Source of the DNA: Microvirga terricola
Lineage (GTDB): Bacteria; Pseudomonadota; Alphaproteobacteria; Rhizobiales; Beijerinckiaceae
Reading direction: 5' to 3'
Length of the DNA: 64,000 nucleotides
Assembly (NCBI RefSeq): GCF_011777495.1
Contig: NZ_JAATJS010000002.1
Span: 620,001-684,000, forward strand
Shown here: positions 1 through 64,000 of the stretch, one piece after another
How positions within the stretch are numbered: position 1 is the stretch's first letter
Layout of the letters: every line of letters begins with the position of its first letter
Position numbers and translations under genes: made by a program
Notes under the pieces: model-generated
What the model was told of the DNA's origin: nothing
Seen by the model: only the letters and a program-made list of their open reading frames with translations
Databases searched by the model: none

Positions 1-871
1 TGCGCTGCCCACGGGCTTCTCGCTCGACCGGCAGAATCATATCGTCGATCCCGCCGGCATGATCGGCGAGCAGCTCGGCGTCGATCTTCACGTCGTCACC
101 TCGGAAGCTGCTGCGGCGCGCAATCTCATGCTCGCGGTCGAGCGCTGCCATCTCGGCATCGAGGCCGTGGTCGCCACGCCTTACGCCTCCGGCCTGTCGG
201 CCCTGGTGGATGACGAGGCGGATATGGGCTGCGCGGTCATCGACATGGGCGGCGGCACGACGAGCGTCGGCATTTTCTCGAACGGTCACCTCGTTCACTC
301 GGATGCCATCGCGGTTGGCGGTCACCACGTCACCATGGATATCGCGCGCGGTCTGACGACCCGCGTTTCCGCCGCGGAGCGGCTGAAGACCCTTTACGGT
401 TCGGCGATCTCGTCGAGCGCGGATGACCGCGACATGATTGCGGTGCCGCAGGTGGATGAAGATGAGCGCGACGTTCCGAACCATCTGCCGAAATCCCACC
501 TCGTGCGCATCATCAAGCCGCGCGTCGAGGAGGTTCTGGAACTCGCGCGTGACCGGTTGAAGAACGCCGGTTTCGCGGCGCAGGCCGGACGGCGCGTCAT
601 TCTGACGGGCGGCGCGAGCCAGCTCGTCGGCCTGCCGGAAACGGCACGGCGCATCCTTCAGGGACAGGTTCGTGTTGGGCGTCCGCTCGGCATCAAGGGC
701 TTGCCCGAAGCGGCGAAGGGCCCCGCCTTCTCCGCAGTCGTCGGCCTCCTGGTTTATCCCCAGGTGGCTCATATCGAGTATTTCGAGCCGCGTTCCAGCG
801 GCTTCTTCCAGGGTACGGGAACCGACGGCTACATCTCGCGTGTGGGCCGTTGGATTCGCGACAGTTTTTAA
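1..871 (+). CDS. ftsA: Cell division protein FtsA (3' part)
   Basis: The open frame is already running at base 2, so the 5' end lies outside the window; the ATG at 59 is internal. FtsA is an actin-like ATPase that tethers FtsZ filaments to the membrane. Visible actin-fold motifs are the phosphate-binding VIDMGGGTTSVGIF and the adenosine-binding ILTGGASQLVG. The C-terminus ends GRWIRDSF, consistent with the short amphipathic membrane-targeting tail of the family. It is followed 105 bases later by ftsZ in the usual dcw-cluster order. The assignment is secure; only the missing N-terminus limits it. Confidence 0.95.
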   Translation, partial: ALPTGFSLDRQNHIVDPAGMIGEQLGVDLHVVTSEAAAARNLMLAVERCHLGIEAVVATPYASGLSALVDDEADMGCAVIDMGGGTTSVGIFSNGHLVHSDAIAVGGHHVTMDIARGLTTRVSAAERLKTLYGSAISSSADDRDMIAVPQVDEDERDVPNHLPKSHLVRIIKPRVEEVLELARDRLKNAGFAAQAGRRVILTGGASQLVGLPETARRILQGQVRVGRPLGIKGLPEAAKGPAFSAVVGLLVYPQVAHIEYFEPRSSGFFQGTGTDGYISRVGRWIRDSF

Positions 872-976
872 ATGCGTAAGGCGGGGGCGCGGCGGCCTCC
901 GTCATGAGTAAAAAGTCAACCAAAGTGAAGCGTCGGCCAAACGCTGTCGATACAAAGGCCAAAGAGGCAACAGGTC

Positions 977-2716
977 ATGGCAATCAATCTGCAAGCTCCG
1001 GACATCCGCGAACTTAAGCCGCACATCACCGTCTTCGGCGTCGGTGGCGCCGGTGGCAACGCCGTGAACAACATGATCGAGTCTGGTCTCGAGGGCGTTG
1101 AGTTTGTGGTGTCCAATACCGACGCGCAGGCCCTGGCCTCTTCCAAGGCCCAGCGTATCATTCAGATGGGTCTCCAGGTGACGGAAGGTCTCGGCGCCGG
1201 CTCGCAGCCGGAAGTCGGCCGCGCTGCTGCTGAAGAAGTCATCGACGAAATCCGTGATCAGCTCTCCGGCTCGCACATGGTGTTCATCACCGCCGGCATG
1301 GGCGGCGGCACCGGCACCGGTGCTGCTCCGGTCGTCGCTCGCGCGGCCCGCGAACTCGGCATTCTCACCGTCGGCGTTGTGACGAAGCCCTTCCAGTTCG
1401 AAGGTGCGCGTCGCATGCGTCTTGCCGATGCCGGCATCACCGAGCTGCAGCAGTCGGTCGACACGCTCATCGTCATCCCGAACCAGAACCTCTTCCGTGT
1501 CGCCACGGAAAAGACGACCTTTGCGGACGCCTTCGCGATGGCCGACCAAGTGCTCTATTCGGGCGTCGCCTGCATCACCGACCTGATGGTGAAAGAAGGC
1601 CTCATCAACCTCGACTTCGCGGACGTTCGTTCCGTCATGCGCGGCATGGGCAAGGCGATGATGGGCACCGGCGAAGCCTCCGGCGAGAAGCGCGCGAGCC
1701 GCGCGGCCGAAGCCGCCATCGCCAACCCGCTCCTCGACGACGTATCGATGAAGGGCGCGCGCGGTCTGTTGATCTCGATCACCGGCGGCAACGACCTCAC
1801 CCTCTATGAACTCGACGAAGCCGCCACCCGCATCCGCGAGGAAGTGGACCAGGATGCCAACATCATCCTCGGCGCGACCTTCGACGAGAATCTGGAAGGC
1901 ATCATCCGCGTCTCGGTCGTCGCCACCGGCATCGACCACGCACTCGTGAGCAATACCGGCGAGCTGAACTCAACCGAGCAGCGCATTTCGGAAGTGGCCG
2001 AACGCCTGCGCGCCGAAGCCCGCGCTCGCGTGGCCCAGACGCAAGCCGTCCCCACCTTTCGCTCCGCCGCCCAGCCGTTTCCGGTGAAGGCGGCTGAAAT
2101 TGAAACCGCTCCGGCCCCGGCCCCGGCCCCGGCCCCTGCCGCTCCGGCCTTCGTCTCCCTGGCGACCCCGGTCATCGAGCAGCCCCGCATGGAGCCCGCG
2201 CCGCAGCCGGTCATCCGCGACGACGTGGTGCTGACCCCCGCTCAGCCGAAGCCGGCCATGACCTTCGAAGCGCCGGTCGCGCCAGAACCGGTCTATGAAG
2301 AGCCGGTCGAGCAGACCTCGTTCATCCCGCCGCAGGCGGAGCGGGCCATCCGCCCCGCCCGGATGCCGCGAATCGATGAGCTGCCGATCCCGGCGCAGAA
2401 TCAGATCCGCGCCAGCCGCGGCGAGGGCGAGCTGCCCCACGAGCAGAAGCGCGTCTCGCTGCTGCAGCGCCTCGCCGGCTTCGGCCGGAAGGAAGAGGCA
2501 CACCACGCTCCCGTGGAGCCTGTAATGCAGCGTCCTGCTCCGGAAGCTCCGCGTCAGCCGATGTCGTCGGTTCATGCGGAGTACGCCAAGCGGCCGGCCG
2601 CCCCGCAGGGTCACCGCCCGCAGGTCGAATCGCAGGGCCGGATGGCTCCCGCGCAGCGCAACATGGAAGACGACCAGCTGGAGATTCCCGCTTTCCTCCG
2701 CCGTCAGGCGAACTGA
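977..2716 (+). CDS. ftsZ: Cell division protein FtsZ, long alphaproteobacterial form
   Basis: FtsZ is the tubulin-like GTPase that forms the division ring. The 579-residue product has [10 protein letters not shown] at residues 21-30, the tubulin signature GGGTGTG at 109-115 and the T7 synergy loop [10 protein letters not shown] at 211-220. After the globular domain (about residue 320) comes a long Pro/Ala/Glu-rich linker containing an Ala-Pro run near 380. The protein ends with the conserved C-terminal peptide (LEIPAFLRR, 569-577) that binds FtsA and other partners. It is much longer than the roughly 380-residue enterobacterial protein, as is usual in Hyphomicrobiales. A terminator-like hairpin follows the stop. 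Confidence 0.98.
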
Positions 2717-2742
2717 TCGGGCCCACGCTTGTAACAGGAACG

Positions 2743-2780
2743 CCCCCGGCCGGACGACGGCTGGGGGGGTTCATTTTTTA
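2743..2780 (+). terminator. Rho-independent terminator after ftsZ
   Basis: A 10-bp stem CCCCCGGCCG (2743-2752) pairs with CGGCTGGGGG (2758-2767), with one G-U pair and loop GACGA. A T-rich stretch follows (about 2771-2779). It lies 27 bases after the ftsZ stop and probably separates ftsZ from lpxC transcription. Confidence 0.7.
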
Positions 2781-2993
2781 ATGCAATTAAATCAATAGTT
2801 TACCAAATGTTCAGTTTGTAACAGACGGTAACCAAGCGTGATTTGGCCTAGCCTGATGCGGGGACTATGTTCCACCCCAGTCAAAGAGGGCGCGTTCATC
2901 ATGAGCCGCGCATCAGGAAGAGTAACAACGGACGCCATTTTCCCCGGGCGGGTTGATCCCCACGCGAGGCTGAAACGTTCGAGGCCAAAGATA

Positions 2994-3941
2994 ATGAAGC
3001 AAAGCCAACAAACCACGCTTCGAGCCGCCGCCACCCTCGTGGGAGCGGGTGTCCATTCCGGCGATGAGGTGAAGATGACTCTTCACCCGGCTGAAGCGAA
3101 TCATGGCATTGCCTTCCTCCGCACCAATCTTCCCGGCGGTCTCGACCGGCTGATCGATGCCCGGCATCTCGCCGTGACCGCCACCGAACTCTGCACCGTC
3201 ATCGGCGACCGCGAGAGCGGCGCGGTGGCGACGATCGAGCATCTGATGGCCGCTCTGTCCGGCCTTGGCGTCGACAACGTGCTGGTCGAAATCGACGGCC
3301 CCGAAGTTCCGATCCTCGACGGCAGCTCCGCGCCGTTCATCGATGCCATCGATCAGGTCGGCCTGACGGTTCAGAATGCGACCCGCCGCTATATCAAGGT
3401 TCTCAAGCCCGTCCGTGTGACCCAAGGCAAGGCCTTCGCCGAACTGGCCCCGAACGACCGGGCGTTCCACCTCGACGTGGAAATCGACTTCCAGACCCCG
3501 GTCATCGGCCGCCAGCGCAAGGCCATCGACCTGTCGCCGTCGGTCTTTCGCCGTGAAATTTCCCGTGCCCGCACCTTCGGCTTCATGAGCGATGTCGAGA
3601 AGCTGTGGAGCGCCGGCTTCGCCCTCGGGGCGTCGCTGGAGAACACGGTCGCCATCGGCGAGGACGGGATCATGAATCCCGAGGGCCTGCGCTACGGCGA
3701 CGAGTTCGTGCGTCACAAGATTCTCGATGCGGTGGGCGACCTGTCGCTGGCCGGCCTTCCGCTGTTGGGGACCTACAAGTCCTATTGCGGCGGCCATCGC
3801 CTGAACTTCTCGGTGCTCGAGGAGCTGTTCTCGAATCGTTCGAACTACGCCATCGTGGATGGCGCTGCGCGCCGCGAGCCGGGCTATGCCGAGATCGGCA
3901 ACGGCATCGCTATGCCCGCCTTCGCGCCGGAAGTTCACTAA
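2994..3941 (+). CDS. lpxC: UDP-3-O-acyl-N-acetylglucosamine deacetylase
   Basis: LpxC is the zinc enzyme for the committed step of lipid A synthesis. The expected metal and catalytic motifs are visible: IEHLMAALSGLGVDN (zinc His), RHKILDAVGDLSL (second zinc His and Asp) and GGHRLNFSVLEEL (catalytic His). Starting at the ATG at 2994 (MKQSQQTTLRAAATLVGAGVH) gives 315 residues, the usual family length. In-frame ATGs lie upstream at 2838, 2856 and 2901. The one at 2901 has a better Shine-Dalgarno (AAAGAGGG) and would add a 31-residue basic extension, so the start is not fully certain. The gene follows ftsZ, as in many alphaproteobacteria. Confidence 0.93.
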   Translation: MKQSQQTTLRAAATLVGAGVHSGDEVKMTLHPAEANHGIAFLRTNLPGGLDRLIDARHLAVTATELCTVIGDRESGAVATIEHLMAALSGLGVDNVLVEIDGPEVPILDGSSAPFIDAIDQVGLTVQNATRRYIKVLKPVRVTQGKAFAELAPNDRAFHLDVEIDFQTPVIGRQRKAIDLSPSVFRREISRARTFGFMSDVEKLWSAGFALGASLENTVAIGEDGIMNPEGLRYGDEFVRHKILDAVGDLSLAGLPLLGTYKSYCGGHRLNFSVLEELFSNRSNYAIVDGAARREPGYAEIGNGIAMPAFAPEVH

Positions 3942-4117
3942 GCGCATTCCGTCATTTCCCGCGTCTTGGTGCATCGCCCCTTGATGGGCGTTCGATGGGC
4001 CCGGGACTTGCGTTCGGGCTTGTCGGATAGGGGGTTGGCTCTTTCCCCGCGCATGGGTTAAAGAGCATTTGGTGCATTCTCGCCATTTCGGGCACGTTTT
4101 TCGGAGGGCCGCGAAGT

Positions 4118-5014
4118 ATGTCTGTCGCGAAGGTTTATAAGGGCATGAAGGACGTTGCGGTTCGCGCCCTGGTCGTCGGCGCTTGCGGGTTCGTGCTCGC
4201 GGGTTGCGATACTCTTTCGTCGATCAACCCGTTCGACAAGGGCGAGGTCTACAAGCCCGAAGTCGTGGCCGACATTCCTGCGGAGCAGATCTATAACGAC
4301 GGTCTTGCCCGCCTCCAGAAGAAGGACTTTGAGAGCGCGGCCAAGAAATTCCGCGATCTCGATAAGCAATATCCCTATTCCGATTGGGCCCGGAAGGGTC
4401 TGGTCATGGAGACTTACGCCAACTACGAGGGCGGGCTCTATGAAGAGGCGATCGCTTCGGGCAAGCGCTATCTGCAGTCCCATGGCAACTCGCCCGAGGC
4501 GGCCTACGTCCAGTACCTCATGGCGTCGTCCTATTACGACCAAATTCCGGACATCACCCGCGACCAGGAGAAGTCCGAGCGCGCGATTCTCGTGCTGCAG
4601 GAGCTGATCCAGCGCTATCCGAATTCCGAATACACCGCCGACGCAAAGAAGAAGATTCAGGTCGCGAGCGACCAGCTCGCCGCCAAGGAGCTGGAAGTCG
4701 GCCGCTTCTATCTCCAGAAGCGCAATTACTCCGGCGCCATCAACCGCTTCCGCATGGTGGTTTCGCGCTATCAGACGACCCGCCACGTGGAAGAGGCGCT
4801 TGAGCGTCTCGCCGAGGCCTATATGGCCATGGGCATCGTCAACGAGGCGCAGACTGCGGCCGCCGTTCTCGGCCACAACTTCCCGGACAGCTCCTGGTAC
4901 AAGGATGCCTATGCGCTGCTGACCAAGGGCGGCGTCGAGCCGCGTGAGGATTCCGAGTCCTGGATCAGCAAGGCGTTCCGTGGCGTTCCGCAGGTCGGCC
5001 AGAAGGCGGGTTAA
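4118..5014 (+). CDS. bamD: Outer-membrane assembly lipoprotein BamD (ComL)
   Basis: BamD is the essential TPR lipoprotein of the BAM complex, anchored in the outer membrane on its periplasmic side. The N-terminal signal ends in the lipobox LAGC with the lipidated Cys at residue 30. The mature part consists of TPR-like helices, for example IYNDGLARLQKKDFESAAKKF followed by a second AINRF-type unit near residue 205. Length 298 residues is slightly above the usual 250-280. An internal ATG at 4145 would still keep the signal peptide. recN begins 12 bases after the stop, so the two are probably cotranscribed. Confidence 0.93.
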   Translation: MSVAKVYKGMKDVAVRALVVGACGFVLAGCDTLSSINPFDKGEVYKPEVVADIPAEQIYNDGLARLQKKDFESAAKKFRDLDKQYPYSDWARKGLVMETYANYEGGLYEEAIASGKRYLQSHGNSPEAAYVQYLMASSYYDQIPDITRDQEKSERAILVLQELIQRYPNSEYTADAKKKIQVASDQLAAKELEVGRFYLQKRNYSGAINRFRMVVSRYQTTRHVEEALERLAEAYMAMGIVNEAQTAAAVLGHNFPDSSWYKDAYALLTKGGVEPREDSESWISKAFRGVPQVGQKAG

Positions 5015-5026
5015 ACCTCTCCTCCC

Positions 5027-8957
<3,931 letters not shown>

Positions 8958-9010
8958 AACATTTCCTAACGAAGTGGACACCGGTTCGGCGAAGAAAATG
9001 CCGAAAAAAC
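8958..9010. repeat. Dispersed intergenic repeat, GTGGACACCGGTT family
   Basis: The segment after ligA contains GTGGACACCGGTT at 8974-8986, followed by a GCGAAGAAAATGCCG-like stretch. The same 13-base core recurs at 35224-35236, also in a gene-end spacer. From memory, repeats of this kind are abundant between genes in Hyphomicrobiales. No coding potential is seen. Confidence 0.6.
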
Positions 9011-9097
9011 AATAAGATAGATCATCCGATCTGATCCTGTCAGGTCGGAAAGTGCGCGACAGCAATCCTGTCCAAGACGCGCCGCCATCGATGTGGC

Positions 9098-9973
9098 ATG
9101 GTGGCGGCGATGACAGTGATGACTCCGGAAGTGTCTCTCGATCCGGAACTGGCGGCGGGCGACGAAACCTTTTTCTGGCGAGTGCCGCGCCACCACGGCC
9201 TCGGATGCTTGCGCGCGACCTTTCGCCGGCACAGCTACGCCCGTCACACCCACGACACTTATGCGATAGCGGCGGTTCTTTCAGGCTGCGAAACCTTTTT
9301 CCATCGCGGCGAGCAGCGTTATGTGTGGGCCGGTTCCATTGCCATCGTCTGCCCGGATGAGATTCATGACGGCGAGCCCTATGGCGGCGGCTTCGAATAT
9401 CGGACCTTCTACCCCTCGCAGGAGCTGATGCAGGAGATCGCCGAGGACATCGTGGGGCGACCGCTCTCCCGCCCTCCCTGGTTCCGGCAATCGGTCATCG
9501 TCGACCCCGAGCTTGCGCGCGCCCATGCCGACCTTCACGCCTGCCTGTGCCATGACAATGTCTGGACCTGCGAGATGGAGCAGGACACGCGCCTTGTCGC
9601 GTTTCTCGCGGGCCTGATCGTCCGCTGGGCCGATCTCGACGGGGTGCCGCCGGTCCGTTGCGAAAGCAAGGGCATTGTGCGCGTCCGCGACTACCTTGAA
9701 GCCAATCTGGCCCGAGACGTGGAGTTGGCGGAGCTCGCCAAGCTCGCAGGGCTCTCGCGCAGCCATTTCATCCGCGCCTTCCAGCGCGAGACGGGCCTGA
9801 CCCCGCATGCCTATTTGCTGGACAGGCGCTTCCGCGCCGCCACCCGGTTGTTGGGGCGAGGTAATGCGCCGGGCGATGTGGCGGCGGCCTGCGGCTTCTT
9901 CGACCAGAGCCATCTCAACCGGGTGTTCAAGGCACGCATGGGCGTGACACCGGGGACTTTTCGCGCGGCGTGA
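9098..9973 (+). CDS. AraC-family transcriptional regulator with cupin sensor domain
   Basis: The 291-residue protein has an N-terminal AraC-binding cupin domain; the metal-site-like HTHDTYAIAAVLSG near 48-61 and the pattern AIVCPDEIHDGEP fit that fold. The C-terminal AraC helix-turn-helix pair runs from about 195 to 288 (ELAKLAGLSRSHFIRAFQRETG, then ACGFFDQSHLNRVFKARMG). Starts at 9098, 9110 and 9116 are all possible. It sits 65 bases upstream of azlC on the same strand, an arrangement suggesting that it controls the exporter. The ligand is unknown. Confidence 0.88.
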   Translation: MVAAMTVMTPEVSLDPELAAGDETFFWRVPRHHGLGCLRATFRRHSYARHTHDTYAIAAVLSGCETFFHRGEQRYVWAGSIAIVCPDEIHDGEPYGGGFEYRTFYPSQELMQEIAEDIVGRPLSRPPWFRQSVIVDPELARAHADLHACLCHDNVWTCEMEQDTRLVAFLAGLIVRWADLDGVPPVRCESKGIVRVRDYLEANLARDVELAELAKLAGLSRSHFIRAFQRETGLTPHAYLLDRRFRAATRLLGRGNAPGDVAAACGFFDQSHLNRVFKARMGVTPGTFRAA

Positions 9974-10038
9974 CACGGCACTTTTATCCAAGACGACTCG
10001 CCCTTCCTCGCCCATAAGGCGAGAAAAGCGAGTATCTC

Positions 10039-10749
10039 ATGGATCAAGCCAATCCGTTGTCGTCAACCTTCGGACGCGAAGCGCGGGCCGGCCTGCGCGA
10101 CATCGCGCCTGCCGCCATTGCGGCCATTCCCATCGGCCTTCTCTTCGGCGCCGTTGCCATCGCCAAGGGGCTGACGCCGACTGAAGTTGCCTTCATGTCG
10201 GCGACCGTTTTCGCGGGCGGCGCGCAATTCGCCGCCATCGAGGCTTGGGTTCATCCGGCCCCCATCGCGGCCCTGGCCTTTGCGACTTTTCTCATCAATG
10301 CACGCCATGTGCTGATGGGCGCGTCCATCGGCCCTAAGATCAAGCTGACCAGGCCGCAAAAGTTCGTCGCCCTGTTTTTCATGACCGACGAGACCTGGGC
10401 GCTGTCGGAGCGGCGCGCGCTCGATCGGCCTGTGACGGCTGCCTATTGGGTGGCGATTTCGGCGGCGCTCTACATCAACTGGCTCGCTTCGACGACCGTC
10501 GGTGCGGTGCTCGGCTCGTTTCTCGGTGATCCGGCCCGGCTCGGTGCGGATTTCGCCTTCACGGCGCTGTTCATCGGATTGGTCGCGGGCTTCGGCAAAA
10601 GCCGCGTCACGCTGGTGACGGCGGCTGTCAGCGCGGTCGTCTCGGCGCTCGTTCATCACTTCATCGGCGCGCCGTGGCACGTGGCGTCCGGCGCGCTCGC
10701 CGGAATTGCCGCCGCCTATTGCGCTGCTGATCGGGAGGTGCGCTCATGA
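10039..10749 (+). CDS. azlC: AzlC family membrane protein, large subunit of amino-acid exporter
   Basis: AzlC is the large subunit of AzlCD/YgaZH-type two-component exporters, first described for branched-chain amino acids. The 236-residue product is hydrophobic with several membrane helices. It carries the family motif ATVFAGGAQFAAIEAW near 52-69 and NARHVLMGASIGP near 86-99. It overlaps azlD by 4 bases (ATGA), implying translational coupling. The substrate in this organism is inferred only from the family. Confidence 0.9.
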   Translation: MDQANPLSSTFGREARAGLRDIAPAAIAAIPIGLLFGAVAIAKGLTPTEVAFMSATVFAGGAQFAAIEAWVHPAPIAALAFATFLINARHVLMGASIGPKIKLTRPQKFVALFFMTDETWALSERRALDRPVTAAYWVAISAALYINWLASTTVGAVLGSFLGDPARLGADFAFTALFIGLVAGFGKSRVTLVTAAVSAVVSALVHHFIGAPWHVASGALAGIAAAYCAADREVRS

Positions 10750-11045
10750 GCATCGACATGACGACGTTCGGTGCCATCCTCGCCATGGCAATCGTCACCT
10801 ACTTCACTCGCATTGCCGGGCTTTTCGTCGCCGACCGCCTGGTGCTCAGCGGGCGTGCGAAAGCGGCCTTTGACGCCATTCCGCCCGCCGTGTTGATCGC
10901 GGTCATCGCGCCGACCGCGCTGACGACGGGATGGGCTGAAGCCATCGCCGCCGCCATCACCGCCTTCGTGGCGTTCCGTCTGCCGTTGCTGGCGACGGTC
11001 GCGGTCGGTGTGGTGTCCGTCGTGCTGCTGCGCGGCGTGCTCTAA
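10746..11045 (+). CDS. azlD: AzlD family membrane protein, small subunit of amino-acid exporter
   Basis: This is the 99-residue small partner of AzlC, with three or four membrane helices and the conserved start of the family (ILAMAIVTYFTRIAGLF). It begins within the azlC stop codon. Its own stop overlaps the stop of the convergent aminopeptidase gene by 4 bases, so there is no room for a conventional terminator between them. Confidence 0.88.
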   Translation: MSIDMTTFGAILAMAIVTYFTRIAGLFVADRLVLSGRAKAAFDAIPPAVLIAVIAPTALTTGWAEAIAAAITAFVAFRLPLLATVAVGVVSVVLLRGVL

Positions 11046-12862
11046 CCGATGGCGCGCGTCGCGTCCTCAAGCCATGCGCGCGTTTCCGCATCGAGCTTGC
11101 CCGAGAGCTTCTCACGCACCTGTGCGTGATAGGCGTTGAGCCACGCGATCTCGTCCACTGTCATCAGCGACGGTTCGACGAGGCGCAGGTCAATGGGGGA
11201 GAAGGTCAGCGTCTCGAAACCCATCATCTCGCGGTCGCCGCCTTCGATCTTGCGCGGCTCGACGAGGATCAAGTTTTCGATGCGGATGCCGTAGGCGTCC
11301 TTTTTGTAGAAACCGGGCTCGTTGGACAGCATCATGCCGATTTCGAGGGGCGTGGTGCCGATTTTCGCGATGCGCTGCGGACCTTCATGCACCGAGAGAT
11401 AGCTGCCGATGCCGTGGCCGGTGCCGTGGTCGAAATCGAGACCCGCTTCCCACAACGGCTGACGTGCGAAGGAATCGATCTGCGCGCCGGTCGTGCCTTT
11501 CGGAAAAACCGCGCGCGCAATCGCGATGTGGCCCTTCAGGACGCGCGTAAAGCGGTCCTTCATCTCCGCCGTCGGCTGGCCGACGACGATGGTGCGGGTG
11601 ATGTCCGTGGTGCCGTCTTCATATTGCGCGCCGGAATCGATCAGGAAAATCTGATTTTTCTCGATGGGCCGGTTGCTGGAGCGCGTGACGCGGTAATGGG
11701 GCAGGGCGGCGTTGGGGCCCGCGCCGGAAATGCTCGGGAACGACACGTTCTTGAGAGCACCTGTCTCGACGCGGAAGGCTTCGAGAGCTTCCACGGCGTC
11801 GATCTCAGTCAGCGCGCCTTTCGGCGCTTCCTTGTCGAGCCAGGCGAGGAAGCGGGCCACCGCCACGCCGTCGCGCAGGTGCGCCGCGTGCGAACCGGCG
11901 ATTTCCGCCTGGTTCTTGACCGCCTTCATCAGGGAGATCGGATCAGCGCCGACATCGATCTTGCCGCCAGCAGCTTCGAGGCGGCGGGCGACCGCGACCG
12001 AACCGGTGGCGGAATCGACGCGGATCTTGCCGCCCTTGTGGCCGAGCGCATCGAGCGCGCTCTGGAAGCCGCAGATCTCCACGAAATGCGCCAGATCGCC
12101 GACTGCCGCGCCAGCCTCATTGGTGATCTTCGTGGGGTCGAAGAAAAGGCTCGCAGGGCCTTCGGCGGGAATGATGGCGTAACCAAGCGGGAGCGGCGTG
12201 TGGCCCACATCGCCGCCGCGCAGGTTGAAGGTCCAGGCGAGATTGTGCGGATCGGACACCACGATGGCATCGAGCTTCGCCTCGACCATCTTCTTGCGGA
12301 TGCGTTCGAGCTTCGAGCGGGCTTCTTCGCCAGCATATTCGATGGGGTGGGGACGGACCGGAGCCTGCGGCGGAGCAGGGCGGTCGATCCAGATCACATC
12401 CACCAGATTGAGATCGACGGGAGCAAGCTCGCCGCCAGCGCGGGCCACCGCCTGCTCAAGGCGCTTGAGTCCGTCGGAGGTCAGCAGCCACGGATCGTAA
12501 GCCAGCGTCGCGCCGGAGGGTAGGTTCGTTGCGATCCAGTCTTCCGCCGACATTTCTGCCAACTGGACCGGGGTGATGGCTGATGTGTCGACTTGCTCCG
12601 CCGCCTGCACGGTGTAGCGTCCATCCACCACGAGCGCGGCCTTGTGCTGGAGCACGATGGCTGTGCCGGCGGAGCCGGTGAAGCCCGTCAGCCACGCCAG
12701 ACGCTCGGCGCTCTTCGGCACATACTCGCCCTGATGCTCGTCGGCGCGGGGAATGATGAACCCCTCGAAGCCGCGGCGGCTCAGTTCCGCCCGCAATTTC
12801 GCGATGCGCGCCGGGCCTTGAGCCGGGGAAGTGGTGTCGTCGAAGGTCTGGAACTGGGCCAT
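11042..12862 (-). CDS. M24B-family Xaa-Pro aminopeptidase
   Basis: The 606-residue protein has the three-part architecture of eukaryote-like cytosolic X-prolyl aminopeptidase 1: two creatinase-type N-terminal domains (MAQFQTFDD ... FEGFIIPRADEHQGEYVP) and a C-terminal pita-bread domain. All dinuclear metal ligands are visible: Asp in FLIDSGAQY, Asp in TTDITRT, His in HGTGHGIGSYLSVHEGP, Glu in LSNEPGFY and Glu in IENLILVE. It should release N-terminal residues preceding proline. It reads convergently into azlD and appears monocistronic. The first residues follow a weak ribosome-binding site, so a slightly different start is possible. Confidence 0.93.
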   Translation of the reverse strand: MAQFQTFDDTTSPAQGPARIAKLRAELSRRGFEGFIIPRADEHQGEYVPKSAERLAWLTGFTGSAGTAIVLQHKAALVVDGRYTVQAAEQVDTSAITPVQLAEMSAEDWIATNLPSGATLAYDPWLLTSDGLKRLEQAVARAGGELAPVDLNLVDVIWIDRPAPPQAPVRPHPIEYAGEEARSKLERIRKKMVEAKLDAIVVSDPHNLAWTFNLRGGDVGHTPLPLGYAIIPAEGPASLFFDPTKITNEAGAAVGDLAHFVEICGFQSALDALGHKGGKIRVDSATGSVAVARRLEAAGGKIDVGADPISLMKAVKNQAEIAGSHAAHLRDGVAVARFLAWLDKEAPKGALTEIDAVEALEAFRVETGALKNVSFPSISGAGPNAALPHYRVTRSSNRPIEKNQIFLIDSGAQYEDGTTDITRTIVVGQPTAEMKDRFTRVLKGHIAIARAVFPKGTTGAQIDSFARQPLWEAGLDFDHGTGHGIGSYLSVHEGPQRIAKIGTTPLEIGMMLSNEPGFYKKDAYGIRIENLILVEPRKIEGGDREMMGFETLTFSPIDLRLVEPSLMTVDEIAWLNAYHAQVREKLSGKLDAETRAWLEDATRAIG

Positions 12863-13151
12863 TTTGGGTGAAACCGGGGTTCAGGGATGATGCGGGCGAC
12901 ACGCTAGGCGGGAGAAGGCACCGCTGCAACCGTCATGCCGCGCTGAAGGTTGCCCTCTCGGGAGCTCGTTGCGTCTCGGCTATGCACGGAGTGCCTGGGT
13001 TTCAGGCTTTCACGAAAGAGAACTGCAAAGAAGGCATAGGTATCATGTCCGCCGATATCTGACGGAAAAGGTCGGAGCGGCTTACCTTTAAAGCAACGAT
13101 AAAACGAGGAACGCTGAAGGGTCTTCATACCAACCTGTTGGAGATAGACCC

Positions 13152-13376
13152 ATGACCACAGCCGTTTTTGCCCCCAGCCTTGCGAGTGGTATTCAGACCT
13201 CATCCGGCGCTTCGACCGTGATCAAGCGCTTCGTCAACGCCCTCGTCGAAAGCCGCATCAGGAGCGCCGAAATCGAAATGCGCCGTCACCGGGCGCTCAT
13301 TCGTGACCTCGGCGGCCGGCAAGACTTCGCGGCCCAGTTCCTCACGCAGGACGATGTCCTGCCCTACAAACTCTGA
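13152..13376 (+). CDS. Small hypothetical protein, 74 residues
   Basis: I do not recognise the family. The ATG at 13152 is preceded by a good ribosome-binding site (GGAG, 8 bases upstream). The N-terminal third is low-complexity. From about residue 24 it becomes a charged amphipathic helix (IKRFVNALVESRIRSAEIE), followed by RRHRALIRDLGG and ending DDVLPYKL. This resembles short helical proteins common in Hyphomicrobiales and often stress-responsive, but that is only an impression. A second tiny ORF with an even better ribosome-binding site starts 12 bases after the stop, suggesting a two-gene transcript. Confidence 0.6.
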   Translation: MTTAVFAPSLASGIQTSSGASTVIKRFVNALVESRIRSAEIEMRRHRALIRDLGGRQDFAAQFLTQDDVLPYKL

Positions 13377-13388
13377 GAGGAGAAAACC

Positions 13389-13493
13389 ATGATGATCGCT
13401 GCCCTTCTCAAAGTCATGCGCGACATCTGCATCGAAACCTTTGAGCTTCGGCAGGCGATGGCTCAGCGCTATCGCTATGTGACTGTCGAATGA
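13389..13493 (+). CDS. Very small hypothetical protein, 34 residues
   Basis: The ATG at 13389 follows the strong Shine-Dalgarno sequence GAGGAGA. The predicted peptide starts MMIAALLKVMRDICIETFEL and ends RYRYVTVE, a single amphipathic helix with a basic tail. It lies 12 bases downstream of the 74-residue ORF on the same strand. A weak CCCGGA/TCCGGG inverted repeat follows within 50 bases. The support is the ribosome-binding site and the tandem arrangement; no homologue is recognised. Confidence 0.5.
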   Translation: MMIAALLKVMRDICIETFELRQAMAQRYRYVTVE

Positions 13494-13538
13494 GCTGGCG
13501 GGCCCGGAGAACGAAAATCCGCTTTCCGGGTCAGTCTC

Positions 13539-14474
13539 TCAATGAACAATCCGGCGGGGCCGCGGATGTGCGCCGCCCCGCTTCATGACCAGGGCAGCCC
13601 AGCCTTCCAGGTCGTAGCGGCGCTGCAGGTGCCATCCTTGCGCGGAGTAGGCCGAGAGCACGCCCGGCACGTCGCGAGCGAGCAATCCGGACAGGATCAA
13701 CGTGCCGTCATTCGTCGCGACGCGGGCGAGCGACGGGGCGAGGATGCGCAGGGGCTTCGCCAGGATATTGGCGAAGATCAGGTCGAAATGACCGGGGCGG
13801 TCAGCGTCCGCGTGACGGACGCCGGGGCCAACGAACAGCTTCATCAGCGACCCGATACCGTTGAGCCGTGCGTTCTCGCGGGCGACGCGGATCGCTTCGG
13901 AGTCGATGTCACCGGCAACCACCGGCCGCTTGAGAAGCTTCGCCGCTGCGAAGGCCAGGATTCCCGTGCCGGTGCCGACATCGAGGATGTGGCGGGGCTT
14001 GCGCAGCTTCACTTCGTCGACGAAGGCTAGCAGGCAGCCCCTTGTGGTGCCGTGATGGCCCGTGCCGAAGGCGAGCGCGGCCTCGATTTCGATGGCGGCA
14101 TCGTTCGGCCGCCGCTGGTCGCGGTCATGTGAGCCATGCACGAGCACGCGTCCAGCCCGCACGGGCGTGAGGCCCTCAAGCGAGGCTTTCACCCAATCCT
14201 GCTGCTCCAGCGGTTCAAAGACGCCCTTATCCGCCTCGGCCCCGACGACGGGCCGCACGAGGTCACGGATGGCAGCTTCGTCCGGCTGGCGAGCGAAATA
14301 CGCCTCCAGCAGCCACGGCCCATCGTCCTCGATCTCGAAGGCGGCGACGGCGGTCTCGGTCGGATCGAAGATCTCGCCGATCAGTTCCGTCATGGCCCGT
14401 GCGGAATTGGCATCGGTGGTGATGCGGAAAACATGGGTCGGGCGGTTGGGGTGCAATCCTTCGAGCATTGGCAT
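13539..14474 (-). CDS. prmA: Ribosomal protein L11 methyltransferase
   Basis: PrmA trimethylates ribosomal protein L11 using S-adenosylmethionine. The 311-residue protein shows the N-terminal L11-recognition region, the family motif AFGTGHHGTTRGCL near 136-149 and SAM-binding motif I ILDVGTGTGILAFAAAK. The sequence LIFANILAKPL corresponds to the family's catalytic/substrate loop (usually NILA). It is transcribed opposite to the small ORFs before it and in the same direction as the diguanylate cyclase upstream, 122 bases away. Confidence 0.93.
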   Translation of the reverse strand: MPMLEGLHPNRPTHVFRITTDANSARAMTELIGEIFDPTETAVAAFEIEDDGPWLLEAYFARQPDEAAIRDLVRPVVGAEADKGVFEPLEQQDWVKASLEGLTPVRAGRVLVHGSHDRDQRRPNDAAIEIEAALAFGTGHHGTTRGCLLAFVDEVKLRKPRHILDVGTGTGILAFAAAKLLKRPVVAGDIDSEAIRVARENARLNGIGSLMKLFVGPGVRHADADRPGHFDLIFANILAKPLRILAPSLARVATNDGTLILSGLLARDVPGVLSAYSAQGWHLQRRYDLEGWAALVMKRGGAHPRPRRIVH

Positions 14475-14480
14475 CCGCTT

Positions 14481-14513
14481 AGAGCATTTTCGGCAGAAGC
14501 GGGAATCCGCTCT
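14481..14513. repeat. Intergenic inverted repeat bounded by AGAGC/GCTCT
   Basis: The stretch starts AGAGCATTTTCGGCAGAAGC and ends GGGAATCCGCTCT. It is bounded by the inverted AGAGC and GCTCT and resembles the left part of the dispersed repeat at 35206 (AGAGCATGATC). It lies just upstream of prmA. Membership in the same family is inferred from the shared AGAGCAT opening. Confidence 0.4.
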
Positions 14514-14596
14514 GCGTCCGCGACAGTGAGACGATCGAGAGCCTCGTGATCGGAGAGGGCTCTAGCACTGCTCGCGCCGCAGGTCACCCTTTTGCG

Positions 14597-16300
14597 TCAG
14601 GCGGCGGATGTGGCCAGTTGCAGCTGAAGCTCGTCGATGACGGCCCGGTTCCGGCCGGCGGCCTTGGCCTGATAGAGCGCGGTGTCGGCGCGCTCGATGA
14701 CGTCCTGCACGTCGCGGTCGCTCTCGCGGACGATGGCGCCGCCGACGCTTGCGGTTACCGAGAGCCATTTGTCCTGATGCAGGGTGGAGGTGCTTTCAAT
14801 GGCGCGGCGCAGCTTTTGAGCGATAACCGGAACCTCGTCGCGCCCGGCCTCACGCACCAAGACAATGAATTCCTCGCCGCCAAAGCGCGCCAACCGGTCC
14901 GTTGACCGCAGGGCTCGCTTCATGGCGTGGCCGACGGTCCGGATCACATCATCTCCTGCGCCATGGCCAAAGGTGTCGTTGACGGATTTGAAGAAATCCA
15001 GGTCGATCATCAGAATGGCGAAGCTTTCGTCCCGACTTCTGTAATCTTTGAAGGCCTCATTGCCGATGCTGTCGAAGCCGCGGCGATTGAGCAGGCCGGA
15101 CAGGGCATCAGTCTCAGCAAGTTTCACGAGCGCAGTGATGTCTTTCTCGTGTTGCGAGGAGGCTTCCGCAATGCGTTGTTCTGCGGTGCCCGCGCGGCGG
15201 AGAAGTGAGCGAAGAACGGCGGAGAGGCGCACGATTTCCGCCGATCCGCCGGTGCGGGGCAGGGAGGTCACGTTCGGGTCGCGGCCGATGCTGTCGGCGG
15301 CCTCGATGATCCGCCGCAAGGGGTCCGCCACGCCGCGCGCGATGATGAGCGCGAAGATGAGACCGAAGCACGCGACGATTCCGTCGATGGTCAGGATGGT
15401 CATGACGATGCCGTGGGCGGCCGCGAAGGCGATCTTGTCCGGCTGGCGCGAAATGACGATCCAGCCGAGCCCCGGATAGTCGCGATAGCCGGAGGTGAGA
15501 GCGAACCCGGTCAGAACAGCCTCGTTTTCCGTCACGTCTTCGAAAGCGCCGTTCTGCTCGCGGCGCATGTTCTCGATCTCCTCCGGCGAGAACGGCTTCT
15601 CGCCCAAGGCGGCGCGGCCGAGAGTAACGGTTCCGTCGGATGACAGAATCCAGACGGACTTGCCGCGCTTCTTCTCCGGCAGGGCGAAAAGGACGCGACG
15701 CTGTTCTCTGGCCCAGTTCCAACTCAGGTGCGCACCGAGGACGCCGATGAGTTCACCCTTGCTGTCGTGAACGGGCATGGCGATGTCGATGAGACGGAGG
15801 GGCTCTCCGTTAGCACTCGAGGGGACAAGGCTTGCAAGCAGCTTGGCTTCGTGGACGTCGCCGACCATCGGAGCCTTCAGCCCTTCCCGAAACCACGGCC
15901 GCTCCTGAACGGATTGTCCTTCAAGCATGCCGCGTGTTGCCGCTCGCACTGTTCCATCGGGCGTAGCAAAGCCGAGCCAGGCATAATCGGGGAGGGAATT
16001 TTGGAACTGCTCGAGAAGCCGACGTGTGGTGGCGGAGTCTCCTGTCCAGACTTCCCGCAAGGGCGTCATCTCGGCAAGGTTCTGTACCTCGCGGAAACGC
16101 TCGTACATGTTGCGGTCAAGGAGGGCGGCCATTGACGCAGCCGTCTCGGCGGCGTCGTGCATGACGATTTCCCGGGTACGTTGCTGCACGACATAGGAGG
16201 CGCCGATGGCCGCCGCGGATACCAGGGCTATGCAGAGCAGACCGACCAGGATGGTGATCTGCCGTCGCAAAGACAGGTTCCGCATGATCGCCATGGCCAT
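14597..16300 (-). CDS. Membrane diguanylate cyclase with dCache sensor, HAMP and GGDEF domains
   Basis: The 567-residue protein should synthesise cyclic di-GMP in response to a periplasmic signal. Order: membrane helix 14-36, periplasmic dCache-like domain about 38-285 (WFREGLKAPMVGDVHEAKL is typical), membrane helix 298-321, HAMP about 320-375, then GGDEF about 393-560. The active-site motif is GGEEF at 474-478. RSTD at 465-468 is an RxxD inhibitory site at the right spacing, so product feedback is likely. There is no EAL domain. It is separated from pcrA upstream by about 390 bases and is probably transcribed alone. Confidence 0.92.
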   Translation of the reverse strand: MAMAIMRNLSLRRQITILVGLLCIALVSAAAIGASYVVQQRTREIVMHDAAETAASMAALLDRNMYERFREVQNLAEMTPLREVWTGDSATTRRLLEQFQNSLPDYAWLGFATPDGTVRAATRGMLEGQSVQERPWFREGLKAPMVGDVHEAKLLASLVPSSANGEPLRLIDIAMPVHDSKGELIGVLGAHLSWNWAREQRRVLFALPEKKRGKSVWILSSDGTVTLGRAALGEKPFSPEEIENMRREQNGAFEDVTENEAVLTGFALTSGYRDYPGLGWIVISRQPDKIAFAAAHGIVMTILTIDGIVACFGLIFALIIARGVADPLRRIIEAADSIGRDPNVTSLPRTGGSAEIVRLSAVLRSLLRRAGTAEQRIAEASSQHEKDITALVKLAETDALSGLLNRRGFDSIGNEAFKDYRSRDESFAILMIDLDFFKSVNDTFGHGAGDDVIRTVGHAMKRALRSTDRLARFGGEEFIVLVREAGRDEVPVIAQKLRRAIESTSTLHQDKWLSVTASVGGAIVRESDRDVQDVIERADTALYQAKAAGRNRAVIDELQLQLATSAA

Positions 16301-16691
16301 TCCCTAAAGTTCGCCCCCGCAAAACCTAGTAGCCGGCCCTGGCTCGAAGCTTTCGGTGGCCCATCTAAGTTTTCTTTAGTTGCGCGGGTCTTAACTTGGT
16401 ATTTCTTAAGGTCAACTAAAGTTTTGTGACTTTGGTTATTCATTGGAATGGGAAATGATGGGAAGGTCGGCCTTCCGCTGCGCTCGAAATATTCTTACAC
16501 AAACATCGACTTGGTATCTTTCGACCGTTCAAGTCATTGAATTTGTTTAGCCTTATGTTCGGCTGCAAAACGGGGCAGTATGCGCGCGGGGCGTGGATAG
16601 CGCCTGCGGTTAAGACTTCGCGGCCTCTTGCGAAACGGCGGGAGAGGATTCTTAAAAGCCGATTCAAAACGACGTGCTGGCGGTCCAGGCG
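16301..16691. other. Intergenic region between the diguanylate cyclase and pcrA
   Basis: No convincing gene is seen in these 391 bases. The left part is AT-richer and should hold the promoter of the cyclase on the minus strand. It contains an inverted repeat CTTTAGTT (16374-16381) / AACTAAAG (16414-16421), a possible regulator site. The right part holds the end of the pcrA transcript, with no clear terminator. Confidence 0.4.
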
Positions 16692-19076
16692 TCAGCCCAA
16701 CCGCTCCACGAAGCTGTCGAGCACCATCTTGCGTCCAGCCTTGTCGAACTCGACGGTCAGCTTGTTGCCATCGACCGCTTCGACGGTACCAGGGCCGAAT
16801 TTGGAATGCAGGACGCGGCCGCCGACAGCAAAAGTGGAGGCTGCCCCGGTCGATTTTGCCACCAGCTCGCCCTCAATCAACATCGGCCCGCGCCGCTCGC
16901 CGCCGCGCGCGAACGTGCTGCCGCTCTCAGTTTGAGCGCGATGGGCTTGGGCGCGCTGCCATCCTGGCGTCTGGTAGGATGAGCCACTGAACGGAGCCAT
17001 GCGATCGAAGCGCGAGCCGCCGAACCCGCCTTGTGAAAAGTTCGCGGGCGCCTCGACGATTTCCACGCTTGCTTCGGGCAGGTCGTCGATGAAGCGGCTT
17101 GGCACTGTGGAGTTCCAAAGGCCGTGAATGCGCCGGTTGGAGGCGAAGTAGATCTTGGCCATCCGCCGCGCGCGGGTGAGGCCCACATGGGCGAGGCGGC
17201 GCTCTTCTTCCAATCCGGCGCGTCCGCTCTCATCGAGAGCGCGCTGGTTGGGAAAGAGGCCTTCCTCCCAACCGGGCAGAAACACCGTGTTGAATTCAAG
17301 GCCCTTGGCCGCGTGCAGCGTCATCAGACTGACGCGCTCCGACGTGTCGGTCTCATTGGCTTCCATGACGAGCGACACGTGCTCAAGGAAGCTTTGCAGA
17401 TCAGGGAATTCTTCCATGGAGCGCACAAGCTCCTTGAGGTTTTCCAGCCGTCCCGCCGCATCGGCCGATTTATCTTTCTGCCACATGTCGGTGTAGCCGG
17501 ATTCCTCCAACACCATCTGCGCGAGGTCTGACTGTGTCATCGTCTCCGACAGCTTCGCCCAGCGCCCGAAGGAGATGAGGAGATCGCGCAGCGCGCCGCG
17601 CGGCTTCGGCTTCAACTCGTCGGTTTCCACAATGAAGCGGGCGGCTTCCGTCAGCGGCACGCGGGCGGCGCGGGCGTGGTTGTGCAGCACCTGAACCGTC
17701 GCGTCGCCCAGTCCGCGCTTCGGCACGTTGACGATACGCTCGAAAGCCAGATCATCGGCGGGCTGGTTCACGACACGTAGATAAGCGAGCGCATCGCGAA
17801 TTTCCGCGCGCTCGTAGAAACGCGGACCGCCGATGACGCGATAGGGTACGCCGAGCGTCACGAGCCGCTCTTCGATCTCGCGCATCTGCGCCGAGATTCG
17901 CACCAGGATCGCGATTTCTGACAGCGGGTGCCGCTTGGCATGTAGCGCTTCGATCTCCTCGCAGATCAGGCGGGCCTCATCTTCGGAATCCCACGCGCCG
18001 GTGATGGTTACCTTTTCGCCGGGCTCGTCCTCGGTGCGGAGAGTCTTGCCGAGACGGCCCTGGTTCTTGGCGATGAGGAAGGATGCGGCTGCAAGAATGT
18101 GGCCGGTCGAACGATAGTTGCGCTCCAGCCGGATGACGGTCGCGCCGGGAAAGTCGTGATCGAAACGCAGGATGTTGTCGACCTCGGCCCCGCGCCAGCC
18201 ATAGATCGACTGGTCGTCATCGCCGACGCAGCAAAGGTTCTTCCGCGCCTGGGCGAGAAGGCGCAGCCAGAGATACTGCGCGACGTTGGTGTCCTGGTAC
18301 TCGTCCACCAGCATGTAGCGGAAACGGTTCTGGTATTGCTGGAGAATATCCGGGTGCTCGCGCCACAGGCGCAAGCATTCCAGCAAAAGATCGCCGAAAT
18401 CGACGGCGTTCAGAACCTTCAGTCGGTCCTGATAAGCGGTATAGAGCTTGCCGCCTTTGCCCTGGGCGAAGGCTCCAGCTTCCCCGGCCGGAATCTGCGC
18501 TGGGCCCAGGCCGCGATTCTTCCAGCCGTCAATCAGGGATGCGAGCTGGCGTGCGGGCCAGCGCTTTTCATCAATGCCTTCCGCCTCGATCACCTGCTTC
18601 ATCAGGCGAAGCTGGTCATCGGTGCCGAGAATGGTGAAGTCGGAGCGCAAGCCCACCAGCTCCGCATGGCGGCGCAGGATCTTGGTGCCGATGGAGTGGA
18701 ACGTGCCGAGCCATTGCATGCCCTCAGCCACCGGGCCGATGAGCGCCGCGACACGCTCGCGCATCTCGCGCGCGGCCTTGTTCGTGAACGTGACGGCCAG
18801 GATGTCGAAGGGGCGAGCCTTGCCGGTCGCGATGAGGTGCGCGATGCGCGTGGTGAGCACGCGTGTCTTGCCGGTGCCAGCGCCTGCAAGCACCAGAACG
18901 GGACCCTCGGTTGCCTCTACGGCGGCGCGCTGCTCCGGGTTCAGGCCGGCGAGATAGGGCGATTGCGGAGCCACCGCCGCGCGGGCACGGGCGCTCAGGG
19001 AGCCGGATGCGGGCTCGTGCGTCAGGTCGTCCTGCGGCTCAGGTCTGGACTCAGGCTGATTCATCGGCGCGACCAT
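16692..19076 (-). CDS. uvrD: ATP-dependent DNA helicase UvrD/PcrA
   Basis: Superfamily 1A 3'-5' helicase for repair and replication-fork maintenance. The 794-residue product shows the Q motif LNPEQRAAV, Walker A AGAGTGKT (64-71), the Walker B region LVDEYQDTN, motif III CVGDDDQSIYGWRGA and motif V TLHAAKGLEFNTVF. It ends in the UvrD-type C-terminal domain (VLHSKFGPGTVEAVDG). The N-terminal 45 residues are a nonconserved extension. A GTTC-N7-GATC sequence just before the start resembles an SOS box with one mismatch but is not convincing. Confidence 0.95.
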   Translation of the reverse strand: MVAPMNQPESRPEPQDDLTHEPASGSLSARARAAVAPQSPYLAGLNPEQRAAVEATEGPVLVLAGAGTGKTRVLTTRIAHLIATGKARPFDILAVTFTNKAAREMRERVAALIGPVAEGMQWLGTFHSIGTKILRRHAELVGLRSDFTILGTDDQLRLMKQVIEAEGIDEKRWPARQLASLIDGWKNRGLGPAQIPAGEAGAFAQGKGGKLYTAYQDRLKVLNAVDFGDLLLECLRLWREHPDILQQYQNRFRYMLVDEYQDTNVAQYLWLRLLAQARKNLCCVGDDDQSIYGWRGAEVDNILRFDHDFPGATVIRLERNYRSTGHILAAASFLIAKNQGRLGKTLRTEDEPGEKVTITGAWDSEDEARLICEEIEALHAKRHPLSEIAILVRISAQMREIEERLVTLGVPYRVIGGPRFYERAEIRDALAYLRVVNQPADDLAFERIVNVPKRGLGDATVQVLHNHARAARVPLTEAARFIVETDELKPKPRGALRDLLISFGRWAKLSETMTQSDLAQMVLEESGYTDMWQKDKSADAAGRLENLKELVRSMEEFPDLQSFLEHVSLVMEANETDTSERVSLMTLHAAKGLEFNTVFLPGWEEGLFPNQRALDESGRAGLEEERRLAHVGLTRARRMAKIYFASNRRIHGLWNSTVPSRFIDDLPEASVEIVEAPANFSQGGFGGSRFDRMAPFSGSSYQTPGWQRAQAHRAQTESGSTFARGGERRGPMLIEGELVAKSTGAASTFAVGGRVLHSKFGPGTVEAVDGNKLTVEFDKAGRKMVLDSFVERLG

Positions 19077-19197
19077 GGATCAAAACGCGAACGGCGTCGA
19101 GGGCGGAATGGTGGCAAACCTGCCGCATCCGGACGCTTATTGAATGGATTATCCGTTCATTCCATATGGTGGTTGTCCGGCTCTCGGAGGAAACCTG

Positions 19198-19461
19198 ATG
19201 CGCGCATTCGTGGCAGCCGCCGTTTTGATCAGCATCATCCTGCCCGCTCAGGCGCAGGAGCAACTGCCTCTCACCAGCCGTCCCGAACAGCGGGTGAGGG
19301 GCATCAACCGCTCGATCCAGCAGGAGGAGCGTCTGCGCCGGATCGAACAGCAAAATCGGTTCGAGCAAAACCAGATTCAGCAGAGACTGGATCGGCAGCA
19401 GACCTTTTCAAATCCTTCGTCGCCAAGATTTCGCAACTGCCCGGCGGGCTCCATCTGCTAG
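19198..19461 (+). CDS. Small secreted Gln/Arg-rich protein
   Basis: The ATG at 19198 has the ribosome-binding site CGGAGG 7-8 bases upstream, better than any earlier in-frame ATG. The 87-residue product begins with a clear Sec signal peptide (MRAFVAAAVLISIILPAQAQ). The mature part is a highly charged helix rich in Gln, Arg and Glu (about residues 35-70), followed by a C-terminal pair of cysteines (FRNCPAGSIC) that could form a disulfide. I do not recognise a family. It diverges from pcrA and probably acts in the periplasm. Confidence 0.65.
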   Translation: MRAFVAAAVLISIILPAQAQEQLPLTSRPEQRVRGINRSIQQEERLRRIEQQNRFEQNQIQQRLDRQQTFSNPSSPRFRNCPAGSIC

Positions 19462-19487
19462 CGAACTACTAGCGAACGATCCGCCGT

Positions 19488-20030
19488 TCAGTGCCGCGTA
19501 CCCGAGGTCACGAGCTGCTCGTTGAGAGCGGACTTGTTCGGAATGCCGATGACCCGTCCCAGCACTTCAGGTCTGGCGAGGCGGGAATGGGCCGCTTTCA
19601 TGACCGCGAGATTGGCCATGATATCCTCCGGGAACGGCGTAACCTTGCGGGTTCGCATATCCATGTGGAGGGAGAGGCCCTCGGAGGTGGCTGCCACCCA
19701 GCCTTCTGTCGCGTGGCGGATTTCCAGGTAGAAATGCACACGCTTCTCATCGAAATCGACAAGCTGGAGCGTCACGCGCACGGGGTCGCGCATCTTCAAT
19801 TCGCGCTTATAGAGGGTGTGAATCTCGGCCGCGAAGAAAGAGCCCCGGCGCTCCTCGAGATAATCCGGCCCCAGTCCCACGAGGCCGAAACCTTCCTCCA
19901 CGGCCCTGTCGAAGAGCACGTGGTAATAGGCCATGTTCATGTGGCCGTTATAGTCGATCCAGGCAGGCAGGACCTCCATCGTCGAGGAGACGAAGGGTGC
20001 GAAGAAGATCGGCGTCCGCTTCTTCTCCAT
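19488..20030 (-). CDS. Hotdog-fold acyl-CoA thioesterase-like protein
   Basis: The 180-residue protein has the thioesterase signature WIDYNGHMNMAYYHVLFDRA at about residues 24-43 and a second hotdog strand set (HFYLEIRHA). This places it in the 4HBT/thioesterase-like superfamily, which includes YbgC-type and betainyl-CoA thioesterases. The D/N-G-H-M-N pattern supports catalytic competence. The substrate cannot be told from the sequence. It is transcribed divergently from the FAD dehydrogenase that follows. Confidence 0.78.
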   Translation of the reverse strand: MEKKRTPIFFAPFVSSTMEVLPAWIDYNGHMNMAYYHVLFDRAVEEGFGLVGLGPDYLEERRGSFFAAEIHTLYKRELKMRDPVRVTLQLVDFDEKRVHFYLEIRHATEGWVAATSEGLSLHMDMRTRKVTPFPEDIMANLAVMKAAHSRLARPEVLGRVIGIPNKSALNEQLVTSGTRH

Positions 20031-20212
20031 GGTCAGCGCCTGCTCCCCGTTTCGGTCATACCGTCACCGATCTCCTGTTCGATGTGAAACATTAGATCAC
20101 GTTCGGCGGCGATGCATATGGGTATGAGCGACTTTGTCATGCAGAGTGTTGTCTTTGCAACGCTTTTGGTAGCTATGGTTTATTCAAAATCTCAGCGAGA
20201 TCTGAAACATTC

Positions 20213-21628
20213 ATGAACGCGCCTCTCTCCTCCGCCCGCTCAAAGCCCACTGACGCCACCATCGCCGCGATCACGGCGGAGCTTGCGAGGCGCTACGGCG
20301 ACCGGGTTGTCACCTCCACCGCTGTGCGCGAGCAACATGGGCATACGCTGACCTGGGTGAAGAACCAGCCGCCAGATCTCGTGGTCTATCCTCGCACGAC
20401 CGACGAGGTCTCCGACATCGTCAAGCTCTGTGCGGCGCACGATGTTCCTGTCATTCCCTTCGGAACGGGGACCTCGCTGGAGGGACACATCAACGCACCC
20501 TTCGGCGGAGTGTCAGTCGATGTGAGCCTGATGATGCGGATTGTCGCAGTCCACGAAGAGGACCTCGATTGCGTCGTCGAGGCCGGCGTGACGCGCAAGG
20601 AATTGAACGAGTCCTTACGCGACAAGGGGCTGTTCTTCCCCATCGATCCGGGCGCTGACGCCTCCATCGGCGGCATGGTCGCAACCCGGGCATCCGGCAC
20701 CAATGCGGTGCGCTATGGGACGATGAAGGACGTCGTTCTATCGCTCACGGTCGTGTTGCCGGATGGCGAGATCGTGAAGACCGCGAGCCGGGCCAAGAAG
20801 AGTTCGGCGGGTTATGACCTGACCCGCCTCTTCATCGGCTCGGAGGGGACGCTCGGCATCATCACGGAAATCACCCTGAAGCTTTCGGGCATTCCGGAGG
20901 CGATTTCCGCAGGAATCTGCGCGTTTCCGTCGGTTAAGGCTGCCTGCGACGCAGTGATCATGACGATCCAATCGGGTATTCCAGTCGCGCGCATCGAGTT
21001 GCTCGACGAGGTGCAGGTGAGGGCGGTCAATCTGCATTCCAAGCTCGGCCTGCCGGAAAGCCCGCTTCTCCTCCTGGAGTTCCACGGCACCGATGCAGGC
21101 GTGAAGGAGCAGGCGGAGCGTTTCGGCGAGATCGCGGCGGAGTTCGAGGGTGGCCCCTTCGAATGGGCGACAAAACCCGAGGAGCGGTCACGGCTCTGGC
21201 AGGCTCGTCATGACGCCTATTGGGCGGCGCGGGGCCTGCGACCGGGGGCGCAATCGGTTGCAACGGACGTATGCGTCCCCATCTCGCGTCTGGCAGAGTG
21301 CGTCGATGAGACCAAGCGTGACATTTTGGATAGCGGGTTGATTGCCCCTATTGTCGGACATGTGGGCGACGGTAATTTCCATGTTCAGCCGCTTGTCGAT
21401 ACGGACGATCCGGCGGAAGTCGCCGCTTGCGAGGCTTTCGTCGACCGACTCGTGCGCCGGGCGCTGGCCATGGAGGGCACTTGCACAGGTGAACACGGGG
21501 TCGGCCAGAAGAAGATGAAATATCTCGAGATCGAGCATGGACCGGCAGCCTTGGGCCTCATGCGTGTCTTGAAACAGGCGGTCGACCCGCTCAACATCAT
21601 GAACCCAGGTAAGGTTATTGCGTTTTGA
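20213..21628 (+). CDS. FAD-linked 2-hydroxyacid dehydrogenase (D-lactate/GlcD type)
   Basis: The 471-residue flavoprotein belongs to the D-lactate dehydrogenase (cytochrome) / glycolate oxidase GlcD group. The N-terminal PCMH FAD domain shows YPRTTDEVSDIVKLC and PFGTGTSLEGH. The C-terminal FAD-oxidase domain ends with the metal-site region VGHVGDGNFHVQ and GTCTGEHGVGQKK. It would oxidise a D-2-hydroxyacid and pass electrons to the respiratory chain. No GlcE or GlcF genes adjoin it, which favours a single-subunit D-lactate dehydrogenase over glycolate oxidase. Confidence 0.88.
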   Translation: MNAPLSSARSKPTDATIAAITAELARRYGDRVVTSTAVREQHGHTLTWVKNQPPDLVVYPRTTDEVSDIVKLCAAHDVPVIPFGTGTSLEGHINAPFGGVSVDVSLMMRIVAVHEEDLDCVVEAGVTRKELNESLRDKGLFFPIDPGADASIGGMVATRASGTNAVRYGTMKDVVLSLTVVLPDGEIVKTASRAKKSSAGYDLTRLFIGSEGTLGIITEITLKLSGIPEAISAGICAFPSVKAACDAVIMTIQSGIPVARIELLDEVQVRAVNLHSKLGLPESPLLLLEFHGTDAGVKEQAERFGEIAAEFEGGPFEWATKPEERSRLWQARHDAYWAARGLRPGAQSVATDVCVPISRLAECVDETKRDILDSGLIAPIVGHVGDGNFHVQPLVDTDDPAEVAACEAFVDRLVRRALAMEGTCTGEHGVGQKKMKYLEIEHGPAALGLMRVLKQAVDPLNIMNPGKVIAF

Positions 21629-21712
21629 CAGTGGAAGCCTCTGTCGGCGCGCTCCCGCTAACCGTGTCGCTGGGATAAACCTCAGGCGACGAACCGGAGA
21701 AAAGGCCGCCTC

Positions 21713-24700
21713 TTGCGCGATATCCTGACGATTATCGCAGCCATCGTGATCCTGATCCTCACGGCTGCGGTTGCTGCCCCGCCCTTCATCGATTGGGATG
21801 CCCACCGCGGCGTCATCGACCGGGTCCTGTCGCGTGCCTCCGGCACAGAGGCGCAGACCCGTGGGCGGATTGCTGTTCGTCTGCTGCCGTCGCCCAAAAT
21901 CCGTGTGGAGCACCTGAGCCTGGCGGGAAAGACGCCGGACTCGCCGAGCCTCGCCGCCGATCTCGTCTGGGCCGAGCTGGCGCTGGCGCCTTTGCTGCGG
22001 GGCGAGGTGCGGGTGACCCAGACGCGCATCGGACGGGTCGATCTTCATGTCCCCGTGTCCGCCGATGGCGGCTGGCGGTTGCCGCCCGAATTCCTCTCGG
22101 GTCGTGCCGGAGGTCGCGAATGGGCCATCGACAACCTCGCCGTTGCGCATCTCCTGGTCACGACCCAGACGCCGAGCACCGGCCGAACGGACCAAATCTA
22201 TGTCGAGAATGTCCGTATCGCGGGTCAGAAGCTCGCCGGGCCCTGGCGAGTCGAGGGCGTGGCCGCGGGCGTTCCTTTCCGTGTCGTGACAGGCGAGGTG
22301 ACGCCGGAGAAGACGCTTCAGGTCAAGCTTGCGGGCGGCGGTGACATCCATCCGCGCTTCGACATCGATGCGAAATTCATCCTCGACGGAGACGAGGTGA
22401 CGCCGAGCATCGCCGGCAAGGCAAAATTCCTGCTCGGGCCACCGGCTCAGGTAGCCGCGGCGGGTATTCCGATCCCGATCATCATCGAGACGCAGTTCCG
22501 GACCGAGGGGAAAAACCTCGCCCTCGACCCGGTCAGCGTCGAAGCCGGGGAAGGGGGCGCGAGCCTACGCATGACCGGCGCAGGAAGCGTGCAGCTGAAA
22601 GATCCGCATGTGAGCCTCAAGCTCGAGGGCCGGCGGCTCGATGCGGACAGCTTCCTCCTGTCCTCGAACGGCCAGGATTTCACGACCCGGCTCCAGCAAT
22701 GGACCATCCCGCCGACGACCTTCCCCATCGATCTAGACCTGAAGATCGACAGTATCGGCCTGGGCCAGGAGGATCTGTCAAACGCCGCCTTACGCCTGTC
22801 GCTCCTCGGCGGAAAAGCACGGGTGGACCGGATCGAGTTCCAGGCTCCCGGGGATACGCGGGTCGCGCTGCAGGGTGAGCTCGGCTCGAAGGTGCAGGGC
22901 GGCATCGCCGGCAAGGTGGCGCTTGCTTCCAACGCCTCTGACCGTCTGGCGCGCTACCTCAACCGCATCAACATTCGCTCGCCGTTCCTGAGGATCCTTG
23001 ACGGACGCCCCTTCGAGATGTCGTCGGACGTTGCGGTGGTGAGCCCCGTTCTGTCCTTCAACCGGATGCGCGTGAAGACGGGCGATGCGGTCCTGACGGG
23101 CAATCTCCGCTATACCGCGCCGGAGCCTGAGGGACGCGGCAAGCTCGAGGCGCAGGTCGGCATCCAGAACTTGAATCTCGACCAATTGCCGCGCGTCTCC
23201 AGCATCTTCGAGACCACGAAGAACATGGATGTCGGGTTTATCCTCGATGCGCGCGGCGTCAGCGCGGGTAAAGACCACAGCAACGGCCGCATTTCGGCGC
23301 GGGTTCTCTCCGACGGCCCGGCGCTTCTCGTGGAGTCGCTCGATATCGTCGATCTCGCCGGGGCCAATGCCCGCGTGAGCGGCCGCATCGCGCCCGATGG
23401 GACCGGCCGGATCGAAGGAAAAGTGACCGCGCAACGAGCCGCGCCTCTCGTCGACCTTTTGGGCAGTGTGTGGATCGGCGGCATCTCGAAACTCGTGCCG
23501 TCGTTCGTGCGCGATGGATCGCTCGATCTGAATGTCGTGACGGAGCGCATTGGCGCCGTGCCAGACCTGTCGCGCACCCGCCTTCGGACGACGGTGAAGG
23601 GAAGCGTTGCGGGAGGTAGCTTCGAAGGGCACATCGATGGTCTGGACGGGCGCACCGAAAATCTCGCCGTCAGCCTCGCGACCGACAAGACGGGCCGGTG
23701 GGTGAGCCGTCCGAATGCACCGGGACTCGATCGGCCCTCGACCATCGACCTGCGCGGCACGCGGACAAGCTCCGGCCTGTTCAACATGACCATTGCCGGC
23801 GATGTGGGCGGCGTGAAAGTCGCGACCAGCCGTCCCTTCGCACTCAGCGCCGATGACGACGTGGTAGACAGCGGCGAGGCCGAGCTTTCGACCTCCGATC
23901 TGACGCCCTTTATGGCCCTGCTGGGTGAGGGGGCTATGGGCGGTTCCTCGGCTGTACCCGCGAAGGCGCGGGTGACTCTGGGCCGGGAGCGCGATGCCAC
24001 CCTGTTCGACATTTCCGGGCAGGTCGCGGGCAATCCCGTCCAGGGACGTCTGTCGGCCCGCTCGCGGTCGGACATCGCCGGTGAGATTTCCGTCGAAAAG
24101 CTGTCCCTGCCGTGGCTCGTCAGCGCCTTCGCGCTGGACACTCCTGTGACCGAAGGCACTGCAGCCTCGCCCTGGTCTACTGCCCGCTTCGGCGACAACA
24201 TGCGCTCGCTCGTCGGCGGCCATGTGCTGTTCCGGGCCGCGCAACTAGACCTCGGACGCGGGGTGATGGGTACACGCGCAAACTTCGCGGTCGAAACGAT
24301 GCCCGACGGCATCACAATCAAGAGCCTGGACGTCATGCTCGGCACCGGACGGCTAACGGGCTCCGCGACGATTACCCGTCAGGGCAGCCTTGCCACTGTG
24401 GTGGGCGATGCGACCTTGCGGGATGTGCCACTCTGGTCACTCGTCGGCGCGACGCCGATTGATGCGTCCCTGTCGGGGCCGTTGAAATTTGGCACGGCCG
24501 CGGAGAACGTTTCGGGTCTGATTGCCAATCTCGGCGCGGCGGGCGACTGGCGCATCGCGAACCTGCGCGTTCCGGCTGCCGATCCGTCGGCCTTCGACCG
24601 CTCGCTGAAAAAGGTTCTGGCTGATAGCGATCCGCTCCGCGAGGGCAAGGCCGAGGGTATCCTCGGCGGGGAATTGAACCGCGCTCCCCTCATGGCCTCT

Positions 24701-25216
24701 GCGGTAACGACCTCAGCCGCCATTGTCGGCGGGGCGTTGCGCCTGTCGCCCTTCGTCGTCGAGAATGGCCCCTCCGTCTGGCAGGGTGCAGTCACCTACG
24801 ACCTGAAGAACCTGACCTTTGAGACGCGGGGGGCGCTGACCGCAAAGGCATCGCCCGCCGTCTGGAGCGGAGCACCGCCCTCCATCGGGCTGAACTGGCG
24901 CGGCTCGTTCACCTCGCCGACCCGCGAGGTCGATGTCAGCCCCTTCCGCAACGGCCTTGCCGCTATCGTGCTGAAACGCGAGCTGGAAAAGATCGAGGCG
25001 TTCGAAAAAGCGGCCGCCGAACGGCAGCGCCAGTTGGAGGCGGAGCGGCAGCGCGCCAAGGCCGCGGCTGAAGAGGCGGCCCGTCTCCAAGCCCAGAGGC
25101 AGAACAGCGAAGAGCCCGCGCCGGACCCGGCGTCATCGCCGTTCGCCCTGCCGCCATTGACGCCGGCGATTGAGTTGAAGCCGCCGCCGTCGGTTCAGGG
25201 ACGACCTGGCGGTTAG
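21713..25216 (+). CDS. AsmA-family envelope protein
   Basis: A 1167-residue AsmA-like protein begins at a TTG codon (21713) behind a GGAGAAAAGG ribosome-binding site. One N-terminal membrane helix (residues 2-24, ILTIIAAIVILILTAAVAA) is followed by the characteristic start PPFIDWDAHRGVIDRVLS and a very long periplasmic repeat-like beta domain. The C-terminal tail from about 1085 is a charged coiled coil (KAAAERQRQLEAERQ) and then a Pro-rich end. AsmA-family proteins are proposed to move lipids between membranes. It is followed after 9 bases by the convergent ribbon-helix-helix gene. Confidence 0.88.
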   Translation: MRDILTIIAAIVILILTAAVAAPPFIDWDAHRGVIDRVLSRASGTEAQTRGRIAVRLLPSPKIRVEHLSLAGKTPDSPSLAADLVWAELALAPLLRGEVRVTQTRIGRVDLHVPVSADGGWRLPPEFLSGRAGGREWAIDNLAVAHLLVTTQTPSTGRTDQIYVENVRIAGQKLAGPWRVEGVAAGVPFRVVTGEVTPEKTLQVKLAGGGDIHPRFDIDAKFILDGDEVTPSIAGKAKFLLGPPAQVAAAGIPIPIIIETQFRTEGKNLALDPVSVEAGEGGASLRMTGAGSVQLKDPHVSLKLEGRRLDADSFLLSSNGQDFTTRLQQWTIPPTTFPIDLDLKIDSIGLGQEDLSNAALRLSLLGGKARVDRIEFQAPGDTRVALQGELGSKVQGGIAGKVALASNASDRLARYLNRINIRSPFLRILDGRPFEMSSDVAVVSPVLSFNRMRVKTGDAVLTGNLRYTAPEPEGRGKLEAQVGIQNLNLDQLPRVSSIFETTKNMDVGFILDARGVSAGKDHSNGRISARVLSDGPALLVESLDIVDLAGANARVSGRIAPDGTGRIEGKVTAQRAAPLVDLLGSVWIGGISKLVPSFVRDGSLDLNVVTERIGAVPDLSRTRLRTTVKGSVAGGSFEGHIDGLDGRTENLAVSLATDKTGRWVSRPNAPGLDRPSTIDLRGTRTSSGLFNMTIAGDVGGVKVATSRPFALSADDDVVDSGEAELSTSDLTPFMALLGEGAMGGSSAVPAKARVTLGRERDATLFDISGQVAGNPVQGRLSARSRSDIAGEISVEKLSLPWLVSAFALDTPVTEGTAASPWSTARFGDNMRSLVGGHVLFRAAQLDLGRGVMGTRANFAVETMPDGITIKSLDVMLGTGRLTGSATITRQGSLATVVGDATLRDVPLWSLVGATPIDASLSGPLKFGTAAENVSGLIANLGAAGDWRIANLRVPAADPSAFDRSLKKVLADSDPLREGKAEGILGGELNRAPLMASAVTTSAAIVGGALRLSPFVVENGPSVWQGAVTYDLKNLTFETRGALTAKASPAVWSGAPPSIGLNWRGSFTSPTREVDVSPFRNGLAAIVLKRELEKIEAFEKAAAERQRQLEAERQRAKAAAEEAARLQAQRQNSEEPAPDPASSPFALPPLTPAIELKPPPSVQGRPGG

Positions 25217-25225
25217 CGCATTTGC

Positions 25226-25459
25226 TCAGCGTGTTTCCGGCCCCGAGACCGCCTGCAGGCTTCTCAGCACATGGACACGGATGGCGGATGAGAGGTTCTG
25301 CTCGCCGCGCTCGGCATCGATCAGCCCGATGAGCGCCTGAACGGAGAGGGATTGCTTGTCGGCGATCTGCCGCAGGGCTTCCCAGAACGGCTCTTCCAAA
25401 GAAATGCTCGTCCGGTGTCCGGCAATGGAGACGGAGTGTTTGACGATGCCCGCGCCCAT
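25226..25459 (-). CDS. Ribbon-helix-helix domain protein
   Basis: The 77-residue protein matches a short RHH family of Hyphomicrobiales: an N-terminal strand (VKHSVSIAGHRTSISLEEPFW) followed by two helices. RHH folds usually bind DNA as dimers and this one could be a regulator; its target is unknown. It is the last gene of a tight cluster fumC - DUF4169 - RHH, with 2-base spacing to the gene before it, so it is expressed with fumC. Confidence 0.8.
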   Translation of the reverse strand: MGAGIVKHSVSIAGHRTSISLEEPFWEALRQIADKQSLSVQALIGLIDAERGEQNLSSAIRVHVLRSLQAVSGPETR

Positions 25460-25461
25460 GG

Positions 25462-25647
25462 TCAGGGTGTCTCGTCATCGCGTTTGAGGGCGTCGAGCCG
25501 GCGCTCGGCCAGCTCGCGCTCCGCCTTCGTCTTCTCGCGCTCGGCCTTGGTGCGGCCGAAGAGAATGCGGTTTTCGGTAGCGCGGGCCTCTTTGTCGGCC
25601 CGCGCCTTCTGTTTGCGCGCCTGGCGCAGATTGACGATCTCGGCCAT
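25462..25647 (-). CDS. DUF4169 family small basic protein
   Basis: The 61-residue protein starts MAEIVNLRQARKQKARADKE and contains the family hallmark ENRILFGRTKAE. It is an almost continuous charged helix. The function of DUF4169 is unknown. An upstream in-frame ATG at 25662 would add five residues, but MAEIVNL is the conserved start. It lies 17 bases after fumC and 2 bases before the RHH gene, a conserved neighbourhood in this order. Confidence 0.8.
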   Translation of the reverse strand: MAEIVNLRQARKQKARADKEARATENRILFGRTKAEREKTKAERELAERRLDALKRDDETP

Positions 25648-25664
25648 GGGGCCTCGATTCACCC

Positions 25665-27053
25665 TTATTGCGGCGCCAGCATCGTTTCGGGCCGCACGAC
25701 GGCCTCGAAATCGGCTTCCGAGACACCGGCCTTGAGAGCTTCTTCCTTCAGGGTCGTGCCGTTCTTGTGCGCCGCCTTGGCGATGGCAGCCGCCTTGTCG
25801 TAGCCGATGAGGGGCGCAAGCGCCGTCACCAGCATCAATGAGCGCTGCATCAGCTCGCCGATGCGGTCGTGGTTCGGCTCGATGCCGACGACGCAGTTAT
25901 CCGTGAAGCTAATCGCGCCATCTGCCAGCAAGCGGATCGACTGCAGCACCGCGGCCGCGATGACCGGCTTGAACACGTTCAGTTCGAAATGGCCCTGGCT
26001 GCCCGCGAAGGTCACAGTGGTCTGGTTGCCCGCCACCTGAGCGCAGAGCATGGTCAGGGCCTCGGCTTGGGTCGGGTTGACCTTGCCGGGCATGATCGAC
26101 GAGCCGGGCTCGTTCTCGGGCAGCGAAATCTCGCCCAGGCCCGAGCGCGGGCCGGAGCCCATCAGGCGGATATCGTTGGCGATCTTGAACAGGCCCGCCG
26201 CGAGGCTCGCCAGCGCGCCCTGCGTGAAGACCAGCGCGTCATGCGTTGCCAGCGCTTCGAACTTGTTCGGGGCTGAGGTGAAGGGCAGGGCGGTCAGCTC
26301 CTTGACCTTCCCGGCGAAGCGCTCGGCGAATTCGGGATGGGCATTGAGGCCCGTGCCGACGGCGGTGCCGCCCTGCGCCAGCGCATAGAGCCCCGGCAGG
26401 GTTACTTCGATGCGGGCGATGGCAAGCTCGACCTGCGCGGCGTAGCCCGAGAATTCCTGGCCGAGGGTGACCGGCGTCGCGTCCTGAAGGTGCGTGCGGC
26501 CGATCTTGACGATGTCTTTGAAGGCGACTTCCTTCTGCTTCAGCGCCTTCAGCAGGTGTCGCAGCGCGGGGAAGAGGCGGTCGTTGATCTCGCGCGCCAC
26601 GGCGATGTGCATGGCAGTCGGGAACGAGTCGTTCGACGACTGGCCCATATTAACGTGATCGTTCGGGTGAACCGGCTTCTTGGAGCCGCGCTCGCCGCCG
26701 AGGCGCTCGATGGCGATGTTCGAGAGCACCTCGTTCATGTTCATGTTGGACTGAGTGCCCGAGCCCGTCTGCCAGATAACCAGCGGAAACTCGTCGTCAT
26801 ACTTGCCCTGGACCACATCGGCCGCAGCCGCGGTGATTGCGTCTGCGAGGCGCCCTTCGAGCTTGCCGAGGTCCTTGTTCACCAGGGCCGCAGCCTGCTT
26901 CACGATGGCAAGCGCGTGGACGAGGGGGAGCGGCATCCGCTCGCCGCCAATGCGGAAGTTCTGGATCGAGCGCTGGGTCTGGGCGCCCCAGAGCTTGTCG
27001 GCGGGAACTTCGATGGGGCCGAAGGTATCTGTTTCGATGCGGGTGGACGACAT
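25665..27053 (-). CDS. fumC: Class II fumarate hydratase
   Basis: FumC interconverts fumarate and malate in the TCA cycle without an iron-sulfur cluster. The product has the superfamily signature [13 protein letters not shown] carrying the catalytic serine loop, along with [12 protein letters not shown] and [16 protein letters not shown] substrate-site motifs. From the ATG at 27053 ([16 protein letters not shown]) it is 462 residues, the normal length; an in-frame ATG at 27086 would add 11 residues without family similarity. It is the first gene of the fumC-DUF4169-RHH cluster. Confidence 0.95.
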
Positions 27054-27249
27054 CCTGGACCTCTTAACATGGGGTTGGGTGTTCATATCCCAAAGTTTCG
27101 CGCTCGCAACTCCTCAAGAAGCATCGACGCCTTACAAAATCTCACAATTGAAACCCGCAAAATGCTAGGCTTTCAGCCAGTTCGCGCCGGCCTCCCGAAT
27201 TCTCTTCGCCTTTTTGCCAATCGCCCGGCAGCGCGCCGACTGCGTCCGG

Positions 27250-29376
27250 TCACGCCTGAGACGGTCGGGACCGAGCCTGGCACAAAGAATCCTGAACGGT
27301 TTTCAGCAGGGTTTCGAGGCCGAAAGGCTTCAGGACCAGGGGGACGTTCTGCAAATGCTTCTCGGTCAGACGCTCGACATTGGCATAGCCGGTCATCAGG
27401 ATGACCGGGATATCGGGCCTGTTCTTCCTTGCAGCCTGGATGAAGCCCAGGCCGTCGAGATTGGGCATCGCGAAGTCGGCGATGATCAGCGCGATATCGT
27501 CGTGCAGTCGCAGCATGATCAGGCCTTTCTCGCCACTCTCGGCATGGCTGACCCGGTATCCGACCGTCCGCAAGCTCTCGACAACGAAAGCCCGAACGCC
27601 GGGATCGTCGTCGACGACCAGAAGATGCGTTCCGGCTCCGTGGAACTCCGCAAGGGACGCTTTTGAGGCTTCCAATTGCGGTGCGGATTGTGTGCGCGGG
27701 AGATAGAGGGCGATCTCTGTGCCGCGTCCGGCCTCGCTGTGAAGCGTAACGCTGCCGCCCTGTTGTTTGACGAAGCCGTAAATCTGGCTGAGCCCCAGGC
27801 CCGTGCCTTTGCCGACCTCCTTGGTCGTGAAGAAGGGCTCGAAGACCTTGGCGTGCAATTCCTCTGGAATGCCGACGCCGGTGTCGCTAACGGAAATTCG
27901 GACGTACTCGCCGATGGCGAGATCTTCGGGTACGGCGGGGCTTTTGACATTGCGCGCGGCGATGATGAGCGTCCCGCCCGATGGCATCGCGTCCCGCGCA
28001 TTGATGGCAAGATTCAGAAGCGCCGTTTCCAGCTGCACCTTATCGGTGACGACCGGCCAGAGCCCTTCCTCCAAATCGGTTTCGATGGTGATGTTCGGCC
28101 CGATGGTGCGCTTCAGCAGGTCGCGCATCTGTCTGATCGTCTGCGGCAGGTCCGTCGATTCGAGTGAGAGCGACTGTTTGCGCGCGAAAGCGAGAAGCTG
28201 GCGCACCAGCTTGGCGCCCCGCTCTCCGGCCTGGATGGCATTTTCGAGCAGATGATCCACGCGCGGCTCGGAAATCCTTTTCTGCGCGAGCTCGAGATTC
28301 CCGATGACGATGGCAAGAAGATTGTTGAAGTCGTGTGCAACGCCTCCGGTGAGTTGGCCGATGGCTTCCATGCGTTGAGCCTGTCGGCGTTGGGCTTCGC
28401 TTTGTTCGAGCGCGCGCGTGCGTTCCTGGACGAGCCTTTCGAGATGCTCGCGATAGTCGCGCAGTTCATCCTCGGCGTGCTTCTGCTCGGTGATGTCGTT
28501 GCCTTGGATGAGGATGCCGACAGTCGACCCACTCCGGTCGAAGATCGGTTGAAAGACAATGTCGTAAAAGCCCTCTGTTGGCGGCTCCGAGAGCTTTGGC
28601 TGGAAAAAAACTCGAATGCCGCGGCCGACATAGGGCTGCCCGCTCGCGTAAACCTGATCGAGAATCTCCACGTAGCCTTGCTGTGCGATCTCCGGCAATG
28701 CTTCCGCGACGGTTTTGCCCACGACGTCGTGGCGGCCGACGACTTGGAGATAAGCGCGGTTTGCCAACTCGTAGACGTGATCGGGGCCGCTCAGAACGGC
28801 GATAAAGCCGGGGGCTTGCTCAAAAAGGCTCCGCAGATGCTTCTGCTCCTCGCGGAGTTCTTCGTTGACTTCCTCCACCGCCTGCGCCCGTCTGAGGATC
28901 TCGCCCTCAATCATCTCGGAAACGCCGCGGGTTTGTCCGGTCTGGAAATTGGCGCGCCGCAGTCTGTGAAGCTCGGTGACATCCACCGGAAAGTGGAGAA
29001 TGAAGGTCAACTCGCCGGCCTCGTTCAGCAGAGGCGTATTGGTCACGCTCCAGTATCGCTCCTCGAAGCGGCCGTCGGGCAGCGTGATGTCATAATGAAT
29101 GATCGGGATATAGTCGGGCTGGCGACGTTCGATAACGCGCTCGAGCGACCATCTTAGCTTTTCGATGTCGACTTCGGCTCGCTCGTCAGCCGGTTTTGAA
29201 AAGGCTTCGAAGATGTTGCGCCCGATAATGTCGTCGCGGCGACGCATCGCAAGTCGCAGAAGCGCGTCGTTTGTCTCGACGATCGTGAAGTCAGGCGACA
29301 GCAGCGCGCAAGCGTTCGGGCTTGCGTTGTACAGCGCTTTGAAATCGACGGGTGGGTAGGCGCGGGAGCCCGGCAG
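27250..29376 (-). CDS. PAS-domain hybrid histidine kinase with C-terminal receiver
   Basis: A soluble hybrid sensor kinase. In numbering from the first ATG (29247): PAS remnant 1-95, coiled coil 108-140, second PAS about 136-255, HisKA with phospho-His H305 in GGVAHDFNN, HATPase motifs NLAINARDA (412-420), DTGVGIPEE and GKGTGLGLSQIYG, and a receiver domain 540-660 with Asp at D591. The frame is open upstream to a stop at 29410, and those residues (FKALYNASPNACALLSPDF) clearly complete the first PAS domain. No ATG, GTG or TTG lies there. A CTG at 29376 follows a perfect GGAGGT at 4-base spacing, so I place the start there with reservation. No membrane helix is seen. Confidence 0.85.
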   Translation of the reverse strand: MPGSRAYPPVDFKALYNASPNACALLSPDFTIVETNDALLRLAMRRRDDIIGRNIFEAFSKPADERAEVDIEKLRWSLERVIERRQPDYIPIIHYDITLPDGRFEERYWSVTNTPLLNEAGELTFILHFPVDVTELHRLRRANFQTGQTRGVSEMIEGEILRRAQAVEEVNEELREEQKHLRSLFEQAPGFIAVLSGPDHVYELANRAYLQVVGRHDVVGKTVAEALPEIAQQGYVEILDQVYASGQPYVGRGIRVFFQPKLSEPPTEGFYDIVFQPIFDRSGSTVGILIQGNDITEQKHAEDELRDYREHLERLVQERTRALEQSEAQRRQAQRMEAIGQLTGGVAHDFNNLLAIVIGNLELAQKRISEPRVDHLLENAIQAGERGAKLVRQLLAFARKQSLSLESTDLPQTIRQMRDLLKRTIGPNITIETDLEEGLWPVVTDKVQLETALLNLAINARDAMPSGGTLIIAARNVKSPAVPEDLAIGEYVRISVSDTGVGIPEELHAKVFEPFFTTKEVGKGTGLGLSQIYGFVKQQGGSVTLHSEAGRGTEIALYLPRTQSAPQLEASKASLAEFHGAGTHLLVVDDDPGVRAFVVESLRTVGYRVSHAESGEKGLIMLRLHDDIALIIADFAMPNLDGLGFIQAARKNRPDIPVILMTGYANVERLTEKHLQNVPLVLKPFGLETLLKTVQDSLCQARSRPSQA

Positions 29377-29512
29377 ATTGACCTCCAGATCTTGAAAGGC
29401 CCGGTCCCCCTAAGAAGGCCCTCAAGGCTCACAGACAAAGAGTTAAGCGAGAATATATGCCGCCATATCCCGAGTCGAGATCGCCTCACGCGTCGTTATT
29501 GTCTCAGGGGCC

Positions 29513-30124
29513 TCAATTCTTCTTACGAAAAGCATCGAGGCTGACGACCTCGGCGCTGCCCGAAGAAGCGGATTCCGTCGCAGCGAGTTGGGCGGCTTTT
29601 TCAGCGTCGCTTGCGCTTTCGACCGGAGCAGGCGACTCGGTTTTCTTCTTTTCCGATACCTTGTCGGCGGACGTCTTGCGCGGTTGCTTCAACGCGACCG
29701 GTTCGGAGCCATTTCTTTGAACCGGTTGAGGTGCAACGGGTACTTCCGCCTCTTCCTTGTCCTCGTCCTCTCCGTCGAACTTCAGCCCGAACTGCACGGA
29801 AGGATCAAAGAAACCGGTCAGTGCATCGAAGGGGACGAGCAGCCGCTCCGGCACGCCGGAGAACGACAGGCCGATTTCGAAAGAGTGCTCGGTGACGCCA
29901 AGGTCCCAGAACTGGTGCTGCATGACAATCGTCATCTCCTGCGGATATTTTTCACGCAGGCGGTTCGAGAGCCGCACGCCCGGAAAATCGGTGCGGAAGG
30001 AGATGTAGAAGTGATGCTCGCCCGGAAGACCGTCCTTCCCGGCATCGATCAACACTTTGCGCACAACGCCCCTCAGGGCGTCCTGCACCAGGAGATCGTA
30101 GCGGATCAGGTCTTTACCGGCCAT
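29513..30124 (-). CDS. sspB: ClpXP adaptor SspB, alphaproteobacterial type
   Basis: SspB delivers ssrA-tagged proteins to ClpXP. The 203-residue protein has the substrate-binding beta domain in its first ~120 residues (HHFYISFRTDFPGVRLSNRL), then an acidic/Glu-Lys-Ser-rich flexible linker. It ends in AEVVSLDAFRKKN, which matches the ClpX-binding tail of Caulobacter-type SspB. The gene lies directly downstream of the tmRNA gene on the same strand, so tag-encoding RNA and tag adaptor are adjacent. Confidence 0.92.
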   Translation of the reverse strand: MAGKDLIRYDLLVQDALRGVVRKVLIDAGKDGLPGEHHFYISFRTDFPGVRLSNRLREKYPQEMTIVMQHQFWDLGVTEHSFEIGLSFSGVPERLLVPFDALTGFFDPSVQFGLKFDGEDEDKEEAEVPVAPQPVQRNGSEPVALKQPRKTSADKVSEKKKTESPAPVESASDAEKAAQLAATESASSGSAEVVSLDAFRKKN

Positions 30125-30136
30125 ATGGGAGCCCTT

Positions 30137-30175
30137 GAAAAAAGAAAGTGGAGGCTTCTGTTGCCAGGTGCCTCC
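30137..30175 (-). terminator. Terminator of the tmRNA gene
   Basis: On the minus strand GGAGGC (complement of 30170-30175) pairs with GCCTCC (complement of 30150-30155) and is followed by a T-rich run (complement of 30137-30148). It sits between ssrA and sspB; sspB starts only 13 bases further on, so some readthrough could supply sspB. Confidence 0.65.
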
Positions 30176-30464
30176 GAACCCCGCCTAACGGTGCTAACCG
30201 CTAGGACTTTGAGTCGGCTTTAGGGACCGCTTACGCAGCCACTGCAACCGGAGCATAGTTGTCGTTGGCAACTATTGAATCGGCCCGATAACGGCGGAAC
30301 CATTCCGAGCAAAAGTCTACCCTTTACGCCCTCGTCGATCCTATTTCGCCCCCGCCAAAACCCATGCAGAGCCTGGGTTTTGGTGGAGGCGCCGGGTACC
30401 GCCCCCGGGTCCGATGGGTTTATTCCGATAGCCGTTTATCGCCATAGCCAGCCTTGCGGCGGGC
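30150..30464 (-). ncRNA. ssrA: Circularly permuted two-piece tmRNA
   Basis: tmRNA rescues stalled ribosomes. On the minus strand the tag frame at 30269-30231 reads [12 protein letters not shown] followed by TAA. The 5' end of the coding piece is at 30353 (GGGGGCGAAATAGGATCGACG). Upstream in the gene lies the acceptor piece ending CGCCTCCACCA at 30381. Its CGCCUCC pairs with GGGGGCG to give a 7-bp acceptor stem (one G-U), and CCGGG-GGCGGTA-CCCGG forms the T arm. So the order is acceptor piece, a 27-base intervening segment (30354-30380, with an AAACCC/GGGTTT stem), then coding piece: the permuted arrangement of alphaproteobacteria. The 5' limit of the acceptor piece is estimated from the promoter. 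Confidence 0.93.
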
Positions 30465-30470
30465 AGTGGC

Positions 30471-30499
30471 AATATAAGAAAGGCAAAACCATTTTGAAA
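30471..30499 (-). promoter_or_regulatory. Probable sigma-70-type promoter of ssrA
   Basis: On the minus strand TTTCAA (complement of 30494-30499) and TATATT (complement of 30471-30476) are separated by 17 bases. This would start transcription about 30464, just before the acceptor piece. The -35 is imperfect, but spacing and position fit. Confidence 0.5.
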
Positions 30500-30583
30500 G
30501 AGCGGGGGACAAGTTCGCCGGGGACGAGATGGCCTCTCGGAAGGCACGGCCCCGCTGGCGTAGGATTAAGGCGAGGAGCCATC

Positions 30584-31378
30584 ATGCAAGCCTATCACGA
30601 TCTTCTTCGCCGCATCATGGATGAAGGCGTCCGCAAGGATGACCGGACCGGAACCGGGACGATTTCCGTCTTCGGCCACCAGATGCGGTTCGATCTGAGC
30701 CAGGGCTTTCCGCTGGTGACGACGAAGAAGCTGCATCTGCGCTCGATCGTGCATGAGCTTCTGTGGTTCCTGAAGGGCGATACCAATACCCGCTATCTCC
30801 GGGACAACGGCGTCACGATTTGGGACGAATGGGCCGACGAGAACGGCGATCTCGGGCCTGTCTACGGCAAGCAATGGCGCTCATGGGCGAAGCCGGATGG
30901 CGGCGCCGTCGACCAGATCCAATGGGTGCTCGACGAAATCCGCCGCAATCCCGATTCGCGTCGGCTGATCGTCTCGGCCTGGAATCCCGCCGATCTCGAC
31001 AAGATGGCGCTCGCGCCCTGCCATTGCCTGTTCCAGTTCTACGTCGCGGAAGGACGCCTGTCCTGCCAGCTTTATCAGCGCTCGGCGGACGTTTTCCTTG
31101 GCGTGCCGTTCAACATCGCATCCTACGCGTTGCTCGCGCATATGATGGCGCAGGCGACGGGCTTGCAGGTGGGCGATTTCGTGCATTCCTTCGGCGACGC
31201 GCATCTCTATCTCAACCATCTGGAACAGGCGCGCCTGCAACTGACGCGCGAGCCGCGCCCGCTGCCGAAGCTGCGCCTCAATCCTGCGGTGCGCTCGCTC
31301 TTCGACTTCACCTTCGACGACATCGCGATCGAAGATTATGACCCGCACCCAGCCATCAAGGCCCCCGTCGCAGTCTAA
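30584..31378 (+). CDS. thyA: Thymidylate synthase
   Basis: ThyA methylates dUMP to dTMP using methylenetetrahydrofolate. From the ATG at 30584, behind GCGAGGAG, it is 264 residues like the E. coli enzyme. Seen are [16 protein letters not shown] near the start, the catalytic Cys in [11 protein letters not shown], the Arg pair region [14 protein letters not shown] and the nucleotide-binding [17 protein letters not shown]. The frame is open upstream through the tmRNA gene on the other strand, but that part is not ThyA. folA lies 0.9 kb downstream, so the dTMP cycle genes cluster. Confidence 0.97.
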
Positions 31379-31385
31379 GCCATCG

Positions 31386-31691
31386 ATGAACCGGCGGGAG
31401 GCGATCGAGAGCGCCGTCCGCATTCTCGCGCCACGCATTCCGCGCCACGAATTCGAATCGGTCACGGACCATGCGCTCGGGAGTAGGGGGCTTCACACCG
31501 CCTCGCCCGAGACGGCGGCGTGGTTGTCGCTGGTGGCCTATATCCGGCATCGGTTCACGGATTACGACAGCCTGCTCGATGAAGGCTACGACGTGGAGAG
31601 CGCGCGCTTCTTCGTGCTCGACGAGATGAACGCGATTTTGGAGGGCTGGGCCTCGCCGCGCCGTGTGCAGGCGGAGGATGAGCCGGAATAA
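31386..31691 (+). CDS. DUF2293-like small protein
   Basis: The ATG at 31386 gives a 101-residue protein (MNRREAIESAVRILAPRIP). It contains conserved-looking blocks AAWLSLVAYIRHRFTDYDSLLDEGYD and ARFFVLDEMNAILEGW, which I associate with the DUF2293 family. Its function is unknown. It starts 8 bases after the thyA stop and is probably cotranscribed. An upstream in-frame ATG at 31338 lies inside thyA and is less likely. Confidence 0.7.
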   Translation: MNRREAIESAVRILAPRIPRHEFESVTDHALGSRGLHTASPETAAWLSLVAYIRHRFTDYDSLLDEGYDVESARFFVLDEMNAILEGWASPRRVQAEDEPE

Positions 31692-31727
31692 GCTCGACAG
31701 TGCCGATCGGCTTCGGCACAAGGAGGC

Positions 31728-32207
31728 ATGACACTTTCCATCCGCCGAGCCGAAGCGCGCGACGCTTCCCTTGTTTTCGATTTCATCCGCGAACTTGCCG
31801 AATACGAGAAGCTCGCCCACGAGGTTGATGCGACCGAGGCGGACATCGCCGCGGCTCTTTTCGCCCAACAGCCTCGTGTTTTCGCGGATATCGCGGAATG
31901 GGACGGCGAGCCTGCGGGCTTCGCCCTCTGGTTCTACAACTTCTCCACGTTCCGGGGGCGGCACGGCATCTATCTGGAAGATCTGTTTGTGCGGCCGGAT
32001 TTCCGCTCAAAGGGCATCGGCAAGGCGCTGCTGCGACATCTCGCCCGCCGTTGTGTCGCGGAGGGGCTTCCCCGCCTGGAATGGTGGGTGCTCGATTGGA
32101 ATGAGCCCGCCTTGCGCTTCTACCGCTCCATCGGTGCGCTTCCGATGGACGAATGGACGGTCCAGCGCGTCACGGGCGAGGCCTTGGCGGAGTTGGCGGC
32201 AGGGTAG
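31728..32207 (+). CDS. GNAT-family N-acetyltransferase
   Basis: The 159-residue protein has the complete GNAT fold order, with the acetyl-CoA pyrophosphate loop RPDFRSKGIGKALLRHLAR (motif A, Q/RxxGxG/A) at about 86-104. The pattern SIRRAEARDASLVFDFIRELAEYEK at the start and YLEDLFVRP before motif A match the diamine/spermidine-type acetyltransferase subgroup. The actual substrate is unknown. It lies 36 bases after the DUF2293-like gene and 92 before folA in the same direction. Confidence 0.88.
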   Translation: MTLSIRRAEARDASLVFDFIRELAEYEKLAHEVDATEADIAAALFAQQPRVFADIAEWDGEPAGFALWFYNFSTFRGRHGIYLEDLFVRPDFRSKGIGKALLRHLARRCVAEGLPRLEWWVLDWNEPALRFYRSIGALPMDEWTVQRVTGEALAELAAG

Positions 32208-32299
32208 TCGCGTTGACTCCTCCCTTGTCGCGGCTTGCCGCGGATCGAATTTCCGACAAACTTGCCGCATGGATCAAACAGAATCGGGCGCCGCGCACC

Positions 32300-32812
32300 A
32301 TGACACTTCCCCTCATCCTCGTCGTCGCCGTGGCCGATAACGGCGTCATCGGGCGCGACAACAAGCTGCTCTGGCGGCTAAAGACCGATATGCGTCGCTT
32401 CAAGGATCTGACCTGGGGCAAGCCGATGATCATGGGGCGCAAGACGTTCCAATCTATCGGTCGGCCGCTGCCGGGGCGTGAGACCATCGTCCTGACCCGT
32501 GACCCAAACTTTTCCGCCGAGGGCGTGAAGGTTGTCCGGACGTGGGAAGAGGCCGTCACGGAGGGTGAGGCGCTGGCGGCAACGATGGGGGCCGACGCCG
32601 TCGTGGTGGCCGGAGGCTCGGAAATCTATGCCATTGGTCTGCCGCAGGTGCAGAAAATCTACCTGACCGAGGTTCACACGGCCCCGGAGGGCGATGCGGT
32701 GTTTCCGGATTACGACCGCTCCCGCTTCAGGGAAACCGCTCGCGTCGACCACCCCAAGGGGCCCGACAATGAGCATTCGTTTACCTTCATCGACCTCGAA
32801 CGGCGTTCATAA
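32300..32812 (+). CDS. folA: Dihydrofolate reductase
   Basis: FolA regenerates tetrahydrofolate after the ThyA reaction. The 170-residue product starts MTLPLILVVAVADNGVIG; the DHFR motifs NKLLWRLKTDMRRFKDLT (substrate site with active-site acid Asp), MGRKTFQSIGRPLPGR (NADPH site) and VVAGGSEIYA are visible. The frame is open upstream to 32153, inside the acetyltransferase end, but only the segment from 32300 is family-like. Confidence 0.96.
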   Translation: MTLPLILVVAVADNGVIGRDNKLLWRLKTDMRRFKDLTWGKPMIMGRKTFQSIGRPLPGRETIVLTRDPNFSAEGVKVVRTWEEAVTEGEALAATMGADAVVVAGGSEIYAIGLPQVQKIYLTEVHTAPEGDAVFPDYDRSRFRETARVDHPKGPDNEHSFTFIDLERRS

Positions 32813-32946
32813 CCGCTGCTCAGGTTGACGAAAGTCGCAACGATCACCAATTCGCAGCCTTGACAGGCGTGTGAACCAACACCCACAACCGGCTCTTATC
32901 CATCGGCTCAATCGGCCGGTCTTTTCAAAGTGAGGAAAGGCGACCT

Positions 32947-34095
32947 ATGCCTTGGAGTAACCAAAGCGGCGGCGGAGGCCCCTGGGGCCAGCGTGGCGGA
33001 TCTGGCGGCGGCAAGAGCCCCTGGGGCTCGGGCCCGCAGGGCAATGGAACGCCCCCGGATCTTGAGGACATCCTGCGTCGCGGCCAGGACCGTCTGAAGG
33101 ATTTCATTCCCGGCGGCTCGATGGGCGGCAAGGGCTTCGCCATTCTTATCCTCGGCGTGATCGCCGTTTGGCTCCTGACCGGTTTCTATACGGTCCGGCC
33201 GAACGAGGTCGGCATCAACATGATCTTCGGCAAGTACACGCACACCAGCGGCGAAGGTCTGAGGTATAATCTTCCCTATCCCATCGGCCGGGTGCTCAAG
33301 CCCAACGTCACCGAGCAGCAGCGCATCGAGATCGGCTACCGCTCCGTTGGCAGCACTCAGGGCCGCTCGCGCGACATGCTTGAAGAAAGCCTGATGCTGA
33401 CGGGCGACGAGAACATCGTCGATATCGATTTCGATGTGGTCTGGCAGGTCAATGCCGCGCGCGCACAGGACTTCGTGTTCAAGCTGCAGAACCCCCAGGG
33501 CACGGTCAAATCCGTGGCGGAAAGCGCCATGCGCGAAGTCGTCGGACGGCGCAACATCCAGGCCATTCTCACCACCGAACAGGCCAGCGTCTCTCAGGAA
33601 GTGCGCCAGATCATGCAGCAGACCTTGGATGCCTATGAAGCCGGTGTGCTGGTCAACGTCGTGCAGCTTCAGGCCGTGCAGCCGCCATCCGAAGTCCGAC
33701 AAGCCTTCTTTGACGTGAACGCCGCACAGCAGGATGCAGTTCGCGTTCAGAACGAGGCGGAAACCTTCGCGAGCCGCGTCGTTCCGGAAGCGCGCGGCGA
33801 TGCAGCCCGCACGGTCCAGCAGGCGGAAGCCTATCGCGAGCAATCGGTGGCCGATGCGACCGGTCAGGCAGCTCGCTTCAAGTCGGTCTATGAGGAATAC
33901 CGCAAGGCCCCGGCCGTGAGCCGCGAGCGCATTTTCCTCGAGACGATGGAGCGCGTTCTCGGCGGCGTAGACAAGGTCATTATCGATCAGAAAGGGCAGG
34001 GGGTTGTGCCGTTCCTGCCTCTCAACGAGATGCAACGGCGGCAGCAGTCTCAGCCTCAGGGTGGCGCGGCCGGCCAGCAGGGAGCGACGCGATGA
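32947..34095 (+). CDS. hflK: FtsH protease modulator HflK
   Basis: HflK forms with HflC a large membrane complex that cages and regulates the FtsH protease. The 382-residue protein has a Gly-rich cytoplasmic N-terminus (1-40), one membrane helix (62-81) and a Band-7/SPFH domain with the typical start YTVRPNEVGINMIFGKY. The end is Gln-rich. It overlaps hflC by 4 bases (ATGA). Confidence 0.95.
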   Translation: MPWSNQSGGGGPWGQRGGSGGGKSPWGSGPQGNGTPPDLEDILRRGQDRLKDFIPGGSMGGKGFAILILGVIAVWLLTGFYTVRPNEVGINMIFGKYTHTSGEGLRYNLPYPIGRVLKPNVTEQQRIEIGYRSVGSTQGRSRDMLEESLMLTGDENIVDIDFDVVWQVNAARAQDFVFKLQNPQGTVKSVAESAMREVVGRRNIQAILTTEQASVSQEVRQIMQQTLDAYEAGVLVNVVQLQAVQPPSEVRQAFFDVNAAQQDAVRVQNEAETFASRVVPEARGDAARTVQQAEAYREQSVADATGQAARFKSVYEEYRKAPAVSRERIFLETMERVLGGVDKVIIDQKGQGVVPFLPLNEMQRRQQSQPQGGAAGQQGATR

Positions 34096-35003
34096 ACAAC
34101 GCGACTCTTCGCACGGGCTTGCTGATCCTGGCCGGTTTGGCCGCGATCGTGCTGTTCAGTTCGATCTTCATCGTCCAGCAGACGCAGTACGCACTCGTGC
34201 TTCGTTTCGGCGCGGTGCAATCTGAAATCCGCGATCCGGGCGTGCATTTCAAAATGCCGCTCGTCGACAACGTGACGTATTTCGACAAGCGGATTCTCGA
34301 TCTCGACCTGCCGGTCCAGACCGTGCTGTCGGCCGACCGGCAAAATCTAGAGGTTGATGCCTTCACGCGTTACCGCATCGTCGATCCGCTCAAGTTCTAT
34401 CAGGCGGTCAACAGCATCGCTGTGGCCAACCAGCGCCTTGCGAGCTTCACGAACTCGGCTATGCGCAACGTCCTGGCGAATGCCTCCCGCGATGCCATCG
34501 TGCGGACCGAGCGTGCGCATCTGATGAACCGCATCCAGGAAGACGTGAACAAGCAGACGCGCAATCTCGGCATTGAGATGATCGACGTCCGCCTGACCCG
34601 CGTCGATCTGCCCGCGGCGAACAGCCAGGCGGTCTATCAGCGCATGCGCACGGAGCGTGAGCGGGAAGCTGCCGACCTGCGGGCCAACGGCCAGCAGCGG
34701 GCGCAGACCATTCGCGCCAAGGCGGAGCGTGACGCCACGGTCATACGTGCGGAGGCGAACCGCCAGGCAGAGGAATTGCGCGGTCTGGGTGATGCGGATA
34801 AAAATCGGATTCTGGCCGAGGCTTTTGGCCAGGACCCGGATTTCTTCGCTTTCTATCGGTCGATGCAGGCGTATGAGGCGGGTCTCAAATCAGGAGATAC
34901 GCGCCTCGTGCTGAGCCCGGATTCCGAATTCTTCCGCTACTTTAACAGCGCGTCCGGCCGTGGGGGCCCGGCCTCTTCGGCCCGGCCTGCACCCGCGCAA
35001 TAA
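34092..35003 (+). CDS. hflC: FtsH protease modulator HflC
   Basis: The 303-residue partner of HflK has a membrane helix at residues 8-28 and an SPFH domain (QTQYALVLRFGAVQ ... DPGVHFKMPLVDNV). The motif RVDLPAANSQAVYQRMRTER marks the long helix where HflC packs against HflK. The C-terminus is low-complexity and Ala/Pro-rich. It is translationally coupled to hflK and followed after 12 bases by a DUF2065 gene. Confidence 0.95.
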   Translation: MNNATLRTGLLILAGLAAIVLFSSIFIVQQTQYALVLRFGAVQSEIRDPGVHFKMPLVDNVTYFDKRILDLDLPVQTVLSADRQNLEVDAFTRYRIVDPLKFYQAVNSIAVANQRLASFTNSAMRNVLANASRDAIVRTERAHLMNRIQEDVNKQTRNLGIEMIDVRLTRVDLPAANSQAVYQRMRTEREREAADLRANGQQRAQTIRAKAERDATVIRAEANRQAEELRGLGDADKNRILAEAFGQDPDFFAFYRSMQAYEAGLKSGDTRLVLSPDSEFFRYFNSASGRGGPASSARPAPAQ

Positions 35004-35015
35004 AAAAGCGCGCAT

Positions 35016-35207
35016 ATGCTGGATCTTATCGCAGCCCTCGGCCTCGCTCTCGCGGTCGAGGGCCTTTTGTTCGCGGCATTCCCTGACGGAATGCGCCGGG
35101 CCATGTACGAGGCCGCCCACAGCCCCAGCGACCGGATGAGGCTTGTCGGCATCATTTCGGCCGTCGTCGGCCTCGGCGTCATCTGGCTTGTCCGGCAGTT
35201 CGGCTAG
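35016..35207 (+). CDS. DUF2065 family small membrane protein
   Basis: A 63-residue protein with two membrane helices (about 3-22 and 42-60) and the family pattern LALAVEGLLFAAFPDGMRRAM. DUF2065 proteins commonly follow hflC and precede a DegP-type protease, exactly as here, which suggests a role in membrane protein quality control. Its biochemical function is unknown. Confidence 0.88.
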   Translation: MLDLIAALGLALAVEGLLFAAFPDGMRRAMYEAAHSPSDRMRLVGIISAVVGLGVIWLVRQFG

Positions 35208-35260
35208 AGCATGATCGAGACCCGTGGACACCGGTTGTTCGCTCGGATCATGCGGCAAAA
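35206..35260. repeat. Dispersed intergenic repeat, GTGGACACCGGTT family
   Basis: This spacer starts AGAGCATGATCGAG and contains GTGGACACCGGTT at 35224-35236, identical to the core at 8974-8986. A GATCATGC further on (from about 35248) is inverted relative to GCATGATC near the start, so the element can fold. It lies between the DUF2065 gene and degP. Confidence 0.6.
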
Positions 35261-35396
35261 GCAAACGAGAGCTTGATCGTGTTTCAAAGAGACATGATCA
35301 AGCTCTCGACGCTGGCCCCGCTTCCGCCGCAATCGGCGCTTGAATGACAGAACACGACAACGATCTATGTCCATATTCTCCAAGAGAGGATCTTCG

Positions 35397-36914
35397 ATGA
35401 CCTTCGCCATGAACGCGCTGGCGCCGACCGTTTCGACGCCGCCTCAGCGTCCCCTGCGCCGGCTGGCCGCATCCTGCTTCGCAGTCCTGACCTTTTTAGC
35501 GACGGCGATGCCGGTCGCTGTCCAGGCCCGCGGCGCCCCGGAATCCTTCGCCGATCTGGCGGAGGAGGTGACGAGCGCGGTCGTCAACATTTCCGCCTCG
35601 ACCACGGTTGAAACCCGCAACCGCACGCTGCCTCAGCTGCCGCCCGGAACGCCGTTCGAGGACCTGTTCGAGGAATTCTTCAATCGTCGCGGTCAGGGCC
35701 AAGGCCAGGGCAACGGCGACAACGTTCCGCGCCCGCGTCGGTCGAACTCCCTCGGCTCGGGCTTCGTCATCGACCCCTCGGGCATCGTGGTGACCAACAA
35801 TCACGTGATCGGCGATGCCAACGACATCAGCGTCATCTTCTCCGACGGCACACGCCTCAAGGCCGAGATCATCGGCAAAGACACGAAGGTTGACCTGGCG
35901 GTTCTCAAAGTGAAGTCCGACAAGCCGCTGAAGGCGGTCAAGTTCGGTGATTCCGACGCCTTGCGCCCCGGCGATTGGGTGCTGGCGATTGGTAACCCGT
36001 TCGGCCTCGGCGGCTCTGTGACCGCCGGCATCATTTCGGCGCGCGGCCGAAACATCGATTCCGGGCCGTACGACAACTACATCCAGACCGACGCTGCGAT
36101 TAACAAGGGCAATTCCGGCGGTCCGCTGTTCAACATGAACGGCGAGGTCATTGGCATCAACACGGCCATTCTCTCGCCGACCGGCGGCTCAGTCGGCATC
36201 GGCTTTGCCGTGCCTGCCTCGTCGGCGGTCCCCGTTATTGATCAGCTCCGCCAGTTCGGCGAGACCCGTCGCGGCTGGCTCGGTGTCCGTATCCAGAACG
36301 TGGATGATGCGACGGCTGAAGCGCTCAATCTCGGCTCCGCCCGCGGTGCGCTGATCGCCGGTATCGACGACAAGGGCCCGGCCAAGCCCGCCGGTCTCCA
36401 GGTCGGCGACGTCATCACTCGCTTTGACGGCAAGGACGTGAAGGATTCCCGCGATCTGCCACGGATCGTCGCCTCTACCCCGGTCGGCAAGGCTGTGGAA
36501 GTCACCATCGTCCGCAAGGGCGCGGAGATGAAGAAGCAGGTCACGCTGGGTCGTCTGGAAGACGGCGAGAAGCAGGCCAACGCCCAGCAGCCCTCTACCG
36601 AAACCCCGACGGCTACCCGTCAGGCTCTCGGCCTCAACCTCTCGGGCATCACCGACGACCTGCGCCGCCGCTACAACCTCAAGGACGACGCGAAGGGCGT
36701 GGTCATCACCCGCGTCGACCCGAACTCGTCTGCCGCCGACAAACGCATCCAGGCGGGCGAGGTGATCGTCGAGATTAACCAGGAGCCGGTCTCGTCTCCT
36801 GCCGACGTGACCAAGAAGATCGATGCCTTGAAGAGCCAGGGCCGCAAGTCTGCGCTGCTGCTCGTTGCCAACGCGCAGGGCGAAGTGCGCTTCGTGGCGT
36901 TGTCGATCGAGTAA
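35397..36914 (+). CDS. degP: Periplasmic Do-family serine protease/chaperone (DegP/HtrA)
   Basis: The ATG at 35397, with GAGAGGA 6 bases upstream, gives 505 residues; earlier in-frame ATGs at 35340 and 35367 lack such a site. A signal peptide (about residues 1-44, ending AVQA) exports it. The catalytic triad is visible as His in TNNHVIG, Asp in KVDLAVLK and Ser in NKGNSGGPLF. Two PDZ domains follow (from about 285 and 410). A Gly/Gln-rich LA-loop-like segment (RRGQGQGQGNGDN) lies before the His. Neighbouring hflKC and DUF2065 support an envelope quality-control role. A strong terminator follows. Confidence 0.95.
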   Translation: MTFAMNALAPTVSTPPQRPLRRLAASCFAVLTFLATAMPVAVQARGAPESFADLAEEVTSAVVNISASTTVETRNRTLPQLPPGTPFEDLFEEFFNRRGQGQGQGNGDNVPRPRRSNSLGSGFVIDPSGIVVTNNHVIGDANDISVIFSDGTRLKAEIIGKDTKVDLAVLKVKSDKPLKAVKFGDSDALRPGDWVLAIGNPFGLGGSVTAGIISARGRNIDSGPYDNYIQTDAAINKGNSGGPLFNMNGEVIGINTAILSPTGGSVGIGFAVPASSAVPVIDQLRQFGETRRGWLGVRIQNVDDATAEALNLGSARGALIAGIDDKGPAKPAGLQVGDVITRFDGKDVKDSRDLPRIVASTPVGKAVEVTIVRKGAEMKKQVTLGRLEDGEKQANAQQPSTETPTATRQALGLNLSGITDDLRRRYNLKDDAKGVVITRVDPNSSAADKRIQAGEVIVEINQEPVSSPADVTKKIDALKSQGRKSALLLVANAQGEVRFVALSIE

Positions 36915-36939
36915 AGACAAGCGGAGCTTCAAAGAGAAA

Positions 36940-36966
36940 AAGGCGGCTTCTGGGCCGCCTTTTTTG
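36940..36966 (+). terminator. Rho-independent terminator after degP
   Basis: The 8-bp stem AAGGCGGC (36940-36947) / GCCGCCTT (36954-36961) with a 6-base loop is followed by six T residues. It lies 25 bases after the degP stop. Confidence 0.85.
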
Positions 36967-36999
36967 TTGGGCTGTGTCGAAAGGGCGAAGGACGCCTCG

Positions 37000-37908
37000 T
37001 CAGTTTCCAACCATGTCCTGCTCCCGATATCCCTGCGCGTAAAGCAAGGCAGAGAGATCCGCGTGGTCGATCCTCGCGTGGGCTACGGCGGCGACAGCGG
37101 GTTTGGCGTGGAAGGCGACGCCGAGGCCTGCTTCGCCGAGCATGGCAAGGTCGTTGGCGCCGTCGCCCACGGCCATGGTCTCGCTGGGGCGAAGCTTGAG
37201 GTGGTCGCGCAGTTCGATCAGGGTGGCGAGCTTGGCCTCGCGACCGAGAATGGGCTCGGTCACCTCGCCCGCAAGCTTTTCACCCTCGATGACGAGAATG
37301 TTGGATCGGTGCTCGTGGAAACCGATCTTGGCCGCGACGGGGCCGGTGAACAGGGTGAAGCCGCCGGAGACGAGACAGGTATAGGCGCCGTTGGCGCGCA
37401 TGGTCTGCACCAAGGCCTGGCCGCCGGGGGTGAGAGTGATGCGGCGCTCGATGATCTCGTCCACGACGCCCACCGGCAGGTTCTGGAGGAGGGCGACACG
37501 CTCCCGAAGCGCGGGCTCGAAGGCGATCTCGCCGCGCATCGCCCGCTCGGTAATCTCCGACACTTCCGCCTTGAGGCCCACGAAGTCGGCCAGTTCGTCG
37601 ATGCATTCTTGGCCGATCATGGTGGAGTCCATATCCGCCAGGAACAGTCGCTTACGCCTGCCGTTCAAGGGCTGGATGATGATGTCGATGGGCTCGTCGT
37701 GAAGCGCTGCGCGCAACTCCGTCTCGATCGTTTTGGCCTCCGCCGGGGCGGTGAGGGTCAGGTCGACGGCGATTCCACTTGCCAGAACCGAGCGTTCCGT
37801 CTCTTGTCCCAGCGCCTCGGCGGCTAACGCCACCGCCCGGTCGGTCACAGCAGGGTTCGACGGGTTGGCGACGAGTGTCGCGACGAGAAGATTCTGGGGA
37901 GACGCCAT
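37000..37908 (-). CDS. serB: Phosphoserine phosphatase
   Basis: SerB performs the last step of serine synthesis. The 302-residue HAD enzyme shows the nucleophile motif [20 protein letters not shown] (DxDxT-type, here DMDST), motif II region [12 protein letters not shown] and the metal-binding motif [20 protein letters not shown]. The first ~85 residues form the ACT-like N-terminal domain usual in this group. It is transcribed away from miaA, with only 15 bases between the two starts. Confidence 0.95.
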
Positions 37909-37923
37909 CGTGAGGACCGCAGG

Positions 37924-38856
37924 GTGAGAGACGTTCGGATCGGCGCGGTTCTCATTGCAGGGCCGACCGCATCAGGCAAGTCCGCATTGGGCGTCAAACT
38001 GGCCCAAGCCCTGAATGGGGTGGTGATCAACGCCGATTCCATGCAGGTCTATCGGGATTTGCACGTGCTGACCGCGCGTCCGACGCCGGAGGAGGAGGCG
38101 CAGGCTCCGCACCGACTCTATGGCCATGTGGATGCCGCCATCAATTTCTCGGTCGGGCGCTATGTCGCCGATGCGGTCGAGGTTCTGCGGGACGTGCAAG
38201 ACAAGCAATTGCCGATCTTCGTCGGCGGAACCGGGCTCTACTTCAAGGCGCTCACCGAAGGCCTGTCCGACATGCCCTCCGTGCCGGACGAGGTGCGCGA
38301 AGAGATTCGTCGGGAGAGCGAGGGCCTCGAAACGCCAGAGCTTCATCGAATCCTTTCAGAGAGGGACCCCCTGACGGCGGCGACCTTGCGCCCGTCCGAC
38401 CGCTTGCGCGTTCAGCGGGCGCTTGAGGTTTTTGCGGCGACTGGACAACCGCTCGTGTCCTTCCACGGCGCGCGCCAGCCGGGCCCGTTGAGCGACGTGT
38501 CTGTGGTCAAGCTCTTCCTTGAACCGGAGCGGGAGGAATTACGCCAGCGCATCGACCGGCGTTTCCTCGCCATGATGGATGACGGCGCGCTCGATGAGGT
38601 GCGGCGGATTGGCGAGCGCAACCTCGACCCGATGCTGCCCGCCATGCGCGCCCACGGCGTGCCAGGGCTCCTGGCTCATCTGCGTGGCGAGCTTTCCCTC
38701 GATGAAGCTATCGCGCGCGGACAGGGCGACACGCGGCGTTACGCCAAGCGCCAGTTCACCTGGTTCCGACACCAGTTGCCGGACTGGACTTGGGTGCCGC
38801 CGGAGCAGGGATTTGAGGCCGTCATGGACCGCTTCAATGCCCGAAGCGGCCTGTGA
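37924..38856 (+). CDS. miaA: tRNA dimethylallyltransferase MiaA
   Basis: MiaA adds the isopentenyl group to A37 of tRNAs reading UNN codons. The GTG start at 37924 gives 310 residues, the usual size. The P-loop [13 protein letters not shown] lies near residues 9-21, [11 protein letters not shown] just after, and the DMAPP/tRNA region [15 protein letters not shown] follows. The 3' end overlaps the convergent RMD1-family gene by 23 bases. The start region faces serB, so the two share a very short divergent promoter region. Confidence 0.95.
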
Positions 38857-39661
38857 ACATCTGATAGAACGAGATGAAGATCTCGAACACGATCAGCAGC
38901 ACGATGATCAGTTCGAGGCGGAGCGAGCGCTCGGTGTCGATGAGATCCGTCAGCGCCTGGGCCGTGTCGCCGATCACTTCGAGCTTGCGATGGAGGGAGG
39001 TGGCACGCTCCCTCAGTTCATATTCGTCCTCCAGACGCGCATAGAGGCGCTCCAGGTCGGGGCGGTCCCAGAGCACGTCCGGCTTTTCCTCCACCGCGAC
39101 GCGGCCCGAGACGCGCTGGCGCACCAAAAGGGCGTGGCCGACATGCTTGAGGATTTCGCGGCGGCCGCCGGGCCGGCGGCCCTGTTCGGCCAGATGGCGC
39201 GCGAACGGCTCCACCACGTCGAAGACCGCGGCGGCCTCGCGCTCGTCGCGAGAAAGCGAGGCGCTTTTCGCGAGCGCGTCTGCGATCACGATCAGGCGCT
39301 CGGTAGAGAGCTGCCTGATGTAAATCGGCCCGCCCGGAGGGATCTGGTCGTCCTTGTCGGGGGAAATTTCGATGACGGCGGTTTCTTCCTCGTGCCGCGC
39401 GAATTCGCCGACGATGCGCTGGCCGAGGCCCCGGATAACTTCATCCTCCTCGATGGGGGTGAGGCCTACGAGAACGGCGACGCCGTAACGGAAGAGGGCG
39501 ACGAAGCCCTCTTGCCCCGCCCGGAAGGCGAGGGGGGCGGAGGAGAGGACATCGCTGCGCTCGAGGCCCGCGATATCGAGGCGGTCGCCCAGCAAAAGGG
39601 CGCGGGCCGCGATACGCTGGCCTTGCACGGGAGCGCCGGTTGCGGATACGTTTTGTGTCAT
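38834..39661 (-). CDS. RMD1/SIF2 (DUF155) family protein
   Basis: The 275-residue protein fits the RMD1 family also found in mitochondria. N-terminal part: [16 protein letters not shown] and a strand-rich domain ([14 protein letters not shown]). Middle: a helical region ([19 protein letters not shown], then [27 protein letters not shown]). C-terminus: one membrane helix at about 247-268 ([18 protein letters not shown]). The yeast homologue is needed for meiotic division and mitochondrial translation; bacterial function is unknown. The last 23 bases overlap miaA on the other strand. Confidence 0.82.
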
Positions 39662-39728
39662 GACAAGCTTTTCGAAATGGTCGCGTCAGCATAAAAGCTA
39701 GACTGTTTCCTGCCAAATTCGATGACGC

Positions 39729-39757
39729 TTGACCGAATGAAACACATCGGCTAGCGT
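39729..39757 (+). promoter_or_regulatory. ilvB: Probable promoter of the ilv leader
   Basis: TTGACC (39729-39734) and TAGCGT (39752-39757) with 17-base spacing lie 33 bases before the leader peptide ATG. The -10 is imperfect. Position is consistent with a transcript including the whole attenuator. Confidence 0.4.
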
Positions 39758-39789
39758 CTGCGCAACTTTTGAACTTAAGAGCGGCATTC

Positions 39790-39840
39790 ATGCGCAAGCT
39801 TATTCTCGTAGTACGGGCGCCATCGACGGAGCGGGATTGA
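39790..39840 (+). CDS. ilv leader peptide (transcription attenuation)
   Basis: A 16-residue ORF, MRKLILVVRAPSTERD, ends 105 bases before ilvB. Codons 4-8 are Leu-Ile-Leu-Val-Val, the three branched-chain amino acids, as expected for a leader whose translation senses charged tRNALeu, tRNAIle and tRNAVal. It is followed by alternative hairpins: GCGCCATCG within the leader end can pair with CGATGGCGC at 39856-39864, and a terminator follows. The arrangement is that of ilvB-type attenuators. Confidence 0.75.
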   Translation: MRKLILVVRAPSTERD

Positions 39841-39866
39841 TCCCCGCAGGTCCGGCGATGGCGCAC

Positions 39867-39890
39867 AGGCCCCCTCAGGGGCCTTTTTTA
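39867..39890 (+). terminator. Attenuator terminator before ilvB
   Basis: A 7-bp stem AGGCCCC/GGGGCCT with loop CTCA (39867-39884) is followed by seven T (39884-39890, counting the last stem base). It lies between the branched-chain leader peptide and ilvB, so it acts as the attenuator rather than as an end of RMD1 transcription, which runs the other way. Confidence 0.75.
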
Positions 39891-39945
39891 TTGCCCAAAT
39901 CCCAAAGCACCCCGAAAAAAGACAGACCCCGACGGAGCGAGTGAC

Positions 39946-41718
39946 ATGAGCGAGACGATGACCGGAGCCGAAATGGTGATCCGAGCCCTGCAGGACCAGG
40001 GAGTCGAGCATATTTTCGGTTACCCGGGCGGCGCGGTACTCCCCATCTACGACGCCCTTTTCCATCAGGAGGCCGTCAAGCACATCCTCGTGCGGCACGA
40101 GCAGGCCGCCCTGCATGCGGCGGAGGGCTACGCCCGCTCCTCTGGCAAAGTCGGCGTGGCTTTGGTGACCTCCGGTCCCGGCGCAACGAACGCGGTGACG
40201 GGGCTTGCCGATGCGATGATGGATTCGATCCCGCTGGTCTGCATCACGGGGCAGGTGCCGACCCACCTCATCGGCTCGGATGCATTCCAGGAGTGCGACA
40301 CGGTTGGCATTACGCGCCATTGCACGAAGCACAACTATCTCGTGAAATCGATCGATGAGCTGCCGCGCATCTTGCACGAGGCCTTCTACGTTGCTGCCAA
40401 CGGGCGTCCGGGCCCGGTGGTCATCGACCTGCCGAAGGACATCCAGTTCAAATCGGCACCCTATGTTCGTCCGACCAACAACCAGCACAAGACCTATCGC
40501 CCGACCGTGAAGGGCGACATGGACAAGATCCGCGCTGCCGTCGAGCTGATGGCGAACGCGAAGCGTCCGATCTTTTATACCGGCGGCGGCGTCATCAATT
40601 CCGGGCCCCACGCATCGGCCCTGTTGCGCGAACTGGCGCAGCTCACGGGCTTCCCAGTGACGTCGACCTTGATGGGCCTTGGCGCTTATCCTGCTTCCGA
40701 CCGGCAGTTTCTCGGCATGGTCGGCATGCACGGCACCTACGAGTCTAATCTCGCGATGCATGAGTGCGACGTGATGATCAATATCGGCGCGCGTTTCGAT
40801 GACCGCGTCACTGGCCGCCTCGATGCCTTCTCGCCTTATTCCAAGCGCATCCATGTGGACATCGACCCGTCCTCGATCAACAAGAACGTCAAGGTTGATA
40901 TTCCGATCATTGGTGACTGTGCTCATGTGCTGGAGGACATGGTGCGCCTGTGGCGCCAGACCGCGCAGCAGGTGGACAAGGTCGCCCTGAAGGATTGGTG
41001 GAACAAGATCGAGGGCTGGCGCCAACGCAATTGCCTAGCCTACCGCAGCTCGTCCGACGTGATCATGCCGCAATACGCGGTTCAGCGCCTCTACGAGCTG
41101 ACCAAGGATCGCGAAACCTACGTCACGACTGAGGTCGGACAGCACCAGATGTTCGCCGCTCAGTACTTCCGGTTCGAGGAGCCGAACCGTTGGATGACCT
41201 CCGGCGGCCACGGAACCATGGGCTATGGCCTGCCCGCTGCGATCGGTGCACAATTGGCGCATCCGAACGCGCTCGTCATCGACATCGCCGGCGAAGCCTC
41301 GATTCAGATGATGTTGCAGGAAATGTCGACGGCCATGCAATATCGCCTGCCGGTGAAGATCTTCATCCTGAACAATCAGTTCATGGGGATGATCCGCCAG
41401 TGGCAGGATCTGCTGCATGGCGGACGTCACTCCGAAAGCTATTCGGATTCGCTGCCGGACTTCGTGAAACTTGCAGAAGCTTATGGCGGTGTCGGCATTC
41501 GCTGCGACAAGCCGGCCGATCTCGATGCGGCGATCATGGAGATGATCAACATCAACAAACCGGTGATCTTCGACTGTGTCGTTCACAAGACCGAGAACTG
41601 CTTCCCGATGATCCCATCGGGCAAGGCGCACAACGAAATGCTGCTCAACGACTATCTCGGCGAAACCGGAACCGACATCGGTTCCGTCATCGACGAGAAG
41701 GGCAAGATGCTGGTGTAA
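39946..41718 (+). CDS. ilvB: Acetolactate synthase, large catalytic subunit
   Basis: The thiamine-diphosphate and FAD enzyme of the first common step of branched-chain amino acid synthesis. The 590-residue product has [14 protein letters not shown] and the catalytic Glu in [16 protein letters not shown] (N-terminal), FAD-domain region [15 protein letters not shown], and the ThDP-binding region [16 protein letters not shown] ... [11 protein letters not shown]. It is preceded by a leader-peptide attenuator and followed, after a hairpin, by the regulatory subunit gene. Confidence 0.96.
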
Positions 41719-41731
41719 TTTTGAGCAAAAA

Positions 41732-41753
41732 CCCCTCTCCAGCCGGAGAGGGG
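41732..41753. repeat. Hairpin between ilvB and ilvN
   Basis: CCCCTCTCC (41732-41740) and GGAGAGGGG (41745-41753) form a perfect 9-bp stem with loop AGCC. There is no T run, so it is not an obvious terminator. It may stabilise or partially attenuate the transcript, adjusting the ilvB:ilvN ratio; short repeats of this form are also common between genes in GC-rich alphaproteobacteria. Confidence 0.5.
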
Positions 41754-41790
41754 AAAGACCTGGAACGCTAGCCGAAAAAATTCACGAACC

Positions 41791-42333
41791 ATGATTCAAA
41801 TGAGCACCCATTACCCCGACGCGACCCGCATCGAACCCATCAACCGGCACACGTTGGCCGTCGTCGTCGACAACGAGCCGGGTGTCCTTGCCCGCATCGC
41901 GGGCCTGTTTTCGGGGCGCGGCTACAACATCGAGAGCCTGACGGTCACGGAGACGGAACACGAGGCTCACATCTCGCGCATCACCATCGTGACGGCGGGC
42001 ACCAACAGCATCATCGAGCAGATCAAGAGCCATCTCGAGCGCCTCGTGCCGGTACATCGGGTCGTCGACCTAACGCTGACCGGCGAGGCGGTGGAGCGCG
42101 AGCTTTGCTTGGTGAAGGTGGTCGGTAAGGGCGATCACCGTGTGGAGGCTATGCGGTTGGCTTCCGCCTTCGGCGCGCGGACCTTGGATGCCACGCTGAC
42201 CTCGTTCGTCTACGAACTCACGGGCACGACGGATGAGGTCGAGCGCTTCATCAAGCTCATGACGGCGGTCGGCCTCGTGGAAGTCTCACGCACCGGCGTC
42301 GCCGCCATGGCGCGCGGGGCGGATGGGATGTAG
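41791..42333 (+). CDS. ilvN: Acetolactate synthase, small regulatory subunit
   Basis: The ACT-domain subunit gives activation and valine feedback inhibition to IlvB. The 180-residue protein shows the ACT start RHTLAVVVDNEPGVLARIAGLFSGRGYNIESL near 20-50 and the second domain from about 95 (ELCLVKVVGKGDHRVEAMRLA). An ATG at 41803 is an alternative start. Its stop codon directly abuts the stop of the convergent DUF924 gene. Confidence 0.95.
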   Translation: MIQMSTHYPDATRIEPINRHTLAVVVDNEPGVLARIAGLFSGRGYNIESLTVTETEHEAHISRITIVTAGTNSIIEQIKSHLERLVPVHRVVDLTLTGEAVERELCLVKVVGKGDHRVEAMRLASAFGARTLDATLTSFVYELTGTTDEVERFIKLMTAVGLVEVSRTGVAAMARGADGM

Positions 42334-42879
42334 TCACCCCCTGAAGTCGCTCTCCTTCAAAAACGCTTCCTCTTCCGTCGTTGTCATTCGCTCCAGAATG
42401 ACGTTGCGGTGCGGGAAGCGGCCGAAGCGGGCGACGATGTCGTGATGGTGGCGTGCCCATTTGAGCGAGTCCTCTCCGAGGGTTTCGTTCAAGGCCACCG
42501 AGCGTTTCTGATCCTGCAAGGATTCGGAATGCATGAACGGCAGGTAGAAGAAACGGCGGAGTTCCGGCTCCGCCTGCCGGTCAAAGCCTTTCTCGATAGC
42601 CCTTTGGGCTACGAGAACGGCAGCTGGATCGGTTTTGTAGACGTCCGGCGTTCCGCGGAACATGTTTCGCGGGAATTGGTCGAGAAGGAGAACGACGGCA
42701 AGCGCCCCGTCAGGGGTGGCTTCCCACGAAGTGAGAGCGTCCTGCGCAACAGCTTCATAGGTGGGAAGGAAGCGAGTCCGGCAGGCGTGATCGAAGGCAT
42801 CGTCCTTTGAGAACCACTTGTCGGGCCCGGCTTCGCGCCAAAAGGAGAGGACTTCATCGGGAGTGGCGAGACGCTGCAT
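42334..42879 (-). CDS. DUF924 family protein
   Basis: The 181-residue protein matches DUF924: the start PDEVLSFWREAGPDKWFSKDDAFD, the core VVLLLDQFPRNMFRGTP and the segment FYLPFMHSESLQDQ are characteristic. It is predicted to be helical, TPR-like and cytosolic. No biochemical function is established to my knowledge. It ends immediately against the ilvN stop on the other strand. Confidence 0.88.
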   Translation of the reverse strand: MQRLATPDEVLSFWREAGPDKWFSKDDAFDHACRTRFLPTYEAVAQDALTSWEATPDGALAVVLLLDQFPRNMFRGTPDVYKTDPAAVLVAQRAIEKGFDRQAEPELRRFFYLPFMHSESLQDQKRSVALNETLGEDSLKWARHHHDIVARFGRFPHRNVILERMTTTEEEAFLKESDFRG

Positions 42880-42965
42880 GGCTTGTCCGTCGGTGGTTTC
42901 GGTTCTCCCGCCTATTTAAGGTGTCGGGGAGAGTTTTTCACTCTCCGGTTCCGGATCGCTCGTAG

Positions 42966-44180
<1,215 letters not shown>

Positions 44181-44200
44181 TTGCCGGACAGGCAAACGAA

Positions 44201-44227
44201 AAGGGGCGGGTTTTCCGCCCCTTTTTT
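44201..44227 (+). terminator. Rho-independent terminator after ilvC
   Basis: Stem AAGGGGCGG (44201-44209) / CCGCCCCTT (44215-44223), loop GTTTT, followed by a run of T to 44227. It lies 20 bases after the ilvC stop. Confidence 0.85.
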
Positions 44228-44247
44228 GTTTCCCGTTCCGGTGTGGC

Positions 44248-44592
44248 TTAGAGGCCGTAGCGGAGGAGGATGACGACGGCTCCGAGAATGCAGAGAACCG
44301 GGGCAAGCCGCTCGACGCGGTGCTTGAAGAACGCGAAGATGCCCCAGCACACCAGGAGCGCGAGGCACAGTCGCCATAAGCTCTGGGCCAGATAGTCGAT
44401 GCCTGTCATACCCGGTGCAGAGCCGCCCGAGGTCCAACTCTCCGTCATCCAGATGATGGAATAGGCGATGCCGGCGATCCACCAGCCGTAGTGGCGCCAT
44501 GAGAGGGGAAGGCCGGTGAGGCCCGTCGCCTCGTCCTCGGCCGTGGAATCATCGTCGTACCAATGATTTCGATTGTGCGAATGTTGATGCAT
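44248..44592 (-). CDS. Hypothetical small membrane protein
   Basis: A 114-residue protein of unknown family. The N-terminus is His/Asp-rich (MHQHSHNRNHWYDDDST), which could bind metal. It is followed by WRHYGWWIAGIAYSIIWM (first hydrophobic segment, about 33-50), then helices at about 70-88 and 96-112. The reading frame is well isolated and ends near the ilvC terminator. No ribosome-binding site of note was seen at its start. Confidence 0.6.
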   Translation of the reverse strand: MHQHSHNRNHWYDDDSTAEDEATGLTGLPLSWRHYGWWIAGIAYSIIWMTESWTSGGSAPGMTGIDYLAQSLWRLCLALLVCWGIFAFFKHRVERLAPVLCILGAVVILLRYGL

Positions 44593-44732
44593 AATGTTAC
44601 TTCTGAAATGCTGCAGTGAGCATTGAGTAACATTGTTCGCAGCTTCCGGCCCCGCACGAACGGGGAGGGTCAGTCAAAAAATCTGACGAACGTTAGGGAA
44701 TCCGGTCTGTTGCCTTAGGGCAATCGGGCAAA

Positions 44733-45254
44733 TCACCAAAGCAGATACTGTGCCAATCCTGCTCCCGGCGCGAGAATCGCGAAGGCCCACACGGAGGCGG
44801 ATGCGAGGTTGGCGGCCTGGAACAAGAGGCCCGGCATCAGGAAAATCCCGGCGATCAGCGCGACCACCGCGCGGGTCGGGCCGAAGAAGCGGCCGAAGAA
44901 GATGGCCCACGGCCCGAGCCGATGAAAGAACGCCTCGCCGCGCACCGCAAGGTGAGGGTGCTGGGACAACGGCCAGAGGTGATAGGCCGATTCCTTGAAA
45001 TGGCGACCGACTTCGTAAGAAACCCAATTGCCGCAGACCGCGCCGATGGCCGCGCCGAGCCATGTCTGCCAGAACGGGATCTCCGCAGCCGCGAGAACGA
45101 ACCCCACCGTGATCATGATGGTCATGGTCGGCAGGACCAACGAGACGAACGCGAGCGACTCGCCGAACGTCATGAGCGCGAGAAGGAAGGGGGCATAAGC
45201 CTGGTGATTGCGCACGAAATCGACGATGGCGGTCTTGATGCTCGCGAAGTCCAT
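44733..45254 (-). CDS. DedA family membrane protein
   Basis: The 173-residue polytopic protein has the DedA/SNARE-associated signature: FGESLAFVSLVLPTMTIMITVG near 27-48, GAAIGAVCGNWVSYEVGRHF near 67-86 and FFGRFFGPTRAVVALIAGIF near 118-137. Family members act in membrane homeostasis as proton-dependent lipid flippases or transporters. It appears monocistronic and diverges from pdxY. Confidence 0.88.
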   Translation of the reverse strand: MDFASIKTAIVDFVRNHQAYAPFLLALMTFGESLAFVSLVLPTMTIMITVGFVLAAAEIPFWQTWLGAAIGAVCGNWVSYEVGRHFKESAYHLWPLSQHPHLAVRGEAFFHRLGPWAIFFGRFFGPTRAVVALIAGIFLMPGLLFQAANLASASVWAFAILAPGAGLAQYLLW

Positions 45255-45400
45255 GAAGGCTCCAACCTGTCCTCTCCGGGAAGAGGGTTTATCTTTGGCG
45301 GAAGAGGGTATTCATTCATTCTGATGAATTCGATCGCATTCCGCAATTTGATGCGCAGCCGCCGACGCGCTAACCGGAATCGTGCAGCGAGGTTCTGGCT

Positions 45401-46249
45401 ATGAATGTTCTCTCGATTCAATCCCATGTCGCTTATGGTCACGTCGGCAACGCATCCGCTGTCTTTCCCATGCAGCGATTGGGGGTCGAGGTGTGGCCGA
45501 TCCACACCGTGCAGTTCTCGAACCATACCGGTTATGGCTCGTGGAAGGGCCGCGTCTTCGACGGACCGGCCATCGAAGAGTTGCTTGATGGCATCGCCGA
45601 TCGGGGTGTGCTGGAGCGCTGCAACGGGGTGCTTTCCGGCTATATGGGGTCGGCCGATATCGGCAATGCGATCCTTTCCGCTGTCGGGCGTGTCCGCGCG
45701 CTCAATCCGGATGCGCTCTATTGCTGCGATCCGGTGATCGGCGATGTGGGGCGCGGCATCTTCGTCCGTCCCGGCATTCCGGAATTCATGCGCGATCAGG
45801 CGGTCCAGGCTGCCGATATCGTGACGCCGAACCAGTTCGAGCTCGATTTTCTGTCGGGCCGGACGACGGGGACCTTGAACGAGGTAAAGCAGGCGGTGAG
45901 CGAGGTGCAGGCGCTGGGTCCGAAAGCCGTCCTGGTGACCTCCGTCGAAACCCGCGAGACGCCCTCCGACGCGGTTGATCTGATCGCCGGCGAGGCAGGC
46001 CGCTTCTGGCGGGTGCGGACGCCCAAGCTGGGCGTCTCGGTCAACGGTGCGGGCGATGCGATTGCTGCGCTGTTCTTCGTCCATTACGCGCGCAGCCGTT
46101 CCGCGGCGAAGGCGCTCGCGGAAGCCTCGGCTTCCGTCTACGGCCTGTTGAAGCGCACGGAGGAGGCGGGCTCCCGCGAGATCCTCACGATTGCGGCGCA
46201 GGACGAATTCGTATCTCCGACCTACCGCTTCAACACCGAGGAAGTTTGA
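45401..46249 (+). CDS. pdxY: Pyridoxal kinase PdxY-type
   Basis: The 282-residue ribokinase-superfamily enzyme phosphorylates pyridoxal to PLP in the salvage pathway. Motifs: VLSIQSHVAYGHVGNASAVFPMQ at the start (substrate loop), NGVLSGYMGS, YCCDPVIGD, DIVTPNQFELDFLSG and the anion hole with catalytic Asp in VNGAGDAIAALFF. phzF begins 4 bases after the stop and nudix overlaps phzF, so the three form an operon. Confidence 0.93.
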   Translation: MNVLSIQSHVAYGHVGNASAVFPMQRLGVEVWPIHTVQFSNHTGYGSWKGRVFDGPAIEELLDGIADRGVLERCNGVLSGYMGSADIGNAILSAVGRVRALNPDALYCCDPVIGDVGRGIFVRPGIPEFMRDQAVQAADIVTPNQFELDFLSGRTTGTLNEVKQAVSEVQALGPKAVLVTSVETRETPSDAVDLIAGEAGRFWRVRTPKLGVSVNGAGDAIAALFFVHYARSRSAAKALAEASASVYGLLKRTEEAGSREILTIAAQDEFVSPTYRFNTEEV

Positions 46250-46253
46250 GCCC

Positions 46254-47159
46254 ATGTCTCGCCGCTATGTGACCCTCGACGTCTTTACCAAAAAGCCATT
46301 CACCGGGAATCCTCTGGCCGTGGTTCTCGACTCGCAGGGTCTCGATACGGACGAGATGCAGACCATCGCCAAGGAGTTCAATCTCTCCGAGACGGTCTTC
46401 GTGGCGCCGCCCACCGACCCGCGCCATCGCGCCGATATCCGCATCTTTACGCCGGGGCGGGAATTGCCTTTCGCCGGTCACCCGACCGTCGGTACCGCAG
46501 TGCTTCTGGCGCTCCTCGACCGCAAGGGTGAGAAGGGCGCCGTCGCTTTCGGCTTGAAGGAGCAGGTGGGCGTGGTTCCTTGTGCGGTCGAGGTCGAGAG
46601 CGCCGTGATGGGCATGGCGCGGTTCCGGCTTCCGCGCCTTCCCACGACATGGGGGGATGGCAAGGAGACAAGCGACTGCGCCTGGGCGCTCGGGCTCGAT
46701 CCAAAGGAGATTGGCTTCGACCGCCATGTGCCGAGCCGCCATTCGGGCGGCGTCGCTTACGATCTGCTCCCGGTGGCATCGCTCGATGCGCTGGCACGCT
46801 CGAAGCCGCAGGGCGAGGCCTTTGACAAGGCGTTCAGTGACAGCGACCACCCGGCCGCCTATGTCTATGCGCGTGTTCCTGGTGCGACCGGACTTCGTTT
46901 CCGCGCGCGCATGTTCGGTCCCGGAATGGGCATTGCCGAGGACCCCGCGACCGGATCCGCGGTCGCGGCGTTTGCGGGTACGCTCATGCAATGCGAGCCG
47001 CTTGGTGATGGCGAGCACGACATCGTCATCGAGCAGGGCGTCGAAATGGGCCGCCCGAGCGAGATCGCCCTGCAGATGGTGATCGAGAAAGGGGCGCTCG
47101 TTTCCGCCGAGATCGGCGGCCATGCGATCATGGTCAGCCGCGGAGAGCTTTTGGGATGA
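46254..47159 (+). CDS. PhzF-family isomerase/epimerase-like protein
   Basis: The 301-residue protein belongs to the PhzF/diaminopimelate-epimerase-like fold. Seen are YVTLDVFTKKPFTGNPLAVV, the catalytic Glu in FNLSETVFV, TPGRELPFAGHPTVGTA and the GIAEDPATGSAVAAFAG loop of the second half. PhzF proper isomerises a phenazine precursor; no phenazine genes are near, so the substrate is unknown. It begins 4 bases after pdxY and overlaps the Nudix gene by 4 bases. Confidence 0.9.
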   Translation: MSRRYVTLDVFTKKPFTGNPLAVVLDSQGLDTDEMQTIAKEFNLSETVFVAPPTDPRHRADIRIFTPGRELPFAGHPTVGTAVLLALLDRKGEKGAVAFGLKEQVGVVPCAVEVESAVMGMARFRLPRLPTTWGDGKETSDCAWALGLDPKEIGFDRHVPSRHSGGVAYDLLPVASLDALARSKPQGEAFDKAFSDSDHPAAYVYARVPGATGLRFRARMFGPGMGIAEDPATGSAVAAFAGTLMQCEPLGDGEHDIVIEQGVEMGRPSEIALQMVIEKGALVSAEIGGHAIMVSRGELLG

Positions 47160-47887
47160 ATCAGGCCGTTCGCATGACGCGGGACGTGAAGATCACCCGG
47201 GTCGCCGACGTGAAGGCTCGCTTCGAGCCTTTGGACTGGCCGTGGGCGAAGCAGAACCAGGACGAGATTGCGGCCAACTGGCAGCGCCGCCTCCAAAAGA
47301 CGCCCAAGATGTTCAACGGGCGCGTGCTGCTGTTGCGCGACATCGAGGTGATGCCGGAGCTGTGCCGCAACACCTACTTTGAGGTCGATTACGCCGACAT
47401 GCTTGGCTGGATCGATCTGGGCCATCCCGATCCTACCATCGCCAACGGGTTTGCCATGGGCGCGCTGCGCGGGTCCGATGGAGCCTTCATCTGCGGCGTC
47501 ATGAGCGGCGACACGGCCAACGGGGGGCGCGTCTATTTTCCCGCCGGAACGCCCGACCGGGCCGATATGCAGCCTGACGGCTCGGTCGATCTCGCAACCA
47601 GCCTGACCCGCGAGCTTTTCGAGGAGACCGGGCTGTCGGAGGCCGATTATCACGTCGAGGACGAGTGGATCGTCGTGCAGCGCTGGCCCGCTATCGCGCT
47701 GATGCGCATGGTCACGCTTTATGTCCCGGCGGAGGAGGGGGCGAGGCTTATTCGCGCCAATATCGCCGCCCAGGACGAGCCCGAATTGTCGGATGTCCGG
47801 ATCATCCGTGGGGCAGGGGACATCGACCCGCAACGGATGCCGCTTTTCCTGCAGTCGTTCTTCCGCTGGAGCTTCGATCAGCGATAA
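47156..47887 (+). CDS. Nudix hydrolase-like protein
   Basis: The 243-residue protein contains a Nudix box core, LTRELFEETGLSE (REx2EExG), at about residues 148-160. An upstream extension with strands and helices (MFNGRVLLLRDIEV ... GWIDLGHPDPTIANGFAMGALRGSDG) is longer than in a minimal Nudix enzyme, and the box lacks the canonical first Gly spacing in an obvious form. The substrate is unknown. It is the third gene of the pdxY-phzF-nudix operon, which suggests a small-molecule salvage or repair role, but that is inference. Confidence 0.8.
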   Translation: MNQAVRMTRDVKITRVADVKARFEPLDWPWAKQNQDEIAANWQRRLQKTPKMFNGRVLLLRDIEVMPELCRNTYFEVDYADMLGWIDLGHPDPTIANGFAMGALRGSDGAFICGVMSGDTANGGRVYFPAGTPDRADMQPDGSVDLATSLTRELFEETGLSEADYHVEDEWIVVQRWPAIALMRMVTLYVPAEEGARLIRANIAAQDEPELSDVRIIRGAGDIDPQRMPLFLQSFFRWSFDQR

Positions 47888-47954
47888 GCCGTACCGGCGG
47901 CGCGACAGGTTCTGTCGCGGTGGCAAGTTTCCGCTTTTCGGATGTTGCATTCGC

Positions 47955-47983
47955 TTGCCATCGGCCCGAAGCGCCTTTACAAA
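47955..47983 (+). promoter_or_regulatory. Candidate promoter of the leuA leader
   Basis: TTGCCA (47955-47960) and TACAAA (47978-47983) are 17 bases apart, about 50 bases before the leader peptide start. The -10 is weak. Confidence 0.3.
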
Positions 47984-48035
47984 CGGCGCATCGATCGCGG
48001 CATGGGTCCGCGACGTTCAGGAGGAACGGGAAGCG

Positions 48036-48131
48036 ATGTCCATCGGCTCCCCCAGCGCAATGACGATCAGCCCCGCTTTCGCGGCCGGTCGCGCGCGCCT
48101 CCTTGGCCTCCTTCTCCTTAGTCGCCCCTGA
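48036..48131 (+). CDS. leu leader peptide (attenuation of leuA)
   Basis: A 31-residue ORF begins at 48036 behind GGAGGA. It ends RARLLGLLLLSRP: six Leu in seven residues, from codons of the CTC, CTT and TTA types, immediately before the stop. This is the hallmark of a leucine-sensing leader peptide. An internal ATG at 48060 would give a 23-residue form. The stop overlaps a long-range hairpin that can form before leuA. Confidence 0.7.
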   Translation: MSIGSPSAMTISPAFAAGRARLLGLLLLSRP

Positions 48132-48167
48132 GGGTCGGCTGGGCGTTGCCGCCTGGGCTCTCAGGGG
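48125..48167 (+). promoter_or_regulatory. Candidate leuA attenuator hairpin
   Basis: CCCCTGAG (48125-48132), which includes the leader stop codon, is exactly complementary to CTCAGGGG (48160-48167). A stalled ribosome on the Leu codons would cover the left arm. The following T run is short (TTT), so whether it is an intrinsic terminator or acts with a downstream structure is unclear. Confidence 0.5.
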
Positions 48168-48244
48168 TTTCGAGAACAGGAAACCAATCTTGAGCGGCAC
48201 CATGCTTGGCATTCGGGTCGCTCACCCCGAGAAGGACTTTTAGA

Positions 48245-49810
48245 ATGACCGCTTCTTCCGCCGCCGGCTCTTCCAAAGACCGCGTATTGATCTTCGACAC
48301 CACCCTGCGCGACGGCGAGCAATGCCCCGGCGCGACCATGACGCTGGAAGAGAAGCTCGAGGTGGCCGACCTGCTCGATGCCATGGGCGTCGACATCATC
48401 GAGGCGGGCTTCCCCATTGCCTCCAACGGCGATTTCGAGGCCGTGTCCCTCATCGCCAAGCGCATCAAGAACGCGACCGTCGCGGGTCTCGCCCGCGCCA
48501 TTTCCGCCGACATCGCCCGCGCCGGTGAGGCCGTGCGTCACGCGGCCCGGCCGCGCATCCACACCTTCGTCTCCACCTCGCCGATCCATTTGGCGCACCA
48601 GATGCGTAAGACGGAAGAGGAGGTGCTGGAGATCATCACCAAGACGGTGACCCAGGCCCGCAACCTCGTCGACAACATCGAGTGGTCGGCGATGGATGCC
48701 ACGCGCACGCCCATCGACTATCTGTGCCGCTGCGTGGATGCCGCCATCAAGGCCGGCGCCACCACCATCAACCTGCCCGACACCGTGGGCTATGCGACGC
48801 CGGATGAATATCGCGCCATGTTCAAGGCGGTGCGCGAGCGCGTGCCGAATGCGGACAAGGCGATCTTCTCCGCCCATTGCCACAACGATCTCGGCCTCGC
48901 GGTCGCGAACTCGCTGGCAGCTTTGGAAGGCGGCGCGCGGCAGATCGAATGCACCCTCAACGGCATCGGCGAGCGCGCGGGCAATGCGGCGCTGGAAGAA
49001 GTCGTGATGGCGATCAAGACCCGCGGCGACGTGCTGCCCTACGAGACCGGCATCGAAGCCACGATGCTGACGCGCGCCTCGAAGCTCGCGTCCGCCGCCA
49101 CCTCGTTCCCGGTGCAGTACAACAAGGCCATCGTGGGCCGGAACGCCTTCGCGCATGAAAGCGGCATCCACCAGGACGGCATGCTGAAGAACGCGCAGAC
49201 CTACGAGATCATGACGCCGGAGAGCGTCGGCGTGTCCAAGACCTCGCTCGTCATGGGCAAGCATTCGGGCCGCGCGGCGTTCCGCAACAAGCTGGAAGAG
49301 CTGGGCTACAGCCTGTCCGACAACCAGTTCCAGGATGCGTTCGAGCGTTTCAAGGATCTCGCCGACCGCAAGAAGCACGTCTACGACGAGGATATCGAGG
49401 CGCTGGTCGACCAGAACATCGCCACCGCCCATGACCGCATCAAGCTGGTGTCGCTCTCCATCGTCGCCGGCACGCGCGGCCCGCAGCGCGCCACCATGCG
49501 CCTCCAGGTCGACGGCAAGACCGTGATCGAGGAGCAGGAGGGCAACGGCCCGGTGGATGCCACCTTCAACGCCATCAAGGCGCTGGTGCCGCACGAGGCC
49601 GTGCTGGAGCTTTATCAGGTCCACGCCGTGACCGAGGGCACCGATGCGCAGGCGGAAGTCTCCGTGCGCCTCTCGGCGGATGGCCGCAGCGTCACCGCCC
49701 GCGCCGCCGACCCGGACACGCTCGTCGCTTCCGCCCAGGCCTATCTCGGCGCGCTCAACAAGCTGTTGAGCCGGGGCGCTCGCCTGCACGCGCAACACGC
49801 GGCTGAATAA
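48245..49810 (+). CDS. leuA: 2-isopropylmalate synthase
   Basis: LeuA makes 2-isopropylmalate, the first committed step of leucine synthesis. The ATG at 48245 behind GAGAAGGA gives 521 residues. The catalytic start [15 protein letters not shown] lies at 18-32 and the metal motif [14 protein letters not shown] at about 206-219. The [15 protein letters not shown]-like segment is [15 protein letters not shown] here, and the C-terminal allosteric dimer domain runs from about 390 ([15 protein letters not shown]). It is preceded by a leucine-rich leader peptide and followed by a terminator. Confidence 0.97.
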
Positions 49811-49836
49811 ACCTTCGAGAACGAAACACCGGATCA

Positions 49837-49864
49837 GGGCTCGCTCGGCGAGCCCTTTTCTTTT
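49837..49864 (+). terminator. Rho-independent terminator after leuA
   Basis: Stem GGGCTCGC (49837-49844) / GCGAGCCC (49848-49855) with loop TCG is followed by TTTTCTTTT. It lies 26 bases after the leuA stop. Confidence 0.85.
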
Positions 49865-49876
49865 GGCGCACCTCTT

Positions 49877-49966
49877 CGTCATCCCCGGGCTTGTCCCGGG
49901 GATCCACGTCTTTGTCGGCGGCCGCGTCTCAAGACGTGGATGGCCGGATCAAGTCCGGCCATGACG
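49877..49966. repeat. Composite palindromic intergenic repeat
   Basis: The element is bounded by CGTCAT and ATGACG. It contains CCCCGGG-CTTGT-CCCGGGG, then ATCCACGTCTT (49902-49912) inverted as AAGACGTGGAT (49931-49941), then GGCCGGA-TCAAG-TCCGGCC. Mosaic repeats of this form are scattered between genes in many Hyphomicrobiales. It is a nested hairpin structure with no coding potential. Confidence 0.7.
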
Positions 49967-50374
49967 GGTGGGAGCCGTGTGGAATTCCTGTTCCCCTGAG
50001 ATGTCAAAGAGCAAGCGCCTTCGGGCTCGGAGCAGGACTGCTCCGGGCCTGAAGGGCAATCGAGGGAGGCGCGGTGTGCGGTCCGGCTCGATGGCAGAGT
50101 GTTAAGGAGAGCCGGCTGGCACCCCGCGCACGGTTCTTTTAGGCGGACAGGCGGCGTTGGCTCCTGAACTGGCCGTGGCGGAACCGCCAGCAAGGACGGA
50201 ACGGCCACGCACCTGCCTGAGCCCTCAGCTGATGCCTGGGCCTCCCGCCGGGTGGGGGTGCGTTTCCCCCAGCCGCGGGACCGTGCCCGACCCCACAATT
50301 CACGACGCCTCGCGAGCGCGCCCCTCATTGGGCCGGGACACCCCATACATGGCTCATGTTGGGAATGTTGTCAA
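49967..50374. other. Gene-poor left flank of the DGQHR-Dam island
   Basis: About 400 GC-rich bases without a convincing gene or recognised RNA. Short complementary stretches exist (for example CGGGCTCGGAGCAG / CTGCTCCGGGCC near 50025-50055), but no tRNA or known ncRNA shape was found. No integrase or att-like repeat was identified. The composition changes to AT-richer right after about 50,360. Confidence 0.3.
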
Positions 50375-50389
50375 GAACAAAATAAGAAC
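50375..50389. promoter_or_regulatory. LexA (SOS) box, alphaproteobacterial type
   Basis: The sequence GAAC-AAAATAA-GAAC is a perfect GAAC-N7-GAAC, i.e. GTTC-N7-GTTC on the other strand, the established LexA operator of alphaproteobacteria. A TTGTCA at 50368-50373 could be an overlapping -35 element. It lies 139 bases before the DGQHR gene with no other gene between, so damage-inducible control of the island is suggested. Confidence 0.55.
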
Positions 50390-50527
50390 ATGCGGCGCGG
50401 CGGAGGTGGTGAAGCGGCCTGCACAACTTATGCACGCAAACGAAAGAGGTTGCCTTGACAATCAATATATCGGCGGGCTTCCTGCGGATAAGTCTTTCAG
50501 TTCGGACGAACTAGTGCAGCTGTTCTC

Positions 50528-52882
50528 ATGACCATAGCTGATCCCCTTGAAAAAGCGCTTATCGTGCAAGTTGAAGACAGCAAGACGAACTTCCTCGCGT
50601 CTCTCTTAGATAATGAGACGGCTTTGGCTTCAGAATACCGGACGCGTAATAGTGCTTTTGATTTTAAGAGTGTTCATCCCGCCGATGTAAGTACTGAGGA
50701 AGCTCGAGGCTGGGCAGTGCAACGCCCAGGAAAGCGGGCTACCAGACTTAAGCGCCGGAAAAGCCATGATAAATCGTTCGACGATAGTGTTTGGTGCTTG
50801 CTGCGCACCATGGGCTATGGAACCCTGAACGATGGTAATTTTAAAATTACCTTTACTCGTAGTGATGGCTCGATAGGTAGGAAGCAGATCGATGTCTACG
50901 CCGAGGATAGCGAAACCGCGCTTGTAATCGAGTGTAAGTCGCGAGAAGAGCGTGGGCGACGCTCTCTGCAAAAGGACATTCAAGATACCATATCGCTACA
51001 ACAATATTTCCGAGACTCCATTAACAAGCGGTTCAGGGGTAAGGAAAAGCCGAAAATTGTATGGGTCTACGCGACCAGTAATATTTTGTGGTCCGTACAG
51101 GATATTGAACGCGCTGAGTTGGGCGACATCAAGATCGTTACGGAAAACGAGCTGCAGTATTTTGATGCGTTCGTGAAGCACATGGGGCCGGCCGGGAAAT
51201 ATCAAATCCTCGGCGAGTTCCTAAAGGGCCAGAAGGTGCCGGGCCTCACAAATGTCAAACTGCCTGCGATTCGAGGTAAGATTGGCGGCGAGGTATTTTA
51301 CAGCTTCGCCACCACACCTCGGAATTTGCTGAAGATTGCGTTTATCAATCATCAGGCTCTGAATCATCCAGACGGACGTCCCGCGTATCAAAGGATGATC
51401 TCGTCGACGCGGATCAAACAAATCGGCGCCTTCATAGAGAAAGGCGGATTCTTCCCGACCAACATTTTGGTAAATTTCTCCGATGCGCCTCGCTTTGATT
51501 TGATTTCTAATAGTGAGAACACCGATCCAAACCTCAAATTCGGCTGGATCACATTGCCATCGAAATATCGTTCGGCGTGGATCATCGACGGCCAACACCG
51601 GCTATATGGATTTTCCCATCTAGATGAAAAATATCTGGATCAAAGCCTATTCGTTCTGGCCTTCGAGAGAATGTCAGTTCAGAAGGAAGCTGATCTCTTT
51701 ATAACGATCAATCACAAGCAGAAGAGTGTTCCGAAGAGCTTGCTGGTAAGCCTGCTGGCCGATATTCGATTGGGGGATAGTGACCCATCGACCGCACTAT
51801 CTGCACTCGGTTCCGCTGTCGTAAGAACATTAAATACTGACAAGGCGAGCCCGCTGGCACGGCGCTTTGCTACCCCGGGGGTGCCACCGGAGCCGAGCCA
51901 GAATCTCACGGTATCAGAAGCTGTGAACGGTTTGCGGCGATCCGGCCTAATTGGCAAAGTTGCGGGCACGATACTTGCCCCTGGGCCGCTTTCTGGTGCG
52001 ACTGATGAAGACACGGTCAAACGAGCTGCCAAAGTTCTGAATGCCTACTTTGAGGACGCTAGGGCAGCCAATTCAAAGCGTTGGGAGGCTGGTCGAGATG
52101 CATTCATAGCTGTGAACCCCGGCATACGCGCTCATCTCAGTGTGGTTGCCGAAGCTATGTCCTATCTCTCAGAACATAAATCGCTTGATTTTCCGCTTAT
52201 GGCGCCGGAAGACGTCGCAAAGCACATCACAACGTTTTGCTCACCGATCTTCACCTTCATCAAGGAAGCTTCTGACGATGAGGTGCGGAGCAAGTTCTCT
52301 CGAAAGTTCGGTGAAGGCGGCGTCAAAGAATACACCTACCACCTGATGCAAATCCTTACTGAGGCCCATAGCGATTTTGGTACAGAAGAGTTCCAACGGT
52401 GGGTTCAACAAAGTGCCTCGGAAAAAATTGATGAGGTGAACCAGTTTCTGATGAAGCTCGCTGAGCGGCTGACGAACTGTGTAATCAACACATTGAAAGA
52501 AGTTCACGGTATGCACCGGCTTCCCAGTGATGAGCCGGCGTTTTGGGAGATCGGTGTTCAGAGCGAGCGTATCCGGCGAAATGCGTTTGAAGCTCAGCAG
52601 AACGACAAGACGCGCCGAAAGGCCAAAGAAGCCTATCTCAACATTGTTGATCTAATCGAGATTGTTAAGCAACCCAACAATTGGGACCATTTTGAACATG
52701 TCTTTAAAAATCCGCGCCCTGATGAACGCGCTGGCCAAAAATACTATCTTGGATGGATCCAAACGTTTAATGAGCTTCGGAATATTGCTGCCCATAAGAA
52801 TCAGTTGAAGATTTACACGGATCAGGATCTCGAATTCGTCGAGTGGCTACGGACTGAAGTTGATCCGAAGGTCCCGAGATGA
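50528..52882 (+). CDS. DGQHR (DndB-like) protein with N-terminal nuclease-like and C-terminal HEPN-like regions
   Basis: The 784-residue protein is multi-domain. At about 85-165 there is a PD-(D/E)XK nuclease-like core: D122 in QIDVYA, then E135 and K137 in VIECKS, then a helix with QQYF. At about 245-480 lies the DGQHR family region, with the motif WIIDGQHRLYGF (DGQHR at 354-358) and ADLFITINHKQKSV (389-401); this fold is shared with DndB, which regulates DNA phosphorothioation. The C-terminus (from about 715) is helical with RNIAAH at 751-756, an RxxxxH motif as in HEPN/Swt1-type RNases. It overlaps the dam gene by 4 bases. The coding sequence is visibly AT-richer than its neighbours. Nuclease and RNase activities are inferred from motifs only. 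Confidence 0.8.
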   Translation: MTIADPLEKALIVQVEDSKTNFLASLLDNETALASEYRTRNSAFDFKSVHPADVSTEEARGWAVQRPGKRATRLKRRKSHDKSFDDSVWCLLRTMGYGTLNDGNFKITFTRSDGSIGRKQIDVYAEDSETALVIECKSREERGRRSLQKDIQDTISLQQYFRDSINKRFRGKEKPKIVWVYATSNILWSVQDIERAELGDIKIVTENELQYFDAFVKHMGPAGKYQILGEFLKGQKVPGLTNVKLPAIRGKIGGEVFYSFATTPRNLLKIAFINHQALNHPDGRPAYQRMISSTRIKQIGAFIEKGGFFPTNILVNFSDAPRFDLISNSENTDPNLKFGWITLPSKYRSAWIIDGQHRLYGFSHLDEKYLDQSLFVLAFERMSVQKEADLFITINHKQKSVPKSLLVSLLADIRLGDSDPSTALSALGSAVVRTLNTDKASPLARRFATPGVPPEPSQNLTVSEAVNGLRRSGLIGKVAGTILAPGPLSGATDEDTVKRAAKVLNAYFEDARAANSKRWEAGRDAFIAVNPGIRAHLSVVAEAMSYLSEHKSLDFPLMAPEDVAKHITTFCSPIFTFIKEASDDEVRSKFSRKFGEGGVKEYTYHLMQILTEAHSDFGTEEFQRWVQQSASEKIDEVNQFLMKLAERLTNCVINTLKEVHGMHRLPSDEPAFWEIGVQSERIRRNAFEAQQNDKTRRKAKEAYLNIVDLIEIVKQPNNWDHFEHVFKNPRPDERAGQKYYLGWIQTFNELRNIAAHKNQLKIYTDQDLEFVEWLRTEVDPKVPR

Positions 52883-53685
52883 CGAGGCAGGCGCTCAAGC
52901 CATTCCTAAAATGGGCGGGCGGAAAACGCTGGCTGTTCGAAACCGGCCAGTTCACGCTTCCGACCGTCACAGGTAGATATATAGAACCGTTTCTAGGTGG
53001 CGGAGCGGTATTCTTTGCGAATCGGCCTAAAAAAGCGATTCTCAGCGACTCGAATGACCGGTTGATCGAGCTTTTTGTAGTGATTCGGGACGAACTGAAA
53101 GAGTTCGAAGCGTTGCTACGAAAACATGCCAATTCACATTCGAAAGAATATTATTATGAGATGCGCTCGAAAAGGCTTAGAAAACCAACAGCCCGCGCAG
53201 CGCAATTCCTTTATCTCAACCGTACATGTTGGAACGGTCTTTATCGAGAAAACCTGAAAGGGCAGTTCAATGTCCCGATCGGTACAAAGCAAACGGTAAT
53301 TTTTGATACAGACGATTTTTCGGCTTGGTCGAAGGCGCTGCAGGGAGCGCGTGTAGAGCATCGTGATTTCGAGGTCGCGATCGACGAAGCCAGGGAAGGG
53401 GACTTTATATTCGTTGATCCACCTTACACCGTTCGACACAATATGAATGGCTTCGTAAAGTATAATCAAAAAATATTTGCCTGGTGCGATCAGGTTCGCT
53501 TGCGCAACGCGCTCCAGCGTGCGTCCGAGCGAGGCGCCTCATTCGCCATGACAAATGCAGATCACGAGAGCATTAAAGATCTGTATGCCGGTTTTGGGTA
53601 TCAACGGCAGCTTGGGCGTCATAGCGTGATTGCCGGCCAGTCCGTTCACCGCGCCTATTCGACGGAATTACTCATCACGGGGTGA
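52879..53685 (+). CDS. Dam-family DNA adenine N6-methyltransferase
   Basis: A 268-residue alpha-class N6-adenine methylase: FLKWAGGK at 9-16, SAM-binding EPFLGGGAVFF at 36-46, the Dam-family block LNRTCWNGLYRENLKGQFNVP (113-133) and the catalytic DPPY at 180-183. Its start overlaps the DGQHR gene stop (ATGA), indicating translational coupling. The recognition site cannot be read from sequence; GATC is only the family's commonest target. Base composition matches the preceding gene, not the flanks. Probable role: host modification protecting DNA from the partner, or epigenetic control. Confidence 0.92.
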   Translation: MTRQALKPFLKWAGGKRWLFETGQFTLPTVTGRYIEPFLGGGAVFFANRPKKAILSDSNDRLIELFVVIRDELKEFEALLRKHANSHSKEYYYEMRSKRLRKPTARAAQFLYLNRTCWNGLYRENLKGQFNVPIGTKQTVIFDTDDFSAWSKALQGARVEHRDFEVAIDEAREGDFIFVDPPYTVRHNMNGFVKYNQKIFAWCDQVRLRNALQRASERGASFAMTNADHESIKDLYAGFGYQRQLGRHSVIAGQSVHRAYSTELLITG

Positions 53686-53944
53686 TTTCGAGCCCAAACT
53701 AACTCACTGACTTGACTCTTGATTGGCTTGTCAGCCTCCCCCCACCCATTGACCCATCGCCCCTTTCACGTGTTATCTCGATGCCGGAGCCGGGCGCACC
53801 CGGTTCTGGGGCTTAAGAACCCCACTCAGAGCGGCCGGCATCGGCCGTCAATGATGCCTTCCTTGCCTTATGGCCGGAGAGGCGATGGCGCATGTCCAGG
53901 GCGAAAGCCTAAAGGTCATCGCGGCCGTCTCTGGGCGGTTTCTT
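53686..53944. other. Spacer between the dam gene and the XRE leader
   Basis: No gene is supported here. Composition returns to GC-rich. Two small inverted repeats are visible: GGGG-CTTAAGAA-CCCC (about 53807-53822) and CGGCCG-GCAT-CGGCCG (53832-53847). Neither has a T run. No att-like duplication of the left flank was recognised. Confidence 0.35.
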
Positions 53945-53997
53945 AACTCCCCGACCACCAGCGCCGCTGGTGGTCGATCACCGCCACAGGGGGAGTT
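53945..53997 (+). promoter_or_regulatory. Leader hairpin occluding the Shine-Dalgarno of the XRE gene
   Basis: An 11-bp perfect stem CGACCACCAGC (53952-53962) / GCTGGTGGTCG (53966-53976) with loop GCC is flanked by AACTCCC (53945-53951) and GGGAGTT (53991-53997), which can close an outer stem. The right outer arm contains the Shine-Dalgarno AGGGGGAG (53988-53995) of the XRE gene at 54003. Folding would hide the ribosome-binding site, so translational control is plausible. Confidence 0.5.
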
Positions 53998-54002
53998 TTT
54001 CA

Positions 54003-54374
54003 ATGAGCAAAGCGCACTTTCCGGCCAAAGTCCCAAGCAGCGCCGACCGGCGCATCGGCCAGCGCATCCGCTTGCGTCGGCTGGACCTCGGGATGAGCCA
54101 GGAGAGGCTGGCGGAGACGTTGGGGCTCACCTTTCAGCAGGTGCAAAAATACGAGAACGGCAAGAACCGCGTCAGCGCGGGCCGGTTGCAGGAGATCGCG
54201 CGGGCGCTCGGTGTGTCGGTGACATTCTTCTATGACGACGAGGACTTGCCACCGATCGGGCAGGGGACGCCGTACAGCGTCTCGCTGCTCAGGGCCTTCG
54301 GCGCCATCGCGCATCCCGACCTGCGCCGGCAGGCGCTGGCGGTCGTGCAGGCGATTGCCGGGGTGAAGGCGTAA
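54003..54374 (+). CDS. XRE-family helix-turn-helix regulator
   Basis: The 123-residue protein has a classical HTH_3 domain at about 18-75: RIGQRIRLRRLDLGMSQERLAE, then LTFQQVQKYENGKNRVSAGRLQ. The tail (76-123) is short and helical. It resembles the many single-domain XRE regulators of Hyphomicrobiales. The start at 54003 follows AGGGGGAG at 7-base spacing, and an upstream frame from 53970 is excluded by that. Targets are unknown; it lies downstream of the DGQHR-dam island, but its composition matches the core genome. Confidence 0.9.
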   Translation: MSKAHFPAKVPSSADRRIGQRIRLRRLDLGMSQERLAETLGLTFQQVQKYENGKNRVSAGRLQEIARALGVSVTFFYDDEDLPPIGQGTPYSVSLLRAFGAIAHPDLRRQALAVVQAIAGVKA

Positions 54375-54383
54375 AGCGCCGTC

Positions 54384-54860
54384 TCAGTCCAAAACCGGGA
54401 TCGGCCCTGCCGACTTGATGCTCGACAGGACGAAGCTTGAGCGCACATCCGCCACGCCGGGCAGGGTGAGCAGGCGGTTCATGGTGAATTCGCCAAAGCT
54501 TTCGATGTCCTTCGCGACCGCGTGGACGATCAGGTCCACCTCGCCCGCGAGCGCGTGGCAGGCGATGACCTCCTCATAATCCTTCAGCCGCTCCACCAGC
54601 CGCGTGCGCCAGCCGGGCTCCGATTGCTCGAGCTTGATGAACACGAAAGCCTCCACCTCAAAGCCGAGGGCCTTGCGGTTCACCACCGCGCGGTAGCCTT
54701 CGATGATCCTGTCCTCTTCCAGCGTTTTCAGTCGCCTGAGACACGGCGAGGCGGCAAGGCCGACTTTCTCGGCGAGCGCCGCATTGGTGATGCGCCCGTC
54801 GCTTTGGAGAATGCGCAGGATACGGCGGTCGGAGGGGGAGAGGGGGCGTTTCATCGGCAT
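54384..54860 (-). CDS. Lrp/AsnC-family transcriptional regulator
   Basis: The 158-residue protein has the N-terminal winged HTH (SDRRILRILQSDGRITNAALAEKVGLAASPCLRRLKTLEE, about 8-47) and the C-terminal RAM ligand domain (VEAFVFIKLEQSEPGW on). Members sense amino acids. It is divergent from phhA across 110 bases, a common arrangement in which it controls phenylalanine degradation. Confidence 0.92.
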   Translation of the reverse strand: MPMKRPLSPSDRRILRILQSDGRITNAALAEKVGLAASPCLRRLKTLEEDRIIEGYRAVVNRKALGFEVEAFVFIKLEQSEPGWRTRLVERLKDYEEVIACHALAGEVDLIVHAVAKDIESFGEFTMNRLLTLPGVADVRSSFVLSSIKSAGPIPVLD

Positions 54861-54970
54861 GCTCGCAAAACGGGTCAGATGATGACCTATCGGAGCTTAA
54901 TCCGGTTTCAATCCGGCGAACAATGACCTTCCTGGGGTGATATTCTGCGGCAAAAGCGGAGGAAGAACCC

Positions 54971-55828
54971 ATGAACAGCGCCACCGGCAGCAACGATCCT
55001 CGCGACTATCTCGTCCCGCAAGGCTTCGAGGCCTACACCGACACCGATCATGCCACCTGGCGCACGCTCGCGACGCGCCAGCGGGAGATTCTGAAGGGCC
55101 GCATCGCGGATCAGTTTCTGGAGGGGCTCGACCGACTCGGCATCGGCGAGACAGGCATTCCCGACTTCCGCGTCATGAACGAGCGGCTGCGGGCCGCGAC
55201 GGGCTGGGAGGTGGTAGCGGTGCCGGGGCTCATCCCCGATCTCGCCTTCTTCCGCCTTCTCGCTGACCGCAAGTTTCCGGCGGGCTTCTGGATCCGCAAG
55301 CCCGAGCAGATCGACTACATCGAGGAGCCGGACGTCTTCCACGACGTGTTCGGGCACGTGCCGCTGATCATGCAGCCGGTTTATGCCGACTATCTCGAAG
55401 CCTACGGCAAGGCGGGCCTCGTCGCCGCCGAGCACGGGGCCTTGAAGCGCCTCGCGCGGCTTTACTGGTACACGGTGGAATTCGGGCTGGCGCAGACGCC
55501 TCAGGGTCTGCGCATCGTCGGCGCGGGCATTGCGTCATCGCCGTCCGAGACGGTCTTTTCGCTGGACAGCGCTTCGCCCAACCGGATCGGATTCGACCTC
55601 GCCCGCGTCATGCGCACGCTCTACCGGATCGACGACTTTCAGGAGACCTATTTCGTTCTCGATGGAATCGACGCCTGGCCGAGCCTCGATCTCGACCGGC
55701 TCATCCCGCTGTGGAAGGAATTGGAGGGGCAAGAGGACATCAAGCCCGGCGATCTGCAGCCCGAGGACCGCATTTTGACCAAGGGCGACGGCAGCTATCA
55801 CCGTGCCAAACCAAAATCCGCCGCGTGA
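54971..55828 (+). CDS. phhA: Phenylalanine 4-monooxygenase
   Basis: PhhA hydroxylates phenylalanine to tyrosine with tetrahydropterin and Fe(II). The 285-residue bacterial-size enzyme has the iron ligands H124 and H129 in DVFHDVFGHVP and E170 in YWYTVEFGL. The Shine-Dalgarno GGAGGAAG precedes the ATG. Direct repeats AATCCGG-TTTC-AATCCGG lie about 60 bases upstream between it and the divergent Lrp gene, a possible operator. No pterin carbinolamine dehydratase gene is adjacent. Confidence 0.95.
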   Translation: MNSATGSNDPRDYLVPQGFEAYTDTDHATWRTLATRQREILKGRIADQFLEGLDRLGIGETGIPDFRVMNERLRAATGWEVVAVPGLIPDLAFFRLLADRKFPAGFWIRKPEQIDYIEEPDVFHDVFGHVPLIMQPVYADYLEAYGKAGLVAAEHGALKRLARLYWYTVEFGLAQTPQGLRIVGAGIASSPSETVFSLDSASPNRIGFDLARVMRTLYRIDDFQETYFVLDGIDAWPSLDLDRLIPLWKELEGQEDIKPGDLQPEDRILTKGDGSYHRAKPKSAA

Positions 55829-55952
55829 GCGAAAAAACCGTCGCAAGAGGGTAGACAGAGGCCACAGGGTTTGTTACACGCACGGCCTCTTCAGCGGGAA
55901 CCAAGCCGTTGAGCGAAATAAAGTGTCTTTCACCAGACACTTAGAAGTAAGT

Positions 55953-56028
<76 letters not shown>

Positions 56029-56179
56029 CTTATTTCCCAAGAAATTAAAACAGTTGCGGGCAGGCCGGGTTTTCGTGAGAGCGAACGGTCATGGTTCGTG
56101 TCGCCGCCGAGCGGCTATGCAGGCGTCAACGGCGGCGCATCCGTGTCTTGCTTTTCTCTCGGACCGCAACTGCTCCTGT

Positions 56180-56211
56180 CGATGCCGCCGACTCGAAAGT
56201 TGGCGGCATCG
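56180..56211. other. Strong intergenic hairpin after tRNA-Lys
   Basis: CGATGCCGCC (56180-56189) and GGCGGCATCG (56202-56211) form a perfect 10-bp stem, which extends by GACT/AGTT (one G-U) to 14 bp closed by the tetraloop CGAA. There is no T run on either strand. It lies between tRNA-Lys and the convergent SRPBCC gene end. A role as bidirectional transcript end is possible. Confidence 0.4.
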
Positions 56212-56273
56212 TAAACGATGGCATGGGCTGGCATGGGAGCGCCCCACGACGCCCGAGCGACCGGATCAGCTTT

Positions 56274-56756
56274 TCAGGCGGCCGCGGCCGCAGTAAGCTC
56301 CTTTGCGAGCTGTTCCAAGAGCCACTTGCTCCCTTCTGCACGCCCTTCGATGTTTCCGTCGAGATAAGCTCCCTGTTCGGTTAGGACGAGACGGGTTCGC
56401 CCTTCGCCTTCGGCATGAAACTCGGTGGTCAGGAGGGACGATGATAGCGGCGCACCATCCACGGTCATGGAGTAGGCGATAATGACGCGGTCATTCTCCT
56501 GAACGTCGAGAAACGTCGTGTCGTTGGTTAAAACAGTTTCGGCTCCGGGCGGGCTGAATTTGCTAGACTCCGTAGCCCCGGATCGTGCCTGTTCCGCCGG
56601 CCGATATTCATGAACGGTCCAGCCATTCGATCGGATCAACCAACGATGGCGCGCTTCTGCTTCGGTGTAGGCTGAAAACACTCGTGAAAGCGGGGCATCA
56701 TAGACACGTTCAAGCGTGAAACTTCCATGGGTGATCTTTGCCAGGGTCATTTTCAT
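56274..56756 (-). CDS. SRPBCC (AHSA1/START-like) family protein
   Basis: A 160-residue activator-of-Hsp90-homologue-1-like protein: GSFTLERVYDAPLSRVFSAYTEAEARHRWL near the start is typical, and the helix-grip fold ends with an amphipathic helix (GSKWLLEQLAKELTAAAA). It may bind a hydrophobic ligand; its function is unknown. It overlaps the upstream ArsR gene by 4 bases. ArsR-SRPBCC pairs are widespread, and the ArsR probably controls both. Confidence 0.9.
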   Translation of the reverse strand: MKMTLAKITHGSFTLERVYDAPLSRVFSAYTEAEARHRWLIRSNGWTVHEYRPAEQARSGATESSKFSPPGAETVLTNDTTFLDVQENDRVIIAYSMTVDGAPLSSSLLTTEFHAEGEGRTRLVLTEQGAYLDGNIEGRAEGSKWLLEQLAKELTAAAAA

Positions 56757-57097
56757 TTCTCCTTGGATGTTATTTCAGTCTCATCGAGATACGCCGCCAG
56801 GTGATCCAGCTTGCGTTCCCATTGCGTGCGTTGAGCAGCAGCCCAACTCTCCAAGTCCTTCAGAGCACCCGGCTTCAGCGTGACAGTCCGAACGCGCCCG
56901 ATCTTTTGCGTTTCGATCAGCCTCGCGGTTTCGAGAATCGCAAGATGCTGCATGACGGCCGGCAACGACATGGGAGTGACGGTCGCCAAGCTGCTGACAG
57001 AGGCCGGGCCGGTGGCGAGCCGTTCAACGATGGCACGTCTGGCAGGCTCGGAGAGTGCGTGGAGCAGGGTGTCTATTGGCTTCAGATAGTTAGGCAT
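56753..57097 (-). CDS. ArsR-family winged-helix repressor
   Basis: The 114-residue protein has the ArsR HTH (LHALSEPARRAIVERLATGPASVSSLA, then MSLPAVMQHLAILE). It lacks the Cys motif of metal sensors, which fits the SRPBCC-linked subfamily. The gene is translationally coupled to the SRPBCC gene. Palindromes just upstream are candidate autoregulatory operators. Confidence 0.9.
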   Translation of the reverse strand: MPNYLKPIDTLLHALSEPARRAIVERLATGPASVSSLATVTPMSLPAVMQHLAILETARLIETQKIGRVRTVTLKPGALKDLESWAAAQRTQWERKLDHLAAYLDETEITSKEK

Positions 57098-57137
57098 GCG
57101 CTTAACTAATAAGCCGTCGTCCTTGCTGTCAACAAAA

Positions 57138-57157
57138 ACTTAGGTGCCGGCCTAAGT
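57138..57157. promoter_or_regulatory. Candidate ArsR operator palindrome
   Basis: ACTTAGG-TGCCGG-CCTAAGT is a perfect 7-bp inverted repeat, 41 bases upstream of the arsR start. A second, shorter one (GCTTA-ACTAA-TAAGC, 57100-57114) abuts the start codon. ArsR dimers commonly bind such sites to repress their own operon. Confidence 0.45.
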
Positions 57158-57353
57158 AATGATGATCTCCCAGCGGCCGGGCTCACCGACGCCCATCCGA
57201 ATTCCTGGCTTGAGTATAATTTTAAGGTTTCTAACGCTACGGAATGTGAAGCAATTGGATTCGCTCGTTGCAGGAAGTCTGCGAAGAGGCGTTCCAATAT
57301 TACGCAGATGCTGAATAAGACCGACTGCCCGGTCCACAGCCGATAGGCCCATC

Positions 57354-58835
57354 ATGCAGCATTCCAACGACGCCCGTTTCCCTCATCCCGCGCTGAACGA
57401 GGACGCTGAGATGTTCGACCTCGCTCCCGTCTCGCTCTGGCTGGAGGATTACAGCGGCCTGAAAAGCCTTTTTGCGGAATGGCGCGCGGCGGGCGTGGCG
57501 TCGCTTCGGGATTTCCTGAACGAGGATCCGGCGCGGGTGCAGGCTTGCTCGGATCGTATCCGCGTCATCAAGGTCAACCAGAAGACGCTCTCGCTCTTCG
57601 AGGCGGAGGACGTCTCGCATCTCGTGGAAAATCTCGGGCAGATTTTCCGCAACGACATGCTCAAGACCCATATCGAGGAGCTGGTCCAGCTCTGGAACGG
57701 CGAGACCGAGTTCTTCAGTAACACCGTCAATTACACGCTCTCGGGCCAGCGGCTCGATATCCAGCTCAAAGGCACCATTCTGCCGGGCTACGAGCAGGGC
57801 TGGGACCGGGTTCTCGTCGCCATCGAGGATGTGACGGATCGCGAGACGGCGCGGCGCAAGCTGTCCGTCAGCGAGGAGTACGCGCGCGGATTGTTCGAGC
57901 ATTCTCCGGTCTCGCTATGGGTTGAGGATTTCAGCAGCGTCAAGCGGCTGCTCGAGGAGGTGCGCGCCAAGGGAATTATCGACTTTCGCGTCTTTACGGA
58001 TGTGCATCCCGAATTCGTCGAACGGTGCATGAGCGAAATCCGTGTCATCGACGTCAACAAGCACACGCTCGAACTCTTTGCCGCGCCCGACAAGCCGACC
58101 CTGCTGCGTCAGCTAGGTGACGTGTTCCGCGACGACATGCGAGAGCCTTTCCGAGAGCAGCTGATCGATCTGTGGCAGGGAAAGATTTTTCAGCAGCGGG
58201 AAGTCGTCAATTACTCGCTCGATGGCAACGAACTCTATCTCCACATGCAGTTCTCCGTGCTGCCCGGATATGAGCGTGATTGGTCGTTGGTCCAAGTCGG
58301 TCTGACCGACATCACCGCTCGCAAAAAGGCTGAGGCCTATCTGGAATATCTCGGCAAGCACGATGTTCTGACGAAGCTCTATAACCGCTCCTTCTACGCC
58401 GATGAATTGAACCGTCTGGAACGCAAAGGGCCGTTCCCGGTGACGGTCATCGTAATCGACCTCAACGGCCTCAAAGCCGCGAACGACCAGTTGGGCCATG
58501 CGGCCGGAGACGCTCTGCTGCGCCGCGCGGGCGAGGTCCTGAACGGCGCGGTGGAAAAGCCCGCTTACGCCGCGCGTATCGGCGGCGACGAGTTCGCGGT
58601 GCTCCTGCCCGGAACCGACGAGCGGGAAGGTCTCGTCATGATGGAAAGCATCGAGCAGCTGGTGGAGATCAACAACCAGTTCTATTCCGGCCTGGCGCTC
58701 AGTCTCTCGATGGGAGCGGCGACCAGCCAGCCGGGAGAGCGGCTCGAGGCGGTCGTGAAGCGGGCGGACATGCTGATGTATGAAGCGAAGCGCGCTTACT
58801 ACGCTGCGACGAACGACAGGCGTTCTAATCCCTGA
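57354..58835 (+). CDS. Diguanylate cyclase with tandem PAS-like domains
   Basis: The 493-residue soluble protein has two homologous PAS-like domains (about 21-165 and 181-325). Both open PVSLW-ED-S--K and share RVI-VN--TL-LF and LPGYE--W, so they arose by internal duplication. A GGDEF domain follows (332-485) with the active-site motif GGDEF at 410-414. No RxxD inhibitory site is present in the expected place (EKPAYAARIGGDEF), unlike the cyclase at 14.6-16.3 kb. There is no membrane helix or EAL domain. The sensed signal is unknown. Confidence 0.9.
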   Translation: MQHSNDARFPHPALNEDAEMFDLAPVSLWLEDYSGLKSLFAEWRAAGVASLRDFLNEDPARVQACSDRIRVIKVNQKTLSLFEAEDVSHLVENLGQIFRNDMLKTHIEELVQLWNGETEFFSNTVNYTLSGQRLDIQLKGTILPGYEQGWDRVLVAIEDVTDRETARRKLSVSEEYARGLFEHSPVSLWVEDFSSVKRLLEEVRAKGIIDFRVFTDVHPEFVERCMSEIRVIDVNKHTLELFAAPDKPTLLRQLGDVFRDDMREPFREQLIDLWQGKIFQQREVVNYSLDGNELYLHMQFSVLPGYERDWSLVQVGLTDITARKKAEAYLEYLGKHDVLTKLYNRSFYADELNRLERKGPFPVTVIVIDLNGLKAANDQLGHAAGDALLRRAGEVLNGAVEKPAYAARIGGDEFAVLLPGTDEREGLVMMESIEQLVEINNQFYSGLALSLSMGAATSQPGERLEAVVKRADMLMYEAKRAYYAATNDRRSNP

Positions 58836-58903
58836 TCCCCGGGAATGTCGCGTCATGACCGCGATGGGACCGTCGCGGTCGGAACAAGACGATTTGCCGT
58901 GGC

Positions 58904-59353
58904 TTAGTGCCCGGTTTCTTTCTCGGTCTCCGGCGCTCCGGGCGCGGTAAAGACCCAGCTGATCCCGCTCCGATCCTGCGGAGTGAGATAGATGTGCCCG
59001 TCCGTGATCTTCTCCACTGTGCAGGGATAAGCCCGCCGATCGCCGGGAGGGCGATAGATGACGGTCGCGCCGACTTCGATGTTGTCCGAAGGGGTCAGAA
59101 GCGCTGGCGAGTCCACTTTCTGGTCAAAAGATCGCTTTTCTGGCGCGGAGGGAGTCGGCTCGCCCGTCTTCTCAGCCCGGTAGCGGTCGAGAGCTGCGAT
59201 GGCCGCCCGCGCCCGATCCCGATAGCGCTCGTGAACGACACGGAGAACGGGGCCCTGCTCGCGGCCGGGATACCAGGTCGTTCCTCCGAGCTTTGCAAGT
59301 TCTTCCGCGACGACCTCGACCTCAGCTTCATCCATTTGGTGTCTATCCTCCAT
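58904..59353 (-). CDS. Hypothetical protein
   Basis: A 149-residue protein of no recognised family. The first ~55 residues are acidic/helical (EAEVEVVAEELAKLGGTTW). The middle (about 60-85) is Pro/Ser-rich linker. The last ~55 residues form a beta-rich segment (GATVIYRPPGDRRAYPCTV, DGHIYLTPQD). A small SH3-like or Tudor-like C-terminal domain is possible but not shown. It faces the diguanylate cyclase end on the other strand. Confidence 0.6.
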   Translation of the reverse strand: MEDRHQMDEAEVEVVAEELAKLGGTTWYPGREQGPVLRVVHERYRDRARAAIAALDRYRAEKTGEPTPSAPEKRSFDQKVDSPALLTPSDNIEVGATVIYRPPGDRRAYPCTVEKITDGHIYLTPQDRSGISWVFTAPGAPETEKETGH

Positions 59354-59662
59354 CGCCTCGAAAAGTCACAGGCTGGCACCTGTCTAGCCCGGCTCCATTG
59401 CGCGAGGGTGTCACTAATTCTTAGTAGGTACCACTATATAACTTAAAGTTAAGTAAGAAAAAATCAGAGTCACGAGGTTCCGCAAGTCTCATATCACGAT
59501 TGCGGTATCTATAAGTTCTTGCCGTTTGATTTTTGATATTTGATAATGTTACTTAAGAGAGTGCCGTGCGGAATCAAGTGGCGGAGTCGAATTTTGCTCC
59601 GTCCCGGTATGACAACGTCACCTTGAAGCTGCCTGCGACGCAGATTGTCGTAGCGCTGGCGC
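59354..59662. other. AT-rich intergenic region
   Basis: This 309-base spacer separates the hypothetical gene from the GreA-family gene and is clearly AT-richer than its surroundings. It contains the palindrome ACTTAA-AG-TTAAGT (59441-59454), next to TATATA, and another ACTTAAG at about 59552. The promoter of the hypothetical gene on the minus strand is expected here. No gene is convincing. Confidence 0.4.
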
Positions 59663-60130
59663 TCACTCAATCTTGATGATCTTCGCCTCGCCATGGGTCA
59701 GAGGCACCATGTCGCCGACCTCCTTGCCCATCAGCGCTCGTGCGAGGGGGGAGACGTAAGGAATGGTGCCCCGCGCAGGGTCGGCCTCGTCCTCTCCGAC
59801 AATTCGGTAGGTTTGCCTGCGCCCGTCGTCGCGCTCGAAGGTGACGCGCGATCCGAAGCGGACATGCGAGGTATCGGGCGAGGGGGGAATGACCTCCGCC
59901 GAGGACTTGCGATGCGACCAGTAACGCAAGTCCCGCGAGACGCGAGATATCTCGGCCCGGTCCTCGACCTTCTGCGCTTCGGCCAGGCGCAGCCTCAAGG
60001 CTTCGATCTCATGGTTGATCCAGATAGAGCCTTCCGGGGTTACAAGATTGGCGTGAGGGCTGATCGGCCGGTCCGGCAGGTCCTCATAGGCTTCACCGCC
60101 TTCGGCTTCGCGAACAAAGGCACCACTCAT
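59663..60130 (-). CDS. GreA/GreB-family elongation factor-like protein
   Basis: The 155-residue protein has an N-terminal helical region (EIEALRLRLAEAQKVEDRAEISRVSRDLRYW, about 40-71) and a C-terminal FKBP-like GreA/GreB domain (GSRVTFERDDGRRQTYRIVGEDEADP ... ISPLARALMGKEVGD-type ending, here VSPLARALMGKEVGDMV). The coiled-coil is shorter than in GreA, so it may be a Gre paralogue or Rnk-like protein that binds the RNA polymerase secondary channel rather than a true cleavage factor. Confidence 0.85.
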   Translation of the reverse strand: MSGAFVREAEGGEAYEDLPDRPISPHANLVTPEGSIWINHEIEALRLRLAEAQKVEDRAEISRVSRDLRYWSHRKSSAEVIPPSPDTSHVRFGSRVTFERDDGRRQTYRIVGEDEADPARGTIPYVSPLARALMGKEVGDMVPLTHGEAKIIKIE

Positions 60131-60184
60131 CGATCATCCTCCGCATATTGAAGGATAAACGATTTTGCCACGGCCTTGGTTCGA

Positions 60185-61306
60185 TCAGTTTCGCTTGCCC
60201 TGGCGAAGGCGTCCGACGATGCCGCCGGGGAAGGCGTAAACGCTGATGACGAACAGCGCGCCGAGCCACAGAAGCCAGCGATCCGGGTGGATGAGGTTGG
60301 GCAGGAGCGGAATGCCCGCCAGCGCCTTGCTGCCGGCCTCCATGAGCACCTGCAGATAGCTCTGGGCGAGCACGAAGAGCGCTGCCCCGATGATGGCGCC
60401 ATACATGGTGCCCATGCCGCCGATCACCACCATGAGCAGGATGTCGATCATGATCGCGAAGGAGAGCGTGGTGTCCGGTCCGTTGTAGCGGAGCCAGAGG
60501 GCCAGCAGCGCGCCTGCGACCGTCGCGGCGAGCGCCGAGATAACGGAGGCGGCGGTGCGGTAGGCTACCACCCGGTAGCCGAGCGCCTCGGCGCGGAACT
60601 CGTTCTCTCGGATCGCCTGCAACACGCGCCCGAAGGGCGAGTTCACGATGCGCAGCATGAGCAGGAACATGCCCATCGCGACAAAGAAGAGGAGATAGTA
60701 GGCAACGATGCGCCCGTTGATCATGACGCCGAAAACCGGCTCCGCGAACGGGCGGAAGGCGGGGCGCAGGGCATAAGGCAGCTGGAAGGACAATCCGTCC
60801 TCGCCGCCGGTGATGCCCGACATCTGCGAGGCCAGAACCGCCATGGCGGAAGCGACGGCCAGCGTGATCATGGAAAAGAAGATCGCCCGCACGCGCAGGG
60901 ACAACAGGCCGATGGCAATGGCAAGGATTGCCGAAGTGCACAGCGCCGCGACAAGGCCGATGGCGGCAGAGCCCCAATCGGCCCCGAGCTTTTCCAGGCC
61001 GATGGCGATGCCATAGCCGCCGATGCCGAAGAACATGGTGTGGGCGAAGGAGACGATGCCCGAATATCCGAGCAGCAGGTCATAGCTCGCGACCAGCACG
61101 ATGAAGACGCAGATCTTCGCCGCCGTGCTCAACGGCTGGCTGCCCGAAAAGAGGAAGGGCGTCAGCGCCAGAACCAGAACGATGGCGATGAGAATGAACG
61201 ACAGCGCGCGGGAGCGCGGCATGTCGGAAGAGAGGAGGCCGGCGAGAAGCCCGCCGCGCGGGCGGGCTTCATCGAAGGATGCGGGGATGGCGGGAGTCGC
61301 GGTCAT
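60185..61306 (-). CDS. livM: Branched-chain amino acid ABC transporter permease LivM-type
   Basis: The 373-residue permease has about ten membrane helices and the BPD_transp_2 motif (YDLLLGYSGIVSFAHTMFFGIGGY). From the ATG at 61306 it overlaps livH by 4 bases; the frame is open further upstream but is antisense-like there. It is the second permease of a five-part importer (H, M, G, F and a binding protein). Confidence 0.93.
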   Translation of the reverse strand: MTATPAIPASFDEARPRGGLLAGLLSSDMPRSRALSFILIAIVLVLALTPFLFSGSQPLSTAAKICVFIVLVASYDLLLGYSGIVSFAHTMFFGIGGYGIAIGLEKLGADWGSAAIGLVAALCTSAILAIAIGLLSLRVRAIFFSMITLAVASAMAVLASQMSGITGGEDGLSFQLPYALRPAFRPFAEPVFGVMINGRIVAYYLLFFVAMGMFLLMLRIVNSPFGRVLQAIRENEFRAEALGYRVVAYRTAASVISALAATVAGALLALWLRYNGPDTTLSFAIMIDILLMVVIGGMGTMYGAIIGAALFVLAQSYLQVLMEAGSKALAGIPLLPNLIHPDRWLLWLGALFVISVYAFPGGIVGRLRQGKRN

Positions 61307-62325
61307 CGGCGTGCTACCGGAAAGAGACCCTGCGGGCGCCAGATCAGCACCAGGGCCATAACGAGGATGTTGGAGATCAGGGCCAGTTTGGGCGCGAGGA
61401 AGCCGACATAGTTGGCGACGAGGGCAACGAGGATCGAGCCCACGAAGCAGCCGCCGACGGAGCCGAGCCCGCCGATGATGATGACGATGAAGACGAGAAC
61501 CATCACTTCCATGCCCATGCCGGCGGTGAGCGTCTGGCGATAGAACGCCCACATGACGCCGCCGAGGCCTGCAAGGGCGGAACCCGCCACGAACACGCTG
61601 ACGAACAGGCGACGGATGCGGTAGCCCAAAGCCTCGACCATCTCAGGGTTCTCGACGCCCGCGCGGATCAGAAGACCGATGCGCGTGCGGTTGAGCAGCA
61701 GCTGCATCCCGAGGAACACCAGGAGGCCGATGCCGACGGCGACCACGCGATAGCGCTCCATGACGATGTCGCCGATCACGAACGCGCCGCGTAAGGTCTC
61801 GGGGAGGCGGATCGGGATGGGCGAGGCGCCCCAAAGGGCGTGGATCGCCTGCTCGGTCACGATCAGGCCGCCCATGGTGACCAGAATCTGTTTCAGATGG
61901 CTGCCATAGACCGGGCGGACGATGACCCGCTCGAAAACCGCGCCGACGATGCCGGTCACCGCCATGGCGGTCACGATGCACAGGAGAAGCAACGCGAGAT
62001 TGAGACCGACGGAATCCGCCGCGCCCCATCCGGCAAGTGGTCCAAGCACGAGGAGCGTGGCGTAGGCGCCGAGCGAGATGAACACGCCGTGGCCGAAATT
62101 GATGATGTCCATCAGGCCGAAGACGAGGGTGAGGCCGGAAGCCATGAGAAAGATCATCATGCCCATGGCAAGCCCGGCGACGGTCAGCGTGACCCAGGCC
62201 GAGGGAGAGCCGATGAAGGGCAGGGCGAGAAGCGCAAGCGCCGGCACGAGGGCCAGCGGCATCCAATCCGTCTTGGTGCGCGGTAACTCGGTCGGAGCGG
62301 TGGTTTCAGCGGTGATGTCGGTCAT
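61303..62325 (-). CDS. livH: Branched-chain amino acid ABC transporter permease LivH-type
   Basis: The 340-residue permease carries the LivH signature SGLTLVFGLMDIINFGHGVFISLGAY near 63-88 and GLLIRAGVENPEMVEALG in the cytoplasmic coupling loop. Its start overlaps the stop of livF by 4 bases and its end overlaps livM, so all four cytoplasmic/membrane genes are translationally linked. The substrate may be a branched-chain amino acid or a related amide; the binding protein is incomplete here. Confidence 0.93.
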   Translation of the reverse strand: MTDITAETTAPTELPRTKTDWMPLALVPALALLALPFIGSPSAWVTLTVAGLAMGMMIFLMASGLTLVFGLMDIINFGHGVFISLGAYATLLVLGPLAGWGAADSVGLNLALLLLCIVTAMAVTGIVGAVFERVIVRPVYGSHLKQILVTMGGLIVTEQAIHALWGASPIPIRLPETLRGAFVIGDIVMERYRVVAVGIGLLVFLGMQLLLNRTRIGLLIRAGVENPEMVEALGYRIRRLFVSVFVAGSALAGLGGVMWAFYRQTLTAGMGMEVMVLVFIVIIIGGLGSVGGCFVGSILVALVANYVGFLAPKLALISNILVMALVLIWRPQGLFPVARR

Positions 62326-63047
62326 TGGTGGGCATCCAGGCTGAGGCCGAGCAGGCGTTGTTGCAGGGCTTGATCGGCCACGAGGTCGCTCATGGCGCCC
62401 GAGTGCACGATGCGCCCGTCATCCATCACCAGCACATTGTCGCCGAGCGCTGAAGCCGCGTAAAAGTTCTGCTCCACGAGCAGGATCGTTTCGCCCGCTT
62501 CTTTCAGTGCGCGGAACGCCTCGATCATGCTGCGCACCATCACAGGTGCGAGGCCCTTGGTCGGCTCGTCGACGAGGAGCAGGCGGCGCGGCTCCGCGAT
62601 GGCGCGGGCAATCGCAAGCATCTGCTTCTGGCCGCCGGAGAGATTGCCCGCGGGCAGGTTCCAGAACCGCTTGAGGGCGGGAAAGAGGCCGAGCATCCAG
62701 TCGAGCCGCGCACTGTCCACCGGGCCGCTGCGGGCGGCAAGCACGATGTTCTCGCGCACCGTGAGATCGGTGAAGATCGCCATGGATTCCGGCACATAGG
62801 CAATGCCGCCCTGCGCGACGCTGGGCGTCGAGCATCGCGTGATGTCGCGCCCATCAAAACGAATGCTGCCGGAAGAGGCCCGCCACAATCCCATGATCGT
62901 GCGCAACGTCGTGGTCTTGCCTGCGCCGTTGCGGCCGAGAAGCATGGTCAATTGGCCCGCGGGGATATCGCAGGTCACGCCGTGCAGGATGTGATAGGGC
63001 CCGATATGGGTGTGAACGTCTTGCAATCGGAGAAGCGGCTCGCTCAC
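62322..63047 (-). CDS. livF: Branched-chain amino acid ABC transporter ATPase LivF-type
   Basis: The 241-residue ATPase has Walker A GRNGAGKTT at 38-46, signature LSGGQKQMLAIARAI and Walker B LLLVDEPTKGLAP. The sequence VEQNFYAASALGDNVLVMDDG matches the LivF group. It lies between livG and livH with 4-base overlaps on both sides. Confidence 0.93.
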   Translation of the reverse strand: MSEPLLRLQDVHTHIGPYHILHGVTCDIPAGQLTMLLGRNGAGKTTTLRTIMGLWRASSGSIRFDGRDITRCSTPSVAQGGIAYVPESMAIFTDLTVRENIVLAARSGPVDSARLDWMLGLFPALKRFWNLPAGNLSGGQKQMLAIARAIAEPRRLLLVDEPTKGLAPVMVRSMIEAFRALKEAGETILLVEQNFYAASALGDNVLVMDDGRIVHSGAMSDLVADQALQQRLLGLSLDAHQ

Positions 63048-63817
63048 GGGCGCACCTCCACGCCGAGATAGGCTTCCTGCACGACAGGCGACGCGATCAC
63101 GGTTGCAGGATCGCCATCGGCCACAAGCGTGCCGTTGTGCAGCACGACGATGCGGTCGGCGAGCGAGCGCACCACGTCCATCTTGTGCTCCACGAGAAGC
63201 ACGGTCGCGTCGCCGCGCTGCTTGATGTCATGAATCAGTTCGAGCACGGTCGGCACTTCATCGACGCTCATGCCGGCTGTCGGCTCGTCGAACATGAATA
63301 CCTTCGGCTCCATGGCGATGAGCAACGCCACTTCGAGCTTGCGCTGATCGCCGTGCGAAAGGGTTTTCGGAGCCACATGGCGCTTGTCGGCCAGGCGCAC
63401 GCGCTCGAGGATCGCTTCCGCCTTCTCGATCAGATCGCGGCGGCTGTTCCACACCTTGAAGAGGGACCAGCCTGCATCCGCGCGGCTTTGCACCGCAAGA
63501 CGCACGTTTTCCAGCGCGGTCAATTGCGGAAAGAGATTGGTCAATTGGAAGGCGCGACCCAGCCCGCGATGGGCGCGGGCGGACGGCGCGAGGTTCGTGA
63601 CGTCCTCGCCTTCCACTAGCACCTCTCCCGCGCTCGCGCGCAGCTGCCCGGAAACGAGGTTGAAATAGGTTGTCTTGCCGGCCCCGTTCGGCCCGACGAT
63701 GGCCGTCAGGGTGCCGGGCGAAAAGCGGCAGGAAACGTTGTTGACGGCCACATGGCCGCCAAACCGAATGGTAAGCCCGCGCGTTTCCAGCGCGGGCGTT
63801 GTCGTTTTCTGAGTCAC
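63044..63817 (-). CDS. livG: Branched-chain amino acid ABC transporter ATPase LivG-type
   Basis: The 257-residue ATPase has Walker A GPNGAGKTT at 42-50, the LivG-style signature LSHGDQRKLEVALLIA and Walker B FMFDEPTAGMSV. It overlaps livF by 4 bases and starts 9 bases after the end of the binding-protein gene, so the whole set is one operon. Confidence 0.93.
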   Translation of the reverse strand: MTQKTTTPALETRGLTIRFGGHVAVNNVSCRFSPGTLTAIVGPNGAGKTTYFNLVSGQLRASAGEVLVEGEDVTNLAPSARAHRGLGRAFQLTNLFPQLTALENVRLAVQSRADAGWSLFKVWNSRRDLIEKAEAILERVRLADKRHVAPKTLSHGDQRKLEVALLIAMEPKVFMFDEPTAGMSVDEVPTVLELIHDIKQRGDATVLLVEHKMDVVRSLADRIVVLHNGTLVADGDPATVIASPVVQEAYLGVEVRP

Positions 63818-63826
63818 GGTGTCAGA

Positions 63827-64000
63827 TCAGCGCTTGTTCCGAACCGGGATCGGCATCTTGTCGGCCGGGATGGTGTTGACGAGATCGAGCAGGTCGTTCG
63901 CGTCCTTGCCATCAGCCTTCACTTTGAAGTGATACATGGCCTGCAGCGCCTGGTGATCTTCCTTGCGGAAGGTCATCGTGCCCTTCGGCGTCTCGAAGCT
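63827..64000 (-). CDS. ABC transporter substrate-binding protein (3' end only)
   Basis: The last 57 codons of a minus-strand gene whose 5' part lies beyond the window. The C-terminus reads SFETPKGTMTFRKEDHQALQ and ends IPADKMPIPVRNKR. GTMTFRKEDHQ matches the C-terminal lobe of Peripla_BP_6-type binding proteins used with Liv transporters. It precedes livG by 9 bases and is presumably the first gene of the operon. Confidence 0.8.
   Translation of the reverse strand, partial: SFETPKGTMTFRKEDHQALQAMYHFKVKADGKDANDLLDLVNTIPADKMPIPVRNKR

Follow-up and report, generated by a model that had tools for sequence, protein, structure and literature searches.

Type II restriction-modification systems of the DpnII or BglII/BstYI kind, whose sites contain GATC, combine a PD-(D/E)XK nuclease with a neighbouring N6-adenine methylase. 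SspABCD-SspE, GmrSD and BrxU likewise combine a nuclease with an NTPase of the ParB/sulfiredoxin (ParB/Srx) fold carrying a DGQxR signature, and are tied to DNA modification. A DGQHR domain occurs in DndB, DpdB and other DGQHR proteins, and the CRISPR ancillary nucleases Card1, Can2 and Cdn1 join a nuclease domain to a CARF domain that senses cyclic nucleotides. The locus analysed here, situated in a 64-kb stretch of DNA (the window), has features in common with all of these. It consists of a gene for a predicted three-domain effector (gene A) and an overlapping gene for a Dam-family methylase (gene B), and is likely a compact, mobile two-gene anti-phage module.

The methylases beside gene A belong to the same families as those of the DpnII and BglII/BstYI kind, but the nuclease domain of gene A appears to be Card1/Can2-like and shares one chain with a ParB/Srx switch and a HEPN-like domain. 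Compared with SspE, GmrSD and BrxU, gene A has DGQHR instead of DUF262 and PD-(D/E)XK instead of the HNH domain DUF1524, and the module adds the HEPN-like domain and an adenine methylase of its own. It differs from DndB and DpdB in being a three-domain fusion, and from Card1, Can2 and Cdn1, with which it shares the fold of the nuclease domain, in having a ParB/Srx rather than a CARF domain at its centre.

By the family models tested, the module falls outside Dnd, Dpd, GmrSD/SspE and PD-λ-5. Pfam gave neither DUF262 nor DUF1524 for gene A at E<=1 or, at E<=0.1, for a set of 19 A proteins, and membership of GmrSD, BrxU or SspE was therefore rejected. Membership of Dpd was rejected since gene A scored 73.3 bits against the 300-bit cut-off of the DpdB equivalog model; it also lay far under the DGQHR_dnd_1 cut-off. 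The genome that carries the window contains no DndC match and a single DndD match of 18.9 bits (cut-off 245.85), which bears out the original prediction that this is not a classical Dnd system. Gene B weakly matched the PADLOC B model of PD-lambda-5 (E 4.2e-9; Vassallo et al. 2022, PMC9519451), but 0/19 A proteins matched the PADLOC PD-Lambda-5 model at E<=0.1, and membership, judged by profile alone, was rejected. A description of this fusion or of the A/B pairing was not found in the open-licence PMC literature searched, which is weak evidence of novelty.

Organization of the locus

The following features were assigned (positions in the window):

50528..52882, + strand: gene A, 784-aa predicted effector (ORF; TIGR03187, E 1.9e-42; AlphaFold2 model)
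50765..51166, + strand: predicted PD-(D/E)XK nuclease domain, residues ~80-213, Card1/Can2-like (VIA-align folds and residue conservation)
50891-50938, + strand: putative catalytic D122, E135, K137 (residue conservation)
51266..52144, + strand: DGQHR domain, predicted ParB/sulfiredoxin fold, residues 247-539 (TIGR03187; fold core ~250-400)
51587..51601, + strand: DGQHR motif, residues 354-358 (invariant in 26/26 intact A proteins)
52295..52879, + strand: HEPN-like domain, residues 590-784 (own AlphaFold2 model, pLDDT 86.7)
52778..52795, + strand: R-x4-H motif RNIAAH, residues 751-756 (R751 and H756 invariant, 26/26)
52879..53685, + strand: gene B, Dam-family N6-adenine DNA methylase, 268 aa (TIGR00571, E 5.5e-66)
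53233..53277, + strand: NGLYREN...FNVP, equivalent to EcoDam L122, R124, P134 (alignment to EcoDam and DpnM)
53416..53427, + strand: DPPY catalytic motif of gene B (present in 23/23 partner Dams aligned)
49870..54390, no strand: approximate inserted segment with gene A, gene B and a HTH gene, between leuA and an Lrp-type gene

Genes A and B share the four bases ATGA, gene B (ORF 52879-53685) beginning inside the end of gene A (ORF 50528-52882), as had been claimed. Both genes are AT-rich, a further claim that proved correct: the GC content is 0.496 for gene A and 0.501 for gene B against 0.622 for the whole window, and the module is AT-rich relative to its own flanks in 11/11 loci measured. 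The segment had been said to start at position 50375, whereas the first gene begins 153 bases further downstream. From the N- to the C-terminus the predicted order in gene A is PD-(D/E)XK nuclease, ParB/Srx (DGQHR) and HEPN, and the AlphaFold2 model of the full protein has a mean pLDDT of 84.3 and a pTM of 0.72. The motifs named in the original prediction (D122, E135 and K137, DGQHR at 354-358, and R751-NIAA-H756) were all located at these residues of the 784-residue ORF.

Conservation was counted over 26 intact A proteins, the one in the window included, down to ~25% identity. Omitted were L007 and L017, which are cut by contig ends, the broken copies L013, L014, L052 and L056, and L037, a near copy of L036; the comparison of K137 between partner kinds additionally takes in L013, L014, L037, L052 and L056. 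L007 differs at 135 and 137, but these residues lie at the very end of its contig, and the stretch was treated as an edge artefact and not counted. Duplicate plasmid records (H2, H3, H5) and matches to DGQHR only (H6-H8, L020-L024, L026-L028, L039) were not counted as A-type. DGQHR, E135, R751 and H756 are invariant in the 26 proteins, and the motifs of gene A are therefore not due to chance. D122 is present in 25/26 and K137 in 22/26.

Domains of gene A

The structural comparisons support a Card1/Can2-like PD-(D/E)XK nuclease as the predicted N-terminal part of gene A. A nuclease fold had been proposed around D122, E135 and K137, and VIA-align matched the gene A model to AF1548 (1y88; Z 10.2, 112 aa, 3.1 A), 1xmx (Z 8.6, 123 aa, 3.8 A), 9u49 (Z 8.6, 181 aa, 7.7 A) and 8bao (Z 8.4, 164 aa, 4.5 A); Cdn1, Can2 and Card1 are among the nuclease-fold matches of the full model, with Z up to 8.6. 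At E<=0.001 Foldseek matched the full model to one structure, that of Cdn1. The Pfam family Card1_endonuc was sub-threshold for gene A of the window (E 0.019) and matched 10/19 A proteins at E<=0.1 (best 3.2e-6). A sequence search of the PDB with gene A gave chance matches only (best E 0.081), and gene A stayed below the cut-offs of all restriction-enzyme families in Pfam and NCBIfam.

The central part matches TIGR03187 over the full domain and above the cut-off. Its predicted ParB/sulfiredoxin fold is supported by matches to ParB, Noc and PadC (Z up to 7.4) and to human Srx (Z 5.2), scores below 8 being in the range where VIA-align may reflect a common arrangement alone. DGQHR had been taken as the mark of DndB-type proteins. 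The domain match is real, but the ParB/sulfiredoxin fold is used by several non-Dnd systems; the fold matches, taken with PMC4619093 and PMC10952713, make the DGQHR domain a relative, within the ParB/Srx fold, of DUF262, which is found in SspE.

The C-terminus is a putative HEPN domain, more weakly supported than the nuclease and DGQHR parts. The HEPN fold foreseen at this end is favoured by the comparisons, and is the least firm of the three: the full model matched Csm6' (8pe3) with Z 7.4, and the domain alone matched AbiF (Z 6.4), Csm6 (5.6), the HEPN protein 4nqf (5.1) and Csm6' 8pcw (2.7). The top ranks are mostly HEPN proteins with Z 5.1-7.4, values that are not decisive for helical folds. 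With this part alone Foldseek gave no match at E<=0.001 (best Csm6, E 0.65). In Pfam, Abi_2 was sub-threshold for gene A of the window (E 0.077) and HEPN_Swt1 matched 6/19 A proteins at E<=0.1 (best 0.0044).

Gene B and its predicted target

Gene B scores 223 bits against TIGR00571 (cut-off 114.85), and its best PDB match is DpnM 2dpm (E 1.6e-51). L122, R124 and P134 of EcoDam are presumably the positions that read GATC; the equivalent residues, (L/I), R and P, are present in 23/23 aligned partner Dams, the window's included. Gene B is thus predicted from its sequence to methylate the adenine of GATC.

B-like methylases were found in 551 plasmid records, three of which were examined. In Roseateles and Zymomonas, the nearest kinds (55-56% identity), the methylase adjoins a shorter DGQHR protein, and in Geobacillus (41% identity) an AlwI-family endonuclease. 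B-like methylases consequently exist without gene A, and the shorter DGQHR proteins beside them extend the link between Dam and DGQHR beyond gene A.

Partner genes

A modification-type gene adjoins gene A or lies one gene off in all 33 A-type loci, the window's included. The partner is a Dam methylase in 24, an MT-A70 methylase in four and a radical-SAM protein in five. The pairing with a methylase thus stood in 28/33 loci, which have an N6-adenine methylase; the partner is not always Dam, being MT-A70 or radical-SAM in 9/33. As in type II systems, a methylase gene lies next to the nuclease gene in these 28 loci, and gene A has the predicted PD-(D/E)XK fold, with D122, E135 and K137 conserved in the readable methylase-paired copies. 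We infer that the partner methylase is cognate to gene A.

In the tree of A proteins, L011 (MT-A70 partner; A 71% identical) nests within the Dam group, and two pairs of sisters at 100/100 have different partners, L015 (MT-A70) with L016 (Dam) and L036 (Dam) with L038 (radical-SAM). From these placements the partners have been exchanged repeatedly. The MT-A70 of L011 is 72% identical to one that adjoins a BglII-family endonuclease (PF09195). Among 17 plasmid MT-A70 relatives of >=60% identity, 11 records were examined, one of them reached via another match; for each of the remaining six, an examined record comes from the same organism or a related one. A BglII/BstYI-type endonuclease is the neighbour in 6/11. 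Both methylase kinds therefore seem to point to GATC, MT-A70 as judged from neighbour genes, a judgement that is weakened by the 5/11 relatives without a BglII-type gene.

K137 varies with the kind of partner: it is present in 26/26 readable methylase-paired copies and in 0/5 radical-SAM-paired copies (Fisher p 6e-6, relatedness ignored), and its loss falls on at least two branches of the A tree. The radical-SAM group has lost the nuclease lysine and retained DGQHR and R-x4-H, so the nuclease cannot be the sole output of the family. A second, small DGQHR protein adjoins the radical-SAM gene in 3/5 of these loci. The radical-SAM gene of L038, which can be aligned over 1-422 of 545 residues, may be shortened, with an intact gene A alongside.

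The divergence of A and B is correlated (Mantel r 0.62, matched by 3/5000 permutations, 19 pairs). Four copies of gene A are broken (L013, L014, L052, L056), each with an open partner gene, whereas an intact A accompanied by a broken methylase was not observed in the A-type loci. Gene A is ~3x as long as gene B, which could explain why the broken gene is A.

Distribution and insertion site

The A-type module was found in 6/397 genomes of the order and in 2/398 of the phylum sample, the genome of the window being one in each. A-type copies were also found in viral contigs, and distant relatives on plasmids. Two further viral scans with distant members added no new contigs, their matches being re-cut copies of those known from the first scan, and a re-scan with the A-type query A2 returned the same eight loci.

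The insertion site was compared in 10 loci, taken from 10 of 14 same-genus genomes that contain most of the query; the flanking genes leuA and Lrp-type were named by eye. In 8/10 loci leuA adjoins the Lrp-type gene, 28-3153 bases apart, and neither A nor B is present in any of the 10. By these sequence comparisons the module is a rare insertion that appears to have moved horizontally. The HTH gene at 53970-54374 was considered as its control gene and rejected: its GC content is 0.657, and tblastn gave no match in 31/33 A-type loci, the matches being confined to the window and L037.

Proposed mechanism and alternatives

Starting from the anatomy of gene A, the conservation of its catalytic residues, the constant modification-type partner, its exchange, and the insertion at a site that has neither gene in relatives, we consider it moderately probable that A and B form a restriction-modification-like defence with a HEPN fallback that has moved horizontally. 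Judging from homology, gene B would methylate the adenine in GATC and so mark the host DNA. The ParB/Srx domain of gene A would bind or hydrolyse nucleotide and contact DNA; when it encounters unmethylated GATC DNA, it would free the PD-(D/E)XK nuclease, which would cut or nick the DNA. The HEPN domain might act as an RNase fallback halting the cell when the DNA attack fails, the weakest step of the scheme.

This restriction-modification-like reading is favoured by the partner in every locus, an N6-adenine methylase in 28, by the convergence of both methylase kinds on GATC, by K137 being kept with methylase partners and gone with radical-SAM partners, by the correlated divergence and the breakage of A beside an open partner, and by the sporadic, mobile and AT-rich nature of the module. 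It is weakened by the loss of the nuclease lysine in the radical-SAM group, by the ParB and HEPN fold scores under Z 8, and by the published ParB/Srx-gated nucleases (GmrSD, BrxU, SspE) being mostly type IV or modification-sensing rather than classical restriction enzymes.

SspE depends on PT modification of the host and is switched by GTP hydrolysis (PMC9646914). By analogy, gene A could need the methylated GATC of the host to fire its NTPase and then attack unmodified DNA of an invader, the methylase gating rather than merely protecting. The relatedness of the DGQHR domain to DUF262 and a modifier pairing that is constant even across modifier swaps agree with such licensing, and a broken A beside an open modifier suits it and the restriction-modification-like model equally. 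However, gene A matches neither DUF262 nor DUF1524, and the loss of K137 solely with radical-SAM partners suits a nuclease tied to methyl protection. We regard licensing as unlikely. Distinctly improbable is a toxin-antitoxin-like pair, in which HEPN would be the toxin, silenced by the methylase via a nucleic-acid trigger or target, and would act against phage by growth arrest only. HEPN domains serve as toxins (PMC3506569), and R-x4-H is invariant also where the nuclease lysine is absent; yet three unrelated kinds of modification enzyme would be odd for an antitoxin, and the PD-(D/E)XK site is retained in all readable methylase-paired copies.

Dam-type enzymes are not known to need a helper, and we consider it highly improbable that gene A belongs to the modification machinery, its DGQHR ATPase aiding the partner as DpdB would DpdA. 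The DGQHR part does match DpdB in PADLOC (E 3.9e-22; 19/19 A proteins), and the small second DGQHR protein beside radical-SAM genes would fit, but the DpdB cut-off is far from reached and the nuclease and HEPN parts are left unaccounted for. A type IV enzyme attacking methylated foreign DNA, with B a chance or regulatory neighbour, resembles GmrSD and BrxU, which combine ParB/Srx with a nuclease (type IV; PMC10952713), but is barely credible, since a GATC methylase encoded together with A in one operon would turn the host into the target and the Dam gene is retained in 24/33 loci.

If the restriction-modification-like reading is right, a two-gene cassette of ~3.2 kb would unite marking of the host's own DNA, restriction of DNA gated by NTP and a fallback RNase; in other defences these functions are spread over several proteins. 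Near-related effectors with differing methylases form a natural experiment on what such effectors recognise, be it the site, its mark or the lack of one. The nuclease site, intact or lost depending on the partner, points to a radical-SAM modification system, for which no description was found in the open-licence PMC articles searched.

A wider reading, which we consider possible but rather doubtful, takes the DGQHR (ParB/Srx) domain as a general modification-reading switch wired to interchangeable modifiers (Dam, MT-A70 or an unstudied radical-SAM DNA modifier) and to interchangeable outputs. Gene A would then be a compact DNase and RNase chain, the DNase active with m6A and lost with a radical-SAM mark, and in the radical-SAM loci the outputs may pass to separate PIN and HSP90-like ATPase proteins. 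If true, such a switch would define a defence class intermediate between restriction of types II and IV and predict a new DNA modification by the radical-SAM enzyme.

Survey of DGQHR loci

A survey for DGQHR gave 15 loci from 12/199 genomes of the order, four of them A-type. The other 11 have no Dam, MT-A70 or radical-SAM partner within flanks of ~1.5 kb. One of these, L113, matched the small DGQHR query; in L111 (G091), one of the four A-type loci, the Dam gene lies beyond the ~1.5 kb flank. The open frames of 27 loci with DGQHR-type genes were searched with A2-derived nuclease and HEPN profiles, and the only loci to match were L019, L025 and L056. The interrupted G091 locus, counted as L056, also appears as its two halves, L019 and L025. 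As the matches are limited to the G091 copy, these two domains are characteristic of A-type proteins.

Gene pair and domain organization

50528-52882, + strand: gene A, an ORF of 784 aa
52879-53685, + strand: gene B, an ORF of 268 aa

Genes A and B overlap by ATGA, and their GC content is 0.496 and 0.501, respectively, compared to 0.622 for the window. Gene A matches the DGQHR domain model TIGR03187 over residues 247-539 (E 1.9e-42) and also DndB (PF14072, E 6e-12), and gene B matches the Dam family model TIGR00571 (E 5.5e-66). At a Pfam threshold of E<=0.1, Card1_endonuc was found in 10 of 19 A proteins (best 3.2e-6) and HEPN_Swt1 in six (best 0.0044). The residue positions that the original prediction had assigned to gene A proved exact.

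An AlphaFold2 model of gene A built with 18 homologues (mean pLDDT 84.3, pTM 0.72) was compared with solved structures using VIA-align. Residues ~80-213 of the model superimpose on AF1548 (Z 10.2, 3.1 A over 112) and residues ~15-233 on VC1899 (Z 8.6, 3.8 A over 123) as well as on the nucleases Cdn1, Can2, and Card1 (best Z 7.4-8.6, some with large rmsd). With Foldseek, Cdn1 was the single match of the full model passing E 0.001. Residues ~250-400 match ParB, Noc, and PadC (best Z 7.4) and sulfiredoxin (Z 5.2), and residues 633-784 of the full model match the HEPN end of Csm6' (Z 7.4, 2.8 A over 99). When the C-terminal 195 residues were modelled separately (pLDDT 86.7), the top matches were AbiF (Z 6.4), Csm6 (5.6), HI0074 (5.3), and a HEPN protein (5.1). 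Since Z values below 8 may, by the tool's own warning, reflect merely a common arrangement, the ParB/Srx assignment also draws on the established relationship of DGQHR domains to ParB/Srx (excerpts of PMC4619093), and the HEPN assignment leans equally on the invariant R751-x4-H756.

Exchange of the partner gene

With each record contributing a single locus and the window included, 33 loci with a gene-A relative (A-type loci) were obtained, and a modification-type partner gene is present in all 33. Dam adjoins A in 24 of them (19 downstream, 5 upstream), loosely so in L056, whose A is split by an insertion. An MT-A70 gene takes this place in four (L011, L014, L015, and L054; PF05063 E 3.6e-30 to 1.2e-26). 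The remaining five (L029, L030, L038, L052, and L053) carry a radical-SAM gene, separated from A by one gene in L029, L030, and L053; this name follows how the proteins of L029 and L030 are annotated, those of L052, L053, and L038 receiving it by their match to these two, and NCBIfam gave for the L053 protein only a sub-threshold match to RimO.

On a maximum-likelihood tree of A, whose deepest part is unsure because of long branches, the partner label requires six changes when upstream and downstream Dam are separated (four classes, minimum three). L011, an MT-A70 locus, is nested among the Dam loci. Two sister pairs, L015/L016 and L036/L038, are strongly supported and have unlike partners.

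The radical-SAM loci also contain HSP90-like ATPases (four of five, all but L038), a small DGQHR protein (L029, L030, and L053), and a PIN (PIN_8) protein (L029 and L030). The cluster of lysine-changed A, radical-SAM gene, and HSP90-like ATPases in L029, L030, L052, and L053 is possibly a new DNA-modification defence. L029 is pNL1 and L030 a Rhizobium plasmid.

Residue conservation and partner type

Conservation was assessed in 26 intact A proteins, which include that of the window and reach down to ~25% identity to it. DGQHR, E135, R751, and H756 are invariant in this set. D122 is changed only in L038, to N, and K137 is replaced by R or T in L029, L030, L038, and L053. The lysine is kept in 26/26 readable methylase-paired copies versus 0/5 radical-SAM-paired ones (Fisher p 6e-6, relatedness ignored). 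On the tree its change coincides with radical-SAM pairing on at least two independent branches, and the sisters L036 (Dam, lysine kept) and L038 (radical-SAM, lysine and D122 changed) differ in the same way. DGQHR and R-x4-H are retained in all copies where readable, including the radical-SAM-paired ones. From these sequence patterns we read that the nuclease would be required alongside an m6A mark but not where the partner is another modification system.

Predicted specificity of the methylases

The nearest solved relative of gene B is DpnM (E 1.6e-51). Each of the 23 aligned partner Dams keeps EcoDam positions L122, R124, and P134, which we take to be those reading GATC. The MT-A70 partner of L011 shares 72% identity with a plasmid MT-A70 adjoining a BglII-family endonuclease (PF09195 E 7.1e-24), and among 11 plasmid MT-A70 relatives inspected the neighbour is of BglII/BstYI type in six and an AAA ATPase in four, the annotation being uninformative in one. 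BglII cuts AGATCT and BstYI cuts RGATCY. The likeness to DpnM and the BglII/BstYI neighbours thus tie both swapped-in methylases to GATC-containing sites, which argues, from the company it keeps, that gene A is aimed at GATC DNA. A second D12-class methylase of the window's genome (L041, G000:C1:428624-429322) is without the NGLYR-FNVP motif.

Distribution and insertion site

Scanning genomes yielded 17 loci at 46-82% identity, from Devosia, Mesorhizobium, Rhizobiaceae, and other Proteobacteria and from MAGs labelled Nitrospirota, Dadabacteria, and Deltaproteobacteria, among others, where contamination is possible. Seven full-length or nearly full-length relatives came from viral contigs, two further kinds (~30% identity) from plasmids, and six further loci, window not counted, from genome searches. 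The module is rare: at E 1e-30 a match was found in 6 of 397 genomes of the order and in 2 of 398 of the phylum sample, the window genome included each time. A protein search of 101 genomes (the window's and 100 relatives) found an intact full-length gene A in the window's genome only, an interrupted copy in one other (G091), and DGQHR-only matches in five more. At the homologous Dam + A locus of G091, L056, ~3 kb including a transposase-like gene (named by eye) interrupts A downstream of its nuclease domain.

In 8 of 10 same-genus loci fetched, leuA adjoins an Lrp-type gene with 28-3153 bases between (genes named by eye), and the content in between differs. Genes A and B were found at this site in none of the 10. 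Since relatives lack the two genes here and the gap content is variable, A and B appear to have been inserted at a variable site. Across the window (49810-54390) and L091-L096, L098, and L099, this variable gap measures 28-4574 bases within the genus. Inside the insert, an HTH gene (53970-54374, GC 0.657) has partial DNA matches dispersed among other genomes of the genus and probably differs in origin from A and B.

Proposed mechanism

Set beside the observed anatomy, conservation, pairing, partner swapping, and absence from the site in relatives, a restriction-modification-like scheme is the best-supported reading of A and B. Gene B would mark host GATC by methylation; gene A would sense unmarked DNA via its ParB/Srx switch, putatively gated by NTP, and cut it. 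The HEPN domain may act as an RNase fallback, the whole serving in defence. The chief alternative resembles SspE, with the effector licensed by the mark on the host (PMC9646914). In L013, L014, L052, and L056, a frameshift, stop, or insertion breaks A beside an open partner gene, and among the A-type loci an intact A was never seen next to a broken methylase. This asymmetry supports the restriction-modification-like scheme, although A is ~3x longer than B and the radical-SAM gene of L038, aligning over 1-422 of 545 residues only, may be shortened beside an intact A.

Comparison with known systems

According to excerpts of the respective papers, ParB/Srx-type domains occur in GmrSD, BrxU, SspE, DndB, and DpdB (PMC4619093, PMC10952713, PMC12839542, PMC10853773), immunity has been broadly proposed to be coupled with toxins, HEPN among them (PMC3506569), and PD-lambda-5 has been termed a compacted RM+Abi system (PMC9519451). 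Gene A is none of these according to the family models tested. We rate the parts and the principle as known already, and the assembly and modifier exchange as not found described in the open-licence literature searched, where no three-domain chain of this kind with an adenine-methylase partner appeared.

Other DGQHR units and the window

The viral contig L036 carries a second, stand-alone DGQHR gene (11149-12300) ~0.9 kb from the A-type gene on the opposite strand. A recurrent two-gene pair of a small protein and a DGQHR protein of ~380-430 aa (L101, L120, L121, L123, and L124) is located near Dam, near BglII-type R-M genes, or adjoining dnd genes; the small protein was tested against Pfam for four of these five loci and had no match in any, and that of L101 looks membrane-spanning by eye. 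Two plasmid loci, L102 (Zymomonas) and L122 (Rhizobium tumorigenes), have a three-gene unit of a DGQHR protein of ~500 aa, a 420-440-aa protein, and a D12 methylase. In the window, ARAGORN located a tmRNA gene with a 12-letter tag at 30140-30473.
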